Both the position numbers and the translations under genes were made by a program. The notes beneath the pieces were generated by a model. It saw nothing but the letters and a program-made list of their open reading frames with translations, ran no database searches and had not been told where the DNA came from. DNA of 64,000 nucleotides from an uncultured Lachnospiraceae bacterium (GTDB lineage: Bacteria > Bacillota > Clostridia > Lachnospirales > Lachnospiraceae), in contig CANOKL010000017.1 of NCBI GenBank assembly GCA_947566645.1, forward strand, positions 1 through 64,000, written 5' to 3'. This document shows positions 1-64,000 of the stretch, one piece after another. How positions within the stretch are numbered: position 1 is the first letter of the stretch; every line of letters begins with the position of its first letter.

Positions 1-809
1 TATTTCATCAGATATTCCGGATGAGATTTCAGGTATTTACCAAAGCCGGAAATATCCCCGGGGTAGGTGACTGTCTGGTTATAGTCTTTCATTTCTTCGG
101 AAAAATGTGCTTTCTGATGGGTAAATACCAGGGGTTCATAATAGTGGAAGTTATAAAATACCGCCGGATCATCAATTAAGTCAAGCTGGTTTAAGCAAGC
201 CACAGAATTTTGACAATTACTTCCAACCAGAATCAGGCGGTTGCTGTCGGACTCTCGGATTATTTTTATTGCCGACTTGTATAACTGGTTCCAAAGATAA
301 TGGGAGGCGTCTGAAACTTCATTCAGCAACTCAAAGGCAATCACAATCCCATCTCTGTTGTTAGCACTGTTACTGTTATTCTGATTTCCATGTCCCTTCA
401 GATGTTCGGACAATGCTGACCAGACTGTAAGAAAATGTGTCTGTAGCGTCTGTTCTGTCAAAAGCGGCATGGGAGTATCCATAGCCCCGTAAACATTACC
501 CTGGAAATCATGGAGATCTAAAATTATATTCAGGTAATGTTCCTGGCACCAGCCAATGCACTTCTTAATATATGTAAGCGGCTCAGCATTCAGTTTTCGT
601 GAAATCTGGTCATAGAGCAGATATCCGCTTACAGGGAGCCTCACATGGTCAAATCCCCATGCGGCAATCTGTTTGATGTCCTTTTCTGTAATGAATGAAT
701 CAAAATGTCTCCTTATGTTTACATCTGTCAATGGCTGATTGGCGAGAAATTCGTACTGCGTCAGCCAGCCGCCTAAGTTTATTCCATTGTGAAATGTCTG
801 AAATATCAT
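1..809 (-). CDS. GH5-like endo-beta-glucanase/mannanase, 3' end outside window
   Basis: An open frame of 269 codons runs on the minus strand from ATG at 809 to the window edge, so only the N-terminal part is present. An AGGAGA ribosome site lies about 9 bases upstream of the start. The protein opens with FHNGINLGGWL, has a conserved RLPV segment (57-60) and an LDLHD segment (97-101). The AFELLNEV motif places the GH5 acid/base glutamate at E164. The nucleophile glutamate would lie beyond the window. There is no signal peptide, so it probably acts in the cytoplasm on imported oligosaccharides. The family hydrolyses beta-1,4-glucan, mannan or related glycans; the exact substrate cannot be read from this part. 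Stops between it and the FtsX remnant show it is a separate gene. Confidence 0.85.
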   Translation of the reverse strand, partial: MIFQTFHNGINLGGWLTQYEFLANQPLTDVNIRRHFDSFITEKDIKQIAAWGFDHVRLPVSGYLLYDQISRKLNAEPLTYIKKCIGWCQEHYLNIILDLHDFQGNVYGAMDTPMPLLTEQTLQTHFLTVWSALSEHLKGHGNQNNSNSANNRDGIVIAFELLNEVSDASHYLWNQLYKSAIKIIRESDSNRLILVGSNCQNSVACLNQLDLIDDPAVFYNFHYYEPLVFTHQKAHFSEEMKDYNQTVTYPGDISGFGKYLKSHPEYLMK

Positions 810-981
810 AATCAGATTCTCCTTCTAAATGTATAGTAATAAGTGAAGTGTACCTTTGGGTGGGTATACTGCAATACACTAAAGCACTCACACAAAAAAT
901 GCAATCGTAATTATTAAACAATAAATATTGTAAAAATTAGACATTTGATTATCCAATCGGTTTTCATACATTTCTCCCCTG

Positions 982-1374
982 TTACTCAATCATAATTTCT
1001 TTGATAGAAATCTTCTTGATTTTTTCGGAATATACATACATCAGAATTTCGTAAATCGCAATAAAAACAACAAGTGAAATAACCATAACAGGAAAGTCAA
1101 ATTCATATGAAGGTACACCCTCAAAATCCTTGAATACTATATCCACCATAAGCCGCAGCAATACATACTGATATACTGTTCCGATTGCAAAACCAATATA
1201 TGACATTGGCCTGTAACAGCCGAGAATTGCCCTGCAGCATTCTTTTTGTGAATAGCCGAAAACCCTCATCATAGCAATCGTTTTTGTGTTTCCATTTATT
1301 ACTGTAGTTATGGCAAGAAACAGAGTTGTAAACGCTAATACAAGTCCGATAACCAATACTTTCAAGGTAATCAC
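982..1374 (-). pseudogene. FtsX/MacB-type ABC permease, C-terminal remnant
   Basis: The 130 residues contain only the last conserved block of an FtsX permease: a membrane segment, the signature around MRVFGYSQKECC, and two more membrane segments ending in a short basic tail. The N-terminal half and the extracytoplasmic domain of such permeases are missing, and no partner ATPase is nearby. The frame starts at a GTG overlapping the stop of the upstream ClC gene and is closed by a TAA three codons before it, so there is no room for the lost part. I read this as the 3' end of a deleted gene, left by a rearrangement whose junction is at about 1374-1383. It could still be translated by coupling to the ClC gene, but is unlikely to work as a transporter. 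Confidence 0.7.
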
Positions 1375-2936
1375 ATTTCCTTACACAGCACCTCCATCTG
1401 ATCATGTACCCGCGCCATATCTCTTTCATCCGTCATAGTGACAATCACATCCCCAACAAAAAGCTTCGTGCGCCCCTTCGGGATAATTTCCTCAGACCCT
1501 CTCTGAATTGCAACAAGCAGGCAATTCTCAGGCCAGACAATCTCGCTGACCAGAGCCTCTTCAAGCCTGGATCCTTCCTGAACAGTAAAATTTGTCAGAA
1601 CCTTCTGTCCATGGGCAGAGTTTTCCTCCGCCTGATACCCCTGTTTCTTCAAAAGCCGTTCCAGCAGGCTTTCATAGATTGGCTTTGACTTAAGAAGCGT
1701 GGCAATCACATACGCCGTAATCGACACAACTGCCAGGGAGAGCATCTGACTAAGGGATCCTGTCATCTCAAAGATCAGGATAATTCCTGTGATCGGAGCC
1801 CGAACAATTGCCGAAAAATATCCTGCCATGGCAAGCACGACAAAATTATTCATATAGACAGCATCCAGTCCGAAATACTTTACGCCCACCGCAGCAAAAG
1901 CCCCGCCGATAAAACCGCCCAGCACAAGCAGTGGGAAAAAGATGCCTCCCGGCGCCCCGGACCCAAAGCTAACTGCAGAGAACAGAAATCTTCCAACCAG
2001 AATAAACAGTACAGTATGCAGCACCACATCCTCGGCAGCCAGATTCTCAAGAAGGGCATGTCCGCTTCCAAGAAGCTCCGGCATCGTGAATCCAAGAATC
2101 CCGGCACAGAAAAAAGGAATCATAAGCTTCGTAGTTGTATTTAAAAAAGAAGCCGTGTTATACATTTCCTGCACCTTTAAAGTAAACCAGTTATAAAATG
2201 CACCCAGTACCCCCAGTACAATTCCAAGACCAACGATCATCCCATAGTACTCAGGCGGGAGCGCCTTCACAATATCAAACTGGAACACCGATTCTGTTCC
2301 GATCACCGTAGAGGAGATAAAATCCGCAGTAAGAGAAGCTGTCATAACCGATACAAGCACAGAGACAGAAAAATTCTTATGCACCTCCTCCAGGGAAAAC
2401 ATCACTCCCGCAAGTGGTGCATGAAATGCCGCCGAAAGACCGGCGCTTGCCCCGCAGGTAAGCAGGAACTTCTCCTCCGTCTTCCCCCTGTCCAGTCCAT
2501 TGGACACACTCTTTCCCACCATGGCGCCTAGCTGGATCGACGGACCCTCCCGTCCCAGGGCAAGCCCTCCCAGAAGACATAAAAAGCCGCCGAAAAACTT
2601 TGCAGGGAGCACCCGCCACCATTTTTGATCAAGCTTTCCTGTCATCTCTCCTTCCAGTTGAGGAATTCCGCTTCCCGATATCATAGGCTCAAACGCAAGC
2701 AGCCTGGACACGACCCATGCAAAAACCATAAGAACAGCAAACCATCCCGCCATATAGAGTGGATTTCCCTTTACATAGGCCAGTATCCTGTTCAGCCATT
2801 CGCCTGCACTGCCAAGCAGCATGCGGTACAGCAGGACAACAAGCCCCGCGATCCCGCCGACAAGAAGTCCTTCTCCTATTAATATAATCTGAAACCTCTC
2901 TGCACGTCTGATCGTTTTAGCAGTTTCGTCTCTCAT
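1371..2936 (-). CDS. ClC-type chloride channel / H+-Cl- antiporter with RCK-C domain
   Basis: A 521-residue integral membrane protein with the ClC selectivity-filter signatures in order: GSGIPQ, GREGP (gating glutamate E130) and GGIFFP. About ten hydrophobic segments are visible. The last ~80 residues form a TrkA-C/RCK-C type regulatory domain (NFTVQEGSRLEE...VGDVIVTM). The presence of the gating glutamate favours a proton-coupled antiporter over a passive channel, used in ion or acid homeostasis. The ATG at 2936 follows a strong GGAGGAGA ribosome site. The gene ends where the FtsX remnant starts. It is separated from the next upstream minus-strand gene by a palindromic repeat that can act as a terminator. 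Confidence 0.93.
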   Translation of the reverse strand: MRDETAKTIRRAERFQIILIGEGLLVGGIAGLVVLLYRMLLGSAGEWLNRILAYVKGNPLYMAGWFAVLMVFAWVVSRLLAFEPMISGSGIPQLEGEMTGKLDQKWWRVLPAKFFGGFLCLLGGLALGREGPSIQLGAMVGKSVSNGLDRGKTEEKFLLTCGASAGLSAAFHAPLAGVMFSLEEVHKNFSVSVLVSVMTASLTADFISSTVIGTESVFQFDIVKALPPEYYGMIVGLGIVLGVLGAFYNWFTLKVQEMYNTASFLNTTTKLMIPFFCAGILGFTMPELLGSGHALLENLAAEDVVLHTVLFILVGRFLFSAVSFGSGAPGGIFFPLLVLGGFIGGAFAAVGVKYFGLDAVYMNNFVVLAMAGYFSAIVRAPITGIILIFEMTGSLSQMLSLAVVSITAYVIATLLKSKPIYESLLERLLKKQGYQAEENSAHGQKVLTNFTVQEGSRLEEALVSEIVWPENCLLVAIQRGSEEIIPKGRTKLFVGDVIVTMTDERDMARVHDQMEVLCKEM

Positions 2937-2953
2937 AATCTCTCCTCCTCTTC

Positions 2954-2995
2954 AATTTGGGACGGGGTATTTTTAAAAATGCCCCGTCCCAAATT
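2954..2995. repeat. GTGHF palindromic repeat, copy 1
   Basis: A long inverted repeat with arms AATTTGGGACGGGG and CCCCGTCCCAAATT around an A/T-rich centre (ATTTTTAAAAAT), imperfect at one T-G position. The core has further copies at about 14643, 20482, 33416, 50276 and 52699. Read on the minus strand it supplies the last five residues (GTGHF) and the TAA stop of the YczE-like gene. The G/C-rich stem followed by T residues on either strand should serve as a bidirectional terminator. Confidence 0.85.
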
Positions 2996-3623
2996 TCGAT
3001 TTTAGCAGCTTGTCTGTTAAGTGTATATTGAAAAAATGGATCACTGGTCCGAAACCGAATGCGGCTGTCAGTGTGCCGAGCCCGACGAGTCCGCCTGTCA
3101 GATAGCAGACTCCTGCGCAGAGCCCGTCTGTGAGCATTCTCCACCAAAAGTAGGGTATCTTTTGAAAGCGTTCTGCTAAGATCAGTGACAGACTGTCGTA
3201 GGGTGATACCCCCGCGTCAGGTCTCTGGTACATGGAGATCCCCATGCTGCCGATCACTACCCCGGACAGCATGACAAGGATTCTGCTGATCAGGGAGTCT
3301 GGTGCCGGGAGGGCAGCATTCCATATTTCGTAAAAAAACGTGACGATATAGCCTAATAAAAAAGTATTTACGATCGTCCCGATTCCGATATATTTTCTTC
3401 CTGTCAGAAATTCAATTATAAATAATCCAATGCTAAAGATCACAAAAAAACGGGCGTATTCAATTCCGGTGCATTCCGCGAGTGACATCAGCATTCCGTT
3501 AAAAGCGTCATTGCCGAGGCAGGAGAATTTGAAAATACTGACTCCCATTCCCAGGAAAACATTGCCGAGCAGCATGACGATTATGCGTTTCCAACCAATA
3601 GTTTTCAAATAGTTGTCTATCAT
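2973..3623 (-). CDS. YczE/YitT-like integral membrane protein
   Basis: A 216-residue protein with five to six hydrophobic segments, resembling the YczE/YyaS group: a GxxFLGMGVSIFK start, a central TGRKYIGIGTIVNTF motif, and a PDAGVSPYDSLSLIL motif near residue 140. The function of the family is poorly known; YczE has been linked to surfactin production in Bacillus. An AAAGGAAG ribosome site precedes the ATG. The C-terminal residues GTGHF and the stop are encoded by the palindromic repeat, so the original 3' end has probably been replaced. It lies downstream of the MATE exporter in the same direction with a 24-base gap, so the two may be cotranscribed. Confidence 0.75.
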   Translation of the reverse strand: MIDNYLKTIGWKRIIVMLLGNVFLGMGVSIFKFSCLGNDAFNGMLMSLAECTGIEYARFFVIFSIGLFIIEFLTGRKYIGIGTIVNTFLLGYIVTFFYEIWNAALPAPDSLISRILVMLSGVVIGSMGISMYQRPDAGVSPYDSLSLILAERFQKIPYFWWRMLTDGLCAGVCYLTGGLVGLGTLTAAFGFGPVIHFFNIHLTDKLLKSKFGTGHF

Positions 3624-3647
3624 ATTTTTATAAGCTTCCTTTCTGTA

Positions 3648-5012
3648 TCATCTGGCTGTTGCAACTAATTTTTTCCTTTTGTAAAAGTAATATAGTATAA
3701 GCGGTACGGCAGTAGCAATCCAGGACATGGGATAGCTGATCATGATCATCTTAAGCTCATGCCAGCGGGGAACCACTAACAGGATCCACGGAAGGCGTAC
3801 GCAGCAGACGCCCGCCAGTGTAATCAGAGTGGGAAATAGTACATCACCGATTCCCCGGAGGGCGCCGGAAAGGATTTCAATAAATACGAAGATAATATAA
3901 CATGGCGTGATATAACGCAGCATATAAACTCCGATATTTACAACCTCCATATCAGTTGTGAAGATATGAAACAGCGGACGGCAGAAGACTACGAGGAAGA
4001 CCAGCAGCGCTCCGCATACTCCTAGTGACATGCCCAGGCAGACCCGGACACTGCTAAATATCCGGTCATAACGTCTGGCACCGTAATTCTGCCCGGAAAA
4101 TGTAGTGATGGCAATGCCAAAGGCTCCGCATACGGTCCAGAATATGGCGTCCAGCTTGCCGTATGCTGCCCAGGCCGCTGCGCAGTCTGTACCGAAGCCA
4201 TTCACAGCCGCCTGGATAATTACATTTGTGATTCCATACATGCAGGACTGGAGCCCGCCTGGGAATCCAATGCGCAGCTCGGCTGTCAGCATGGAGGGCG
4301 TGATCCGTATGGAGGAAGGCAGCAGCTTCAGGAGGTCATAACTCTTCATCAGAGCCCGGGTGACCAGGAGGGCGCTGACAGTCTGGGAGATTACGGTTGC
4401 CACCGCTACTCCGGCAATTCCGAGGCGGAAGACAAGCACCATAATAATATCCAGTACAATATTAAGCAGACAGCAGATAATCAGATAGTACAGGGGGCGG
4501 CGGGAATCACCGATTGCCCTCATAATACCTGACCCCATATTAAAGACCAGGACTGCAGCCATACCAAGGAAATAAATTCTAAGATATAGGATGGAGTCGG
4601 CCAGTACATCTGCCGGCGTCTTTAGAATCGTCAGAAGCCATGGTGTCAGAAACCATCCGGGGACTGCAATGACCAGACCCGCTATTATGGAAAATGCATA
4701 TGCGGTATGTAAGCTTTCGTGCAGGCTTCGTATATTTTTCGCTCCATAATGCTGTGAGATGACTACCGTGGCTCCGGCGGAAAGGCCGGTAAAAAATCCA
4801 ATAATAAGATTCGATAATACAGCAGCAGAGCCGCCGACACTTGCAAGAGCCTGCTTCCCCACAAACCGGCCCACAATGACGGCGTCCACTGTATTATAAA
4901 GCTGCTGGAACAGCGTCCCGATTACAATCGGAAAGAAAAAAATCAGTAGCTGACGCCAGATTACACCCTCAGTAATCTGGTTTTGACTCATACTCATATT
5001 CGTTTTTTTCAT
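3648..5012 (-). CDS. MATE family multidrug/cation efflux transporter
   Basis: A 454-residue polytopic protein of about twelve hydrophobic segments with two homologous halves, as in Na+- or H+-coupled MATE exporters (NorM/DinF type). Family features include the start IFFFPIVIGTLFQQLYNTVDAVIVGRF and a second-half copy that begins near the IRIGFPGGLQS segment. I chose ATG at 5012 because a GAGGAG site lies ten bases upstream; a GTG nine bases earlier would abut that site. The likely role is export of cationic drugs, dyes or metabolites. Substrate is not predictable from sequence. It reads away from guaA. Confidence 0.9.
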   Translation of the reverse strand: MKKTNMSMSQNQITEGVIWRQLLIFFFPIVIGTLFQQLYNTVDAVIVGRFVGKQALASVGGSAAVLSNLIIGFFTGLSAGATVVISQHYGAKNIRSLHESLHTAYAFSIIAGLVIAVPGWFLTPWLLTILKTPADVLADSILYLRIYFLGMAAVLVFNMGSGIMRAIGDSRRPLYYLIICCLLNIVLDIIMVLVFRLGIAGVAVATVISQTVSALLVTRALMKSYDLLKLLPSSIRITPSMLTAELRIGFPGGLQSCMYGITNVIIQAAVNGFGTDCAAAWAAYGKLDAIFWTVCGAFGIAITTFSGQNYGARRYDRIFSSVRVCLGMSLGVCGALLVFLVVFCRPLFHIFTTDMEVVNIGVYMLRYITPCYIIFVFIEILSGALRGIGDVLFPTLITLAGVCCVRLPWILLVVPRWHELKMIMISYPMSWIATAVPLILYYFYKRKKLVATAR

Positions 5013-5119
5013 GACATACACACTCCTCTACACCGAATATAACATACATAGTCGGCAACTGCAATTAAAAGTTCGTTACTGTCCAGATACATCTGATTCC
5101 AGATTTTTATAGAGAAGCA

Positions 5120-5148
5120 TTGTAAATATGGGGAGATTAATTTATAAT
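5120..5148 (+). promoter_or_regulatory. Sigma-A type promoter of guaA
   Basis: TTGTAA and a perfect TATAAT are separated by 17 bases, 39 bases before the guaA start. No purine riboswitch core was seen in the short leader. Confidence 0.65.
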
Positions 5149-5187
5149 AAAATTTAAAGCGTTATAAAATACAAGGGAGGAGTGCGC

Positions 5188-6735
5188 ATGAAGAGAGAGT
5201 TAGTTATTGTTTTAGATTTTGGCGGGCAGTATAACCAGCTTGTGGCAAGACGAGTCCGTGAGTGCAATGTATATTGTGAAATCTATTCTTATAAAACAGA
5301 CATTGAAAAAATCAAGGAAATGAGTCCCATGGGAATCGTTCTGACCGGAGGCCCTAATAGCTGCTACGGTGCTGATGCCCCGACATACTCAAAAGAACTT
5401 TTTGAACTTGGCATACCAGTCCTTGGGCTCTGTTATGGTGCCCAGCTTATGATGTTCGTACTGGGCGGACATGTTGCCCGTGCGGATGTCCGTGAATATG
5501 GAAAAACGGAGGTACTGGTAGATAAAGGCTCCTCTAAAATATTTGACGGCATATCACCCAGGACAATCTGCTGGATGAGCCATTTTGATTCTATTATTGA
5601 TGTGGCTCCCGGATTTGAAATTACTGCCCACACTGCAGACTGTCCAGTTGCTGCTGCGGAAAATGAAGCTGCGGGCCTGTATGCAATACAGTTTCATCCG
5701 GAAGTGCTGCATACAGAAGAAGGCTTAAAGATGCTTTCTAACTTTGTTCGCGGCATATGCAGATGTGCCGGCAACTGGAGGATGGACTCCTTTGTGGAGG
5801 AATCTATCAGGAGGATCCGTGAAAAGGTTGGAGACGGGAGGGTGCTCTGTGCTTTATCTGGCGGGGTAGACTCCTCAGTAGCGGCAGTTTTAATGTCCAG
5901 GGCAATTGGCTCTCAGCTAACCTGCGTGTTTGTTGACCATGGCCTGCTCCGTAAAAATGAGGGGGATGAAGTAGAAGCAGTTTTCGGACCCAGAGGCTCC
6001 TATGATCTTAACTTTATCCGGGTAAATGCACAACAGCGGTTTTATGATAAGCTGGCTGGCGTGTCAGAACCTGAAAAGAAGCGAAAGATTATCGGCGAGG
6101 AGTTTATCCGGGTATTTGAGGAAGAAGCGAAAAAAATCGGGACTGTGGATTTTCTTGTCCAGGGAACCATCTATCCTGACGTTGTGGAAAGTGGGCTGGG
6201 CGGCGAATCTGCGGTGATTAAGTCTCACCATAATGTGGGAGGTCTGCCGGATTATGTAGATTTTAAAGAAATCATAGAGCCCCTTCGTGATTTATTTAAG
6301 GATGAAGTCCGAAAGGCCGGTCTGGAACTTGGAATTCCAAAGTATCTTGTTTTCCGTCAACCCTTCCCTGGGCCAGGACTCGGTGTCCGTATTATTGGTG
6401 AGGTGAATGCGGAAAAGGTAAGGATCGTGCAGGATGCTGATGCTATTTACCGGGAGGAGATTGAAAGGGCTGATGCCGCACGAGATGTCGGGCAGTATTT
6501 TGCGGCCCTTACCAATATGCAGAGCGTTGGTGTTATGGGTGATGAGCGGACTTATGAATATGCAGTGGTTCTTAGGGCAGTAAATACTGTTGACTTTATG
6601 ACTGCGGAGGCAGCGGAAATTCCGTATGCGGTGCTTAATAAGGTAATGAACAGGATTATCAATGAGGTAAAGGGAGTCAACAGAGTACTTTATGATCTGA
6701 CAAGTAAGCCGCCGGCGACAATAGAACTGGAATAG
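5188..6735 (+). CDS. guaA: GMP synthase (glutamine-hydrolysing)
   Basis: Converts XMP, ATP and glutamine to GMP, the last step of guanine nucleotide synthesis, in the cytoplasm. The 515-residue protein has the class I amidotransferase domain first, with nucleophile Cys in GLCYGAQ and the His-x-Glu of QFHPEV. The ATP-pyrophosphatase domain follows with P-loop [10 protein letters not shown]. The dimerisation domain ends with the family's typical terminal residues (KPPATIELE). The ATG at 5188 is preferred because GGGAGG lies seven bases upstream; a GTG six bases earlier sits too close. Length matches the family. It is a single-gene unit followed by a separate promoter and T-box leader. Confidence 0.97.
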
Positions 6736-6797
6736 CGGACATTTGGACGGATCGGGGACTTAGAGTAATGGAAACAGAAGAATTATGATTATTACTA

Positions 6798-6826
6798 TTG
6801 CATTTTCCTGCGACTTGTGCTAACAT
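6798..6826 (+). promoter_or_regulatory. Promoter of the T-box/aspS-gatCAB operon
   Basis: TTGCAT and TAACAT boxes are separated by 17 bases, directly upstream of the T-box leader. The match to consensus is moderate. Confidence 0.5.
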
Positions 6827-7120
6827 TAGAAAATGATTTAGAAAGATAAGGCAATGAAGGAGACTCTGTCCTTTGGAACTTGACAGGAATGAGGCGTCAC
6901 CGACTGAGAGCGCCCCTTGAGGAATAAGGACAACAGGGAACACTCCGGAGCTGATCAGCTGAACCCCGTGCAGGGAAGTAAAACCAGGGCAAGTAGGCTG
7001 ATACGTGGCACGCGTTAAGTGCAAGAGATGAATTCAAAGGCGAATTCAAGGCGGGTGGTACCGCGGATAATAGATGACAGATCCGTCCCGGAATACAAGA
7101 ACTGTATTCCGGGATTTTTT
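6827..7120 (+). promoter_or_regulatory. T-box riboswitch controlling aspS and gatCAB
   Basis: The leader contains the diagnostic T-box GGGTGGTACCGCG (7053-7065) followed by an intrinsic terminator at 7086-7120, in the standard arrangement for tRNA-controlled antitermination. Stem I can be traced: GGAG at 6859-6862 pairs with CTCC at 6943-6946. Above it an internal loop carries GAAC at 6938-6941. The specifier would then be AAC (Asn), with GAA (Glu) overlapping by one base. Uncharged tRNA would turn on the tRNA-dependent amidation genes, which fits the downstream products. The leader fills the otherwise gene-free stretch between guaA and aspS. The T-box identity is near certain; the exact specifier is inferred from a hand-drawn fold. 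Confidence 0.92.
7086..7120 (+). terminator. T-box attenuator terminator
   Basis: A stem with arms TCCCGGAATACA and TGTATTCCGGGA closes on a short loop and is followed by TTTTTT. It is the terminator alternative to the T-box antiterminator. Confidence 0.9.
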
Positions 7121-7205
7121 AATGATTCAGGAAACTCCGTTCCCGATATCACAGGCGCCAAAATACATTTTGACGTTTACATTCATTTTATGAGGAGGTT
7201 ATGCA

Positions 7206-8537
7206 ATGAAGTTTTTTACAGGCGTAAGGAAACAGGACACGATGGAAATCAGTGAGCTATTAAAAGCAGAGACAGGCAGGCAGGTAAAGGTCAGCGGTGC
7301 AATACACACGATCCGGGACATGGGCACAGTGGCATTTGTCATTCTCCGGAAGCGCGAAGGCCTGCTCCAGTGTGTATATGTGAAGGGAAATACGGATTTC
7401 AGATTAAAGGATCTCCAGGAAGAGGCAGCCGTAGAGGTGGAAGGGATTCTTATGGAAAATGAAAAGGCGCCGAATAAAATAGAGATCCAGATGAAGACCC
7501 TCACGGTCTTAAGCATGCCAGAAGACGGGATGCTGCCGCTGCCGGTTTCCAAATGGAAGCTTAACACCTCCCTTGAGGCAAAGCTTAACTACCGCTCTAT
7601 TTCACTTAGAAACATCAGGGAGCGTGCCAGATTCAGAATACAGGAGGGGCTGACAAGGGCATTCCGTGATTTCCTCTACAGTCAGGGATTTACAGAGATC
7701 CATACTCCGAAGATCGGGGCAAAGGGTGCAGAGGGCGGAGCTAATATTTTCAAGCTCCAGTATTTTCACCGTCCGGCAGTACTGGCCCAGAGCCCGCAGT
7801 TCTATAAGCAGATGATGGTAGGAGTCTTTGACCGGGTATTCGAGACAGCTCCTGTGTTCCGGGCGGAGAAGCATAACACGAAGCGTCATCTGAATGAGTA
7901 CACAAGCCTTGATCTTGAGATGGGCTATATTGACAGCTTTGAAGATATTATGGCAATGGAGACAGGGTATCTGAAGTATGCCATGGAGCTTCTGGAGACA
8001 GAATATAAAAGGGAACTCCAGATACTTGACATTACCCTGCCAGAGACAGAGAGGATTCCGGCAGTACGTTTCAGCGAGATTAAGGAAAAGGCTGCAGAGA
8101 AGTATGGGCATAAAATGAGGAATCCATTTGACCTGGAGCCGGAGGAGGAACAGCTTATAGGCCGCTATGCAAAGGAGGAGTGGGGCAGTGATTTTGTATT
8201 TGTTACACACTATCCTTCTAAGAAACGCCCGTTTTATGCCATGGATGACCCGGAGGATGCAAGGTATACGTTAAGCTTTGACCTGCTGTTTGATGGAATG
8301 GAGATTACGACTGGCGGGCAGCGTATCCATGATTATCAGATGCTCATGGATAAAATTGCGGCAAGAGGAATGGAGACAGACGGTATGGAACAGTATCTTT
8401 CCACCTTCCGGCACGGCATGCCGCCTCACGGAGGGCTGGGGATTGGGCTTGAACGTCTCACCATGAAACTCATTGGGGAAGAAAATGTACGGGAGACAAC
8501 ACTGTTCCCGAGAGATCTGAGTAGACTGGAGCCATAA
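7206..8537 (+). CDS. aspS: Aspartate--tRNA(Asp/Asn) ligase, archaeal-type, non-discriminating
   Basis: A 443-residue class II synthetase of the short archaeal/genuine AspRS2 type, without the bacterial GAD insertion. An OB-fold anticodon domain (about 10-105) is followed by the catalytic core. Motif 2 lies in FRAEKHNTKRHLNEY and motif 3 in GGLGIGLERLTMK. The AGGAGG site eight bases upstream supports the start. With gatCAB downstream in the same T-box operon, the expected role is charging both tRNA-Asp and tRNA-Asn with aspartate, the Asp-tRNA-Asn then being amidated by GatCAB. The non-discriminating specificity is inferred from this context and family. Confidence 0.93.
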   Translation: MKFFTGVRKQDTMEISELLKAETGRQVKVSGAIHTIRDMGTVAFVILRKREGLLQCVYVKGNTDFRLKDLQEEAAVEVEGILMENEKAPNKIEIQMKTLTVLSMPEDGMLPLPVSKWKLNTSLEAKLNYRSISLRNIRERARFRIQEGLTRAFRDFLYSQGFTEIHTPKIGAKGAEGGANIFKLQYFHRPAVLAQSPQFYKQMMVGVFDRVFETAPVFRAEKHNTKRHLNEYTSLDLEMGYIDSFEDIMAMETGYLKYAMELLETEYKRELQILDITLPETERIPAVRFSEIKEKAAEKYGHKMRNPFDLEPEEEQLIGRYAKEEWGSDFVFVTHYPSKKRPFYAMDDPEDARYTLSFDLLFDGMEITTGGQRIHDYQMLMDKIAARGMETDGMEQYLSTFRHGMPPHGGLGIGLERLTMKLIGEENVRETTLFPRDLSRLEP

Positions 8538-8560
8538 AAGGAGAAAGGGAGGTTTTTGAT

Positions 8561-9604
8561 ATGGGAAGATGTTCATTATGCGGGGGAAAGCTGAACGGTC
8601 AGAATATTTGCACAGAATGTGGGCTTAATAATAGTAAATCAGATAAAAATTATAAGATAAACCAGAGCAGCTGCGACAGCCGGCCTCTGACCCATGTCCA
8701 TCAGGAGGAGCAGAAGCGTGCGAAAGAGACTGGGACATCCGAAAGGAGCGTCCAGAGGATGCCCCGGCAGCAGACAGGGCCTGTAAAAGCAGGGAATCAG
8801 AAGAAAAGGGGGAAAAACAACGGGGCCCGGATCATGGCAATTGCGAGTATCTGTCTTGTGCTCTCAGGTATTCTGGTGCCACTCATTCAGGAGTTTGCCT
8901 ATCATGAGGATCCAGAACCGGATTCAGAATACGAAGAGATAGATCCTTATGAATATGTAGAAAGGGAGATCCCGGAGGAAGGCAGTACAGAGGAATACAT
9001 TCTTGGAAGAGGAGAATATGTAGTGGGCGTCCATATTCCGGAGGGGAATTATACGGCAGACGCAGAAGATGATTTTGATGTGGTGCAGGTGGAAGATCCG
9101 GCCAATGGAATTTACCTCTATGAATATATGGATAAAGAAGAAGGCAATTATCTGGATGATCTGCGTCTTTACAGCGGCGCCCATGTGATGATTGAGACAG
9201 ATACCGTGATGAGGCTTTCTACTGAGAATGCCCGGATTACAGAGATGTACGGGATAAAGAATCCCTGGAAGGAAAGCATACAGATTACAGGAGAACAGAC
9301 CGCAGAGGCTGGAAAGGATTTTGTGCCAGGCGTCTATGACTTGAAAGCGCTGGAAGGCTACGGGACACTGGAGGTTATGCTTCGTACGGAAGGCGGGGAG
9401 GATTCTGGAGAAGAGTATACGGTCAGACAGATTTATTTTTCGGGGGAAGACCATACGGAATACAAGAATCTGGTACTGGCAGAGGGCATGAAGCTTGTGT
9501 TTGAGGATGCCGAAGCAGCGGCAGTCTCACTCACATCCAGTGAAACAATTGAGGGCACAGAGTATGACCAGTATTATACTTTGGGGGAGGAGCTCACAGA
9601 ATAA
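8561..9604 (+). CDS. Unrecognised zinc-ribbon, single-span membrane protein
   Basis: I do not recognise this 347-residue protein. It begins with a zinc ribbon (CSLCGGKLNGQNICTECG). Next is a hydrophilic basic linker, then one membrane span at about residues 89-108 (IMAIASICLVLSGILVPL). The rest is an acidic extracytoplasmic region. That region holds at least two units built on a G-x-Y/F-V-x-G-V-x-x-P pattern (GEYVVGVHIPEGNY near 148 and a looser KDFVPGVYDL near 252). This resembles small beta-type repeats in surface-exposed proteins of Firmicutes. It lies 23 bases after aspS with a good ribosome site and before gatC, so it is probably cotranscribed. A link to translation is not evident from its domains. 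Confidence 0.6.
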   Translation: MGRCSLCGGKLNGQNICTECGLNNSKSDKNYKINQSSCDSRPLTHVHQEEQKRAKETGTSERSVQRMPRQQTGPVKAGNQKKRGKNNGARIMAIASICLVLSGILVPLIQEFAYHEDPEPDSEYEEIDPYEYVEREIPEEGSTEEYILGRGEYVVGVHIPEGNYTADAEDDFDVVQVEDPANGIYLYEYMDKEEGNYLDDLRLYSGAHVMIETDTVMRLSTENARITEMYGIKNPWKESIQITGEQTAEAGKDFVPGVYDLKALEGYGTLEVMLRTEGGEDSGEEYTVRQIYFSGEDHTEYKNLVLAEGMKLVFEDAEAAAVSLTSSETIEGTEYDQYYTLGEELTE

Positions 9605-9635
9605 TTATACTTTGGAGGAGGAGCTCACAGAATAA
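9574..9635 (+). repeat. 31-bp tandem duplication spanning a stop codon
   Basis: Two adjacent 31-base units (9574-9604 and 9605-9635) differ at one base. The first contains the last codons and TAA stop of the zinc-ribbon gene; the second lies just downstream and is not translated in frame because the first unit ends in the stop. It also duplicates a GGAGGAG sequence. Confidence 0.85.
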
Positions 9636-9753
9636 AGAGATATACTGAGCATAGCCATATAAGGAAGTATGCGATACATAGCTGATGTGGACAGGAGTGC
9701 TTTTCAGGGCACTCTGCACAGAATGGCCGGGACATGAAAGGAGAACAAGGACT

Positions 9754-10047
9754 ATGGCAAATAAAATATCAGACGAGACAATTGAGTATGTCGGCATTCT
9801 TGCGAAGCTGGAATTATCAGAGCAGGAAAAGGAAGAGGCAAAAGCAGACATGGAGAAGATGCTGGACTACATTGATACGCTAAATGAACTGGACACAGAG
9901 GGAATCGAGCCTATGTCCCATGTATTTCCTGTAAGCAATGTATTCAGGGAGGATGTGGTCACGAACGGAGACGGAAGCGTGGATACCCTGGCGAATGCTC
10001 CTCTTAAGAAGGATAACAGCTTTAAAGTGCCAAAAACGATTGGATAG
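9754..10047 (+). CDS. gatC: Asp-tRNA(Asn)/Glu-tRNA(Gln) amidotransferase subunit C
   Basis: A 97-residue GatC, the belt subunit that holds GatA and GatB together. It has the characteristic start (ISDETIEYVGILAKLELSEQE), the DTEGIEPMSHVFP segment and the terminal SFKVPKTIG. The ATG at 9754 follows AAAGGAGA and gives the family's usual length; a longer frame from an upstream GTG is not supported. It precedes gatA by 13 bases. Confidence 0.95.
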   Translation: MANKISDETIEYVGILAKLELSEQEKEEAKADMEKMLDYIDTLNELDTEGIEPMSHVFPVSNVFREDVVTNGDGSVDTLANAPLKKDNSFKVPKTIG

Positions 10048-10060
10048 GAGGTGTCTGGAA

Positions 10061-11662
10061 ATGGATATTACAAGTATGACAGCAGTAGAACTAGGAAAAC
10101 GGATTCAGGCAGGAGAGCTGTCGGCTGTAGAGGCTGTAAAAGCATCTCTTGCACAGATTGATAAGGTGGAGGCGTCTGTCCACGGATTTGTAACAGTGGA
10201 CAGGGAAGGGGCTCTCAGGCGTGCAGAAGAGGTACAGAAAAAGATTGATGACGGAACTCTCACAGGCCCTCTTGCAGGCGTACCGGCGGCGATTAAGGAC
10301 AATCTCTGCATAAAGGACATGCCTGCCACATGCAGTTCCAGAATACTGGAGAATTTTAAACCAACTTTTACGGCAGAGGCGGTAAAAAATCTGGAAAAGG
10401 CAGGTGCCATTGTAATCGGAAAGACGAATATGGATGAATTTGCCATGGGGAGTACCACCGAAACTTCTTATTTCGGAGTGACAAGGAATCCGTGGAATAC
10501 AGAACATGTTCCCGGCGGCTCTTCCGGCGGCTCCTGCGCAGCCGTGGCAGCGGAGGAATGTGCCTTTGCACTTGGCTCTGACACAGGCGGCTCTATCCGG
10601 CAGCCCAGCTGTTTTTGCGGAGTGGTTGGGATCAAGCCTACCTATGGAACCGTATCACGCTACGGACTGATTGCGTATGGCTCATCCCTTGACCAGGTAG
10701 GGCCGGTGGCAAGGGACGTGACAGACTGCGCGGTTATCCTTGAGGCAATCGCCTCCCATGACCCAAAGGACAGCACATCCATGCCGCCAGGTGCCGGCGG
10801 ATATGATTTTACAGGTGCACTTGTGGATGATGTGAAGGGAATGAGGATCGGAATCCCCCAGGATTATTTTATAGAAGGACTGGACCAGGAGGTAAAGGAG
10901 CATATCTTAAGTGCCGCAAAGGTACTGGAAGAAAAAGGCGCCATAGTGGAGGAGTTTGACTTAAGCCTTGTGCAGTATGCGATCCCTGCATACTATGTCA
11001 TTGCCTCCGCGGAGGCAAGCTCCAACCTGTCCCGTTTTGACGGGGTAAAATATGGCTACCGCACGCCGGACTACGAAGGACTCCATAATATGTACAAGAA
11101 AAGCAGAAGCGAGGGCTTCGGAGCAGAGGTAAAGCGCAGGATCATGTTAGGCTCCTTTGTCTTAAGCTCTGGTTATTATGATGCATATTACCTGAAGGCA
11201 CTTAAGACAAAGGCACTGATCAAGCAGGCATTTGACCGGGCATTTGAAAAATATGACGTCATCCTTGCGCCCGCGGCGCCGACCACTGCGCCAAAGCTGG
11301 GCGCAAGCTTAAACGACCCGCTTAAGATGTACCTGGGAGATATCTATACCATTTCTGTAAATCTGGCAGGGCTTCCTGGAATCAGTATTCCGGTAGGAAC
11401 GGATTCAAAAGGGCTTCCGGTCGGGATGCAGATCATTGGAAGCTGCTTTGATGAGGCAAAGCTGTTTCGCGCGGCATATGCCTATGAACAGACAAGAGCC
11501 TATGAGAGGCCAGAGCTTGTAAAAGCATCTAAGGAGACAGTATCAAATGAGACAGCATCAGAGGAGACAGTATCAGTGAAAGCAGAAAAGGCAGCTTCAG
11601 AAATGAAGACAAATAAGTTAAGCGATGAAGCCGTCAGGACAATGGAAGGAGGGGACAGATAA
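10061..11662 (+). CDS. gatA: Asp-tRNA(Asn)/Glu-tRNA(Gln) amidotransferase subunit A
   Basis: The amidase-signature glutaminase of the transamidosome; it releases ammonia from glutamine for GatB. The catalytic triad is intact: K79 in AAIKDN, S154 in the GGSSGGS segment and S178 in SDTGGSIRQ. ATG at 10061 follows AGGAGGTG by seven bases. The protein is 533 residues, about 45 longer than typical GatA. The excess is a C-terminal, low-complexity Thr/Ser/Glu-rich tail after the ERPEL segment, with repeats of ETVS/ETAS. The stop overlaps the gatB start by one base (TAATG), indicating translational coupling. Confidence 0.96.
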   Translation: MDITSMTAVELGKRIQAGELSAVEAVKASLAQIDKVEASVHGFVTVDREGALRRAEEVQKKIDDGTLTGPLAGVPAAIKDNLCIKDMPATCSSRILENFKPTFTAEAVKNLEKAGAIVIGKTNMDEFAMGSTTETSYFGVTRNPWNTEHVPGGSSGGSCAAVAAEECAFALGSDTGGSIRQPSCFCGVVGIKPTYGTVSRYGLIAYGSSLDQVGPVARDVTDCAVILEAIASHDPKDSTSMPPGAGGYDFTGALVDDVKGMRIGIPQDYFIEGLDQEVKEHILSAAKVLEEKGAIVEEFDLSLVQYAIPAYYVIASAEASSNLSRFDGVKYGYRTPDYEGLHNMYKKSRSEGFGAEVKRRIMLGSFVLSSGYYDAYYLKALKTKALIKQAFDRAFEKYDVILAPAAPTTAPKLGASLNDPLKMYLGDIYTISVNLAGLPGISIPVGTDSKGLPVGMQIIGSCFDEAKLFRAAYAYEQTRAYERPELVKASKETVSNETASEETVSVKAEKAASEMKTNKLSDEAVRTMEGGDR

Positions 11663-13095
11663 TGGCAAAGCAATATGAGACAGTAATCGGACTGGAGGTC
11701 CATGTGGAACTTGCGACAAAGACAAAGATCTTCTGCTCCTGCAGCACAGAATTCGGCGGTGCGCCTAATACCCACACCTGCCCGGTATGCACCGGAATGC
11801 CGGGTTCCCTTCCGGTCTTAAATAAACAGGTCGTAGAGTATGCCATGGCAATCGGGCTTGCAACAAACTGCGAGATAACAAGAGTATGCAAATTCGACCG
11901 GAAAAACTACTTTTATCCTGACAATCCCCAGAACTATCAGATCTCCCAGCTGTACCTGCCCATTGCAAGAAATGGTTATGTTGAGATACAGACAGGAGAG
12001 GTTAAGAAAAAGATCCGGATTCACGAAATGCATATGGAAGAAGATGCGGGGAAATTAATCCATGATGAATGGGACGACACTTCCCTGGTAGATTACAACC
12101 GGAGCGGAGTTCCTCTTGTAGAGATTGTATCAGAGCCGGACATGCGCTCTGCAGACGAGGTGATTGCGTACCTGGAGAAGCTGCGTACCATTATCCAGTA
12201 TCTCGGGGCATCAGACTGCAAGCTCCAGGAGGGTTCCATGAGAGCAGATGTAAACCTGTCGGTAAGAGAAGCCGGGACGAAGGAATTCGGCACAAGAACC
12301 GAGATGAAGAATCTGAATTCCTTCAAAGCCATTGCCCGGGCCATCGAGGGAGAGCGCGCCCGTCAGATTGAACTGTTGTCAGAAGGAAAGAAAGTCATAC
12401 AGGAGACAAGACGCTGGGATGACAACAAGGAATCCTCCTATGCCATGCGGTCAAAGGAGGATGCACAGGATTACCGCTATTTCCCCGAGCCGGATCTTGT
12501 TCCGGTCATAATCGGAGATGAATGGATTCAGGAAATAAAAGACCGCCAGCCAGAGATGCGGGATGAAAAACTGGAGAGGTATAAAAAGGAATTTGACATT
12601 CCCCAGTATGATGCGGAGATTCTTACAGAATCTAAGGCAATGGCAGACCTGTTCGAGGCAGCGTCAGCCATCTGCAGGAATCCAAAGAAGGTATCCAACT
12701 GGCTTATGGTAGAAACCATGCGGCTTTTAAAGGAGCACGACATGGAGCCAGAGGAGATCACCTTTACTCCGGAGCATCTTGCACAGCTTGTGCAGCTTAC
12801 TGAAAACGGTACCATCAACAGCTCTGTTGCAAAAGAGGTGTTTGAAAAAATATTTACAGAGAATGCGGATCCGGTGGAATATGTAGAAAAACATGGGCTG
12901 AAAACCGTAAATGATGAGGGAGAACTTTTAAAAGTACTTCAAAAAGTTATTGCCGGGAATCCACAAGCTGTAGTAGACTATAAAGGAGGCAAGGAAAAAG
13001 CGCTTGGCGCGTTGGTCGGACAGACCATGAAGGCCATGAAGGGAAAAGCAGATCCCGGCATGGTGAATAAAAAATTAAGAGAATTGTTAAAGTAA
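11662..13095 (+). CDS. gatB: Asp-tRNA(Asn)/Glu-tRNA(Gln) amidotransferase subunit B
   Basis: A 477-residue GatB that phosphorylates and amidates the misacylated aminoacyl-tRNA. Family segments seen: ETVIGLEVHVEL at the start, the zinc-site cysteines in FCSCSTEFGG and CPVCTGMPG, the YFYPDNPQNYQISQ segment, and a C-terminal YqeY-like helical tail domain ending in VNKKLRELL. Length is normal. It is coupled to gatA by a one-base overlap and is the last gene of the T-box operon. Confidence 0.97.
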   Translation: MAKQYETVIGLEVHVELATKTKIFCSCSTEFGGAPNTHTCPVCTGMPGSLPVLNKQVVEYAMAIGLATNCEITRVCKFDRKNYFYPDNPQNYQISQLYLPIARNGYVEIQTGEVKKKIRIHEMHMEEDAGKLIHDEWDDTSLVDYNRSGVPLVEIVSEPDMRSADEVIAYLEKLRTIIQYLGASDCKLQEGSMRADVNLSVREAGTKEFGTRTEMKNLNSFKAIARAIEGERARQIELLSEGKKVIQETRRWDDNKESSYAMRSKEDAQDYRYFPEPDLVPVIIGDEWIQEIKDRQPEMRDEKLERYKKEFDIPQYDAEILTESKAMADLFEAASAICRNPKKVSNWLMVETMRLLKEHDMEPEEITFTPEHLAQLVQLTENGTINSSVAKEVFEKIFTENADPVEYVEKHGLKTVNDEGELLKVLQKVIAGNPQAVVDYKGGKEKALGALVGQTMKAMKGKADPGMVNKKLRELLK

Positions 13096-13202
13096 TGCCA
13101 GTTACAACCAAAGTACAGTGATTCAGCATGTCTTTGCAGGGAATGCACAGAGGCTGAACAACTACACAAAAGCAACAATGTCTGTAGGAAAGGAGAAGTC
13201 AT

Positions 13203-14615
13203 ATGGGAGGCTTTTTTGGAGTAGCATCAAAGGAAGACTGTGTGTTAGAGCTGTTTTACGGGGTGGATTATCACTCGCATCTGGGGACAAGGCGGGGAGG
13301 AATGGCCACTTACGGTAAGGGAGGCTTTAACCGCGCTATTCATAACATTGAGAATTCACCGTTTCGAACGAAGTTTGACCGCGATGTAGGAGAGATGAAG
13401 GGACATCTGGGAATCGGGTGTATTTCCGATTTTGAACCACAGCCTTTGTTAATCCGTTCAAAGCTTGGAAGCTTTGCCATCACAACTGTCGGCAAGGTGA
13501 ATAACTATGAAGAGCTTCAGCACGAGCTGTATGAAACCGCACACTCCCATTTTCAGGAGATGACAAATGGACAGATTAATGTGACAGAGCTGATTGCGGC
13601 ATTAATCTGCGAGAAGGATTCGATACTTGAAGGAATCCAATATGTACAGGAGCGGGTGGAAGGCTCCATGACGCTGCTGCTTATGACGAAAGACGGAATC
13701 TATGCGGCAAGAGATTACCACGGCAGGACACCCCTTGTGGTGGGAAGAAAAAAAGGGGCATACTGTGTCTCCTTTGAAAGCCATGCATACATCAATATCG
13801 GCTATACAGATTACCGGGAGCTAGGTCCCGCAGAGATTGCCTTCATCACGCCAGAGGGAGTAGAAACCTTAAGGGCACCCCGCAAGGAGATGAAGATCTG
13901 CTCTTTCTTATGGGTGTACTACGGTTACCCTACCTCGGCCTATGAAGGGGTCAATGTAGAAGAGATGCGTTACAAATGTGGAAGTATGCTTGCAAAACGC
14001 GACGGGGACAGCGTACACCCTGACATCGTGGCAGGCGTCCCGGATTCCGGAATTGCACATGCAATCGGCTATGCCAACGAATCCGGCATCCCCTACGCAA
14101 GACCCTTTATCAAATACACCCCCACATGGCCCCGCTCCTTCATGCCGACGAACCAGAACCAGAGAAATCTGATCGCCCGCATGAAGCTGATCCCGGTACA
14201 TGCACTGATTCAGAATAAAAAGCTTCTGCTCATAGACGATTCCATCGTCCGCGGAACACAGCTTCGGGAGACAACCGAATTCCTGTATAACAGCGGTGCA
14301 AAAGAGGTACATGTCCGTCCGGCATGCCCGCCTCTCCTCTACGGATGCAAATACCTGAACTTCTCACGTTCCAAGTCAGAGCTTGAGCTTATTACAAGAC
14401 AGATGATCAAAAAAAGAGAGGGAGAGGACTGCCCCCAGGAAGTACTGGACGAGTATGCAGATCCATGCTCATGCAGATACGCGCAGATGATTGAAGACAT
14501 CCGGAAACAACAGAACTTCACATCCCTCCGGTTCCACAGACTGGACGATTTACTGGAGTCCATCGGGATCGAACCATGCAAGGTCTGTACATACTGCTTC
14601 AACGGAAAAGAATAA
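13203..14615 (+). CDS. PurF-like amidophosphoribosyltransferase paralog lacking the N-terminal Cys
   Basis: A 470-residue protein with the PurF two-domain layout. The N-terminal Ntn domain is recognisable (FFGVASK, GTRRGGMATYG, GHLGIG) but position 2 is glycine, where active PurF enzymes expose a catalytic cysteine (MCGI...). The nearest cysteine is C13. The phosphoribosyltransferase domain keeps the PRPP loop (IDDSIVRGTQ, D345/D346). C-terminal cysteines (PCSCRY and CKVCTYC) resemble the Fe-S ligands of Bacillus-type PurF. I therefore expect no glutamine-dependent activity; ammonia-dependent phosphoribosylamine synthesis or another PRPP-using role is possible. AAAGGAGA supports the start. 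It follows gatB by 107 bases with no purine genes nearby. Confidence 0.8.
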   Translation: MGGFFGVASKEDCVLELFYGVDYHSHLGTRRGGMATYGKGGFNRAIHNIENSPFRTKFDRDVGEMKGHLGIGCISDFEPQPLLIRSKLGSFAITTVGKVNNYEELQHELYETAHSHFQEMTNGQINVTELIAALICEKDSILEGIQYVQERVEGSMTLLLMTKDGIYAARDYHGRTPLVVGRKKGAYCVSFESHAYINIGYTDYRELGPAEIAFITPEGVETLRAPRKEMKICSFLWVYYGYPTSAYEGVNVEEMRYKCGSMLAKRDGDSVHPDIVAGVPDSGIAHAIGYANESGIPYARPFIKYTPTWPRSFMPTNQNQRNLIARMKLIPVHALIQNKKLLLIDDSIVRGTQLRETTEFLYNSGAKEVHVRPACPPLLYGCKYLNFSRSKSELELITRQMIKKREGEDCPQEVLDEYADPCSCRYAQMIEDIRKQQNFTSLRFHRLDDLLESIGIEPCKVCTYCFNGKE

Positions 14616-14620
14616 AAACC

Positions 14621-14682
14621 AAATTTGGGACAGGGTATTTTTAATTTGGGACGGGGTATTTTTAAAAATACCCCGTCCCCAA
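14621..14682. repeat. GTGHF palindromic repeat, copy 2 with an extra half-unit
   Basis: A complete palindrome (14643-14682, arms GGGACGGGGTATTTTT and AAAAATACCCCGTCCC) is preceded by a half-unit AATTTGGGACAGGGTATTTTT at 14622-14642 with one substitution. It lies between the convergent purF-like and malY-like genes and probably terminates both. On the minus strand it encodes the end of the MalY-like protein (GTGYF-stop). Confidence 0.85.
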
Positions 14683-15834
14683 CTCGTCTATAATTGCCCG
14701 GACAGCCTTTTCTACATTCTCCTTTGAAGTCGCAAGGTTCATTCTTACAAATGAGGCAAAGCGTTCGCCTCCGAACCAGTCGCCGTAATCCAGCGCCAGC
14801 CGGCATTTTTTCTGAAGAAATTCTTTCATATCCTCTGGTCTGATACATGCCTTCATGTCAATCCAGCACAGATAAGTTCCTTCAAGTGGTGACACAACAA
14901 TACCCGGAAGCTCTTCTGCGAAAGTATTCTTTACAAACAGATAATTCTCATAGATGATCTCCTTCACTTCCCGGAGCCACTCATGTCCGTCCCGGTAAGC
15001 TGCCTCTGCAGCGATATAGCCAAATGCATTGCCGCTTGTAACCCGGATTCCGGCAACATACTCGTCCCATTTTCCACGTAGTGTTTCATCCGGAATCATA
15101 ATAACAGAATTCTGACATCCGGCAAGGTTAAAGGTCTTGGATGGCGCTGTTACTGTAATCATCATGTCCTCATAATCACCGATACAGAAAGAAGGGGTAT
15201 GAGTATGGCCTGCAAAAGTAAGATCATGATGGATCTCATCCGAGATGACAAATACATGATGCTTCCTGCACAGATCAAGCAGTTTTTTTAGTTCATCTCG
15301 CGTCCACACCCTTCCCGCCGGGTTGTGGGGTGAACAGAGGATGAACTGGGAGACATGGTTTTCTATAATTTTCTGTTCAAAGTCTTCAAAATCAATGGTA
15401 TATTCCCCGGATGTATTCACCAGATCCGAAGTAACCAGCCTGCGGTGGTTGTTCGTAACTGCCTGGAGAAATGGGTAGTAGACTGGCGTCAGGACAATGA
15501 CCGCGTCCCCGGGCCCGGTCATAAATTGTGTAATCCAGTTAAATGCGCATACGACGCCCGGTGAGAACCGGAGCCACTCCCTCCTTGCCTCAAAGCCGTG
15601 CTGTTCCCTCTCCCAGGTTAGAAATGCCTCATAATAGGAATCCGGAACATGATAATAACCGTAAACTCCCTGTGCTACATAATCGCTCAGAGCCTTAGTC
15701 ACACAGCCTGGAACCTGAAAATCCATGTCGGCAACCCATAAGGGAAGAAGACCCTCCTCACCGAACATGCCAGTCTGTCCGTCCCACTTGTTACAGTTTG
15801 TATTTTTCCGGTCAAAGTACGTTACCTGTGACAT
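14662..15834 (-). CDS. MalY/PatB-type PLP-dependent C-S lyase / aminotransferase
   Basis: A 390-residue fold-type I PLP enzyme of the MalY/PatB group (cystathionine beta-lyase type). Features: LPLWVADMDF near the start, SPHNPAGRVW, SDEIHHDL, and the PLP lysine K233 in TAPSKTFNLAG. Likely role is beta-elimination of cystathionine or other cysteine conjugates, giving thiol, pyruvate and ammonia. The C-terminal GTGYF and stop lie inside the palindromic repeat, after a natural-looking end (VEKAVRAIIDEL). It is a single gene on the minus strand, divergent from the GH16 gene. Confidence 0.88.
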   Translation of the reverse strand: MSQVTYFDRKNTNCNKWDGQTGMFGEEGLLPLWVADMDFQVPGCVTKALSDYVAQGVYGYYHVPDSYYEAFLTWEREQHGFEARREWLRFSPGVVCAFNWITQFMTGPGDAVIVLTPVYYPFLQAVTNNHRRLVTSDLVNTSGEYTIDFEDFEQKIIENHVSQFILCSPHNPAGRVWTRDELKKLLDLCRKHHVFVISDEIHHDLTFAGHTHTPSFCIGDYEDMMITVTAPSKTFNLAGCQNSVIMIPDETLRGKWDEYVAGIRVTSGNAFGYIAAEAAYRDGHEWLREVKEIIYENYLFVKNTFAEELPGIVVSPLEGTYLCWIDMKACIRPEDMKEFLQKKCRLALDYGDWFGGERFASFVRMNLATSKENVEKAVRAIIDELGTGYF

Positions 15835-15938
15835 TTTATCTGCCCTCCCAAATATAGAATAAATGCGTCAAAAGGTATTGGCGCTTACATCATGATTAAA
15901 TTTTACGACAGAATCCGTTATTTTGCAAGAATAGTGTG

Positions 15939-15955
15939 GTCATGAATCTGATATT
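15939..15955 (+). promoter_or_regulatory. Shared beta-glucan promoter motif, site 1 (GH16)
   Basis: GTCATGAATCTGATATT. The same motif recurs upstream of the large GH94 gene and the ABC-transporter operon. Here CTGATA could be the -35 and TATACT, 18 bases further, the -10, so the site overlaps the -35 region. An AraC-type activator encoded within the locus is the obvious candidate ligand. Confidence 0.6.
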
Positions 15956-16036
15956 TATGTAAATTTTATAATATACTTAAAAATGTAATATGATTATAAT
16001 CTTAATCAAATAAAAACATAAGAAAGGAAGAAGAAA

Positions 16037-19000
16037 ATGACAAAAAAGATTACAAAAAAAATTCTGGCTTTTGTCATGGCAATTGTCATGGTACTTACCT
16101 TGGCAGGGGTTCCATCCCTCAAAACGGAAGCGGCAGCGCCAAAAAAGGTAAAAAAAGTCAGGCTGAAAATCGGCTCATCTGTTGTGACGAACAAAAAGTA
16201 TACGATGACAGTCGGACAGAAAAAAACGGTCAAAGTTACCGTTACGCCGAAGGCGGCAAAGAAAAAGATTACGTTTAAGTCCAGTAAAAAGAAGGTGGCA
16301 GCGATTACTAAAAAGGGGAAGATTACTGCAAAATCAGCTGGAAAGAGTAAAATTACAGTGACGGTTATGGGAAAAAACAAGAAGAAGGTAAAAAAATACA
16401 TCAATTTGGTTGTAAAAAAGAAGCCGGCAAAAAAGCCAGTACAAAAAGAGGTGGCAGTAACCGGAGTAACTGCATCCATCTCGCCTGCTTCTATCCGGAC
16501 AGGTGAAAAGGCACAGATCACAGCTACAGTATCACCGGCAAATGCGACAAACAAGACTCTCACCTATTCGTCAGACAAAAAGGGAGTTGCAGAGGTTGAC
16601 AGCAAGGGAACTGTTACCGGAATCAGCGCCGGCACAGCAGTCATAACGGTAAAATCAGCCAATGGAAAAACTGCAGCAGTAAGCATTACAGTTGAAGAAA
16701 ATACAGATTTGTCTTATGACGGGTATACATTAAAGTGGGAGGATCAGTTTAACGCAGATTCGCTGAACAGAAAAGACTGGAATGTAGAGCTCCATGATCC
16801 AGGATGGGTGAATAATGAGCTGCAGGCTTATGTTGATTCCGCAGAAAACATCTATATTCAGGATGGAAGCCTTGTACTTAAGCCAGTGGAAACAAAAAAT
16901 GAAAAGGGTGAAGTATCCTACACCTCAGGGCGCGTAAACACACAAAACAAGCATGATTTTAAATACGGACTGTTCGAAGCACGCGTAAAGGTTCCAAAGG
17001 GACAGGGCTTCCTCCCGGCATTCTGGATGATGCCCACTAATGAAAATCTGTATGGACAGTGGCCGAGATGCGGTGAGATTGATATCATGGAAGTACTGGG
17101 AAATAAGACAGATACCTCCTATGGAACCATTCACTATGGAAATCCCCACAGTGAAAGCCAGGGCAAATATACTTTAGCTCAGGGCACGAAAGATTTTTCG
17201 CAGGAGTATCACGTATTTGACGTGGAATGGATGCCTGGAAAAATCAACTGGTATGTAGACGGAAAATTAATCCACACGGAAGACGACTGGTATTCTGCTA
17301 CAGAAGGACAGGGAGAGATCAGTTACCCGGCACCGTTTGACCAGCCGTTTTATATCATTCTGAATCTGGCTGTAGGCGGAAGCTGGCCGGGCAATCCGGA
17401 CGCGACTACGGATATTAAAAACTCTGCTTTCTACATTGATTATGTAAAAGCATATCAAAAGGACAGCTATGATGAGAATGTGGAAAAACCAGTGAAAGAT
17501 GTTGTATTAAGAGATCCGGATAAAAACGGGAACTATATCGTAAATGGAGACTTTGCAGCACAGGAAGACCTGACAGATACAAAGGACTGGGTATTTCTCA
17601 ATGCACTTGGAGGAGAAGCATCTGCAGCAATCAATAATCAAGCGATTGCAATTAAAACAACGAATGAAGGTACAGTAGATTACAGCGTTCAGCTTGTCCA
17701 GGCTGACCTTCCCATGAAAAAGGGCGGGGTGTACGAGCTTAAGTTTGGCGCATATGCTGACGAGGCAAGAACTATGAAAGTAGATGTGTCGGCTCCCGAC
17801 AGATCCTACAGGAGATATCTGGAGGATACAACAGTAAACCTTACGGCAGAGAAGCAGACCTTTACCTATAAGTTTACAATGAAGGACAATGACGACGCAA
17901 ACGGCCGTCTGGAATTCAACATGGGAGCATCAGGATCAACCGCAGATATCCACATCAGCAATGTGACACTGAAAAAGACGGAAGACATTGTGATAGAAGA
18001 AGGCAAGAAGGGAGTACTGGCAGACGGAAATTATGTGTATAACGGCAGCTTCCAGGAAGGCGAGGGACGTCTTGGATACTGGACGGTTGGAGGAAACACA
18101 GAGGCAAAGGTAAGTGTAACCAATGAAAATAACATCCGGCGGCTAAAGATCGAGGCTTCGGAAGGAACATCTGCCGAAAATCCTGTCATAATCTCACAGG
18201 ATGCGCTTGCACTGATAGCAGGCAAATATGCGCTGAGCTTCATCGCAGAGGGAGAATCCGGAAAGGAGATTAAGGTAATCGCAGCAGGAGAGACGTTTAC
18301 CGCTAAACTTGACGGCACCGAGAAATCCTATGATTATAAGCTTGCTTTAGAAGGGGAGCCATCCAATACAGATGTTGCAGTCTATGTGGAAACACCAGGA
18401 GTATTTTACATTGATGATATCAGAATTGTGGAGGACACACTGATTAAGAACGGAAGCTTTAATGCGGGATTTGCAGGCTATGAGCCATATATTGACAGCA
18501 GCGCCGCCGCTTCCTATGTGGTCGACAGCCTGAATGAGGACAATGCGGCTGACTTCTCAATTGAGAATACCGGAGATGCAGCATGGAAGATCCAGCTCAA
18601 GCAAAACAATGTAGTGCTTGAAGAGAACCAGTGGTACAGGCTGTCCCTTGATGCAAAATCAAGTATTTCAAGAAAACTGAAGTTCGCTATTCAGAGAGAT
18701 GGTTCGGGCGACGATAACTGGGATCCATATTCCGGAGAAGAAATTGTGGAACTTGGAAACAATTACCAGACATACGAAATTGTATTCCAGATGAAGAAGC
18801 CAACAGACCTGAAAGCAATACTCAGCATCTCTATGGGAGCAGTCGACGGAGAGCAGATTTCAGAGAAGCACCGGATCTGTATTGATAACATCAATTTGGA
18901 AAAAACGGAGGCTCCGGCTGTCAGCGAACAGCCTGCAGGAGAGAATCTTCTGAAGAATGGTGATTTCGCCTTAGGAATTGAAGGGTGGGAAAATGCAGTT

Positions 19001-19387
19001 ACACCACCTGGAGAAGCAGAGTTTTCCTTTGAAGACAATAAGGCAGTCTATAACATTACAAATACCGGTACGGCGGACTGGAATGTACAGCTGAAACAGG
19101 CAGGGCTTACCCTTATAGAAGGTGAAAGCTATCGTATTACATTCAAGGCTGCGTCTACTCAGGCGCGTACGATCAAGCTTGCCTTGTTAAGCACATCCTA
19201 TGAGTGGTATGGCGGAAGTGATATAGAATTAGAGGCGAATCAGGAAAGAGAGGTTACCATAGACTTTACAATGAAGGCTACCGATATAAACACAACACTG
19301 GTAGTGTCTATGGGGCGGATAGAGGGTAAGGAGACCCCTGCTTCCAGTATTGCATTATCTGATTTCTCTCTCGTAAAAACAGAATAA
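16037..19387 (+). CDS. Secreted GH16 endo-beta-1,3(4)-glucanase with Ig-like and carbohydrate-binding modules
   Basis: A 1116-residue exported enzyme. A signal peptide (about 1-33) is followed by two lysine-rich Ig-like Big2-type modules (about 34-135 and 137-226). The GH16 domain (about 228-475) has catalytic motif EIDIME with E347 as nucleophile, D349 and acid/base E352. Then come about four tandem CBM4/9-like beta-sandwiches of roughly 150 residues, each starting with an NGDF/NGSF motif (near 502, 670, 809 and 971). No LPXTG motif or surface-layer domain was seen; the basic N-terminal modules may hold it to the wall. It should cut laminarin or mixed-linkage beta-glucan outside the cell, feeding the transporter and phosphorylases encoded nearby. 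A purine-rich GGAAGAAG site precedes the start. Confidence 0.92.
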   Translation: MTKKITKKILAFVMAIVMVLTLAGVPSLKTEAAAPKKVKKVRLKIGSSVVTNKKYTMTVGQKKTVKVTVTPKAAKKKITFKSSKKKVAAITKKGKITAKSAGKSKITVTVMGKNKKKVKKYINLVVKKKPAKKPVQKEVAVTGVTASISPASIRTGEKAQITATVSPANATNKTLTYSSDKKGVAEVDSKGTVTGISAGTAVITVKSANGKTAAVSITVEENTDLSYDGYTLKWEDQFNADSLNRKDWNVELHDPGWVNNELQAYVDSAENIYIQDGSLVLKPVETKNEKGEVSYTSGRVNTQNKHDFKYGLFEARVKVPKGQGFLPAFWMMPTNENLYGQWPRCGEIDIMEVLGNKTDTSYGTIHYGNPHSESQGKYTLAQGTKDFSQEYHVFDVEWMPGKINWYVDGKLIHTEDDWYSATEGQGEISYPAPFDQPFYIILNLAVGGSWPGNPDATTDIKNSAFYIDYVKAYQKDSYDENVEKPVKDVVLRDPDKNGNYIVNGDFAAQEDLTDTKDWVFLNALGGEASAAINNQAIAIKTTNEGTVDYSVQLVQADLPMKKGGVYELKFGAYADEARTMKVDVSAPDRSYRRYLEDTTVNLTAEKQTFTYKFTMKDNDDANGRLEFNMGASGSTADIHISNVTLKKTEDIVIEEGKKGVLADGNYVYNGSFQEGEGRLGYWTVGGNTEAKVSVTNENNIRRLKIEASEGTSAENPVIISQDALALIAGKYALSFIAEGESGKEIKVIAAGETFTAKLDGTEKSYDYKLALEGEPSNTDVAVYVETPGVFYIDDIRIVEDTLIKNGSFNAGFAGYEPYIDSSAAASYVVDSLNEDNAADFSIENTGDAAWKIQLKQNNVVLEENQWYRLSLDAKSSISRKLKFAIQRDGSGDDNWDPYSGEEIVELGNNYQTYEIVFQMKKPTDLKAILSISMGAVDGEQISEKHRICIDNINLEKTEAPAVSEQPAGENLLKNGDFALGIEGWENAVTPPGEAEFSFEDNKAVYNITNTGTADWNVQLKQAGLTLIEGESYRITFKAASTQARTIKLALLSTSYEWYGGSDIELEANQEREVTIDFTMKATDINTTLVVSMGRIEGKETPASSIALSDFSLVKTE

Positions 19388-19397
19388 ACCTTTATTA

Positions 19398-19429
19398 AAC
19401 AGAGATGGAACGTTTGTTCCGTCTCTGTT
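19398..19429 (+). terminator. Stem-loop after the GH16 gene
   Basis: AACAGAGA-T-GGAAC pairs with GTTCC-G-TCTCTGTT around a GTTT loop, eleven bases after the stop. No run of T follows, so termination may be weak or the stem may protect the mRNA end. Confidence 0.55.
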
Positions 19430-19443
19430 GTGATTCATGATTC

Positions 19444-19589
19444 GTTACTATTCACGGGTCAGGAATGCGCTGAACTGCGCATTCCTTGAGAACATGATGC
19501 AGGAGTGAGGGGCGGTTTTTGCGCAGCAAAACTCGGAATGCCGCCCCGAATTGTTACTATGAGCGGACGGTTAGTCCGTGAATAGTAAC
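19444..19589. repeat. Multi-stem mobile repeat, copy 1 (146 bp, 8-bp target duplication)
   Basis: Terminal inverted repeats GTTACTATTCACGG and CCGTGAATAGTAAC enclose two hairpins: GGAATGCGC/GCGCATTCC, and GGGGCGG/CCGCCCC with inner TTTTGC-GCA-GCAAAA. A conserved linker ATGATGCAGGAGTGAG lies between. The insertion is flanked on both sides by CATGATTC (19436-19443 and 19590-19597). A right-end submodule (19553-19589) repeats the terminal GTTACTAT and can pair with the same 3' arm. There is no coding frame inside. It is 93% or more identical to copy 2 at 51348. The gap between GH16 and araC otherwise holds only the stem-loop, a half-site and a promoter. Confidence 0.9.
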
Positions 19590-19592
19590 CAT

Positions 19593-19602
19593 GATTCATG
19601 AC
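19593..19602 (-). promoter_or_regulatory. Half-site of the shared motif upstream of araC
   Basis: On the minus strand this reads GTCATGAATC, identical to the left ten bases of the GH16 site. It overlaps the right target duplication of the mobile repeat, so the insertion landed in or beside a candidate operator of the araC gene. Confidence 0.35.
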
Positions 19603-19629
19603 ACTTGCAGAAACACATCAAAATACCTT

Positions 19630-19658
19630 TTGACACTTTCATCATGATATAGTAAAAT
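19630..19658 (+). promoter_or_regulatory. Promoter of the araC-type gene
   Basis: A perfect TTGACA and TAAAAT are separated by 17 bases, about 80 bases before the start codon. Confidence 0.55.
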
Positions 19659-19737
19659 AAAAGAAATTTTTTGGGGAACTGTTACATAGTGAACATTATT
19701 TTGGCGCTGTACGAATGATACGGAAGGGGAATATTCT

Positions 19738-20499
19738 ATGAGCTATCAGGACGAGTGGATTCTTTTAGAAGCACAGGACGAGATTGATGAGGTAGAGCAC
19801 AGGCAGCCTACAGAGGAATTTTTATTTTACCAGGCAGTAACGAACGGCGATATCGATGCAGTGAGGAAGAACTGTAAACAGGAGAGATTCCTGGATACGG
19901 ACGGTGTGGGCATTCTGTCCCGGAATCCCATTACGAACCTAAAATACCATTTCGTTATTACAACAGCAATGATTACCCGTCTCTGCAGGCAGAAGGGCAT
20001 GGAGCTTGAGCAGGCTTTTCGGATGAGTGATTTTTATATTCAGAGGCTGGATGATATTCAGACTGTGCGGGGAATACGGAATCTGCATGAGGAGATGGTC
20101 TTAGATTACACAGAAAAGATGCGCAGATTCAGCCATAACGACACCAATTCCAAACACATTCATGCCTGTAAGGAATATATTTATTCCCATATAAAGGAAC
20201 GAATTACCATAGAAGACCTGGCAGAGGAGCTGGGAGTGTCGGCCAGTTATCTGTCCCGTCTGTTTAAGAAGGAAACAGGGGATTCTGTCAGCGCCTATAT
20301 ACGCAGGCAGAAGATTGACATGGCGAAGAATCTCCTGAGATATAGCGACTACTCCATGATCGACATTGCCAATCGCCTGTCGTTTTCTTCACAGAGCCAT
20401 TTTATACAGCAATTCCGGGATATTGTGGGTATGACGCCGAAAAAATACCGGGATGAAAATCACATGATTCAATGGGATTCAGGAACGGGGCAAAATTAA
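19738..20499 (+). CDS. AraC family transcriptional regulator of the beta-glucan locus
   Basis: A 253-residue protein with a C-terminal AraC double helix-turn-helix (about 140-245: ITIEDLAEELGVSASYLSRLFKKE, then SMIDIANRLSFSSQSHFIQQFRDIVG). The N-terminal half lacks a clear cupin and may sense ligand or a partner. It lies between the GH16 gene and the GH94 genes, and is the best candidate to bind the motif shared by their promoters. The last residues GTGQN and the TAA stop are encoded by a palindrome related to the GTGHF repeat. Start supported by AGGGG nine bases upstream. Confidence 0.85.
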   Translation: MSYQDEWILLEAQDEIDEVEHRQPTEEFLFYQAVTNGDIDAVRKNCKQERFLDTDGVGILSRNPITNLKYHFVITTAMITRLCRQKGMELEQAFRMSDFYIQRLDDIQTVRGIRNLHEEMVLDYTEKMRRFSHNDTNSKHIHACKEYIYSHIKERITIEDLAEELGVSASYLSRLFKKETGDSVSAYIRRQKIDMAKNLLRYSDYSMIDIANRLSFSSQSHFIQQFRDIVGMTPKKYRDENHMIQWDSGTGQN

Positions 20500-20513
20500 T
20501 TTTGCCCCGTTCC
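20482..20513. repeat. GTGHF-type palindrome, variant copy 3
   Basis: A perfect 32-bp palindrome with arm GGAACGGGGCAAAATT. Its centre differs from other copies (AAAATTAATTTT instead of ATTTTTAAAAAT). It ends the araC-type gene with GTGQN-stop and lies between convergent genes, where it can terminate both. Confidence 0.8.
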
Positions 20514-20520
20514 CGGCTTA

Positions 20521-22929
20521 TTACAAGGTCAGGAGGATTTCATTGTCTTCTTTTAGAAGGTCGGAGGGAATATAGTTTCCCTCAAGCTTTCTGCCATTGA
20601 CCGTGAGAGCCTGGCAGCCGGATTCTTTTTTGTCCGGGTTTTTAATCAGGATATGGAGATGCTTTCCGCGGAAGTCCTTTTCAATTTCCAGGCGTTCCCA
20701 TTGCTTTGGAATAGCGGGCGCTATTTTGATGCCCTTTAAGTCAGGGCGGAGTCCCAGAATTCCTTCCACGCATCCGACCATTACAGTTGATGCTGTGCCG
20801 GTGAGCCAGTGGACATGGGAGCGTCCCGGATGTCTGCTGGAGCGGCCTTCGGTAAACTGACCATAGCAGTAAGGCTCCAGGCGGCGGATTTCTGCCTTGT
20901 CGTTCCAGGCAGCAGGTGCATTTTCCATGAAATAGGTAAAGGCGTGTTCACCGTGGCCGCACAGAGCTTCTGCCAGAATCAGCCAGCCCTGTGACTGGGA
21001 GAAAATACCGGAATTCTCCTTTGTTCCCTGATTATAAATTACTGCAAGGGCTCCGTCAAAAGCATGGGAATGATAAGGGGGATCCATTAGGAGAGCTCCG
21101 TATTCTGTATTTAAGTTTTCATATACGTTCGTTAGTGCTGCGTCAGCCTGCCTGCTGTCTGCAAGACCACTGATGACAGACCAGCTTTGTGGATTCAGCC
21201 ACAGGCTGGCTTCGGGATCTGCGGCTGCCCCGATCCGTTCTCCGGCCTCTGTATATCCGCGGATAAAACGGTCATTATCCCAGCATAGTTTTTGAATCAG
21301 AGCGCCTGTTTCAGCAATCTTACCTTCCAGGTATTTTGTATAGTCTGCATCCTCCCTGTACTCCGAGAATCTCTTTAAGATCACTAAGGCATAGTAAAAC
21401 TGCATTGCTACAAATGAGGATTCTCCCTTTTCTCCCAGGCGCAGGCAGTCGTTCCAGTCTGCGTAAAGTCCCGCAGGCATGCCATGGGGACCAAGATGCC
21501 CAAGGGAAAAGGAAACGGCACGCTTTAAATGACCGTAAACGCTGTCTGCTTCCGCATCTGCAAAAGGTATGACCTCGTCAAGAAATTCTGTATCTCCGGT
21601 TTCTGCAATGTATTTATAGACAGTTGGGAAGAGCCATAATGCATCATCAGCCCGGTAGGCCGGATGCCCGGTTTCTTCGCGATAGGAAGCATCGTCCGGT
21701 GTGTCTTCATGTCCCGGATTATGTGTGAACTTTACGAGAGGAAGCCCGCCGCCCTCCTTTACCTGCGCAGAGAGCATAAAACGGATTTTTTCTTTTGCCA
21801 TTTCTGGTGCAAGATGGATGATGCCCTGAATATCCTGTACAGTATCGCGGTATCCGTATCCATTGCGCAGCCCGCAGTAGATGAAGGAAGCGGCGCGGGA
21901 CCAGATAAATGTCATAAAGCAGTTATAGGCATTCCATGTTCCCAGCATGGTGTTGAATTCCTGGCTTGGAGAAGTCACCCTCAGATGATCCAGCTTTTCA
22001 TACCAGTAGGATTTAAGCGCTGACAAATCCGAAGCAGTCTTTTTAACCGGATCTGTGTAATCCTGTAAAATGGAAGCCTCCTTCATTCCGCCGGTACCGA
22101 GGAGAAATGCGATTGTCTTCGTCTCGCCGGGAGCCAGTGTAACAGTGCAGGAGAGTGCGCCGCAGGAATTTTCATTGTAGCTGGTCACATTTCCCAAATT
22201 GCCGGACAGGACTCCCTGGGGATTTCCGTATCCGTGATATCTGCCGAGAAAATGCTCCTTATCCCCGCAGTAGGAAGAAGCTTTGGAACCCGCAAGTCCG
22301 AAGAAACGCTCAGTTACGTTTTTGTCGTCTACCGTTTCCTCCTCCGGGAGAGCATCCAGGTTTCCGTGTATCTGCTGTATGATGCAGTTTTCCTTGAATA
22401 AGGTTCTTGCAATAAACAGTGAATACTGCAGATTCACTTGATCCTGTTCATAATTGCCGTGGTTTGTAAATTCGGCATACCCGGTCAGGGTAAGGTTCCT
22501 CGGACGCTGTGACTGGTTTGTTACAGACAGAGCCCATACCTCAAAGGATTCATGAAGCGGAACATAATAAGAAGCAAGGGAATGAATTTCGCTGTAGTCT
22601 GCAATCATGTGTGTATATCCCATGCCGTGGCGGCATTCACTCCGATATCTGTCCGGGTCCTTTCCTACCGGCTGCCAGGAAGCAGACCAGTAATCCTCTG
22701 AATCATTATCCCGGATGTAAAGATAGCGTCCGGGCTGGTCAAAGCTGTTAAAAATGTAGCGCAGGATGCGTCCGTTTGCCCCGGATTTTGCAAAGCTGTA
22801 GCCTCCTGCATTATTTGATATAATTGCCCCGTACTTTGGGGAGCCCAGATAATTTACCCAGGGAGCTGGAGTATCCGGGCGCTGAATCACATATTCCCGT
22901 TTTTTATCGTCAAAATATCCATATTTCAT
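20521..22929 (-). CDS. GH94 cellobiose phosphorylase
   Basis: An 802-residue cytoplasmic phosphorylase with the cellobiose phosphorylase N-terminus (MKYGYFDDKKREYVI, TPAPWVNYLG, IISNNAGGYSF) and active-site DWND at 491-494 within YADWNDCLRLG. Length and start match the family. It should convert cellobiose plus phosphate to glucose-1-phosphate and glucose, saving ATP. GGAAAGAG lies upstream of the start. It is 108 bases downstream of the larger GH94 gene in the same direction and probably cotranscribed from the same promoter. Confidence 0.93.
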   Translation of the reverse strand: MKYGYFDDKKREYVIQRPDTPAPWVNYLGSPKYGAIISNNAGGYSFAKSGANGRILRYIFNSFDQPGRYLYIRDNDSEDYWSASWQPVGKDPDRYRSECRHGMGYTHMIADYSEIHSLASYYVPLHESFEVWALSVTNQSQRPRNLTLTGYAEFTNHGNYEQDQVNLQYSLFIARTLFKENCIIQQIHGNLDALPEEETVDDKNVTERFFGLAGSKASSYCGDKEHFLGRYHGYGNPQGVLSGNLGNVTSYNENSCGALSCTVTLAPGETKTIAFLLGTGGMKEASILQDYTDPVKKTASDLSALKSYWYEKLDHLRVTSPSQEFNTMLGTWNAYNCFMTFIWSRAASFIYCGLRNGYGYRDTVQDIQGIIHLAPEMAKEKIRFMLSAQVKEGGGLPLVKFTHNPGHEDTPDDASYREETGHPAYRADDALWLFPTVYKYIAETGDTEFLDEVIPFADAEADSVYGHLKRAVSFSLGHLGPHGMPAGLYADWNDCLRLGEKGESSFVAMQFYYALVILKRFSEYREDADYTKYLEGKIAETGALIQKLCWDNDRFIRGYTEAGERIGAAADPEASLWLNPQSWSVISGLADSRQADAALTNVYENLNTEYGALLMDPPYHSHAFDGALAVIYNQGTKENSGIFSQSQGWLILAEALCGHGEHAFTYFMENAPAAWNDKAEIRRLEPYCYGQFTEGRSSRHPGRSHVHWLTGTASTVMVGCVEGILGLRPDLKGIKIAPAIPKQWERLEIEKDFRGKHLHILIKNPDKKESGCQALTVNGRKLEGNYIPSDLLKEDNEILLTL

Positions 22930-23037
22930 GTTATCATCTCTTTCCTTTCATTATCTATACCAACGGCTGGTGAAATCTGCCGTCGGTATTGCATCAGCCA
23001 CAAAGCGGAATAAGTCCTCCTGCGATTTATTTGATGC

Positions 23038-25758
23038 TCAGTACAAATATACGGTTATGGTATGTACCTTGCCGGGCAATGCAAGAATGTCTTTGCGCGG
23101 GAGTACGGCAGAGCTTTCGTCCGCAGTAAGCGCAGTCTCGCCGCAGCAGGCGGAACCAATTCGGTAAGAGCCAAAGTCCTTCCCATCCTCGTTTTTATAG
23201 ATCACCCTGAATGTGTGACCTGCGAAGGGGACTGTAATGGCAGCAGTTTTGCTGTCATCAAACTGCTCTTTTAGAAGCTTTGGATACAAAACAAGATTTC
23301 CTTCCTCTCCCCGGACGCCGAAAACCTCTGTAATCATAGTAAGCATAAACCAGCTTGCCGCGCCGGTCAGATACTGATACATCCCCCTGCCGTCAGAACG
23401 GAAATATTCTGGAATGCCCGGGTAAATATGGCTTATGTCAAAGTTAAGGGCAGTATCGGCGAGCGTTTTCAGGGCCTTCCATCCTTCCTTTGCATATCCC
23501 CGGCGATACAGGGCATTTGCATACATAACCGTCATGTGCGAGAAGACGGCTCCGTTCTCCTTTTCCCCATAGGCAAATCCGAACATGCGTCCCATGTCAA
23601 ACTTGAGTTCACCAAAATCTGTATTTAGCCGGTAACCGCCTATATCCCTCTGATAGAGATAATGGTCAGCACTTTTTATGATCTTCCTGGTCTGCGCATT
23701 ATCTGCTGTTTTACTCATAACTGCAAATACCTGGCCTGTCAGCATCATGCGGACATGATTCTGGAAGATTCCTTCCACAGCCCGTCCATGGTTGTCGTAA
23801 TAGCTGTTGTACCAGCCTTCCTCATCGGATACAGAAATCCACTCCTGGGATCTTAAATGTGCCTTAAGCCATTCTGCCTTCTGGGTCAGGTTTTCGGCCA
23901 AAGTCTCCAGGGAGCAGCAGATCCGGCTTCCGCTGATTGTATGGCAGCACTTCTCTGTATAGCTGTCCAGTATCTCCTGCTTTTTACTGATCTGATCGAA
24001 AACCGCTGAATCCTGATTAAGAAAAACTGTGATTTCCTTCAGAAGCTCTGTCGAATGGGAGGAGGAATGACGGTCCAGGAAACGTATCATTGCAGCAAGA
24101 TCTGACAGATTGCCTGCATAGGCACAGGTAAAGGCTACACTTTCTCCCCGCTCAGACGCCATGTCAAGGGCATCGTTCCAGTCAGCTCCCCTGAGCCTGT
24201 AGATATTATGCTCTCCCACCTCATAGAAGGCGGCAAGCTGCTGGAGGAGAAGATGCTCCAGGAGGGTGCCTGTATACACATCCCCGCTGTCTGTGCGCTG
24301 TTCATTTCCACATTCTGGCTTCCACAGTGCATCAATGGCTGTCCCCCGCATGATCTGCGAATCTTTAAAATACGAAACCTTTTGATTCAGAATATCCACA
24401 TCCCCGGTCTGGTCAATATACAGCTTTGTTGTCATCAGCGGCCAGAGTGCGTGATCCATCCATACCCGTGCAATTCCGTTCCGGTCTGCAAGAAAATTAC
24501 CGTCCCCTTCTCCGATAATGGTCGCATTGGTTCCATCAATACGGACGCCTCCATAATTCATGACAATCATGCTCCGTACCTTCTCAGGATCCATCAGAAG
24601 CAGAGAAAGGCAGTCCTGCCAAAGATCCCGCCATCCTCTTCCGCCTCTTCCGTAGTCATGGTGAGGCAGAAAGGAACATCCGAACAGACGGCGCAGGAAT
24701 GGCTGAAAACAGATCCATTTCATCAGATGGTCAAAATCAGCATCCCGGGTATGGAAGTCCGTGCAGACCTGGGCTCTCCAGTAGTCCATAGTGTCATTCA
24801 GCGCCTGTTTTACCTTGCTGGTACAGTTGAATCTCTCCGCAATCAGGGCAATGTCTTCCCGGCTGTTTTCTGCACCAAGGAGAAGGATATAGTCTGCCTT
24901 CTCTTTCGGGGCGAGAAGTACAGGCTCGAATCGGAAGGCGCCCATCGCCTCCTTCCCGGCAGCGGATACACCGGCCGGCGCTCCGGGCTTTTGCCCATAG
25001 ACAGCGCCTGGATGGGTAAAAGTGCCTCCCTCGCCGATAAAATCTTCTACAGTAGGATAAAAGTCCGTGGGGGCGCTGCCGTCCCCTGTACAGCCCAGTA
25101 CATAGTAAATCCGGTTATTTGGACGGTGTCCTTTTTCATCAAAGGACATGGTGGGGCAGACAAAAACACCGTTTTTATCTGTAGTAATCCGGTGGAGCAT
25201 AGAGGTGACATTCCGGTGATCCCGTATGTTATCTGCACTTCGTCCATAGATGGGGATTGCACCCCATGCAGTCAGCCGACGGTCCCGGTCAGAGCAGTTC
25301 TGTATGGTTACATACATAATTTCTACATTTGCATCCTTTGGTATGAAGGAAGTAACTATAGAAGACAGTTTAAGAGCCTTTGAGCTTCGCCTTAAGCTCT
25401 GCCACATAAATCCGGCAGACAGCTCGCTCTCATCCTGCATAGATGAGAATCTGCATGCTTCCTGCTCTGCAGAGGCTCCTGTAACCGAGTAAGCAGGGGC
25501 ATCACCGCTTTCCGGGGACTGGCAGTCCGTTACTGTAACCCAGAAATTCCTGGTGGAACGATTATTGTGGAGATTTTCAGAGCTTACCGGTTCCAATAAG
25601 AAAGTTTCCTGATCAATTTTCGCGTCTCCGCCGAGACTGGGGGTAACAGAGCTCTTAAGTCCTGTCTCTGAAGCGAGCGGGAGATACAGAAAGCTTGTAT
25701 TTTCTGGCTGCTTCAAAATAAAGCTGCCGTGTTCATCAATAAATTTAAGATGCTTCAA
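23038..25758 (-). CDS. GH94 phosphorylase of laminaribiose / beta-1,3-oligoglucan type
   Basis: A 906-residue GH94 protein, longer than and clearly distinct from the neighbouring cellobiose phosphorylase. It has the N-terminal beta-sandwich and an alpha/alpha barrel with active-site DWND at 526-529 (RGADWNDALDM). Other blocks seen are HDYGRGGRGWRDLWQD and RIDGTNATIIGEG. The length and these blocks resemble characterised laminaribiose or beta-1,3-oligoglucan phosphorylases rather than cellobiose enzymes. The neighbouring secreted GH16 glucanase supports a beta-1,3 substrate. A beta-1,2-glucan phosphorylase is an alternative but those are usually longer. GAAAGGAG precedes the start. Its promoter carries the shared motif. 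Confidence 0.8.
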   Translation of the reverse strand: MKHLKFIDEHGSFILKQPENTSFLYLPLASETGLKSSVTPSLGGDAKIDQETFLLEPVSSENLHNNRSTRNFWVTVTDCQSPESGDAPAYSVTGASAEQEACRFSSMQDESELSAGFMWQSLRRSSKALKLSSIVTSFIPKDANVEIMYVTIQNCSDRDRRLTAWGAIPIYGRSADNIRDHRNVTSMLHRITTDKNGVFVCPTMSFDEKGHRPNNRIYYVLGCTGDGSAPTDFYPTVEDFIGEGGTFTHPGAVYGQKPGAPAGVSAAGKEAMGAFRFEPVLLAPKEKADYILLLGAENSREDIALIAERFNCTSKVKQALNDTMDYWRAQVCTDFHTRDADFDHLMKWICFQPFLRRLFGCSFLPHHDYGRGGRGWRDLWQDCLSLLLMDPEKVRSMIVMNYGGVRIDGTNATIIGEGDGNFLADRNGIARVWMDHALWPLMTTKLYIDQTGDVDILNQKVSYFKDSQIMRGTAIDALWKPECGNEQRTDSGDVYTGTLLEHLLLQQLAAFYEVGEHNIYRLRGADWNDALDMASERGESVAFTCAYAGNLSDLAAMIRFLDRHSSSHSTELLKEITVFLNQDSAVFDQISKKQEILDSYTEKCCHTISGSRICCSLETLAENLTQKAEWLKAHLRSQEWISVSDEEGWYNSYYDNHGRAVEGIFQNHVRMMLTGQVFAVMSKTADNAQTRKIIKSADHYLYQRDIGGYRLNTDFGELKFDMGRMFGFAYGEKENGAVFSHMTVMYANALYRRGYAKEGWKALKTLADTALNFDISHIYPGIPEYFRSDGRGMYQYLTGAASWFMLTMITEVFGVRGEEGNLVLYPKLLKEQFDDSKTAAITVPFAGHTFRVIYKNEDGKDFGSYRIGSACCGETALTADESSAVLPRKDILALPGKVHTITVYLY

Positions 25759-25839
25759 TTTTTAGCTCCTTTCATAATAAAGATATATGAAAGCATCATA
25801 TAGGAAATCAGATAAGAAAAAAATAAAATACATGCGAAA

Positions 25840-25856
25840 AGTATCAGAATCATGAC
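25840..25856 (-). promoter_or_regulatory. Shared beta-glucan promoter motif, site 2 (GH94 genes)
   Basis: On the minus strand GTCATGATTCTGATACT, matching the GH16 site at 14 of 17 positions. It lies 82 bases upstream of the GH94 start. The 335-base divergent region between GH94 and the transporter operon holds this site and site 3, and little else recognisable. Confidence 0.6.
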
Positions 25857-25973
25857 ATAAAATAGACAGAATAAGACTGCTGCGCTTACGTTTTTCAAAA
25901 CACGCTCTAAACATAGGGCTATATTTCGTGATAATTTAGGAAGGGAGCTGGTGATAAAAGAAAAGCAATATGT

Positions 25974-25990
25974 GTCATGAATTTGACATT
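25974..25990 (+). promoter_or_regulatory. Shared beta-glucan promoter motif, site 3 (ABC operon)
   Basis: GTCATGAATTTGACATT, matching the GH16 site at 15 of 17 positions. TTGACA inside it is a good -35, with TATAAA 18 bases downstream; spacing and position equal those at the GH16 gene. Confidence 0.6.
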
Positions 25991-26093
25991 TTGTTAAAAA
26001 CTATAATATAAAACCAGTCTTTTTTTCGTTATAATTCCAATATACAAATTAAGAAGCACATGCTTCATAAATCATAAAAGGAGGAACTTTCAG

Positions 26094-27488
26094 ATGAAAA
26101 AGAGAGTAGTTAGCGCATTATTGATTGCGGCAATGGCAGTAACTGCAATGGCAGGCTGCGGATCGAATTCCGGCGGATCGGGCGGAGGCAATGACGGAGG
26201 AAGCGCGTCAGGAGAGGAAGGCAAGGTGATTAATATCTACAGCTGGAATGATGAATTCCGTGAGCGTGTAGAGGCGGTTTACCCGGAGGTAAAGGAGACT
26301 TCTTCTGACGGGACAGTTACTACTTTGAATGACGGCACAGAGATCCATTGGATTATCAATCCGAATCAGGACGGCGTCTATCAGCAGAAGCTGGACGAGG
26401 CACTGATGAAGCAGGCGGATGCAGCGGCAGACGATAAGATCGATATCTTCCTGTCAGAAACAGACTATGTAAACAAATATACAGATAAGGATGCAGATGC
26501 CGCGATGCCGCTTAAGGATCTCGGCATTGATCCGGAAAAGGATCTTGCTGACCAGTATGAATTTACAAAAGTAACGGCTTCCGATACGGAAGGGGTTCAG
26601 AGAGGGTCTACCTGGCAGTGCTGTCCGGGACTGTTAGTATACCGCCGGGATATTGCCAAAGAGGTATTCGGAACAGACGATCCGGAAGAGATCGGCCAGA
26701 AGGTAAAGGACTGGGATGCCATGAAAGGAACAGCAGAAGAATTAAAAGCAAAAGGATACTTCACATTTTCTTCTTATGCAGATACATTCCGCCTCTATGG
26801 AAACAGTATTGCCGAGTCCTGGGTAAGTCCTGGTGAAACGGTCATTAAGGTTGATCAGAAAATCATGGACTGGGTAAAGAGTTCAAAAGAATGGCTGGAT
26901 GCAGGATATCTTGACAAGAATGTAAAAGGGCAGTGGAATGATGACTGGAACAAGGCAATGGGCTCTGCATCCAAAGTATTCGCTTTCCTTTTCCCGGCAT
27001 GGGGTATTGATTTTACTCTCAAGCCGAACTGGGACGGCGGAGACGGCGTATGGGGCGTTACCAATCCTCCGCAGGAATACAACTGGGGCGGTTCTTATGT
27101 ACATGCATGTACCGGTACGGATAATGCAGAGCATGTAAAAGACATTATCCTTGCAGTAACGGTAAATAAAGACAACCTGCTGAAAATCTCCAAGGATTAT
27201 TCAGACTTTACAAATACTGTAAGCGGTATGCAGGAAGCAGCAAAAGACGATTCTTTTAGTTCTGAATTCCTGGGAGGACAGAATGCGTTTACATATTTCG
27301 CGCCGGTTGCAGAAAATATTCAGATCGCGCCGCTTTCCGCTTATGACCAGGGATGCGTTGAGCTGATTCAGAATTCCTTCAGCGATTACTTACAGGGCAA
27401 GATTGACTATGATAAAGCAAAGACCAACTTTGAGACGGCAATTAAAGAACGTTATCCTGACATTACTGAAATTCAGTGGCCAGAATAG
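26094..27488 (+). CDS. CUT1-type ABC sugar-binding lipoprotein (beta-glucan oligosaccharides)
   Basis: A 464-residue extracytoplasmic solute-binding protein. The signal peptide ends in lipobox AMAGC with lipidated C22. A Gly/Ser-rich linker (23-43) leads into a family 1 binding fold rich in aromatic residues (several Trp in WGIDFTLKPNWDGGDGVWGV and YNWGGSY) suited to stacking sugars. GGAGG precedes the start. It heads a three-gene importer operon. Context with GH16, GH94 and GH3 points to laminari- or mixed-linkage oligosaccharides as ligand; this is inference. Confidence 0.88.
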   Translation: MKKRVVSALLIAAMAVTAMAGCGSNSGGSGGGNDGGSASGEEGKVINIYSWNDEFRERVEAVYPEVKETSSDGTVTTLNDGTEIHWIINPNQDGVYQQKLDEALMKQADAAADDKIDIFLSETDYVNKYTDKDADAAMPLKDLGIDPEKDLADQYEFTKVTASDTEGVQRGSTWQCCPGLLVYRRDIAKEVFGTDDPEEIGQKVKDWDAMKGTAEELKAKGYFTFSSYADTFRLYGNSIAESWVSPGETVIKVDQKIMDWVKSSKEWLDAGYLDKNVKGQWNDDWNKAMGSASKVFAFLFPAWGIDFTLKPNWDGGDGVWGVTNPPQEYNWGGSYVHACTGTDNAEHVKDIILAVTVNKDNLLKISKDYSDFTNTVSGMQEAAKDDSFSSEFLGGQNAFTYFAPVAENIQIAPLSAYDQGCVELIQNSFSDYLQGKIDYDKAKTNFETAIKERYPDITEIQWPE

Positions 27489-27498
27489 ACAGTTGTTG

Positions 27499-27525
27499 CT
27501 GCGGGGCGGTTCCGCCGCTCCGCAG
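27499..27525 (+). other. Intercistronic stem-loop after the binding-protein gene
   Basis: CTGCGGGGCGG and CCGCCGCTCCGCAG fold around a TTC loop without a T-run. Such stems between a binding-protein gene and its permease genes often stabilise the upstream message, giving more binding protein than permease. Confidence 0.5.
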
Positions 27526-27555
27526 GATATCTGAGAAAGAGAGGAACGACAGTTT

Positions 27556-28518
27556 ATGAAACAAAAAAATAAAAAAGTCGATTATTCAAAATGGGGGTAT
27601 TTTTTTATCCTTCCGTTTTTTATAAGTTTTTTCATCTTTTCATTAATTCCTCTGATCGATACAATCCGGTACAGCTTTTTTGAATATTACCGTTCGGGAA
27701 TTAAAGAAATAGGACCTAACTTTGTAGGAATGGCAAATTACGCGAGTCTTCTTGGGTCAGATATGCTGAAATATGCGGCAAATACCATGATTTTATGGGT
27801 GATCGGATTTATTCCCCAGATTGTCATCGCGCTGGTGCTTGCAGAGTGGTTTGTAGACGCCCGTCTAAAGATTCGCGGGACACAGTTTTTTAAAGTGGTT
27901 ATCTATCTGCCGAACTTGATTATGGCTTCTGCATTTGCCATGTTGTTTTTCACCATGTTCTCTACCAACGGACCTGTGAATGGGATTCTTATGTCCATCG
28001 GGCTGACCAGTAAGCCTATTGATTTTCTCGGTTCCGTTATGGGAACCCGATCGCTTGTAGGGTTTATGAACTTCCTGATGTGGTTTGGAAATTCAACGAT
28101 TATGCTCATGGCGGCGATTATGGGCATCAGCCCGGATATCTTCGAGGCGTCCGAGCTTGACGGCTGCAACAGTTTCCAGAGATTCTTCTTTATCACGCTT
28201 CCGCAGATACGGCCGATTCTTGCCTACACACTGATTACGGCAATCATTGGTGGTCTGCAGATGTTTGATGTACCACAGATTCTGACAAATGGCCAGGGAA
28301 GCCCGGACCGGACGTCCATGACGCTGATCATGTTCCTGAACAGCCACTTAAAGAGCCGGAATTACGGTATGGCCGGCGCGTTGTCTGTATATCTGTTTAT
28401 TGTCAGCGGTATCCTGTGCTTCTTTGTATACCGGATGACGAATAACGATGATCCTGACGGCTCAAAGGCAGCGGCAAAGAAGGCAAAGAAGCTGGCAAAA
28501 AAACAAGGAAGGGGATAG
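27556..28518 (+). CDS. CUT1 ABC sugar permease, MalF-type
   Basis: A 320-residue permease with six hydrophobic segments and the EAA coupling loop (EASELDGCNSFQRFFFITLP) near residue 200. The C-terminal tail is lysine-rich. GAGAGGAAC precedes the start. It partners the next gene. No ATPase gene is present in the operon, so a shared MsmK-type ATPase elsewhere must energise it. Confidence 0.92.
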   Translation: MKQKNKKVDYSKWGYFFILPFFISFFIFSLIPLIDTIRYSFFEYYRSGIKEIGPNFVGMANYASLLGSDMLKYAANTMILWVIGFIPQIVIALVLAEWFVDARLKIRGTQFFKVVIYLPNLIMASAFAMLFFTMFSTNGPVNGILMSIGLTSKPIDFLGSVMGTRSLVGFMNFLMWFGNSTIMLMAAIMGISPDIFEASELDGCNSFQRFFFITLPQIRPILAYTLITAIIGGLQMFDVPQILTNGQGSPDRTSMTLIMFLNSHLKSRNYGMAGALSVYLFIVSGILCFFVYRMTNNDDPDGSKAAAKKAKKLAKKQGRG

Positions 28519-28522
28519 AGGT

Positions 28523-29368
28523 ATGAAATCAAAACAGCCAAATCATTTACGGAGTATAGTCGCACATGTTGTATTGATTATTCTGTCATTTATGTGCCTG
28601 TTTTTCTTCTATATTCTGATTGTCAACGCAACCAGGTCACATTCGGATCTGCAAAAAGGATTTTCAGCTTTACCTGGAGCCTATCTGCTTGATAATCTGA
28701 AAAATGTTGCCAATGATGGAACATTTCCGATGTTCAGGGGTATCTTAAACAGCCTGATCGTTTCTGGATGCTCGGCGGCAATCTGTACATACTTTTCGGC
28801 ATTGACAGCCTATGGCCTGTATGCGTATAACTTTAAATTAAAAAAGATCGCCTTTACATTTATCATGGCAATCCTTGTTATGCCGACACAGGTAACTGCA
28901 ATGGGTTTCCTGCGGCTGATTACAAATATGGGAATGTATGATTCCCTGCTGCCCCTGATCATCCCATCAATTGCGTCTCCGGCTGTCTTTTACTTTATGT
29001 ACAGTTATCTGCAGTCCTCACTTCCGCTCTCCCTTGTTGAGGCGGCAAGAATTGACGGATCCGGAGAGTTCATGACATTTAACCGGATTGTGCTTCCGAT
29101 TATGAAGCCGGCGATTGCGGTGCAGGCAATCTTCTCATTTGTCGGTTCCTGGAATAATTACTTCGTTCCTGCGCTGGTGATCCAGTCCAAGGAGAAGATG
29201 ACCGTGCCGATTTTGATTGCAACACTTCGTGGGGCCGATTATATGAACTTTGATATGGGTAAGATTTACACTATGATACTTGTGGCGATTGTTCCAATTA
29301 TTATCGTATATCTACTTCTTTCCAAATTCATTATCGCAGGCGTTACACTTGGCGGTGTGAAGGAGTAG
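28523..29368 (+). CDS. CUT1 ABC sugar permease, MalG-type
   Basis: A 281-residue permease with six hydrophobic segments and the EAA loop EAARIDGSGEFMTFNRIVLP. The ATG at 28523 lies four bases after the upstream stop; the ribosome site (GGAAGGGG) is within the previous gene. Second membrane subunit of the beta-glucan oligosaccharide importer. Confidence 0.92.
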   Translation: MKSKQPNHLRSIVAHVVLIILSFMCLFFFYILIVNATRSHSDLQKGFSALPGAYLLDNLKNVANDGTFPMFRGILNSLIVSGCSAAICTYFSALTAYGLYAYNFKLKKIAFTFIMAILVMPTQVTAMGFLRLITNMGMYDSLLPLIIPSIASPAVFYFMYSYLQSSLPLSLVEAARIDGSGEFMTFNRIVLPIMKPAIAVQAIFSFVGSWNNYFVPALVIQSKEKMTVPILIATLRGADYMNFDMGKIYTMILVAIVPIIIVYLLLSKFIIAGVTLGGVKE

Positions 29369-29388
29369 AAGAAACTTTCAGTGGGAAT

Positions 29389-29416
29389 AAAAAGGCTGTT
29401 GAGGCAGCCTTTTTCC
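29389..29416 (+). terminator. Intrinsic terminator after the importer operon
   Basis: AAAAAGGCTG and CAGCCTTTTT enclose a six-base loop, ending in a T-run. Partial read-through would still reach the GH3 gene, whose own promoter is not obvious. Confidence 0.75.
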
Positions 29417-29477
29417 TGTGTGGGGATCTGTCAGGGCAGACATATGCTGCCTTTTTGTGAAAAGGAGGGAAAGGTTT

Positions 29478-31952
29478 ATGGCGGGTCAGAGATACAGCGG
29501 CAGTTTAGAGGCGCAGCCTTCTGCAAGGGAGCAGGCGAACCGGAGGCTTGCAAGGAGGGCTGCGGCAGAGGGAATGGTTCTTATGAAAAATGATGGGCTG
29601 CTTCCTTTGGATCCAGGGATTCCGGTTGCTCTCTTTGGCTGCGGCGCAGTGAAAACGGTCAAAGGGGGAACTGGCTCCGGGGATGTGAATAACCGGGAGA
29701 CAGTTTCTATCTGTCAGGGAATGAGGGACGCAGGGGCTGTGATTATCAGTGAAGCGTGGCTTAAGGATTATGAAAAATGCTATGATAATGCAAGAATGGC
29801 CTGGAAGGAAAAAGTCTTGGAGGCGGTAAAGAGCCTGGAGAACCCTTTTGACGCTTATGCCGCAAATCCGTTTTCCCTGCCGGAAGGGCGGAAAATAACG
29901 GCGGATGACGCGGAGGGGGCTGAGGCTGTCATCTATGTGATCAGCCGTATCTCCGGTGAAGGCATGGACAGGAGGAGAGAAGAAGGGGATTATTATGTAA
30001 GCAGGCGTGAGAGGGAGGATCTCCTCTGGCTGGATAAGACAGGACTTCCAATTGTGCTGGTTTTAAATACAGGCGCGCCGGTAGAACTGACGGATCTCCT
30101 TGATGAGGCCCGGAATATCAGGGCAGTGTTAAATATCTCCCTTCCCGGACAGGAGGGGGGACATGCGGCTGCAGATGTGCTGTTCGGATGGGAATCGCCG
30201 GGAGGGAGGCTGACAGCTACCTGGGCGCGGCGCTATGAGGATTATCCCTGTGGGGAGAGCTTTGGCCGTCTGAATGGGAACCTGGATATAGAAGAGTACC
30301 GGGAAGGGATCTATGTGGGATACCGGTATTTTGACAGCTTTGGCATTAAGCCTCTGTTTCCCTTTGGATATGGGCTGTCCTATACTTCATTTTCTATCAG
30401 TCCGGCAGGGATCAGGAGTACAGAGCAGGGGATTGAGATTACGGTTATTGTAAAAAATACTGGTGCAGTCTATTCGGGCAGGGAGGTGGTGCAGGTATAT
30501 GCTGTATTGCCTCAGACGGAGTATAAAAAGGAGTTTAAAAGGCTGATTGGATTTGCGAAAACAGTGTCTTTAAAGCCCGGAAAGGAGCAGAGACTTGCCA
30601 TCTGTACAGACCAGTCTGCCTTTGCCAGTTTTTCAGAAGAGCTGCAGGCGTGGTATATGGATGCAGGAACGTACAGTATATGGGTGGGGGCGCATGGAGA
30701 AGCCCTGCAGCCTGCGGCGTTGATTCGTGTACAGCAGAAAAGCATTTTGGAAGAAACGAAGAAAATCTGTCCTTTGGATGCACCTTTTGACGGATTGTAT
30801 CCGGATGAAAATGTGAGAAGAAAAGCCGGGGAATGGTTCAAATCGGCAGAGGAACAGCAGGTGCCGGTTCTTTTGTATACACCCCGGAAAAAGGAAGAGG
30901 GAAATAGCGCCCAGGCGTCTTTGGCAGACGGACCATCAGCAGCAGCGGGGCTGTCTGTTGCGGAGCTGATACCGGCACTGTATGGGAATATTACACAGGG
31001 AACCAGTACCCTTGGCTCAGCGGGAACCCGGGTTCCTGGTTCTGCCGGGGAGACGACAGAGGCGTTGGAAGACAGCTATGGAATACGTTCTCTGATTATG
31101 GCAGACGGACCAGCAGGACTCAGACTCCGGCAAAGCTATGAGGCAGACCGGGAAACAGGTTCTGTATATGGTGTCGGCGTACTGGGCTCCCTGGAAAATG
31201 GATTTTTAGAAAAAGCCGGGCATCATGAAAATACAGATACCTGTTATCAGTACTGTACGGCGTTTCCTGTCGGAACAGCCATGGCACAGTCCTGGGATCT
31301 GGAACTGATGCAAAAGTTCGGGGAGGCTGTTGCCGCAGAGATGGAAGAATTTGGTGTGGATCTGTGGCTTGCGCCGGGCATGAACATCCAAAGGAACCCG
31401 CTGTGCGGGCGGAATTTTGAATATTATTCGGAGGATCCTCTGCTGTCTGGAATGATGGCGGCCAGTGTAACAAAAGGAGTACAGAGCCATCATGGGCGCG
31501 GTGTAACGCTGAAGCACTTTGCCTGTAATAATCAGGAGGACAACCGGATGGGAGTCAATGTCCGTGTTGCTCAGCGGGCGCTTAGGGAGATTTATCTGCG
31601 CGGCTTTGAGATTGCGGTAAAGAAAAGCAGGCCGGTGGCCATGATGTCCGCCTATAACCGGATTAACGGGGTACATGCGGCAAACAGCCTTGATATCTGT
31701 ACAACGGCAGCCCGCGGGGAATGGGGATTTGAAGGAATCATCATGTCCGACTGGAATACAACAGTACCGGAGGACGGCAGTGTACCGTGGCAGTGTATTG
31801 CTGCTGGAAATGACATTATTATGCCAGGTAATCAGAAGGATGATGAAGAGATACGAAGGGCATATGAACAAGGAGAGCTTACAGAGGAGATGATCCGGCG
31901 CAGCGCCGGACGGCTGTTCGCGGCGGTCCGGAGACTGACGGATAAAATTTAA
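29478..31952 (+). CDS. GH3 beta-glucosidase with reversed domain order
   Basis: An 824-residue cytoplasmic glycosidase. The order is the opposite of most GH3 enzymes: the alpha/beta-sandwich (LMKNDGLLPL, about 36-270) and the fibronectin-III-like domain (about 310-400) come first. The TIM barrel is C-terminal, with substrate-binding KHFACNNQE and catalytic nucleophile D758 in IIMSDWN. This arrangement is known from some ruminococcal beta-glucosidases. A variable Ala/Ser-rich linker is seen near 475-525. It should release glucose from imported beta-gluco-oligosaccharides. ATG at 29478 follows AAAGGAGGG. Confidence 0.92.
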   Translation: MAGQRYSGSLEAQPSAREQANRRLARRAAAEGMVLMKNDGLLPLDPGIPVALFGCGAVKTVKGGTGSGDVNNRETVSICQGMRDAGAVIISEAWLKDYEKCYDNARMAWKEKVLEAVKSLENPFDAYAANPFSLPEGRKITADDAEGAEAVIYVISRISGEGMDRRREEGDYYVSRREREDLLWLDKTGLPIVLVLNTGAPVELTDLLDEARNIRAVLNISLPGQEGGHAAADVLFGWESPGGRLTATWARRYEDYPCGESFGRLNGNLDIEEYREGIYVGYRYFDSFGIKPLFPFGYGLSYTSFSISPAGIRSTEQGIEITVIVKNTGAVYSGREVVQVYAVLPQTEYKKEFKRLIGFAKTVSLKPGKEQRLAICTDQSAFASFSEELQAWYMDAGTYSIWVGAHGEALQPAALIRVQQKSILEETKKICPLDAPFDGLYPDENVRRKAGEWFKSAEEQQVPVLLYTPRKKEEGNSAQASLADGPSAAAGLSVAELIPALYGNITQGTSTLGSAGTRVPGSAGETTEALEDSYGIRSLIMADGPAGLRLRQSYEADRETGSVYGVGVLGSLENGFLEKAGHHENTDTCYQYCTAFPVGTAMAQSWDLELMQKFGEAVAAEMEEFGVDLWLAPGMNIQRNPLCGRNFEYYSEDPLLSGMMAASVTKGVQSHHGRGVTLKHFACNNQEDNRMGVNVRVAQRALREIYLRGFEIAVKKSRPVAMMSAYNRINGVHAANSLDICTTAARGEWGFEGIIMSDWNTTVPEDGSVPWQCIAAGNDIIMPGNQKDDEEIRRAYEQGELTEEMIRRSAGRLFAAVRRLTDKI

Positions 31953-32068
31953 ACAGGCATGGAGGATGATTGCTTAAGCCATGGCAGGAATGAAAGAGTC
32001 TGCCAAGACCCTTATCAGCCGCTTTCAGCGAAGGACCGAATGCCAAAAGCAACCACTTTACTGGCCCG

Positions 32069-32095
32069 GATGCCGTGCAGCGGGTGCACGGCATC
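32069..32095. other. Stem-loop between convergent GH3 and pduL genes
   Basis: Perfect 11-bp stem GATGCCGTGCA / TGCACGGCATC with a five-base loop. No T-run follows on either strand. It may serve as a weak bidirectional terminator or mRNA end stabiliser. Confidence 0.5.
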
Positions 32096-32117
32096 TGAGA
32101 ACAGCAGCCTGCGGGAA

Positions 32118-32762
32118 CTACAGCCTGTGGATCCCGCTCTGGATCTCCTCTGCCCATTTCTGGAGATTATAGGTCTGTCCGCTAAAGAGCTTCAAGATCA
32201 CCCCGCTCGGAGTGCTGTCACTGGCAAACGCATTTGCCTCATCCGTATCCACATGCATGGCAAGAGCAAATTTCGGGCTCACACGGACCACCACATCAGC
32301 AAAGATGAGAGATCTCTCATAGCTTTCCGTTATCACAAACACATCATCATTATCCTTTACATTCAGCTGCATTGCCTGCACAGGCGTCATATGTATATGC
32401 CTTTTGGCAACAATCACCCCGTGGTCAATCTTAAGTGAACCATTCGGCCCAATCAAGGTACACCCCGGCGTACCTTCCGTATCTCCAGATTGCCTGATAA
32501 TTCCCGGAATTCCAAGCTTCCTTGAATCCGTCATAGAAATCTCAAGCTGCGTCTCAGGCCGGAAGGGTCCCAGGATCGCTACATTTTCAAAAGTTCCCTT
32601 AGGCCCCTGAACTGTAATCCGCTCCTCGCAGACATACTGACCTGGCTGGCTTAATTCTGCCTTAAAAGTAAGAGAACGCCCCTCGCCAAATAAAATCTCA
32701 AAATCCTTCTCGCACATATGAATATGCCGTGCGCTTGTCTCAATAGGAATCGCAAGTCCCAT
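32118..32762 (-). CDS. pduL: Phosphate acyltransferase (phosphotransacylase), PduL type
   Basis: A 214-residue PduL enzyme that exchanges CoA and phosphate on short acyl groups (acetyl- or propanoyl-). Two barrel repeats carry the zinc-binding motifs SARHIHM and AKRHIHMTP plus the HVDTDEANA segment. The second ATG (32762) is chosen since AAGGTGG lies nine bases upstream; the earlier ATG has no ribosome site. No microcompartment shell genes or encapsulation peptide extension are seen, so it probably acts as the cytosolic phosphotransacetylase for acetate formation. Confidence 0.9.
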   Translation of the reverse strand: MGLAIPIETSARHIHMCEKDFEILFGEGRSLTFKAELSQPGQYVCEERITVQGPKGTFENVAILGPFRPETQLEISMTDSRKLGIPGIIRQSGDTEGTPGCTLIGPNGSLKIDHGVIVAKRHIHMTPVQAMQLNVKDNDDVFVITESYERSLIFADVVVRVSPKFALAMHVDTDEANAFASDSTPSGVILKLFSGQTYNLQKWAEEIQSGIHRL

Positions 32763-32879
32763 GTTCAAAACCACCTTTATCATTGTTTTTCAAATACATT
32801 ATTCACTGTTAATTATGTAATGCAGTACTAGCTGATGGTCATTCCGTGATCAGTAGCCCGCAGTTAACCTAAACAGTAA

Positions 32880-32906
32880 GTTACTGTTCACTCTGTTCAC
32901 AGTAAC
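32880..32906. repeat. 27-bp miniature of the mobile repeat with 8-bp flanking duplication
   Basis: GTTACTG and CAGTAAC close a short element that resembles the right-end submodule of the larger repeats. It is flanked by AACAGTAA on both sides (32872-32879 and 32907-32914). The region between pduL and the small membrane gene (32763-33191) contains only this and copy 3. Confidence 0.55.
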
Positions 32907-32975
32907 AACAGTAACAGTTTATCACATTTTATACTAATTTAACACTTTTATTTTAGGAAAAAATAGATTATAATA

Positions 32976-33113
32976 GTTACTGTTCACACAGATCTGTGCA
33001 TTTACTGCACAGACCGTAAGAAAGTGATTCAGGAGTGAGCAAGTCCCATTCGCGGAGCGAATTTCAGATGGATTTGCGAATGTTACTGGTCACGGAGTGG
33101 AGTGAACAGTAAC
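32976..33113. repeat. Multi-stem mobile repeat, copy 3 (138 bp, diverged)
   Basis: Terminal inverted repeats GTTACTGTTCAC / GTGAACAGTAAC enclose the same two-hairpin layout as copies 1 and 2 but with different stem sequences: TCTGTGCA/TGCACAGA, then GCAAGTCC/GGATTTGC with inner ATTCGC-GGA-GCGAAT. The linker GTGATTCAGGAGTGAG is nearly unchanged. Flanked on both sides by TTATAATA (32968-32975 and 33114-33121). A right-end submodule starts at 33082. Confidence 0.88.
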
Positions 33114-33191
33114 TTATAATAAACATGATTCAAGTGGCAGTGTGAGCTTCGCGGATCGGAAATGCGGAAAAATAATAAGGAGGACGCGGCT

Positions 33192-33401
33192 ATGCGGGAT
33201 ATATGGGAAGAGATCAAATATTTTTTTAGAAGAGACTGGACAATGACAGAGAAGATTCTGGTTATCTTGTGCTGCATACTGTTAGGTATGATCAAAGGAT
33301 TTTTCCTTGCCCCGATAAAAAAAGGCATCAATTGCGGCAACAATAACGGGAATACTTACAACAGCATGGATGACGATTACTGGCTTGACGACGAAGAATA
33401 G
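33192..33401 (+). CDS. Small single-span membrane protein of unknown function
   Basis: A 69-residue protein: a short charged start (MRDIWEEIKYFFRRDW), one membrane span at about 21-37, then a Gly/Asn-rich segment and a very acidic end (MDDDYWLDDEE). I chose ATG 33192 because AAGGAGG lies eight bases upstream; the in-frame ATG at 33162 precedes that site. No family recognised. It stands alone between repeats, upstream of the LacI gene. Confidence 0.6.
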   Translation: MRDIWEEIKYFFRRDWTMTEKILVILCCILLGMIKGFFLAPIKKGINCGNNNGNTYNSMDDDYWLDDEE

Positions 33402-33415
33402 GCTGAACTGGTGAA

Positions 33416-33453
33416 TTGGGGACGGGGTATTTTCAAAAATACCCCGTCCCCAA
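33416..33453. repeat. GTGHF palindromic repeat, copy 4
   Basis: TTGGGGACGGGGTATTTT and AAAATACCCCGTCCCCAA around a CA centre, 14 bases after the small membrane gene and just before the LacI gene. One centre base is changed (TTTCAA for TTTTAA), so the stop codon of the rightward reading is lost; the longer frame it opens into the LacI gene is not the real start. Confidence 0.8.
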
Positions 33454-33481
33454 AAACAGAGTGAAAGAGAGAAGGGATGAT

Positions 33482-34516
33482 ATGGCAAAGGCGGTGAGGC
33501 TTTCGGACATAGGAGAGCGTCTTGGCGTAAGCACAGTGACGGTTTCCAAAGCACTTTCAGGACAGAAGGGTGTAAGTGATGAGTTAAGGCAGCGGATTAT
33601 TGAACTGGCTGATGAGATGGGGTATACGAAATCAAAAGTGATCATAACAGAGAAGGACAGCTATACAATTGGCGTGGTGGTTGCGGAACGGTATCTCCGC
33701 GAAAACCAGTCCTTTTACTGGAAGCTGTACCAGGATGTGTCACAGGATGCAATGGCAAGAAATTGTTTTACGATTCTGGAGGTCATTACTTATGACATTG
33801 AAAAGAATATGGTGCTCCCCAGGACGGTGACAGAAAAGAAAGTGGACGGAATCATAATTATGGGAGCCTTTAAGAAGGGCTATGCTACGTTCATGGCAAA
33901 TAATATCGGTGTTCCCCTACTGAACCTGGACACGCCGGGAACAGTGGACACCAGTGATTCCGTAGTTTCCAACAATGTAATGGGAGGCTACAGGATGACG
34001 AATTATCTGTTCGAGATGGGGCACAGCCGGATTGGCTTTGTGGGAACAAGGCTTTCAACAGACAGTATTGACGACCGCTATCTGGGGTATCTGAAGTCAC
34101 TGATGGCCCATGGAATGAAGCCCAAGACAGAATGGCTTATAGATGACCGTGACAGAGAATATGGACGCTTTGACCCGGGCAAGAAGTTCCGCCTGCCGGA
34201 GGAGATGCCGACTGCATTTTTCTGTAATTGTGACACAGCGGCATATATCATGATCCGCAAGCTGAATGCTTCCGGCTACCGGATTCCGGATGATATATCA
34301 ATTGTGGGTTTTGATAATTATGTGGCAGGAGAATTCGGACAGTCAGGTATTACAACCTATGAGATCCACACAAAAGAAATGGCAAAACGGGCAGTGCACA
34401 TCCTGCTCCATAAGCTGGAAAATATAGAATACTCAACAGGAATGTTCATGCTCCCTGGGACATTTATCGAACGCGACAGCGTAAGAAGGATAGGGAGGGC
34501 GGTTCCATTTATCTGA
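33482..34516 (+). CDS. LacI family transcriptional regulator A (mannan locus)
   Basis: A 344-residue repressor with an N-terminal LacI helix-turn-helix (VRLSDIGERLGVSTVTVSKALSGQKGVS) and a periplasmic-binding-like effector domain ending near residue 340. ATG 33482 follows GAAGGGA by about six bases. It shares the layout and much of the DNA-binding domain with the regulator at 37336, with which it flanks the GH36 gene. Likely controls alpha-galactosidase and/or mannan genes. Confidence 0.88.
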   Translation: MAKAVRLSDIGERLGVSTVTVSKALSGQKGVSDELRQRIIELADEMGYTKSKVIITEKDSYTIGVVVAERYLRENQSFYWKLYQDVSQDAMARNCFTILEVITYDIEKNMVLPRTVTEKKVDGIIIMGAFKKGYATFMANNIGVPLLNLDTPGTVDTSDSVVSNNVMGGYRMTNYLFEMGHSRIGFVGTRLSTDSIDDRYLGYLKSLMAHGMKPKTEWLIDDRDREYGRFDPGKKFRLPEEMPTAFFCNCDTAAYIMIRKLNASGYRIPDDISIVGFDNYVAGEFGQSGITTYEIHTKEMAKRAVHILLHKLENIEYSTGMFMLPGTFIERDSVRRIGRAVPFI

Positions 34517-34525
34517 TGGAAAAAG

Positions 34526-34594
34526 AAGCAGGCAGTGACAATCCTATATTCCATTCAAACAGGGAATGCAGGATTGCCGCTGCCTGCTTTTTTG
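34526..34594 (+). terminator. Intrinsic terminator after LacI regulator A
   Basis: A 20-bp imperfect stem (AAGCAGGCAGTGACAATCCT with AGGATTGCCGCTGCCTGCTT) followed by TTTT. Confidence 0.85.
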
Positions 34595-34627
34595 GGGAAA
34601 TCCTTCCGACAGCTCCTTTGCAGAATA

Positions 34628-34966
34628 TCATCCGATCAGAACCGTTTTCCCCTTGAATGCGAATCCGTACTTCCGGATCCGTTCCTGAGGAATTCCTTTT
34701 GCCTCCAGTAGGGCGGAGTATTTCTTACGTTCAATCTGAGCCAGCGCTTCCTGAACCGTATCTGCAAGGGTATGCTCATCATCCGGGGCATGAACCTTAA
34801 ATTCCAGTATAATAGCATCATCGGTATCCGTAACAGGATCCAGTATCACATCATATCTCCCGAATCCGCTTTCCCGGTTAGAAGTAATGGTGTACCGTTC
34901 GGCGAGATCCACCATCAGGCCAAGGACAAAACCGTGGTAAAATTTCTCGGGTTCAGCTACTATCAT
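34628..34966 (-). pseudogene. PD-(D/E)XK nuclease domain remnant of an AAA-ATPase-like protein
   Basis: 112 residues matching only the C-terminal nuclease domain of the large AAA/DUF1703-type proteins common in anaerobes: EPEKFYHGFVLGLMVDLA, GFGRYDVILDP and the IILEFKV motif with the nuclease Asp and Glu-x-Lys. The N-terminal ATPase part (about 400 residues) is absent and no ribosome site fits the start. I read it as a decayed fragment. Confidence 0.7.
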
Positions 34967-35126
34967 TATCTTGATAAGAATTCCAGTGGTTTTTCTTTAT
35001 TTATAATTGATCATCCGTTAAGGTAAATTTATGTTGACTTCTATCTCTTTTTATGTTTAATATGTATTAAAGAAATTAAAAATTAGCTAGAAAAAAATTA
35101 AAACAACTTAAAACGGAGGATGTATC

Positions 35127-37313
35127 ATGGTAATTCAATATGATGAAGAGAAGAGGATTTTTAAACTGGACACGGACAACACAACTTACATGATTGGCAT
35201 TTCGCAGGAAGGGTATGTTGGACACATGTACTACGGAAAGCGGCTTGCGAATTTTGGAGGGAAATACCTGCTGCGGATGGAAGAGGCACCCTACACGCCG
35301 TCGGTCCATATGAGGGAGAAGGCTTCCTTTCTGGATATTTACCCCATGGAGTACCCGACGGGAGGAACCGGCGATTACCGGGAGAGCTGCCTGAATGTGC
35401 GGGGTGAATCAGGGAGTATCGGGAGCGAGCTGTTTTATGCCAGGCATGAGATTATGGCCGGGAAGCCGGCACTTAGCGGGCTTCCGGCATCCTTTGGGAC
35501 AGAAGAGGAAGTAACGACACTGCGTCTTATATGCATCGACCCGCTTCTGGGGCTTGAGGTAACGCTTTTGTATTCCGTGTTCGGGAAGGAAGACATGATT
35601 ACAAGGAGTGTGCAGATCAGGAATGCAGGAGAGCAGAAGCTGCGGCTTGAGAAGGTATACAGCGCCTGTCTGGATATGGACAACCGGGATTTTGAGATGA
35701 TCAGCCTCTGTGGTTCGTGGGCAAGGGAACGGCATATACAGAGAGCAAAAGTCCATTACGGGAAGCAGCTTGTATCATCCTTTAAAGGAGAATCCAGTCA
35801 TCAGGAGCACCCCTTCGCTGCACTTGTAACACCGGAGACAACACAGGAAACAGGAGAAGTGTATGCCATGCATTTCGTGTATTCCGGCAATTTTACCGCC
35901 CAGGCAGAACGCACCCAGTTTGACTATATCCGGATGGTGATGGGAATCCATGCAGAGGAATTCTGCTGGAGGCTGGCGCCGGGTGAGAGCTTCCAGGCAC
36001 CGGAGGCAGTGATGACCTATTCGGACCAGGGTCTGGGGAAGATGACCCGCTCCTTCCATGATTTTTACAGGGAGCATCTCATCAGAAGCCCCTATAAATA
36101 CAGGAAACGCCCGGTACTCATCAATAACTGGGAAGCAACATACTTTGAGTTTGATACAGAGAAGCTTCTGTCCATTGCGAAGGAAGCGAAGGAAAACGGG
36201 ATTGAGATGCTGGTCATGGATGACGGCTGGTTTGGAAAGAGAAGCTGGGATGACAGCTCCCTTGGAGACTGGACGGTAAATGAGGAGAAGATTAAAGGCG
36301 GTCTTCCCAGCCTGGTAAAACAGGTAAGAGAGCTTGGAATGGAGTTCGGCATCTGGTTTGAGCCGGAGATGATTTCCCCTGATTCAGAGCTTTACAGAGC
36401 ACATCCGGACTGGGCGATTCAGATTCAGGGAAGGGAGCCGTCACAGAGCAGGGCGCAGTATGTTCTTGACCTCTCCAGGAAAGAAGTGCGGGACTATGCA
36501 TATGAGTGTGTGGCAAAGATACTGCGAAGCGCGCCCATCACATATGTGAAGTGGGATATGAACCGCCAGTTGTGTGATCTTGGAAGCATCTGTCTTCCGA
36601 AAGAGGCCCAGGGAGAGCTGTGCCACCGGTATGTACTGGGGCTCTATGAGATGCAGGAGCGTCTTGTGACAGAATTTCCGGAGCTGCTCCTTGAGAACTG
36701 TTCCGGCGGAGGGGCAAGGTTTGATCCTGGCATGCTCTATTACAGCCCTCAGATCTGGTGCTCGGATGATACGGACGCCATTGAGAGACTTCGCATCCAG
36801 GAAGGAACAGAGCTGATCTATCCCTTGTCCACCATGGGCGCCCATGTGAGCGACTGTCCGAATCATATTGTGGGCAGGACGACGCCCTTTGAGACAAGGG
36901 GAAATGTTGCACTTGCGGGAACCTTCGGCTATGAGCTGGATATTACGAAGATATCGGATGAAGAGAGAACACAGATTCCCGGACAGGTGGAGCTGTATCA
37001 TAAATATCAGGAACTGATACAGACAGGGGATTATTACAGAATTACTTCCTGGAGTGACAGGAATCCTTTTGACTGCTGGGAGACGGCGGCAAAAGACGGG
37101 ACACATGCGCTGGTTACCTGTGTGCAGGTGCTGGGACAGCCCAATGTACACAGCAGGAACATTAAGTTAAAGGGACTAAAGGAAGAGTCACGCTACAGAC
37201 TGGAAGGAACAGAAGAGATATATACGGGTGAGGAGCTGATGTACTGCGGCTTCCTTGTGAGAGATCTGAACGGAGACTTTATGAGCAGGCTGTATCATTT
37301 TATCTGTGAATAA
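35127..37313 (+). CDS. GH36 alpha-galactosidase
   Basis: A 728-residue cytoplasmic enzyme releasing alpha-1,6-galactose from raffinose-type or galactomanno-oligosaccharides. It has an N-terminal beta-supersandwich, a TIM barrel and a C-terminal beta domain. The nucleophile is D477 in YVKWDMNR; the acid/base lies in CSDDTDAIERL (D547/D548). Further signatures are VMDDGWFG and GIWFEPEMISPDS. CGGAGGA precedes the start. The neighbouring mannan genes suggest galactomannan side-chain removal after import. It is followed by a second LacI gene whose frame begins around its stop. Confidence 0.95.
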   Translation: MVIQYDEEKRIFKLDTDNTTYMIGISQEGYVGHMYYGKRLANFGGKYLLRMEEAPYTPSVHMREKASFLDIYPMEYPTGGTGDYRESCLNVRGESGSIGSELFYARHEIMAGKPALSGLPASFGTEEEVTTLRLICIDPLLGLEVTLLYSVFGKEDMITRSVQIRNAGEQKLRLEKVYSACLDMDNRDFEMISLCGSWARERHIQRAKVHYGKQLVSSFKGESSHQEHPFAALVTPETTQETGEVYAMHFVYSGNFTAQAERTQFDYIRMVMGIHAEEFCWRLAPGESFQAPEAVMTYSDQGLGKMTRSFHDFYREHLIRSPYKYRKRPVLINNWEATYFEFDTEKLLSIAKEAKENGIEMLVMDDGWFGKRSWDDSSLGDWTVNEEKIKGGLPSLVKQVRELGMEFGIWFEPEMISPDSELYRAHPDWAIQIQGREPSQSRAQYVLDLSRKEVRDYAYECVAKILRSAPITYVKWDMNRQLCDLGSICLPKEAQGELCHRYVLGLYEMQERLVTEFPELLLENCSGGGARFDPGMLYYSPQIWCSDDTDAIERLRIQEGTELIYPLSTMGAHVSDCPNHIVGRTTPFETRGNVALAGTFGYELDITKISDEERTQIPGQVELYHKYQELIQTGDYYRITSWSDRNPFDCWETAAKDGTHALVTCVQVLGQPNVHSRNIKLKGLKEESRYRLEGTEEIYTGEELMYCGFLVRDLNGDFMSRLYHFICE

Positions 37314-37335
37314 AGAGAGCGGGAGGATGGCAGGT

Positions 37336-38352
37336 ATGGGTAAGGTAAGGCTTAAGGATATCGGGGAGCGGCTGGGAGTCAGCTCAGTGACGGTGCACAA
37401 TGCCCTTTCCGGACACAAGGGAGTCAGTGAAGAACTCAGGATCAGAATCGTGGAGACAGCAGAAGAGATGGGATATGTGGCGGCATCTTCCGCGAAGAAA
37501 AAGGAGACAGAGAATGGGGAATTCCGGAGGATCGGTGTTCTGATTGCAGAAAATTATCTGGCACAGTATTCTACCTACTACTGGAAGCTCTACCAGGAAT
37601 TATCGCTGACTGCCACGGAAAAGAGATGCTATACCACCATAGAGGTGCTGAAAAAGGAAACGGAGAAAAGGGTGCACAGGCTTCCGCAGATTGCAGAAAA
37701 CAACAGCATTGAAGGCCTGATTGTAATCGGGGAGATTGACAGGGGATACGTAAGGTTTCTTCAGCAGAAGCTGGATATGCCGGTTATTTTTCTGGATTTT
37801 TACGATAGTAAAATTGCCAGGGACGCGGTAATTGCCGATAATTTTTATGGTATGTACCAGATGACAGAGCTTTTATTCGAACGCGGACTGGAAAGAATTG
37901 GTTTCATTGGCTCCATCTATGCTACCAGCAGCATTATGGACCGCTACTGCGGGTTTATGAAGTCCATGCTGGAACATAAAAAGAAGGTCCCGGAGGAATG
38001 GCTCATTGAGGACCGGGACGATGCAGGACAGGTGGGCTTCGATCTCCCGAACTGCCTCCCGGAGGCATTTGTCTGCAACTGTGATCTTGTGGCTGGGATG
38101 ACAGTATCCAAGCTGCAGAAGCGGGGGCTCAGGGTACCGGAAGATGTGTCTGTCATTGGATTTGACAATTATCTCTATCCAGGCTATGCGGACATGAGGA
38201 TTACCACCTATGAGGTGAACACAAAGGCCATGACCAAAGTGACGATAGATAAGATGTTAAAACAGCTCCGCAATCCGGCAAAAGGAAAGTCACTGGAGGT
38301 GGTTTCCGGTCACATTGTATGGAAAAACAGTGTGAAAGGTAAAAATAATTAA
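37336..38352 (+). CDS. LacI family transcriptional regulator B (mannan locus)
   Basis: A 338-residue LacI repressor with helix-turn-helix VRLKDIGERLGVSSVTVHNALSGHKGVS and an effector domain. ATG 37336 is chosen because GGGAGG lies nine bases upstream; an ATG at 37327 abuts that site. It is paralogous to regulator A. It lies 22 bases after GH36 and immediately upstream of the mannan importer, whose promoter carries a palindrome that could be its operator. Confidence 0.88.
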   Translation: MGKVRLKDIGERLGVSSVTVHNALSGHKGVSEELRIRIVETAEEMGYVAASSAKKKETENGEFRRIGVLIAENYLAQYSTYYWKLYQELSLTATEKRCYTTIEVLKKETEKRVHRLPQIAENNSIEGLIVIGEIDRGYVRFLQQKLDMPVIFLDFYDSKIARDAVIADNFYGMYQMTELLFERGLERIGFIGSIYATSSIMDRYCGFMKSMLEHKKKVPEEWLIEDRDDAGQVGFDLPNCLPEAFVCNCDLVAGMTVSKLQKRGLRVPEDVSVIGFDNYLYPGYADMRITTYEVNTKAMTKVTIDKMLKQLRNPAKGKSLEVVSGHIVWKNSVKGKNN

Positions 38353-38509
38353 TTTATCCAATGAGATTAAAAAGAAAATTAAGCGGATTATAACAGAAAT
38401 ATATACAAAATAGATAAAAACATAAGAGTGAAATGTATTTAATCAAACGAAATTGTGCAATACAAAGAAGTAGTAATTGAAAAAACGACAAAAATAGAGT
38501 AAAATTAAA

Positions 38510-38528
38510 TTAACTTAAATAAAGTTAA
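38510..38528. promoter_or_regulatory. Palindrome upstream of the mannan operon, candidate operator
   Basis: TTAACTT-AAATA-AAGTTAA, perfect 7-bp arms, 26 bases before the binding-protein start. It lacks the central CG of classical LacI operators, so the assignment to the adjacent LacI protein is tentative. Confidence 0.4.
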
Positions 38529-38554
38529 AAAATAAAAACGGAGGTATGAAAACA

Positions 38555-39913
38555 ATGAAAAAGAGACTACTTAGTATTGCACTGGCTCTGACCATGACAG
38601 TATCACTGGCAGCCTGCGGCAGCAAGAGCGAGGGAGGAGGAGACAGCGGCTCTTCAGCAGAAGTCCCCACGATTGACAAGATTAATGGCGACGACTACAA
38701 AGACCTGAAAGCGGACATTAAGATTCTGACAGACCGTACAGACATTGTAGACACCGTGTACAAGGGATATGCGGACCAGTTCCATGAGAAATATCCCAAC
38801 ATCACCGTTACATATGAGGCAATCACAGATTATGCAGAATCTGTAACACTTCGTCTGACAAACGGCGACTGGGGCGACATCTGCTTCATTCCGGCAACTG
38901 TAGAAAAGAGTGAGATGGAGACCTATTTCACGCCAATGGGCGACTACGCGACACTCAACGACAAGTACAACTTCGTAACAGAGAAGACATACAACAATAC
39001 GGTTTATGGTATCCCGAACGGCGGTACAGCAGGCGGCGTGGCATATAACAAGCGTATCTGGAAGGATGCCGGAATCACAAAGCTTCCTACAACTCCGGAC
39101 GAATTCCTGGCTGATTTGAAGCTCATTAAGGATAAGACAGATGCGGTTCCTCTTTACACAAACTTTTCAGCAGGATGGACAATGGGAGCATGGAACGACT
39201 ATGTGGGAATTGCTTCCAATGCAGATGCTGATTATAAGAACAACAAGCTGCTTCATCAAAAAGACCCATTCACAAAGAATGACGAGATGAGCGGCCCCTA
39301 TGCAGTATTCTACACCTTATATGAGGCAGTAAAGCAGAAACTTGTAGAGGAAGACCCGGCCTCTAGCGACTGGGAATCCTCAAAAGGCATGATCAACAAG
39401 GGCGAGGTTGCCACAATGGTTCTTGGTTCCTGGTGTGTACAGCAGTTCAAGGATGCAGGAGAAAATCCGGATGATATCGGATACTTCCCGTTCCCGATCA
39501 CGGTAGCAGGGAAACAGGCGGCTGCATCAGGCGGAAACTACGCTTACGGAATCAACAACAAGGCAAGCTCTGACAACCAGATTGCCGCTATGCTGTATGT
39601 AAAATGGATCTTAGAGGAATCCTCCATGTTCGCTGATGAGGGCAGTATCCCGGCAGTGAAGGGTGAGCCTCTTCCGGATTCACTGGCAGAATTTGAGGGT
39701 GTTGAACTCCTTTCCGACAATCCGCCTCAGGAAGGCGAAGAGAGCCTGTACGATGATATCCGCAATACAGCAGAAGTATTGAGCGGTGACTATCCGGTAT
39801 GTGAAGTTCTTGAGGCAGCGCTTTATGACAGCAAGAAATTAGACGACCTGATGGGTGAGTGGAACGAAAAATGGACAAGCGCTCAGGAAAGCTTCTCAGT
39901 AGAAGTAAAATAA
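38555..39913 (+). CDS. CUT1-type ABC sugar-binding lipoprotein (mannooligosaccharides)
   Basis: A 452-residue lipoprotein with lipobox SLAAC (C21), a Ser/Gly linker and a family 1 solute-binding fold. ATG 38555 has ACGGAGG about ten bases upstream; the ATG nine bases earlier is too close to it. It heads the importer of the mannan locus. The ligand, inferred from the GH130, GH36 and epimerase genes downstream, is beta-manno- or galactomanno-oligosaccharide. Confidence 0.88.
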   Translation: MKKRLLSIALALTMTVSLAACGSKSEGGGDSGSSAEVPTIDKINGDDYKDLKADIKILTDRTDIVDTVYKGYADQFHEKYPNITVTYEAITDYAESVTLRLTNGDWGDICFIPATVEKSEMETYFTPMGDYATLNDKYNFVTEKTYNNTVYGIPNGGTAGGVAYNKRIWKDAGITKLPTTPDEFLADLKLIKDKTDAVPLYTNFSAGWTMGAWNDYVGIASNADADYKNNKLLHQKDPFTKNDEMSGPYAVFYTLYEAVKQKLVEEDPASSDWESSKGMINKGEVATMVLGSWCVQQFKDAGENPDDIGYFPFPITVAGKQAAASGGNYAYGINNKASSDNQIAAMLYVKWILEESSMFADEGSIPAVKGEPLPDSLAEFEGVELLSDNPPQEGEESLYDDIRNTAEVLSGDYPVCEVLEAALYDSKKLDDLMGEWNEKWTSAQESFSVEVK

Positions 39914-39956
39914 GGGCTGCTCAGAATAACCAGTACCGGACAGTTACTGATTTTTA

Positions 39957-39993
39957 AAGAAGGAGCCCTGATGAACCGGGGCTCCTTCTTCCT
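39957..39993 (+). terminator. Strong stem-loop between binding-protein and permease genes
   Basis: A 12-bp stem AAGAAGGAGCCC / GGGCTCCTTCTT ends in a short pyrimidine run. Likely a partial terminator or mRNA stabiliser giving excess binding protein over permeases, comparable in position to the stem in the beta-glucan importer. Confidence 0.65.
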
Positions 39994-40049
39994 CATGATA
40001 TAGAAAACTTCGTACCCTATATCACGAATAAATGGAAAGGAGAAAACAA

Positions 40050-41039
40050 ATGGAGAAAAAATCCTTTAAGAAATGGATCGGTACCAGAAAGGTGCAGAGG
40101 AGACTGGTAATCTTTACGTTTATGTTAGTCCCCCTTTTGCTTCTTCTGTTATTTACCTACATTCCCTTTGTCGAAATGATACGGTTCAGCTTTTATAACA
40201 TGAAATATATCGGAGAGAGAACCTTCGTAGGACTGAAAAACTATGCCGAGGTATTTGAACGCAAGGAGATCTTCGGCTCTCTCTTCAACAGCCTTTACTA
40301 CATGGCAGGCGGAGTGGTACAGCTTGCACTTGCACTGTTCTTTGCGACTATGATGGTATTCAAGGTAAAAGGAGAATCCGTATTCAAGGGAGCCATGTTC
40401 TTCCCATACCTGATCTGCGGTATTGCGGTTGGTTTCATTTTCAAATTCTTCTATGCAAGGGGAGCCGTACTGGATACGATCCTCCAGGGACTTGGAATGA
40501 ATCTTGATAATATTCCCCTGTGGCTGCAGGACCAGAGCATTAATAACATCTCCCTTGCAGCAACATCTGTGTGGAGGTACACCGGACAGAATGTCATCCT
40601 GTTTCTTGGAGCCATGATGTCAGTAGATACAGACCTGTATGAGGCGGCGTCTCTTGACGGGGCAAACAGATGGCAGCAGTTCCGCTATATTATTCTGCCA
40701 AGTATCAAGTCAATTATCGTGTTAAATATTATCCTGTGTGTCAGCGGATGCTTAAGCGCATTCGAGCCGCCTTACGTTATTACGAATGGTACAATGGGTA
40801 CAGGTACATACTTCGTAATCATGAACCGGATTGCCCATGAGAATCAGAAGGTCGGTACAGCAAGCGCTATGGCCATTGTTCTGTTAGTACTGATCATTAT
40901 CTGCACCATTGGCCAGAAGCTGTTCTTCAAGTATGCATTTGACGACGGGACAAGTGATGAATCAAAGGCAGCGGTAAGAAAGAGAAAGAAAGCAGAGGCA
41001 CAGCGTAAAGCAATGGAGAAAAAAGGAGGCGCAGCATAA
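40050..41039 (+). CDS. CUT1 ABC sugar permease, MalF-type (mannan locus)
   Basis: A 329-residue permease with six hydrophobic segments and EAA loop EAASLDGANRWQQFRYIILP. The ATG at 40050 is preferred: AAAGGAG lies eight bases before it, while the ATG at 40032 has none. The tail is basic and Ala-rich. As in the beta-glucan importer no ATPase gene accompanies it. Confidence 0.92.
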   Translation: MEKKSFKKWIGTRKVQRRLVIFTFMLVPLLLLLLFTYIPFVEMIRFSFYNMKYIGERTFVGLKNYAEVFERKEIFGSLFNSLYYMAGGVVQLALALFFATMMVFKVKGESVFKGAMFFPYLICGIAVGFIFKFFYARGAVLDTILQGLGMNLDNIPLWLQDQSINNISLAATSVWRYTGQNVILFLGAMMSVDTDLYEAASLDGANRWQQFRYIILPSIKSIIVLNIILCVSGCLSAFEPPYVITNGTMGTGTYFVIMNRIAHENQKVGTASAMAIVLLVLIIICTIGQKLFFKYAFDDGTSDESKAAVRKRKKAEAQRKAMEKKGGAA

Positions 41040-41885
41040 ATGAAAATGAAAAAGAATGCATCATCAATTATATTTTCGATTATTAAATATGTGTCACTGA
41101 TTCTGGCATCCATTGTATCGCTGGCTCCGGTTGTTGTCTGCGTGCTGACTTCGTTTAAGACCAATGAGGAATACGCGTCAACTACAGTGTTGGAATTTCC
41201 GGAATCCTTCGGATATTTTGAAAACTTTAAGATTGCCATGGAGAAGGCAAACATGCTGCGGTGCTTTGGAAATACGGCGCTGGTACTGATCGTTGTACTG
41301 ACAGTCTCCGTATTTACAGGCTCCATGCTGGCTTATGTCATCAACCGGTTTACCTTCCCGGGAAGAGGAATGATTGAGAACCTGTTCCTGTTTGCCTCCC
41401 TGCTTCCAGGTATTGCCATGCAGGTAACGATTTATCAGATTATGTATTCACTGGGACTGATTAATCACCTGTACGGATACATGATCGTGCTGATGGGTAC
41501 GGATATTATTTCCATCTATATCTTCCTTCAGTTCTTTGAGAATCTGCCGGTATCCCTGGATGAGTCGGCGATCATGGACGGATGTACGTATTTTGGAGTC
41601 TTCTTTAAGATCCTGTTCCCGCTTCTTAAGCCTGCGATCATGACGTCACTGGTGCTTAAGGGTGTAAGCGTGTACAATGAGTACTATTCCTCCAACCTGT
41701 ATCTGCAGCTGCCGGAATTAAAGACCATATCAACAGCGCTTTATACCTTTACAGGCCCTTACGGAAACCAGTACAACTACATCTGTGCAGGCGTTCTGAT
41801 TACCATTATCCCGATTCTGGTATTCTTCCTTGTATTCCAGAAACAGGTATACAGCGGTATGGCAAATGGAGCAGTAAAAGGCTAA
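41040..41885 (+). CDS. CUT1 ABC sugar permease, MalG-type (mannan locus)
   Basis: A 281-residue permease with six hydrophobic segments and EAA-type loop (DESAIMDGCTYFGVFFKILFP, near 175-195). The start abuts the stop of the upstream permease, with AGGAGG inside that gene. Forms the heterodimeric channel with it. Confidence 0.92.
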   Translation: MKMKKNASSIIFSIIKYVSLILASIVSLAPVVVCVLTSFKTNEEYASTTVLEFPESFGYFENFKIAMEKANMLRCFGNTALVLIVVLTVSVFTGSMLAYVINRFTFPGRGMIENLFLFASLLPGIAMQVTIYQIMYSLGLINHLYGYMIVLMGTDIISIYIFLQFFENLPVSLDESAIMDGCTYFGVFFKILFPLLKPAIMTSLVLKGVSVYNEYYSSNLYLQLPELKTISTALYTFTGPYGNQYNYICAGVLITIIPILVFFLVFQKQVYSGMANGAVKG

Positions 41886-41903
41886 ATATAAAAGGAGAAT
41901 GTA

Positions 41904-42926
41904 ATGAGCAATGTAAAAATATTAGCGCCTGCCGTGCCGAATATGCCCTGGCAGGACAGACCTGATCATTTAAACGGAGCGCCTGTATGGCGCTTCGAAG
42001 ACAATCCGGTGATCGGAAGAAATCCTGTAAAAGGGGTAGCGAGAATCTTCAACAGCGCGGTCATGCCCTATGAAGGGGAATTCATCGGTGTATTCAGAGG
42101 CGAGCAGACCAACGGAATTCCATATATTTACCTGGGGAGAAGCAGGGATGCCATACACTGGGAGTTTGACGAGGAGAAGATCCCCTTCACAGACGAAGAG
42201 GGTAATCCCTTTATGCCGGTCTATGCATATGACCCGAGGCTTGTAAAGGTTGAAGATGCCTATTATCTGATCTGGTGCCAGGACTTTTACGGCGCATCCA
42301 TCGGAATGGCAAGGACAACGGATTTCAAAGTATTTACGAGAATGGAGAATCCCTTTATTCCATTTAACAGAAATGCAGTGCTTTTCCCGAGGAAGATCAA
42401 CGGTAATTATGTAATGCTGTCAAGGCCAAGTGACAGCGGCCATACTCCCTTTGGAGACATCTTCCTGTCAGAGAGCCCGGATCTCGTATACTGGGGCAGA
42501 CACCGCCATGTGATGGGAAAGAGCCCGGAGTGGTGGGAATCCCTTAAAATCGGCGGCGGCGCGGCACCCATTGAGACAACAGAAGGATGGCTCCTGTTCT
42601 ACCACGGAGTCGGGGGAACCTGCAACGGATATGTATACAGTATCGGCGGCGCGATTCTTGATATTGACAACCCGTCAGTGGTAAAGTACCGCTGCGAGAA
42701 CTTCCTGCTGACCCCGGAGGACTGGTATGAGGAGAGAGGATTTGTTCCCAATGTTACCTTCCCCTGTGCCACTATCCACGACAGCGAAACAGGAAGGATT
42801 GCAATCTATTACGGGGCAGCGGACACTTATGTAGGCCTTGCCTTCACGACTGTGCAGGAGATTGTGGAATATATTAAAAACCATAGCGTAGTCAGGGAAG
42901 CAGACACAGAAGTGGGAAAAAGATAA
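41904..42926 (+). CDS. GH130 beta-1,4-mannooligosaccharide phosphorylase
   Basis: A 340-residue five-bladed-propeller enzyme of family GH130. The candidate catalytic aspartate is D110 in YAYDPRLV; other family blocks are NPVIGRNP, FRGEQ, NAVLFPRKINGNY and GGGAAPIET. It resembles the subgroup (GH130_2) that phosphorolyses beta-1,4-mannooligosaccharides to mannose-1-phosphate and a shorter chain. AAAGGAGA precedes the start. It sits between importer and epimerase in the classical mannan-degradation order. Confidence 0.88.
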   Translation: MSNVKILAPAVPNMPWQDRPDHLNGAPVWRFEDNPVIGRNPVKGVARIFNSAVMPYEGEFIGVFRGEQTNGIPYIYLGRSRDAIHWEFDEEKIPFTDEEGNPFMPVYAYDPRLVKVEDAYYLIWCQDFYGASIGMARTTDFKVFTRMENPFIPFNRNAVLFPRKINGNYVMLSRPSDSGHTPFGDIFLSESPDLVYWGRHRHVMGKSPEWWESLKIGGGAAPIETTEGWLLFYHGVGGTCNGYVYSIGGAILDIDNPSVVKYRCENFLLTPEDWYEERGFVPNVTFPCATIHDSETGRIAIYYGAADTYVGLAFTTVQEIVEYIKNHSVVREADTEVGKR

Positions 42927-42967
42927 TAAAATAAAAAATGTAATTGATATTAAAAGGTAACTGAGAT

Positions 42968-44146
42968 ATGGAAAGCTTTGTAAAAGAGATTAAGCATCAT
43001 CTTGAGACAACATTAATTCCTTTCTGGGAGGGTCTCCGGGATGATGAATACGGCGGATACTACGGATATATGGACTATGATCTTCAGACAGACCGGACCT
43101 ATGAGAAGGGATGTATTCTCAACAGCCGTATATTATGGTTCTTTTCAAATGCATATCTGCTATTGGAAAAGGAGAGCCTGAAGGAGGAGGCGGCACATGC
43201 GTACCGCTTCCTTAAGAACCACTGCCTGGATGAAGAGTGCGGCGGAGTGTTCTGGTCCGTGACCTATGACGGACAGATCAAAGACGACACAAAGCATACG
43301 TACAATCAGGCATTTGCAATCTATGCACTTTCTTCTTATTATAAAGCGGCAAAGGACGAGGAAGCGCTTAAGCTGGCGCTTTCTCTCCAAAGGCTGATCG
43401 AGGAGCGGTGCACGGATTCCCTGGGATACCTGGAAGCCTTTACAAGAGACTTTAAACCTGTGGATAATGAGAAGCTGTCGGAAAACGGCGTGATGGCAGA
43501 AAAGACCATGAACACCCTGCTCCATGTATTCGAGGCATACACAGAGCTCTACCGTGTAAGCAAAGATGAGAAGGTGGCGGACCGCCTCAGGTTCATGCTG
43601 GGACTTATGGCCGGCAAGGTATATAACAGAGAGCTTGGCAGGCAGGAGGTATTTTTTGACAGGAAGTGGAATTCCTTAATTGATCTTTACTCCTATGGCC
43701 ATGATATCGAAGCCGCCTGGCTGATTGACAGAGGCCTTGAGGTGCTGGGAGATCCCGTGTACACAGAGAAGCTGTCCCCCATTACGAAGGAGATTACGAA
43801 AAATATTTATGAGCGTGCCTTCTACGAGGGGGCGCTTCTGAATGAGGCAGAAAAGGGCGTGCCGGACACTACGAGAGTGTGGTGGGTCCAGGCAGAGGGA
43901 ATCGTGGGCTTTGTGAACGGCTACCAGAAAAACTTTCAGAATACAGCATATCTGAAGGCAGCAGAATCCCTTTGGGACTACATTGCCACCTACCTCATTG
44001 ACAGGCGGGATGGCTCCGAATGGTTCTGGGCAGCGGACAAGAACAACCTTCCCATCCAGAAGCCCATTGTAGAGCCCTGGAAATGTCCTTACCACAATGG
44101 ACGTATGTGTATAGAAGTAATCAGGAGGCTTGGACATGATACATAG
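42968..44146 (+). CDS. Cellobiose 2-epimerase
   Basis: A 392-residue alpha/alpha-barrel protein of the AGE/cellobiose 2-epimerase family. Candidate catalytic histidines are H245 ([11 protein letters not shown]) and H376 (CPYHNGRM), with the flanking Trp residues of VWWVQAEG. It should turn beta-1,4-mannobiose into mannosyl-glucose, the substrate of the phosphorylase encoded next. The next gene's start overlaps its 3' end by 11 bases, indicating tight coupling. Confidence 0.92.
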
Positions 44147-45311
44147 CAGATATTTTGAAGAACTGAAAAAATATGAGGAATTAATCCGGCGTGAAAATAA
44201 AAAGAGCCGCTTTTACAACGGCGTTTTCGACCGGTACGAGTATCCGGTGCTCACCAGGGAGCACATTCCCCTGTATTGGAAATATGACCTGGATGAGGAG
44301 ACAAACCCATTCTTCATGGAGCGCCTGGGGGTCAATGCGGTCATGAACTCCGGGGCAGTTGAACTGAACGGGAAGTTTTACCTGGTAGCCCGGGTGGAGG
44401 GCGCAGACAGGAAATCCTTCTTTGCCGTTGCAGAGAGTGACAACGGGATCTCCGGTTTCCGGTTCTGGGATTATCCGGTTGTGCTGCCGGATACCTGCCC
44501 GGAGGAGACCAATGTCTATGACATGCGTCTGACGAAGCACGAGGATGGCTGGATCTACGGGGTGTTCTGTTCTGAGAGCAAGGATAAGGACGACCCGGAT
44601 CTGTCGGCGGCAGTGGCGGAGGCAGGCATTGTAAGGACAAAGGATCTGAAGTCATGGGAGCGCCTGGACAACCTTACGACACTGCATTCCCCACAACAGA
44701 GAAATGTAGTGCTCCACCCGGAATTTGTAGACGGGAAGTACGCATTTTACACCCGCCCCATGGATGGCTTTATCGAAACCGGAAGCGGCGGCGGAATCGG
44801 CTTCGGGCTCTGCGATGACATAGAGCATGCAGTGATCGGCGAGGAGATTATTATCAGCAGGCGTATATACCACACCCTTACAGAAGCAAAAAACGGCGCG
44901 GGCGCTGTTCCCATAAAAGGTGGGAAATGCTGGATACACATTGCCCACGGCGTGCGGAATACGGCGGCAGGGCTGCGGTATGTGCTGTATGTCTTCGGGA
45001 CAGATCTGAAAGACCCGTCAAAGGTCATCGCCGAGCCATCAGGAGTATTCCTGGTACCTCTCGGAAAAGAGCGCACAGGCGATGTGTCCAATGTGGTATT
45101 TACAAACGGAGCCATTAAAAAAGAGGACGGCACGGTATATATTTATTATGCGTCCAGTGACACACGGATGCATGTGGCGGAGACATCTGTGGAAAAGCTT
45201 GAGGACTATCTTTTCCACACGCCAGAGGATCCCCTGCGTTCGCCTGACTGTGTAAAACAGAGATGTGAGCTGATAGACAAAAACATGGCATTATTAAAAG
45301 AGATGGGATAA
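44136..45311 (+). CDS. GH130 4-O-beta-D-mannosyl-D-glucose phosphorylase
   Basis: A 391-residue GH130 protein of the longer subgroup (GH130_1, mannosylglucose phosphorylase type). Candidate catalytic aspartate D129 lies in NVYDMRLT. Other blocks: [38 protein letters not shown] and GAGAVPIKG. It would yield mannose-1-phosphate and glucose from the epimerised disaccharide. ATG 44136 has CAGGAGG seven bases upstream inside the epimerase gene. Confidence 0.92.
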
Positions 45312-45320
45312 TTACAGTAC

Positions 45321-45348
45321 CTGAGGATCTGTCATGACAGATCCTCAG
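45321..45348. other. Perfect 28-bp palindrome within the mannan operon
   Basis: Arms CTGAGGATCTGTCA and TGACAGATCCTCAG meet without a loop. It lies nine bases after the GH130 stop and 24 bases before the next start. No T-run follows. It may be an mRNA processing or stabilising hairpin, or a protein-binding site. Confidence 0.6.
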
Positions 45349-45372
45349 CCTGCAGGAGGGAGGCCGGGGAGC

Positions 45373-45957
45373 ATGATGAAGAAATGGATTGCGGATATCA
45401 AGGAAAAAACAAAAGATATGGACCGGAGTCAGACGATCGAATATATTTGTAACTATTACTGGTATCACATCCTGCTGGGACTTATCCTTTTAGGGCTTGT
45501 CCTCCTTCTGACCTATCACATCGGGTGGGGAGACCAGAAAAAGGACTTCACCTGTGTGATTGTAAATCAGGAGATTGATTTTTCAAGAGACAGGGAAATC
45601 CGGGAGGGCTTCAGTGAATTTTCCGGGCTGGATCAGAAGAAAATAAACATAGACTCTGATTACCAGATTTCTTATACTGGTAAGGAACTGGAAGGCGTCA
45701 ACGAGAGTTCTTATGAGAAATTTTTCTTCAACTGGTCAGCCGGGGAGACGGATGCCATGATTATACCGGAAAGCTTCTATGAGTACTGTCTTCTGCAGAA
45801 CGGCGAATTTGCAGAGGACAGGATTTATATAAAGGATACCTGGCTTAAGGATATTCTGAGAGACAGTTCAGACGACCCGGTTCTGCTCGTATTTGCAGAA
45901 GAGACAAAGCATAGAGAAAACTGCATTTCGTTTATGGAATTTGTGAAAGGAAGATGA
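45373..45957 (+). CDS. Unknown single-span membrane protein of the mannan operon
   Basis: A 194-residue protein not recognised by name. A basic cytoplasmic start (KKWIADIKEKTKD) is followed by a membrane span at about 32-52 (YHILLGLILLGLVLLLTYHI). The remainder is an acidic external domain of about 140 residues with alpha/beta character and a conserved-looking SAGETDAMIIPESFYEYC segment. ATG 45373 follows GGGGAG; a longer upstream frame would begin inside the palindrome and has no ribosome site. It is directly followed by a YesL gene, a pairing suggesting an accessory role to the sugar importer. Confidence 0.6.
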   Translation: MMKKWIADIKEKTKDMDRSQTIEYICNYYWYHILLGLILLGLVLLLTYHIGWGDQKKDFTCVIVNQEIDFSRDREIREGFSEFSGLDQKKINIDSDYQISYTGKELEGVNESSYEKFFFNWSAGETDAMIIPESFYEYCLLQNGEFAEDRIYIKDTWLKDILRDSSDDPVLLVFAEETKHRENCISFMEFVKGR

Positions 45958-45960
45958 AAG

Positions 45961-46569
45961 ATGATGAAGAAAATGAATATTGAGAATCCATTTTTTGACT
46001 TTATGGGAAGGCTGGCGGACATTGTGCTATTGAACCTGTTGTTTCTTCTGTGTTCCCTGCCGGTTCTTACGATCGGTGCATCCATTGCGGCTCTCTACCA
46101 GTGCTGTGATGATATGGCAGAGGGAACCTTCATCTCATCCTTCCGCAATTTTTCCGGCGCATTCCGGAAGTATCTGAAGGGAAGCGTTAAGGTGTGGCTC
46201 GTGTTTCTCCTTACGGGCTGTCTCTTAATCTTTGATCTTACCTTCCTGGGAGGCGCCGGAGGAAGCGAGTGGAGAATCGTAGGAATTGGCGTGGGATGCC
46301 TTCTTGTATTGTGGGAAATGATTTTCTGCTATATTTTCCCGGTTTTCCTGAAAAGGGGCGGAAGCATGAGAACTATGCTTAGGGAAAGCATGCTTATGGC
46401 AATGCGGAATTTTCAGTATACACTGGTGATGGCAGTGATCAATATCATCCCCCCTGCCTGCTTCATACTGGGCGGAGGAGCGCTGGTCAATGCGGTTCCT
46501 CTGTATCTGATCTTCGGCTTCGGGCTTACGGCATTTGTGAACACATATTTTTTAAGAAGATGCGTGTGA
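45961..46569 (+). CDS. YesL family (DUF624) membrane protein
   Basis: A 202-residue protein with five hydrophobic segments and the DUF624/YesL N-terminus (ENPFFDFMGRLADIVLLNLLFLLCSLPV). Members accompany CUT1 sugar importers in many Firmicutes, but their function is not established. It starts three bases after the preceding membrane gene. Confidence 0.85.
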   Translation: MMKKMNIENPFFDFMGRLADIVLLNLLFLLCSLPVLTIGASIAALYQCCDDMAEGTFISSFRNFSGAFRKYLKGSVKVWLVFLLTGCLLIFDLTFLGGAGGSEWRIVGIGVGCLLVLWEMIFCYIFPVFLKRGGSMRTMLRESMLMAMRNFQYTLVMAVINIIPPACFILGGGALVNAVPLYLIFGFGLTAFVNTYFLRRCV

Positions 46570-46671
46570 GAATTCGCTGCGAGACTCGGACAATTGTCTG
46601 CCAGGCCGCAACGAGGACCCGGACAAAACGGATGAAAAGAGACTGGGATCTGATTTGAAAAGGAGAGTAAA

Positions 46672-48390
46672 ATGGACAGGAAAAAACTATACGAATTTTG
46701 GTGCAGTGATCCGTATTTTGATGCGGCAGCACAGGAAGAGCTAAGAGGGATCGCAGATGACGAGAAGGAGATCAGCGAGCGGTTCTATAAGGACCTGGAA
46801 TTTGGGACCGGGGGGCTAAGAGGAATTATCGGAGCCGGGACAAACCGTATGAATATCTATACGGTAAGGAAGGCAACCCAGGGGCTTGCCAATTACATCT
46901 TAAAGGAACATGCCCAGGACAAAGGAATTGCCATTGCCTTTGACTCCCGGAATCTGTCCCGGGAGTTTGCCGAGGAGACGGCCCTGTGTATGGCGGCAAA
47001 TGGGATCAGGGCATATATTTTCCCGACACTTAAGCCCACGTCCATGCTGTCTTTTGCACTCCGTGAGCTTGGATGTACGGCAGGAGTCGTAATCACCGCA
47101 AGCCACAACCCCGCAGAATACAACGGCTACAAAGTATACTGGGAGGACGGCGCACAGATTACCGCGCCCAGGGATCAGGAGATCATCTCAGAGGTGAATG
47201 CCATTACAGATTACGCGTCCGTAAAGACTATGAGCCGGGAGGAGGCACAGGAGAAAGGCCTCTATGAGGTAATCGGACCTGAGATGGACGATCAATATAT
47301 GGAAGCCCTAAAGAGCCTGGTGCTTTTCCCGGAGACCGTAAGGGAGCAGGGGGAGAAGCTTACCATCGTCTATACACCGCTGCACGGAACGGGAAATCTT
47401 CCAGTAAGAAGGATTTTAAAAGAGCTTGGCTTTGAAAAGGTCTACGTGGTAGAAGAGCAGGAACAGCCGGACGGAAACTTCCCGACCGTCTCCTACCCCA
47501 ACCCGGAAGACAAAGATGCATTTTCACTGGCTCTGAAGCTTGCAGAAAAGGTGGATGCAGACCTGGTTCTTGCCACAGACCCGGATGCAGACAGACTTGG
47601 AATCTTCGCAAAGGACACAGACGGCGGATATCAGAGCTTCAATGGAAATATGTCCGGCATGCTCATTATGGAATATCTGCTGTCCGGCAGAAAGAGCCTG
47701 GGAAGGCTTCCAAAAAACAGCGCGGTTGTTACAACTATTGTCTCAGGAAAGATGTCAGAGCGGATTGCCCGCGCCTACGGTGTGGAGCTGATTCAGACAC
47801 TGACCGGATTCAAATACATCGGGGAGCAGATCAAATTCTTCGAACAGACAGGCTCCCATGAATTTATTTTCGGCTATGAGGAAAGCTATGGATGCCTGGA
47901 AGGGACACATGCCCGGGATAAAGACGCAGTAGTTGCAGTCATGGCACTGTGCGAGGCGGCTGCTTATTATAAAAAGCAGGGGATCACGCTCTGTGAGCAG
48001 ATGGAGCACCTTTTCCAAAAATACGGTTATTACAAGGAAGATCTGTGCACCGTCACCCTGAAAGGACAGGAGGGCGCAGGAAGGATCCGGGCGATTATGG
48101 AAAAGATCCGTGAGAATGTGCCTGTCACCATCGGCGCAAGAAAGGTCCGCGCATTCCGGGACTACGCTGCAGGAACCATAAAGAACCTGGAGGATGGCAC
48201 TGTCACAGAAACCGGGCTTCCGAAGTCAGATGTCCTGTATTTTGAATTTGACCAGGATGCATGGTGCTGTGTCAGACCCTCCGGCACAGAGCCTAAGATC
48301 AAATTCTATGTAGGAGTAAGAGGGACAGATGGGGCGGATGCCGAAACACAGCTTCAGGAGCTGATGCAGGCAGTGACAGCGCTGGTATAG
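46672..48390 (+). CDS. Alpha-phosphohexomutase (phosphoglucomutase/phosphomannomutase)
   Basis: A 572-residue alpha-D-phosphohexomutase of the PgcA type. Catalytic phosphoserine S144 in ITASHNPAEYNGYK; metal loop DPDADRLG; sugar loop GYEESYG; phosphate loop RPSGTEPKIKFY. In this operon it should turn mannose-1-phosphate released by the GH130 enzymes into mannose-6-phosphate, and may also handle glucose-1-phosphate from the GH94 enzymes. AAAGGAGA precedes the start. Confidence 0.93.
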   Translation: MDRKKLYEFWCSDPYFDAAAQEELRGIADDEKEISERFYKDLEFGTGGLRGIIGAGTNRMNIYTVRKATQGLANYILKEHAQDKGIAIAFDSRNLSREFAEETALCMAANGIRAYIFPTLKPTSMLSFALRELGCTAGVVITASHNPAEYNGYKVYWEDGAQITAPRDQEIISEVNAITDYASVKTMSREEAQEKGLYEVIGPEMDDQYMEALKSLVLFPETVREQGEKLTIVYTPLHGTGNLPVRRILKELGFEKVYVVEEQEQPDGNFPTVSYPNPEDKDAFSLALKLAEKVDADLVLATDPDADRLGIFAKDTDGGYQSFNGNMSGMLIMEYLLSGRKSLGRLPKNSAVVTTIVSGKMSERIARAYGVELIQTLTGFKYIGEQIKFFEQTGSHEFIFGYEESYGCLEGTHARDKDAVVAVMALCEAAAYYKKQGITLCEQMEHLFQKYGYYKEDLCTVTLKGQEGAGRIRAIMEKIRENVPVTIGARKVRAFRDYAAGTIKNLEDGTVTETGLPKSDVLYFEFDQDAWCCVRPSGTEPKIKFYVGVRGTDGADAETQLQELMQAVTALV

Positions 48391-48434
48391 CATCGGATCA
48401 GATATAAAAAGGAAAAAGGCAGGAATGACAAATC

Positions 48435-50297
48435 ATGGCATTATTAAAATTAGCACCAGGCTTTAAGGATTACCTCTGGGGAGGCCGCCGCCTGGTGGAG
48501 GAATATCATAAGCAATATGAAGGCGATGTACTGGCAGAAAGCTGGGAACTTTCCTGCCACCCAGACGGACCTTCGAAGATTACAAATGGAAGTTATGCAG
48601 GAAAGACCCTGCAGGAATACATTGATCAGGAAGGAAGAGAGGTGCTGGGAACCCATTGCCGGAGATTCCGGGATTTCCCCATACTCGCGAAATTCATTGA
48701 CGCAAAAGACAACCTGTCCATACAGGTGCATCCCAATAACCGGTACGCCCTGAAAAATGAGGGACAGTACGGAAAGACGGAGATGTGGTACGTCATGGAT
48801 GCCGGAAAAGATGCCTATCTTTACTATGGCTTCAAAACTGAGATCAGCAAAGAAGAATTCGAAAAAAGGATTCAGGAGGACACTCTTCTGGAGGTGCTTA
48901 ATGCAGTCCCAGTACAGAAAGGGGATGTCCTGTTCATTGAATCCGGAACCATCCACGCAATCGGAAAAGACATTCTCATCGCCGAGATCCAGCAGAATTC
49001 CAACGTAACCTACCGTGTATATGATTACGGAAGAGTGGGAAAGGACGGGAAAAAGCGAGATTTACACATTGAAAAGGCGCTGGCAGTCACCAACCGCGTT
49101 CCCATCATAAGGGATAAGAGCAGCTACCCCCATGTGGCAGACTGCGACTATTTTACCGTAGACAAACTGAACCTGGACGGCAGGGTCATGAAACGCATGG
49201 AAGGCTTCGTGTCAGAAGAATCATTTGCCAGTATCCTGATCCTGGACGGAGAAGGAAAAATCACCATGGGGGAAGAAGAACTTCCCTATCAGAAAGGCGA
49301 CAGCTTCTTCCTGAGTGCCGGGAGCGGAACCTATCAGATAGAAGGCATCTGCGATGCCCTTGTCACCACCATCCGGGAGAAAGCAGCCCCCGTCCGCATC
49401 GGAATTGACATGGGAAGCACCCGGACAAGAATAGGCCTCGTAGATGTCCATCAGAAGCTTTTAGCATCCACAGAGATTCCCACAGACACCTCCTGCGAAC
49501 CCGGAAAAGCAATTCAAAAAATAGCAGAAGCCGCACTTGCCCTTTTGGAGCAGCAGAAAATTCCCATGGACCAGTGCGTTGGCGCAGGAATCGGCGTACC
49601 GGGAACCATAGACCGGAAGGCAGGAATCGTACGCTACTCCAACAATATCCGCTGGGAGCAGGTAAAGCTGAAAGAAGAGCTGGGAGCCTGGCTCCCCATC
49701 CCCATAAGCATTGCAAACAATGCGGACTGCGCAGCCTTCGGTGAGGCAGTGGCAGGCGCCGGAAAAGAATGCCAGGATGTAGTCATGCTCACAATCGGCG
49801 CCGGTGTAGGCGGCGGCATCATCCTGGACGGCGAGATCTATCAGGGCAAAGGAATCGGCGGAAGCGAACTGGGACATATGGTAATCGTAGAAGACGGCAA
49901 AGACTGCACCTGCGGCCGCAAGGGCTGCCTGGAAGCCTATGCCTCCCTCACCGCTCTCCAGAAAGCAGCAGAAGCCGCCACCAGACAGAATCTCACCCCG
50001 GAAGAAATCTTCCAGGGTGCAGCACAAGGCAATCAGGCACTCAGAAAAGTAACAGAAGACTACACCCGCAAGCTAGGCACAGGAATCGTCAATATCGTCA
50101 ACATCTTCCGTCCCCAGTTAGTCATCCTTGGAGGCAGCATATCCGCCTGGGGCGGCATGCTCCTTGTTCCCCTCCAGGAACAAATCGAAAAAGACTGCTT
50201 CGGCGGTAAGCAGGGAGAAATCCCTAAGATCGAGATGGCGGCGCTTGGAAAAGAGGCCGGGATGATCGGGGCAGCTTTGGGGACGGGGCATTTCTAA
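48435..50297 (+). CDS. Fused mannose-6-phosphate isomerase and ROK sugar kinase
   Basis: A 620-residue two-domain enzyme. Residues 1 to about 315 are a class I mannose-6-phosphate isomerase of the short Firmicute type (KDYLWGGRRL, IQVHPNN, KTEMWYV, and SGTIHAIG with zinc ligands). Residues about 320-620 are a ROK kinase: ATP loop IGIDMGSTRTRIG (from 322), GVPGTID, the ELGH motif and zinc motif CTCGRKGCLEAY. It would phosphorylate free mannose (or glucose) and isomerise mannose-6-phosphate to fructose-6-phosphate. The C-terminal GTGHF and stop come from the palindromic repeat. There is no stop or frameshift between domains. Last gene of the mannan operon. Confidence 0.9.
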   Translation: MALLKLAPGFKDYLWGGRRLVEEYHKQYEGDVLAESWELSCHPDGPSKITNGSYAGKTLQEYIDQEGREVLGTHCRRFRDFPILAKFIDAKDNLSIQVHPNNRYALKNEGQYGKTEMWYVMDAGKDAYLYYGFKTEISKEEFEKRIQEDTLLEVLNAVPVQKGDVLFIESGTIHAIGKDILIAEIQQNSNVTYRVYDYGRVGKDGKKRDLHIEKALAVTNRVPIIRDKSSYPHVADCDYFTVDKLNLDGRVMKRMEGFVSEESFASILILDGEGKITMGEEELPYQKGDSFFLSAGSGTYQIEGICDALVTTIREKAAPVRIGIDMGSTRTRIGLVDVHQKLLASTEIPTDTSCEPGKAIQKIAEAALALLEQQKIPMDQCVGAGIGVPGTIDRKAGIVRYSNNIRWEQVKLKEELGAWLPIPISIANNADCAAFGEAVAGAGKECQDVVMLTIGAGVGGGIILDGEIYQGKGIGGSELGHMVIVEDGKDCTCGRKGCLEAYASLTALQKAAEAATRQNLTPEEIFQGAAQGNQALRKVTEDYTRKLGTGIVNIVNIFRPQLVILGGSISAWGGMLLVPLQEQIEKDCFGGKQGEIPKIEMAALGKEAGMIGAALGTGHF

Positions 50298-50314
50298 AAA
50301 TGCCCCGTCCCAAA
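50276..50314. repeat. GTGHF palindromic repeat, copy 5
   Basis: TTTGGGGACGGGGCATTT and AAATGCCCCGTCCCAAA around a short CTAA centre. It encodes the final GTGHF-stop of the isomerase/kinase fusion and probably terminates the mannan operon and the convergent araC gene. Confidence 0.85.
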
Positions 50315-50343
50315 TTGAAAATGGGGTGTCCCTTTTGCTGCCG

Positions 50344-51252
50344 TTAATCAAAATGTGTCTTTAAATACGAGATTTTCTCCAACCTGTATTCGTTTGGACT
50401 CATGAGGTAATATTGTTTGAATTTTCGGCAAAAGTATCCGGAACTTGTAAATCCTGTTTCTGCTGCAATAGAAGAAACAGATTTTTGAGTTGTATAGAGT
50501 AGTTCGGCAGCCTGTGCCAGCCTGTGCCTGATGAGATACGCTACTGGGGAAGTGTGGATGCCCGACTGGAAAATATGTAAAGCCCCGCTTTTGCTGATGG
50601 AAGCGGATGCTGCAATCATATCAAGAGTAACCGGCTCCATATAGTGGTCATGGATGTACTGCATCATAGTCTGCAGCCTTGCCTGTTTGTGGTCTAAACG
50701 GTGGAGGCTGTCAGAATGGGAATCCATGCTTAAATGTCCTGATAATATTTCCCAGATCTGAAAAAGAAGCTGAATGGTACATAGTTCATTATTTTGCCCC
50801 GATTCCTGAATGGCAAAGACTTGTGACAATAACTGCAGGACTTGGTTCTGCCACGATGTATGCGGAGAAAAAATCTGGTAAGGAACAGATGACTTTATAA
50901 TGGGGCTGATATATTTTTCATAAATAAGACTCTTTTCAGGCGCTAACAGGGTTGGAGAAAAAACAATATTAGGTATGAATGTGTTACATTGTGTCTCAAA
51001 GCGGTGGAGAATACCGCTGTTGATAAATATGCCGCAGCCTTCAGGCAGGTCTATTCTGTCTGTTCCTGCAAGGCAGAGTGCAGAGCCATTGGCGACAAAG
51101 AGGAATTCCAGTTCACTGTGCCAGTGCCAGTCAATCCGGTGGAAGTCAAACTGCCAGAGATTTTCAGGATAGTATGCAAAAGGATAACTGCTGTTTCCGT
51201 GCCGGATGGTTTCCCGCAGCGTCTCATCTGTAGTAATCTTATAAAAGTCCAT
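50344..51252 (-). CDS. AraC family transcriptional regulator with cupin sensor
   Basis: A 302-residue regulator: N-terminal cupin-like domain with histidines (IDWHWHSELEFLFV) and C-terminal AraC helix-turn-helix pair (VTLDMIAASASISKSGALHIFQ, then SVSSIAAETGFTSSGYFCRKFKQ) at about 200-290. It diverges from the MFS gene and probably controls it. A GAGGGA site precedes the start. Confidence 0.85.
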   Translation of the reverse strand: MDFYKITTDETLRETIRHGNSSYPFAYYPENLWQFDFHRIDWHWHSELEFLFVANGSALCLAGTDRIDLPEGCGIFINSGILHRFETQCNTFIPNIVFSPTLLAPEKSLIYEKYISPIIKSSVPYQIFSPHTSWQNQVLQLLSQVFAIQESGQNNELCTIQLLFQIWEILSGHLSMDSHSDSLHRLDHKQARLQTMMQYIHDHYMEPVTLDMIAASASISKSGALHIFQSGIHTSPVAYLIRHRLAQAAELLYTTQKSVSSIAAETGFTSSGYFCRKFKQYYLMSPNEYRLEKISYLKTHFD

Positions 51253-51347
51253 AGAACATCCCTCTTCATATAAAAATCAGATTTGTGATATTGTACCATA
51301 AATATGCGATTATGTGCAATGATCTGGTGCGGATTATAAGATATAAT

Positions 51348-51493
51348 GTTACTATTCACGGGTCAGGAATGCGCTGAACTGCGCATTCCGTGAGAACATG
51401 ATGCAGGAGTGAGGGGCGGTTTTTGCGTAGCAAAACTCTAAATACCGCCCCGAATCGTTACTATGAGCGGACGGTTAGTCCGTGAATAGTAAC
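51348..51493. repeat. Multi-stem mobile repeat, copy 2 (146 bp, 8-bp target duplication)
   Basis: Same length and almost the same sequence as copy 1, with substitutions mainly in hairpin loops. Flanked by GATATAAT on both sides (51340-51347 and 51494-51501). The duplicated flank contains TATAAT, so the insertion placed a -10-like box on each side of the element, 31 bases before the MFS start. Right-end submodule at 51457-51493. Confidence 0.9.
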
Positions 51494-51524
51494 GATATAA
51501 TCTCACCTATCAGGAGGTATCGAA

Positions 51525-52700
51525 ATGGAAAAACAATATAATAAAACGATTACGGCCTGCTTTGTGGGATATATCGTACAGGCTGTAGTCAACAATTTTG
51601 CCCCGTTGCTGTTTTTATTCTTTCAAAAAAGCTATCATATCCCGCTTTCCCAGATCACGCTGCTGGTAACTTTTAATTTTGGAATCCAGCTATTGGTGGA
51701 TCTTCTTTCAGTCGGATTTATAGACCGGATAGGGTACCGCGCATCCATGGTTATGGCCCATGCTTTATCGGCTGCAGGACTGGTTCTTCTTACCGTCTTA
51801 CCAGATGTTTTACCGTCTCCATTTGTGGGGATTCTGATTGCTGTAATGATTTACGCCGTTGGCGGCGGACTCCTGGAAGTTCTCGTCAGCCCGGTCATGG
51901 AGGCATGCCCTTCCGACAATAAGGAGAAGGCAATGAGTATGCTCCATTCTTTTTATTGCTGGGGGCATGCAGGGGTGGTACTTATATCAACATTGTTTTT
52001 TTATGTGGCCGGTATAGAGAACTGGAGGATATTGGCAATTATCTGGGCGCTTATCCCTGTTGAAAATGCTTTTGTGTTTGCCAGAGTCCCCATTGCGCCG
52101 TTGATTGAGGACGGTGAGGCAGGAATGGGATTAAAGGAATTGTTCCGGATGAAAGTATTCTGGATTTTGCTGGTAATGATGATATGCGCAGGGGCAAGTG
52201 AGCAGTCAGTCAGCCAATGGGCGTCTACCTTTGCAGAAAAAGGCCTTGGGATTTCCAAGACTGCAGGTGATCTGGCAGGACCGATGGCGTTTGCGGTTCT
52301 GATGGGGACGTCAAGATTGTTTTATGGCAGATATGGGGAACGTATACATTTGGAGCACTTTATGGTTTACAGCAGTCTTTTGTGCATACTGTCTTATCTG
52401 GGAATTTCCATTATCCCGATTCCGCAGCTTAGTCTGGCAGCCTGTGCTGTCTGTGGGCTGTCAGTTGGAATTATGTGGCCGGGAACCTTCAGCAAGGCAG
52501 CGGCAGCTTTACCAAAAGGCGGGACCGCTATGTTTGCACTATTGGCTTTGGGCGGGGATATAGGCTGTTCGGGAGGCCCCACGCTGGTTGGTATGGTATC
52601 AGGAGCATTTGGGGATAACCTGAAGATGGGGGTTCTGGCAGGTATCATTTTCCCGGTGCTGTTACTTATGGGAATTATCCTTTGCAAGAAAAATATGTAA
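51525..52700 (+). CDS. MFS transporter, FucP/sugar-type
   Basis: A 391-residue major facilitator with about twelve membrane segments and the loop 2-3 motif DRIGYRASM. The pattern resembles the FucP-like sugar transporters (GGGLLEVLVSPVMEACP segment). Substrate unknown; the divergent AraC gene suggests a carbohydrate or related inducer. TCAGGAGG precedes the start. The stop borders the palindromic repeat. Confidence 0.85.
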   Translation: MEKQYNKTITACFVGYIVQAVVNNFAPLLFLFFQKSYHIPLSQITLLVTFNFGIQLLVDLLSVGFIDRIGYRASMVMAHALSAAGLVLLTVLPDVLPSPFVGILIAVMIYAVGGGLLEVLVSPVMEACPSDNKEKAMSMLHSFYCWGHAGVVLISTLFFYVAGIENWRILAIIWALIPVENAFVFARVPIAPLIEDGEAGMGLKELFRMKVFWILLVMMICAGASEQSVSQWASTFAEKGLGISKTAGDLAGPMAFAVLMGTSRLFYGRYGERIHLEHFMVYSSLLCILSYLGISIIPIPQLSLAACAVCGLSVGIMWPGTFSKAAAALPKGGTAMFALLALGGDIGCSGGPTLVGMVSGAFGDNLKMGVLAGIIFPVLLLMGIILCKKNM

Positions 52701-52742
52701 ATTGGGGACGGGGCATTTTTAAAAATGCCCCGTCCCCAATTT
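52699..52742. repeat. GTGHF palindromic repeat, copy 6 (perfect 44 bp)
   Basis: A perfect palindrome with arm AAATTGGGGACGGGGCATTT plus TT. It lies between the convergent MFS and ROK genes. It encodes GTGHF-stop of the ROK gene on the minus strand, while the MFS stop is at its edge. Expected to terminate both transcripts. Confidence 0.88.
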
Positions 52743-53957
52743 AAACAATTCATTTCCTATAATATAAGAATTTCCTCCCCGGAGGCTGGGATCAAGTGTT
52801 GTTGAGCGTTTTTTTTCGATTGGAGTTAATTCTACTTCGGGTATTTCATAAAAATGAAAGTACTGCTCAATATCTTTATGCAGAAGCGAGAAAAATTCAT
52901 TTGAAAAGGGCAGCTCATCTCCAATTACAATCTGGTGAGGTGAGAATATGTTAATCAAAATAATCAGCAGCTGTGAAAGTTCATAAGCGACTTCTGTGTA
53001 GATCTGTACAGCCAGTGGATCGTCTGAGTTATATGCATGAAATAGATCGTGGTAGGTAAATTCCTGCAATTGTGCAAGCGAAGAGTCAGGAAACTGGCTG
53101 CATAATTTTTTCGCACGTTCTACAATTGGTGCGATAGTCAGAAGCTCGGTAACACTTTTTCGTTCGCCGTCTGAGGCACTCTTGATATAAATATTTTTCA
53201 GGGAATCTGCCGTAGAAAAGGCGCCCTGATATATATGGCCGTAATGTAAGAAGCTCATGTCTACGGATGTGCTGACGGACAGATATAATACAATCTTTTC
53301 TTCTGCATTCTGGAGTATATTTGCATGGTATAGCCAGTATAGTACAAAATCAGCAGTTCGTTCAATATAAACCGGATATGAAAAAGTAGAACGAAAATAA
53401 TCCCCAATATTAATTCTCTTAATTGTCGGAGAGAACGGTTCATAATATTCGCAGGTGTCAGGCGTGAATAGAAAACTGTCATGAACTCCGATTGAGATTC
53501 CCAGTATCGTCAGATTGCCGCTGAGAATGATAAATTGTTCAATTTTACTGGAAATCTGAATTAAAGTCTGAGAAAAATTTTCATATGTATGATAAGAAAT
53601 TTTTTCAAAAGTAATACAATCTGAATTAATATCAAATAGGCCTACGACATAATAGGAAGAGGTAATGCGGATATTGATTGTGCAAAACTTTTTCTGTATG
53701 AGCCGGAGGCCTTTGACTCTGCGTTGGTTTTCTCTTTCAATAAATCCACATTCTTCAACGATATTATTCCTTAAGAATTCATTGATGATAATTGTAATTG
53801 TTGCAGGCTTCAGGCTGCTTAATTCTGCAAGTCTGATACGGGATATGACTTTATGGCGCTGGATAAGATTTAAGATTAATTTCCGGTTATTGATCTGTAC
53901 ATTTGAAATATTTTGTCCCTGGTGTTTCGGAGGATTTAAGAGGTAATCTGTGAACAT
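52719..53957 (-). CDS. ROK family transcriptional repressor of the polyol operon
   Basis: A 412-residue NagC/XylR-type regulator: N-terminal winged helix (RKLILNLIQRHKVISRIRLAELSSLKPATITIIINEF, about 25-60) followed by a degenerate ROK sugar-binding domain. The kinase zinc motif CxCGxxGC is missing, which fits a regulator. It diverges from the polyol operon, with two identical operator-like boxes in the 497-base gap. The last residues LGTGHF are encoded by the palindromic repeat. The gene is noticeably A/T-richer than its neighbours. Confidence 0.88.
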   Translation of the reverse strand: MFTDYLLNPPKHQGQNISNVQINNRKLILNLIQRHKVISRIRLAELSSLKPATITIIINEFLRNNIVEECGFIERENQRRVKGLRLIQKKFCTINIRITSSYYVVGLFDINSDCITFEKISYHTYENFSQTLIQISSKIEQFIILSGNLTILGISIGVHDSFLFTPDTCEYYEPFSPTIKRINIGDYFRSTFSYPVYIERTADFVLYWLYHANILQNAEEKIVLYLSVSTSVDMSFLHYGHIYQGAFSTADSLKNIYIKSASDGERKSVTELLTIAPIVERAKKLCSQFPDSSLAQLQEFTYHDLFHAYNSDDPLAVQIYTEVAYELSQLLIILINIFSPHQIVIGDELPFSNEFFSLLHKDIEQYFHFYEIPEVELTPIEKKRSTTLDPSLRGGNSYIIGNELFKLGTGHF

Positions 53958-54062
53958 AAGCTGGCTCCTTGTACAATAATTGTTCGTGTTTTTCCGTCTA
54001 TAATAATGATAAGTTACTTTTTGGAAACTGTCAATAAAACTTTGTCAAAAAAAGTTATATAT

Positions 54063-54080
54063 TTAATTATATAAAATTAA
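54063..54080. promoter_or_regulatory. Operator-like box 1 for the ROK repressor
   Basis: TTAATTATATAAAATTAA, near-palindromic with TTAATT/AATTAA arms, 106 bases upstream of the ROK gene. Identical to box 2. The rest of the 53958-54454 gap is A/T-rich with no other clear feature except the promoter. Confidence 0.6.
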
Positions 54081-54331
54081 AAAAAGCCATTTATACGTGG
54101 AAAAGACGAGAATAATTCTATTTTGAAAGAAATTTTGGCGAAAATATACTAATACATACGGATAAATAAGAATTAGACCGTAAAATCGAATAAAAGGTGT
54201 TTGGAAAAGTATTTTTATTATAAGATTCGTAAAAATATAGTGCATATTGCAAAAAAATGATTTGTATTATGACTAAAAATGTCTGTTAGATTGGTGAATT
54301 TGTTGTAAATAATATTGTAATAAGAGAAAAA

Positions 54332-54360
54332 TTGTGAAAATGCACAAAAGTTAATATTAA
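54332..54360 (+). promoter_or_regulatory. Putative promoter of the polyol operon
   Basis: TTGTGA and TATTAA separated by 17 bases, 94 bases before the first gene; box 2 lies downstream of it, a position suited to repression. Confidence 0.4.
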
Positions 54361-54407
54361 ATATAGTATATTATTCCCATTTACAGACACGCATTTCTTG
54401 TGTTAAA

Positions 54408-54425
54408 TTAATTATATAAAATTAA
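54408..54425. promoter_or_regulatory. Operator-like box 2 for the ROK repressor
   Basis: Exact 18-base copy of box 1, 29 bases before the dehydrogenase start and 345 bases from box 1. Two such sites could allow looping across the divergent promoter region. Confidence 0.65.
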
Positions 54426-54454
54426 AATAACATACGAAAAGGAGGAAAACGATT

Positions 54455-55513
54455 ATGAAAGCAGTTGTTCTATGTGGAAAAGGACAGGTGGAGTACAGGG
54501 AAGTCGAAAAGCCGGTATGCGGTGATGATGATATCATCTTAGAGGTAAAAGCATGCGGCATATGCGGCAGTGACCTGCATTTCTATTATGGAAGAATGGA
54601 TCCCCTGGGACCTGTGCCTTTTACGATGGGCCATGAGTTTGCCGGAGTGATTGCGGAAGTAGGAAAGAACGTGGATCCCTGCTGGAAGTCTGGCGACCGT
54701 GTAGTATCTGAGAACACCGGAGATGCCTGCGGAACATGTGCGGCATGTTCGAAGGGCGATTTTGTTGCCTGTGCGCACAGAGAGACAATGGGCTGCTCCA
54801 TGGACGGAGGATTTACCAGTTATGTAAAGATTCCGGGAAAGCTTTTAAAGTTTTATAAGAACTGCCTGTGGAGAATTCCAGAAAACATCAGCTTCCAGGA
54901 GGCAACCCTTATGGATCCTGCTGCGAATGGCTATAATGCAGTCATCCAGCAGGGCGGACTAAAAGCCGGGGAGATTGTAGTGGTATACGGCGTCGGCGCG
55001 CTGGGCCTTATGTCGATTGCAGCGGCGAATCTGGGGGGAGCTTCTAAAATTATTGCAATCGGCATGCATTCTGACAGGAAGTCGCGGGAAGCGGTCGCAA
55101 GAAAATATGGAGCGACACATTTCCTTGCGTCTGACGAAGAGGATGATATGGTGAAAAAGGTCTGGGAGATTGCTGGTGAAGATGGAGTTGCACTGACAAT
55201 TGATGCAGCCGGACATCCGTCAATTACGGAGACAGCCATCAGGTTCACAAGAAACGAAGGAGCGATTGTGCGGATCGGAATGAGTTCCCTGCCCTACAAC
55301 TGCAGCCTGGATTCATTTGCCATGAAGAACATCCGCATTATGGGACATATGGGATACAACCAGGAGTCCTGGAGGAACTGTCTGGCACTGGCGGAATGCG
55401 GGAAATTGGACCTGAAGTCCATTATATCCTGCGAGCTGCCTCTGGAAGAATATCACAAAGGGTTTGAAATGTCCAGAAAACAGGAAGCTGCGAAGGTGAT
55501 ATTAATTCCCTGA
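54455..55513 (+). CDS. Zinc-dependent sugar-alcohol dehydrogenase (MDR family)
   Basis: A 352-residue medium-chain dehydrogenase. Catalytic zinc ligands start with C37 in CGICGSD and the GHE histidine; structural zinc cysteines in CGTCAACSKGDFVAC; NAD-binding loop YGVGALG. It resembles sorbitol/threonine-type dehydrogenases and probably oxidises a polyol to a ketose as the first step of this operon. AAAAGGAGG precedes the start. Confidence 0.9.
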   Translation: MKAVVLCGKGQVEYREVEKPVCGDDDIILEVKACGICGSDLHFYYGRMDPLGPVPFTMGHEFAGVIAEVGKNVDPCWKSGDRVVSENTGDACGTCAACSKGDFVACAHRETMGCSMDGGFTSYVKIPGKLLKFYKNCLWRIPENISFQEATLMDPAANGYNAVIQQGGLKAGEIVVVYGVGALGLMSIAAANLGGASKIIAIGMHSDRKSREAVARKYGATHFLASDEEDDMVKKVWEIAGEDGVALTIDAAGHPSITETAIRFTRNEGAIVRIGMSSLPYNCSLDSFAMKNIRIMGHMGYNQESWRNCLALAECGKLDLKSIISCELPLEEYHKGFEMSRKQEAAKVILIP

Positions 55514-55532
55514 TCAGTAAAGGAGAAATACA

Positions 55533-57038
55533 ATGAGTGGTTATGTACTGGAATTAAAAGATGTAGTTAAGACGTTTGGCGGAGTCACAGCGCTTAACAA
55601 AGTTACATTCCGGCTGAAAAAGGGCGAAGTACATGCATTGATGGGTGAAAATGGCGCCGGGAAATCCACACTGATTAAAACGATTACCGGAGTGCATAAG
55701 CCGGATTCCGGAGAAATTCTGTACAATGGAAAAAAAGTGGAATTTCATTCCTCCCAGGATTCTGCAAAGATCGGTATCGCGGCAGTATACCAGCATGTTA
55801 CAGCTTTTCCCACACTGTCCGTAACAGAGAATATTTTTATGGGGCAGGAGATAAAAAAGAAAGCCGGCTTTTATGACTGGAAGGCCATGCGAAGAAAAGC
55901 AAAGGAGCTGCTGGCGCCGTTAAATGATTCCATAGATGTCAATATTCATATGTCAGCGCTTACTGTTGCAGAGCAGCAGACCGTAGAGATTGCCAAGGCA
56001 TTGTCCAGAAACCTCCAGGTACTGATCTTAGATGAGCCGACCGCATCGCTTACACAGCATGAGTGCGAAGAACTATATAAGACCGTCGGACATCTGAAAG
56101 AGCAGGGAGTGTCCGTGATCTTCATTTCCCACAGAATGGAGGACATGTACCGGGTAGCTTCCAGCGTTACCGTATTCAGGGACGCCAGATATATCGGTAC
56201 ATGGGATGTAGACTCTATTACAGAAAAAGAGCTGATTAATTATATGGTAGGAAGGGAACTGGAGCAGATGTACCCGGAGCGTCATGCCAGGATTGGCGAC
56301 ATAAAGCTAGAAGTACGCCGCCTGACGAGGATGGGGAGATTTAAAGACGTGTCCTTCTATGTGAGGTCCGGAGAGGTTGTTGCATTCACAGGTCTGGTAG
56401 GAGCCGGAAGAACAGAAGTTTTCCAGAGCATATTTGGGGTGGAACCGGCTGATGAAGGGGAGATTCTGCTGGAGGGAGAGAAAGTGTCCATACGTTCTCC
56501 AGGAGAGGCTTTTAAACTGGGGATCGGGCTTCTCCCAGAGGACAGGCAGCTGCAGGGACTGGTTTACGAGCTTCCAATCTATCAGAATGTATCAGCGGCA
56601 ACACAGGATAAGTTTACTTCTTTTGGAATGATGGATGTTCAGAAGGAAAAGGATGTATCGGCAAAGCTTTGCAGTAAGATTGCGCTGAAGGCAGAGAGCA
56701 TTCAGGCAACGCCGAATTCCCTGTCAGGAGGAAACCAGCAGAAAGTTGTCTTTGCAAAAATGCTGAATTGCGATCTGAAGGTCCTGATTCTGGATGAACC
56801 GACCAAAGGTGTGGATGTTGGTGCAAAGTACTCCATATACGAGATTGTAAACCAGCTGGCAGAACAGGGGTATGCCATTGTGTTTATTTCTTCAGAGATG
56901 CCGGAGGTGCTGGGCATGGCAGACCGCATTTATACCATGTATAACGGAAGAATTACTGGCGAGGTGCATATTGACGACGCGGGCCAGGAACTGCTCCTTA
57001 AGATGGCATTGAATAAGAAAGGAGAATCTGAGGAATGA
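55533..57038 (+). CDS. CUT2 ABC transporter ATPase, RbsA-like
   Basis: A 501-residue ATPase with two fused ABC domains. The first has an intact Walker A (GENGAGKST) and Walker B (LILDEPTASL). The second has the degenerate Walker A typical of the family (GLVGAGRTE) but signature LSGGNQQK and LILDEPTKGVD. It powers the two permeases downstream. Unlike the two CUT1 importers in this window, this system has its own ATPase. Overlaps the next gene by four bases. Confidence 0.95.
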   Translation: MSGYVLELKDVVKTFGGVTALNKVTFRLKKGEVHALMGENGAGKSTLIKTITGVHKPDSGEILYNGKKVEFHSSQDSAKIGIAAVYQHVTAFPTLSVTENIFMGQEIKKKAGFYDWKAMRRKAKELLAPLNDSIDVNIHMSALTVAEQQTVEIAKALSRNLQVLILDEPTASLTQHECEELYKTVGHLKEQGVSVIFISHRMEDMYRVASSVTVFRDARYIGTWDVDSITEKELINYMVGRELEQMYPERHARIGDIKLEVRRLTRMGRFKDVSFYVRSGEVVAFTGLVGAGRTEVFQSIFGVEPADEGEILLEGEKVSIRSPGEAFKLGIGLLPEDRQLQGLVYELPIYQNVSAATQDKFTSFGMMDVQKEKDVSAKLCSKIALKAESIQATPNSLSGGNQQKVVFAKMLNCDLKVLILDEPTKGVDVGAKYSIYEIVNQLAEQGYAIVFISSEMPEVLGMADRIYTMYNGRITGEVHIDDAGQELLLKMALNKKGESEE

Positions 57039-58018
57039 AACATGTGTTGAAAAATAGAAACCTTGGATTAATTGTGGGAATTGTAGTGATGCTGATAGCA
57101 GCATGGTTCTTAACCCCGCAGTTTTATGGAATGTCTACCTTTGCGTCAATGATACGAAACAACTGTGTTTATGCATTCCTGGCTGTTGCAGAGATGCTGG
57201 TGATTATGTCAGGCGCCATTGATCTGTCAGGACCGTCGGTACTGGCCTTTACAGCCTGTGCGACCACACTCCTGTATCGCAATATTCCGGGAATTCCTAT
57301 GTCTGTGCTGATACTTCTTGCGATTCTGATGGGAGTCTTCTGCGGAGTGCTGAGCGGACTGGTGACATTTTACTTTGATGTACAGCCTATGATTGCCACA
57401 CTGGGCACCAGCTATATCATCAGGGGAATTACATACTTTATGACCGGAAAAGGGCAGCAGATGCTACCCAATTATTACACAGAGGAATTTAAAAGGATAG
57501 CGACGGGCAAGATTCTGGGGCTTTACAACATTATCTGGGTAACCATCCTGATTCTGATACTGGCAGGCATCTTTCTGAACTACAGGCAGCAGGCGAGGAG
57601 GATGCTGGCAATCGGAAGTAATAAGGAATCTGCACAGGTGGCGGGGATTAATGTAAGGCTGACCGGACTGAAGGGCTATATGATTGCAGGGGGGATCTGC
57701 GGACTGGCAGGCATTATGTATGCAGCGAACTATTCCATGTGCCTTTATTCAAGTGCAGAGGGCTTCGAGATGACAGCAATTGCGACCTGTATTCTCGGGG
57801 GCGCAGCCATTACAGGGGGAGAGGCAAGGATCAGCGGTAATATTCTGGCGATTCTTCTGATGACGATCATTACCGTATTTATCAGTATGCTTCCAGGCTT
57901 AAGTATCTGGGCGGATGCGATTCAGGGCATCATCATCATAGCAGCCGTGCTTCTGAATATTTTCATGGCAAAAAGCAGTGAGAGGAATGAACTAAAAGAA
58001 AGGGGGCAGAGGATGTAA
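57035..58018 (+). CDS. CUT2 ABC permease 1, RbsC-like
   Basis: A 327-residue permease of the ribose/AI-2/rhamnose transporter family with about eight to ten hydrophobic segments; GSNKESAQVAGINV is the conserved cytoplasmic loop. ATGA overlap with the ATPase gene and one-base overlap with the next permease point to translational coupling. Confidence 0.92.
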   Translation: MKHVLKNRNLGLIVGIVVMLIAAWFLTPQFYGMSTFASMIRNNCVYAFLAVAEMLVIMSGAIDLSGPSVLAFTACATTLLYRNIPGIPMSVLILLAILMGVFCGVLSGLVTFYFDVQPMIATLGTSYIIRGITYFMTGKGQQMLPNYYTEEFKRIATGKILGLYNIIWVTILILILAGIFLNYRQQARRMLAIGSNKESAQVAGINVRLTGLKGYMIAGGICGLAGIMYAANYSMCLYSSAEGFEMTAIATCILGGAAITGGEARISGNILAILLMTIITVFISMLPGLSIWADAIQGIIIIAAVLLNIFMAKSSERNELKERGQRM

Positions 58019-59046
58019 TGATTGCTGGAAAGAAGATGTTAACAAAGAAACAGAAGGCAGGCCGTTTCTTGATCCGGTGGGAAATGCTTCTTATGTATCT
58101 ATTGATTGTGCTGAATCTGGTGCTCCTGATTATGAGGCCTGACCTGTACTTAAAACCAGGTACACTTGCTTCCATGATCCAGTCAGGACTAAATATCTGC
58201 CCCATGGTTCTGGGAATGAGCCTGATTATGATGATGGGGGATGTGGATGTTTCCTGTACAGCCAATATGGTGGTATGCGCCTATGCAACGGGAAAGCTGA
58301 TGGAAGGAGGCATCCCGCCGGCTATCGCAGTGCCTGCCGGACTGGCAGCCTGTATAGTACTGGGTGCTGTGAACGGATTTCTGGTTGCATACATGGGAAT
58401 GCCTGCAGTTATCACAACGATTGCTACCAGCCTTCTTTACCGGGGAATGGTAAGAGTTGCACTGGGGACAAATGTTCTGCGCGTATTTCCAGATTTCTAC
58501 AGCACCGTTATGTGGGAGGAGGCTGCCGGAATTCCGGTCTGCATGATTCTTTACCTGCTGATGGCGGCAGTGTTTGTAGTGATTCTGCACAAATCCCGGT
58601 ATGGCCGTGCATTGTATATGATTGGCAACAACGCAACGACGGCGGAATATTCTGGCATGAATGTCCGCAAAATCAAGATGATTACATTTATGATCATGGG
58701 CTTCATGTCAGGCCTTGCATCCATATTTTATATTGGAAGATTAGGAGGCGGCGCACAGTCTGCAACAGGAAACGGAGAAGAGATGACAGTGATTGCCATC
58801 ACGGCACTTGGAGGGGTTTCTGCCGCAGGAGGAAGCGGCGGGATCTATGGGCCGGTCATTGCTACATTTATTATGGCAGTACTAAAGTATTCTCTGAGTC
58901 TGCTTGGGATGGATGATAATGGAAGAAAGATCTTTATCGGTATTATTCTGATTGTTGCAGTCATTGTTACCAGCACAGAGAGGGGCATTATTGACGACCT
59001 GAAGGAAAATATGCGCAAAAAAAGGCAGGCGCGGTATAAAAACTAA
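58018..59046 (+). CDS. CUT2 ABC permease 2, RbsC-like
   Basis: A 342-residue permease, paralogous to the preceding one (loop IGNNATTAEYSGMNV). Two distinct permease subunits occur in rhamnose (RhaPQ), AI-2 (LsrCD) and some polyol transporters, while ribose systems use one. The basic tail (KKRQARYKN) is cytoplasmic. Confidence 0.92.
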   Translation: MIAGKKMLTKKQKAGRFLIRWEMLLMYLLIVLNLVLLIMRPDLYLKPGTLASMIQSGLNICPMVLGMSLIMMMGDVDVSCTANMVVCAYATGKLMEGGIPPAIAVPAGLAACIVLGAVNGFLVAYMGMPAVITTIATSLLYRGMVRVALGTNVLRVFPDFYSTVMWEEAAGIPVCMILYLLMAAVFVVILHKSRYGRALYMIGNNATTAEYSGMNVRKIKMITFMIMGFMSGLASIFYIGRLGGGAQSATGNGEEMTVIAITALGGVSAAGGSGGIYGPVIATFIMAVLKYSLSLLGMDDNGRKIFIGIILIVAVIVTSTERGIIDDLKENMRKKRQARYKN

Positions 59047-59115
59047 GAATCGGAACATGTGGCTGTGAGGGCACAAAACAGTTATTAAAAGTGAACAAAA
59101 ACGGAGGGAAATTTC

Positions 59116-60273
59116 ATGAAAAAACGAGTATTGTCAATGTTAATGGTAATGGCACTGGGAGCCGGAATGCTGGCAGGATGCGGAAAATCAGGGGGAAACA
59201 CGGATAATTCAGGGAAAGCACCTGGTTCAGACAACGATAAAAATGTCTATGCCATTGTAGATAAGAATACAACAGAGTGGTGCATGAAGGATGTTCACGG
59301 CTTTACGGGATTCTGTGAAGAAGTAGGGTACAGCTATAAGGACGGGACTGTTGCTGAAACATCTGTATCTGCACAGGTGCAGGCAATTGATGAGTTAATT
59401 ACAGAAGGCGTGGCAGGTATAGCAATTAATGCAAACGGTGACACAGGCTTTGAACAGATTCTGAAGAAAGCACAGGAGGCCGGAATTAAGACATGCTCTT
59501 ATGATGCGCGTCTGGCTCCTGACCAGAGAGTTACGCACATCAATCAGACTACGAATGAGGACGCCGGTAAATATATGCTCAGACTTGGGGTTCTTGCGGC
59601 CCTTCGCTGTGAATATGACGAAAATGACCCGGATATGACCGCAACCCTTAAGAAGGCGCTTGAAGAATATACAGGACCAGAGATTCAGCTTGGCATAATC
59701 TCAGCAGGCGTTGATGCGCCTGTGCAGAATGCATGGCTTGTATATATGGAAGAGGAGCTTGCAGAGGATATGTATAAGGGAAAGGTAAATCCTCAGATGG
59801 ATATTAAATATGGAAATGATGATGTAACAGAATCAGGAAACCAGGCATCCGCATTTCTGGCAGAGGATAAAGTAGATGTTATTATCTGCATCTCTGGTGC
59901 AGCTCCACAGGCCTGTGTATCTGCATTTGAAGGAAGTGATACGGATATTAAGGTTACTGGCTGCGGACTGCCTTCATGGGTAGTAGACGGAATGCCTTCG
60001 GCAGATGAAGATTACTGGAGCAAATTCATTCCCCATATACTTCTCTGGGATCTGAATTACATGGGCGCAACTGCGGCAGCAGTACTGGAAGCAGCTGTAG
60101 AAGACGGCTTTGACGGAAGTGTGGGTTCGAAACTGACAATCCCTGCATTTGACAGATATGAGGAACGTACCCTGGAGGTTACAGAGTGCGATGACGGAGG
60201 CACAGAAGTTGTAATCGGCGCTCCGGTTGTATTCACACATGAAAATGTAGAGGAATGGGCCAAGATACTGTAA
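59116..60273 (+). CDS. CUT2 ABC sugar-binding lipoprotein
   Basis: A 385-residue binding protein with lipobox LAGC (C22) and a periplasmic-binding fold of the RbsB/RhaS/LsrB type (EGVAGIAINANGD, QEAGIKTCSYDARL, KVDVIICISGAAPQ). Ligand unknown; expected to be a monosaccharide or polyol. AACGGAGGG precedes the start. The 149 bases after it contain no clear terminator. Confidence 0.9.
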   Translation: MKKRVLSMLMVMALGAGMLAGCGKSGGNTDNSGKAPGSDNDKNVYAIVDKNTTEWCMKDVHGFTGFCEEVGYSYKDGTVAETSVSAQVQAIDELITEGVAGIAINANGDTGFEQILKKAQEAGIKTCSYDARLAPDQRVTHINQTTNEDAGKYMLRLGVLAALRCEYDENDPDMTATLKKALEEYTGPEIQLGIISAGVDAPVQNAWLVYMEEELAEDMYKGKVNPQMDIKYGNDDVTESGNQASAFLAEDKVDVIICISGAAPQACVSAFEGSDTDIKVTGCGLPSWVVDGMPSADEDYWSKFIPHILLWDLNYMGATAAAVLEAAVEDGFDGSVGSKLTIPAFDRYEERTLEVTECDDGGTEVVIGAPVVFTHENVEEWAKIL

Positions 60274-60422
60274 ACATAGCCCGCTTAGCCCCGGAAGTCA
60301 TGCCAGTTACAGATTGTTTTCCGGTTACGCAAGTTGGCAATACCAGACATAGCCAGGGGGAAATAGCCTGGTTTCCGGGGCGCAAAATTCCGCAGGAGAA
60401 TTGATAAGAGAAGGAGAAGAAT

Positions 60423-61589
60423 ATGAAAGCATTTGTATACGACATTCCCGTAAAGGTTTATTTTGGAGAAAATCAACTTGGAAATCTTGGACAGGAGCTT
60501 AAAAGATTTGGTACAAGGATACTTCTTACATACGGAGGCGGCTCGATTAAGAAAAGCGGTCTGTATGAGAAGGTTGTCCGGGAGATCAGAAGCGCAGGCC
60601 TGAAGCTTTATGAACTGTCAGGAGTTGAGCCGAATCCGAGGATTGAGACAGTCCGCGAAGGCGCGGGGATGTGCAAAGAGAAGCAGATTGATGCAGTGCT
60701 GGCAGTGGGCGGAGGTTCTACGATAGATGCAGCTAAATTCATTGCAGCAGGAGCATGTGCAGACTGTGACCCATGGGATTTCCTGGCAGAGGGCACGCCG
60801 GTTAAAAAGGCACTTCCAGTGATAACGGTCCTGACTCTTGCGGCTACTGGTTCAGAGATGGATCCCTATGGAGTGATTACGAATCTGCAGACAAATGAAA
60901 AATTAGGCGGCGGCGCACCTGCATTAGTTCCCAAAGTATCGTTTCTTGATCCAACAGTCACCTATACTGTCAGCAAATATCAGACAGCGTGCGGCTCTGC
61001 CGACATCCTGTCGCATCTGATGGAAGAGTATTTTGATATGAACCAGGATCTGTATATGCTGGACGGCGTGATGGAGGTGCTGATGAAAACCGTCATCAGA
61101 TATACGCCAGTAGCTTTGGAGAAACCGGATGATTATGAGGCAAGGGCGAACCTCATGTGGGCGTCAAGCTGGGCGATAAATGGGTTCGTTGTCGGCGCAT
61201 CCAAACCAGAGTGGAGCTGTCATCCTATGGAGCATGAGCTGTCTGCATTTTATGATATTACCCATGGCCTTGGTCTGGCCATTCTGACTCCCCGCTGGCT
61301 GAGATACTGCCTGGACGAGACAACCGTATCCAAATATGTACAGTTTGGCGTGAATGTATTTGGAATTGACAGATCTCTTCCGTCAATGGAGATTGCAAAT
61401 AAGGCGATCGGGGAGCTGGAGCATTTCCTGTTTGACGTAATGGGGCTGGCACGGACATTAGGGGAAGTAAATATAGAGGAAGAACACTTTAAAGCTATGG
61501 CCCAAAAGGCATGCTGCGGGAAGGAAATCAGGGGATTTAAGACGCTGACCCCTGCAGATGTTGAGAAAATCTACCAGATGTGCAGATAA
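60423..61589 (+). CDS. Iron-containing alcohol dehydrogenase
   Basis: A 388-residue family III alcohol dehydrogenase of the butanol-dehydrogenase type. NAD(P) loop AVGGGSTIDAAK; metal ligands in SADILSHLMEEYF and HPMEHELSAFYDITHGLGLAI. In this operon a plausible role is reducing the aldehyde released by the aldolase (for example glycolaldehyde, lactaldehyde or glyceraldehyde) to regenerate NAD. That assignment is inference from context. Confidence 0.9.
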   Translation: MKAFVYDIPVKVYFGENQLGNLGQELKRFGTRILLTYGGGSIKKSGLYEKVVREIRSAGLKLYELSGVEPNPRIETVREGAGMCKEKQIDAVLAVGGGSTIDAAKFIAAGACADCDPWDFLAEGTPVKKALPVITVLTLAATGSEMDPYGVITNLQTNEKLGGGAPALVPKVSFLDPTVTYTVSKYQTACGSADILSHLMEEYFDMNQDLYMLDGVMEVLMKTVIRYTPVALEKPDDYEARANLMWASSWAINGFVVGASKPEWSCHPMEHELSAFYDITHGLGLAILTPRWLRYCLDETTVSKYVQFGVNVFGIDRSLPSMEIANKAIGELEHFLFDVMGLARTLGEVNIEEEHFKAMAQKACCGKEIRGFKTLTPADVEKIYQMCR

Positions 61590-61616
61590 AATTGAGAGAT
61601 AAGGGAGGAAGAAAAA

Positions 61617-62507
61617 ATGTTAGTAACAATGAAGGAAATTCTTGACAGAGCCAGTAAAGAGAACTATGCAGTACCTGCCCCCAATGTATGCATGGAACTG
61701 GATGCAAGAGCGATGATCGAGGCTGCAGAGGACCTGAATGCCCCCATTATTCTGGATGTGGCATGGAGCACCACTCCGGATCTGGAGTTTTTTGGAAAGT
61801 ACCTGACAAAATTATGCGAAGAGTCTGCTGTTCCTATTGCAATTAACCTGGATCATGGGGCAGAATTTGCGCATGCAATTGCTGCAATCCGTGCAGGCTT
61901 TACCTCCATTATGGTTGACCGTTCCTCTGCTCCTTACGAGGATAATGTAAGGGAGGTAAAAGAGCTGGTAAAGGCAGCGCATGCAGTTGGAGTGTCTGTA
62001 GAGGCGGAGCTTGGGCATGTCGGGCAGGGAAGCCAGTATGAGACAGACCGGAATGCAGCGCTGACAGACCCCTCGCAGGCAAAGACCTATGTTGAGGAGA
62101 CTGGCGTGGATTGTCTGGCGGTCGCAATTGGAACGGCACATGGGACATATTCCGGAACGCCTTATCTGGATTTTGAACGTCTGGCTGAGATTAAAGAAAT
62201 CCTGGGGCAGGATTTTCCGCTGGTACTTCACGGAGGCTCCGGTACCGGGGATGAGGCGCTTAAGAAAGCAGCCAGAATGGGCATCAATAAGATTAATCTT
62301 GCCTGTGACCTTTTCAAATCTGCATGTGTGGGAATCGAAGAGGCCGGTTTAACCGGGAACGGCTATTATAGTGTATATGAAGTGGCAAAACAGAGTGAGA
62401 AAAACTATATGAAAAAGATGCTGAAGCTATTTGGCACAGAAGGAAAGGCCTGGAAGGTGGAGCGGCAGGCAAAAGCACATGTGATTACATCAAATGAAGA
62501 GAAATAA
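61617..62507 (+). CDS. Class II ketose-(bis)phosphate aldolase
   Basis: A 296-residue class II aldolase of the Fba/Gat/YdjI type. Zinc and catalytic motifs: NLDHGAEF, EAELGHVG, GTAHGTY, HGGSG. The segment usually reading D-G-S is VDRSSAPYEDN here, and the phosphate-binding segment is INLACDLF. These differences suggest a substrate other than fructose-1,6-bisphosphate, such as a ketose-1-phosphate giving DHAP and an aldehyde. GGGAGGA precedes the start. Confidence 0.88.
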   Translation: MLVTMKEILDRASKENYAVPAPNVCMELDARAMIEAAEDLNAPIILDVAWSTTPDLEFFGKYLTKLCEESAVPIAINLDHGAEFAHAIAAIRAGFTSIMVDRSSAPYEDNVREVKELVKAAHAVGVSVEAELGHVGQGSQYETDRNAALTDPSQAKTYVEETGVDCLAVAIGTAHGTYSGTPYLDFERLAEIKEILGQDFPLVLHGGSGTGDEALKKAARMGINKINLACDLFKSACVGIEEAGLTGNGYYSVYEVAKQSEKNYMKKMLKLFGTEGKAWKVERQAKAHVITSNEEK

Positions 62508-62524
62508 GGATTAGGAGAAACGCT

Positions 62525-63997
62525 ATGGGGAAAAAATATGTCTGTATCGTGGACCGGGGCACAACGAATACCAAAGCTGTGCTATTTGACTTAAATGGGA
62601 ATGAGGTGTGTGTATACCGGAAGTCCAGCCAGAGGCCTGCAGTATTAAAGCCCGGCTGGTTTGAACAGGACATGAATGGAATCTGGGAATCAGCGGCAGG
62701 GGCAGTGAGAGGCTGCGTAAGACAGCTTAATCCGGCAGATGAGATTATCGGAGTGTCTGTAACCGGACAGGGAGGAGGACTGTTCCCAGCCGATGCCAGT
62801 GGAAACCCGGTACGCCAGGGCGTGGCTTCACTGGATACCAGGGCGGAATACCTTATGCAGCAGTTTGAAGAGGACGGAACAAAAGACTGGTGGATTAAAC
62901 ATAGCGGCGGCTCGCTGCTTGCATCCTGCCCACAGGTTATGCTCCGCTGGATGAAGGAGAATGAACCAGAGGCTTATGAGGCAACAGAGCATATACTGTT
63001 TTCCAAAGACTGGGTAAGGTACAGGCTGACAGGAGAATATGCATCAGATATTACAGATGCATCGCCTCCGGGCCTCCTTGGCAGAGATGAAAAAAGCTGG
63101 TTTTATGAGGGGTTTGACAGGCTGGGAATCCAGGACAAAAAAGAGGCTCTTCCAAAGCTGATTCCTTCCTATGAAAGGGCGGGCGGGGTCACGGAAGAAG
63201 CCGCGGAACAGACTGGCCTTAGGCCAGGCACACCTGTATTTACCGGTGCACATGACATGATGGCATGCTGCATGGGAATCGGGAGCGTAAAGGATGATTA
63301 TCTGTTAAGCCTGATTGGAACATGGGGCGCTAATTACATGGTAACAGATGTGCGCAGGAAAGGTATGAGCAATCCGCATATTGTGCCGGGGTATTATATC
63401 ACCGGATATCTGGATGGGAATTCAGGCGCTGTACTGGATCTGATTCTGCAGATGATGTATGAACGTCCGGGGAAGACATTTGCGGCAGGCGCGTATTATG
63501 ATGAGGCTGAGCAGAGGGCAAAGGCCGCAAAACACAGAGACCTGGTCTTCCTGCCATATTTATTTGGGAGCCCGTACCATTCCGAATATACGGGGATCTT
63601 TGCCAATCTGAAAAACTGGCATAAAGGGGAAGACATACTGGCAGCAGTCTATGAGGGGATTGTAATGTGCCACTACAATAATACAATGGCAGAGCTTGAG
63701 GATGCGCCGAAGATCCAGAAATTGTATCTGGGAGGCGGAGGCGGTAAAAGCGGGCTGTTTGCCCAGTTATTTGCCGATCTTTTTGATAAACCTGTCTATA
63801 TACCAGCAGGCTGTGAGCTGACTGCAAGGGGTTCTGCCCTTGGAGTACTGGCAGGGCTTGGCATCAGAAAAACAATAGAGGAAGCACTGATTCCGATTGA
63901 AACAGCAAAAGTATACGAACCACGCAGAGAGAGCCAGAAGCTTCTCCAGGAAAAATATATCCAGTATTTAAACTGGAAGGAACGAATGAGCCGGTAA
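62525..63997 (+). CDS. FGGY family carbohydrate kinase
   Basis: A 490-residue FGGY kinase with the start IVDRGTTNTKAVLFD (ATP phosphate-binding), a mid-region TGAHDMMACCMG, and the C-terminal signature LYLGGGGGKSGLFAQLFADLFDKPV...ARGSALGVLAGLG. Closest in pattern to xylulokinase/rhamnulokinase-like proteins; the sugar is not predictable. It would phosphorylate the ketose made by the zinc dehydrogenase, before the aldolase. Complete in the window; whether the operon continues is unknown. Confidence 0.9.
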   Translation: MGKKYVCIVDRGTTNTKAVLFDLNGNEVCVYRKSSQRPAVLKPGWFEQDMNGIWESAAGAVRGCVRQLNPADEIIGVSVTGQGGGLFPADASGNPVRQGVASLDTRAEYLMQQFEEDGTKDWWIKHSGGSLLASCPQVMLRWMKENEPEAYEATEHILFSKDWVRYRLTGEYASDITDASPPGLLGRDEKSWFYEGFDRLGIQDKKEALPKLIPSYERAGGVTEEAAEQTGLRPGTPVFTGAHDMMACCMGIGSVKDDYLLSLIGTWGANYMVTDVRRKGMSNPHIVPGYYITGYLDGNSGAVLDLILQMMYERPGKTFAAGAYYDEAEQRAKAAKHRDLVFLPYLFGSPYHSEYTGIFANLKNWHKGEDILAAVYEGIVMCHYNNTMAELEDAPKIQKLYLGGGGGKSGLFAQLFADLFDKPVYIPAGCELTARGSALGVLAGLGIRKTIEEALIPIETAKVYEPRRESQKLLQEKYIQYLNWKERMSR

Positions 63998-64000
63998 CTA

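Follow-up and report, generated by a model that had tools for sequence, protein, structure and literature searches.

Does the ROK domain that is joined to a mannose-6-phosphate isomerase in an uncultured Lachnospiraceae bacterium still act as a sugar kinase? The fused gene lies in a stretch of 64,000 nucleotides (contig CANOKL010000017.1, positions 1 to 64,000), the whole of which is called the window here. An earlier note on this DNA had proposed that the gene couples a mannokinase to the isomerase, with intact motifs in both halves. The features of the gene and of its neighbourhood are collected in Table 1.

Table 1. Features of the fused gene and of the mannan operon in the window
Feature	Positions	Strand	Remark
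GH36 alpha-galactosidase family	35127..37313	+	
Sugar ABC importer, binding protein and two permeases	38546..41885	+	named from the ORFs
GH130a, best match with a named function a mannooligosaccharide phosphorylase	41904..42926	+	393 bits
AGE-family epimerase, cellobiose/mannobiose 2-epimerase type	42968..44146	+	295 bits to EpiA; model cut-off of 800 not reached
GH130b, nearest to mannosylglucose phosphorylases	44130..45311	+	612 bits to 5ay9
Phosphoglucomutase/phosphomannomutase-family mutase, directly upstream of the fusion	46672..48390	+	
Fused gene, type I mannose-6-phosphate isomerase and ROK domain	48435..50297	+	620 aa
Isomerase half, residues 1-311	48435..49367	+	
Short joint (about 10 residues), residues 312-321	49368..49397	+	domain borders
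ROK half, residues 322-614	49398..50276	+	good-confidence model
ATP motif D325-M-G-S328-T329 (DMGST)	49407..49421	+	DxGxT kept
Codon 429, Asn at the place of the catalytic Asp of ROK kinases	49719..49721	+	
Codon 456, Ala at the Thr position of the second phosphate loop	49800..49802	+	GTG to GAG
ExGH motif (ELGH 478-481) with E478 and H481, sugar/zinc, kept	49866..49877	+	roles after PMC2742894 by motif order
Zinc motif CTCGRKGCLE (491-500, CxCGxxGCxE) with sugar-binding E500, kept	49905..49934	+	roles after PMC2742894 by motif order

The fused gene runs from ATG to TAA through 620 codons with zero stops inside, so the single uninterrupted frame joining ManA to a ROK domain was confirmed. The isomerase half scored 160.3 bits in a profile search with TIGR00218 (cut-off 116.2) and matched PMI_typeI_cat and MPI_cupin_dom (PF20511 and PF21621) above cut-off, and its nearest solved chain is 1qwr (190 bits). 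The QVHP...KTE...H motif is present, and Q97, H99, E116, and H174, which we take to be the metal-site ligands of the isomerase, are invariant across the aligned fusions (n = 26). Judged by its sequence, this half is intact. The ROK half scored 219 bits against PF00480 (cut-off 22.9). Pfam searches of the fused protein (E up to 0.001) returned the isomerase, cupin, and ROK families only; the N-terminal DNA-binding domain of ROK repressors was absent at that threshold.

To see how widespread the fusion is, named genome records were scanned. Among the matches listed, 31 of 80 loci hold an intact full-length fusion; of the remainder, 3 run off a contig, a stop or a frameshift disrupts 3, 1 has an internal loss, 1 has its two parts in neighbouring frames, and 41 have an isomerase match alone, meaning no same-strand ROK match at E 1e-10 in the DNA examined. 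Intact full-length fusions were found in 13 of the 397 sampled genomes of the window's family, and one further genome has a copy with an in-frame stop. An order-wide sample of 392 genomes (matches at E 1e-100 or better) added fusions in another family (G606 and G558, 48-49% identity). Because intact full-length fusions recur in other genomes, the fusion is not a sequencing accident, which disposes of the concern raised with the original claim that an error might hide a stop between the domains. GH130 genes (at least 60% identity) accompany 18 of these 31 intact fusions in the DNA examined; among the 13 without one are several short contigs. The isomerase and the ROK protein are separate neighbouring genes in G087, G066, and L126. 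In other genomes of the window's bacterial family, isomerases of the same kind are joined to other partners: GH1 at L037:3270-5573, and a mannose-1-phosphate guanylyltransferase-type protein (nucleotidyltransferase/MannoseP_isomer) at L031:5342-7786 and L033:4258-6594. Longer fusions of 658-695 aa, with extra residues relative to the window protein, occur in L091, L094, L096, and L160.

ROK proteins have four signatures, among them a strictly conserved catalytic Asp, according to PMC5458393. The window protein carries three of them (DxGxT, ExGH, and CxCGxxGCx(E/D)) and fails in the catalytic Asp signature. When the protein was aligned with three ROK sugar kinases of solved structure, Asn429 fell on the catalytic Asp, in a part of the alignment free of gaps. 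Standalone glucokinases from the window's bacterial family served as the control, and of 56 matches the best 30 were taken. They showed no departure at the scored sites and form one orthologous group, probably under strong constraint. All 30 have Asp at position 429, Gly where the window protein has S328, and Thr at the place of A456. The statement that motifs are intact in both halves therefore holds for the isomerase half and fails for the ROK half. In human ManNAc kinase, the change of the catalytic Asp to Ala or Asn is reported to abolish activity (PMC10465942). A sequencing error at codon 429 is unlikely because G004 and G003:C5, which come from other assemblies, have Asn there too. D431 was considered as a substitute base and rejected, since unaltered relatives already carry NDAD and the residue is thus no new base. 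ATP binding may remain because the window protein keeps D325 and a literal DxGxT.

We extended the comparison to 49 aligned fused ROK domains (45 clusters at 95%). This set includes the ROK halves of the frameshifted G003:C5 and L113 and the in-frame-stop copies G004 and L081; it leaves out L095, L097, and L098, which run off their contigs (L095 has Asn at 429), the truncated L105, L157, L158, G002, and G000:C53, and the duplicates L146 and L150. D325 of DxGxT was lost in 14 domains and D429 in 13; at least one of these aspartates was lost in 25 and both in 2, and 24 of the 49 retained the pair. The replacement at 429 was Asn in 13 of 13 cases, and D325 was replaced by seven residues (A, H, W, E, S, T, and N). 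On the sugar side, N428, E478, H481, and E500 did not depart in any of 196 cells, nor did the three zinc cysteines in any of 147 (0/343 in total). Because the set contains near-identical members, the clusters were counted as well: 24 of the 45 were without an aspartate, again with 0 departures at the sugar and zinc residues. Full-length altered fusions spread across 8 genus codes among the sampled family and order genomes. All nine ATP/catalytic sites were canonical in 11 of the 46 fused domains scored; the two aspartates are the safer yardstick, because site 460 varies in the otherwise canonical distant fusions L112 and L203.

The genomic setting bears on what the ROK half could be needed for. 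The fusion does sit at the end of a mannan operon, as the earlier note had it, with the GH130 pair, the epimerase, and the mutase in one gene run. The top match of GH130a is 1vkd, a protein without a named function. The ORFs entered in Table 1 as a sugar ABC importer are presumably a binding protein and two permeases (the binding protein had zero NCBIfam matches), and we assume that a LacI-type regulator gene is among the upstream genes of the operon. Two ORFs of 207 and 202 aa lie between GH130b and the mutase (45334-46569); counterparts of both occur in loci L021, L022, L024, and L038, and the second resembles YesL. Downstream of the fusion on the minus strand (52719-53957) is a ROK-family protein resembling NagC/Mlc regulators, at 98 bits, below the cut-offs of the models. 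Rfam gave zero matches at gathering scores across window positions 34000-54500. The host bacterium appears equipped to digest plant fibre mannan. The operon follows a scheme of an epimerase and two phosphorylases that has been described for Roseburia intestinalis and Faecalibacterium prausnitzii, with mannose-1-phosphate and glucose as products; in both papers, mannose that is released goes to a hexokinase that is not named (PMC6385246, PMC8262883). The products predicted for the window operon are likewise mannose-1-phosphate and glucose, free mannose probably being no main product; a mannokinase would therefore be unnecessary. Thus the idea that both free mannose and mannose-1-phosphate arise here keeps its second part, as a prediction, and the first is probably minor.

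These results argue against an active bifunctional mannokinase-isomerase in the window. Such an enzyme would suit the single frame, the mannan setting, and the presence of DxGxT, ExGH, and the zinc motif, and the relatives with both aspartates or with all nine sites canonical speak for it, as does the free mannose set loose by GH113 enzymes in a related pathway, as reported in PMC8262883. The window protein itself has D429N, the change reported to abolish the human enzyme (PMC10465942), together with A456 and S328 and no new substitute base. The sequence of its ROK half matches glucokinases better (147 bits) than it does the Arthrobacter glucomannokinase (56 bits) or 1xc3, the ROK fructokinase of B. 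subtilis with a solved structure (37 bits), which belongs to a distant ROK branch, and its TIGR00744 glucokinase score of 199.8 bits is below the cut-off of 260.35. We consider a mannokinase here very unlikely, and the assignment made in the earlier note is not upheld. The 24 fusions with both aspartates may, from their residues, be true bifunctional enzymes, and relatives that keep the catalytic residues could act in that way, perhaps on mannose.

If the ROK half is not a kinase, it may simply be decaying. In this explanation, the main rival to the one we favour, a dispensable kinase drifts by chance toward deletion and leaves the isomerase with a useless tail. Its chief support is found in the stops, the frameshift, the C-lobe losses, and the remnant seen in the window genome and its relatives. 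In a sample of six genomes of the genus, no full-length fusion is intact except the window copy: the isomerase half of G004 is broken by an in-frame stop, G003:C23 has a stop, G003:C5 a frameshift, G002 a truncated copy, and G001 a remnant, and G005 is without a fusion match. The window genome itself has a second mannan locus (contig C53, 5639-6979, L038) whose fusion holds the ROK N-lobe only (446 aa). The C-lobe is likewise cut out in frame, with the last residues kept, in G002 (443 aa), G179 (441 aa), and L105 (449 aa); L158 is shorter still, and in Anaerocolumna aminovalerica (L099) the isomerase ends in a few ROK-like residues. The ROK half is missing from some relatives, or is there without its C-lobe, so not every member needs it. 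Among the genus relatives, the fusion is interrupted by a frameshift in L023 and by an in-frame TAG in L021 and L022, where TAG closes an ordinary gene too and recoding is therefore unlikely. The in-frame C-lobe losses in L024, L157, and L105 resemble that of L038, with junctions at related AALG(E/N) and LGxxAGMIGAA stretches. Readthrough or recoding of TAG in G004 and G003 was rejected because, of the 8 ORFs examined at each of these loci, 1 that is an ordinary gene likewise terminates in TAG.

Selection on the altered ROK halves speaks against simple decay. Over the 12 pairs made up of two altered members, dN/dS of the ROK halves was 0.043-0.286, far under 1. The values among L092, L094, and L100 were 0.043, 0.054, and 0.140; the window against G004 gave 0.066, with synonymous change near saturation, and the close pair L091/L160 gave 0.286. 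Pairs with both aspartates gave 0.034-0.104 (5 of 8 pairs gave a value). The somewhat higher values of the altered pairs, a point in favour of decay, hint at some relaxation. The ratio of ROK to isomerase dN was 1.1-4.6 in altered pairs and 1.5-4.4 in unaltered ones. Purifying selection still acts on the altered ROK halves, although it may have slackened a little. Chance decay also fits poorly with the absence of departures at the sugar and zinc residues, with Asn as the sole replacement at 429, and with the spread of full-length altered fusions over 8 genus codes. We regard this explanation as somewhat unlikely.

Trees and clade tests were run on 44 rows, 22 of them altered. The best tree, whose backbone is poorly resolved, shows 4 changes at position 429, and 10 when a change in either aspartate is counted. 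A single clade of all 22 altered rows was rejected (p 4e-7), as was a single clade of the D325-lost set (p 2e-6); the loss arose more than once. For the D429N set a single clade was not rejected (p 0.078), so its events may be fewer than 4. A paired test of aspartate loss against losses at other nucleotide sites found 2 independent pairs on supported branches and has no power. NDAN and DxGGT, with both aspartates, are kept in L202 and L203, which belong to another family of the order, and in L112, which is distant from the rest. These canonical motifs point to an active ancestor: early fusions probably worked both as kinases and as isomerases, and the kinase function disappeared on more than one occasion. 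L202, L203, and L112 are themselves possible active kinase-isomerases.

The structural model of the fused protein is confident for the ROK half (block means 71-96, mostly above 80). It is of low confidence for the isomerase half, where most of residues 9-252 are under pLDDT 50, and therefore we claim nothing on the packing of the halves. The nearest solved structures to the modelled ROK half are ROK glucokinases (best Z 37.7, rmsd 2.1, 304 residues). Thus this group (2qm1, 3vgk; TIGR00744) is closest both by sequence and by fold, and the window ROK lacks its catalytic Asp. Close behind is the repressor Lmo0178 in its inducer-bound form (Z 34.8, rmsd 2.7, 299 residues). Similar to the window ROK, Lmo0178 (PDB 5f7p/q/r) has Asn at the catalytic position, a GAG loop, and the ExGH and zinc motifs, and its ROK fold, solved with inducer, serves ligand binding. 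The likeness is partial because Lys replaces N428 there, and in ROK repressors a DNA-binding part stands in front whereas the window protein has an isomerase in that place. Repressors are a known case of ROK domains that have no kinase activity, and the isomerase and ROK halves each belong to known families.

The ROK half might instead merely dimerise or stabilise the isomerase, its ligand binding being incidental. ROK proteins form butterfly-shaped dimers with a C-terminal dimerisation domain, as stated in PMC5458393, and the zinc and core residues are kept. The C-lobe is gone, however, in the truncated relatives, and a scaffold does not by itself account for the invariance of N428, E478, and E500, the sugar contacts outside the zinc site. 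This role for the ROK half seems improbable.

The reading we favour, tentatively and with a little less than even confidence, is an isomerase with a C-terminal sugar-binding ROK pseudokinase, probably regulatory in the manner of the part of ROK repressors that takes up the inducer. Mannose-1-phosphate freed by the GH130 enzymes would be converted to mannose-6-phosphate by the neighbouring mutase, and the isomerase half would turn this into fructose-6-phosphate. The ROK half would have no useful kinase activity and would bind a free hexose without phosphorylating it, most likely glucose, the second product of mannosylglucose phosphorolysis, or mannose. Closure of the ROK half on the sugar would act, by way of the short joint, on the isomerase or on the assembly state of the protein, and the isomerase step would in this way track the sugar supply. 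With Asn for Asp, the side chain is unchanged in size and still offers a hydrogen-bonding group, and the base is gone, which fits binding without catalysis. The kept Glu, His, and Cys residues could serve folding alone, which counts against the pseudokinase. A wider proposal, that the kinase was repeatedly turned into a built-in sugar sensor, with the nucleotide side abandoned, Asp changed to Asn only, and the bound hexose gating the flux from mannan to glycolysis, is possible yet doubtful on these data.

Known systems offer partial parallels. In the B. subtilis glucomannan operon, the ROK fructokinase GmuE and the isomerase GmuF are separate, unfused genes. GNE, too, has an isomerising enzyme placed ahead of its ROK domain, which in GNE is an active kinase; the isomerising enzyme is unrelated to ManA. 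The five sugar residues of GNE, given as N516, D517, E566, H569, and E588 in PMC2742894, correspond by motif order to N428, N429, E478, H481, and E500 of the window protein. A search of titles and abstract openings in the openly licensed literature found no published ManA-ROK fusion or enzyme-attached ROK pseudokinase. Another parallel is in Roseburia intestinalis, where the isomerase of the GH130 mannan locus has GH1, in place of ROK, as its partner; in PMC6385246 this GH1 domain was inactive on all substrates tested and its significance was called unclear by the authors. A dead catalytic partner may thus be a habit of this isomerase.

If the pseudokinase reading is true, the label of sugar kinase would be wrong for about half of the sampled fusions (25/49). 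The family would then hold a natural series, from a kinase-isomerase with a complete site through a kinase-dead fusion and an N-lobe stub to a bare isomerase, which would allow a direct test of how a pseudoenzyme regulator is made.
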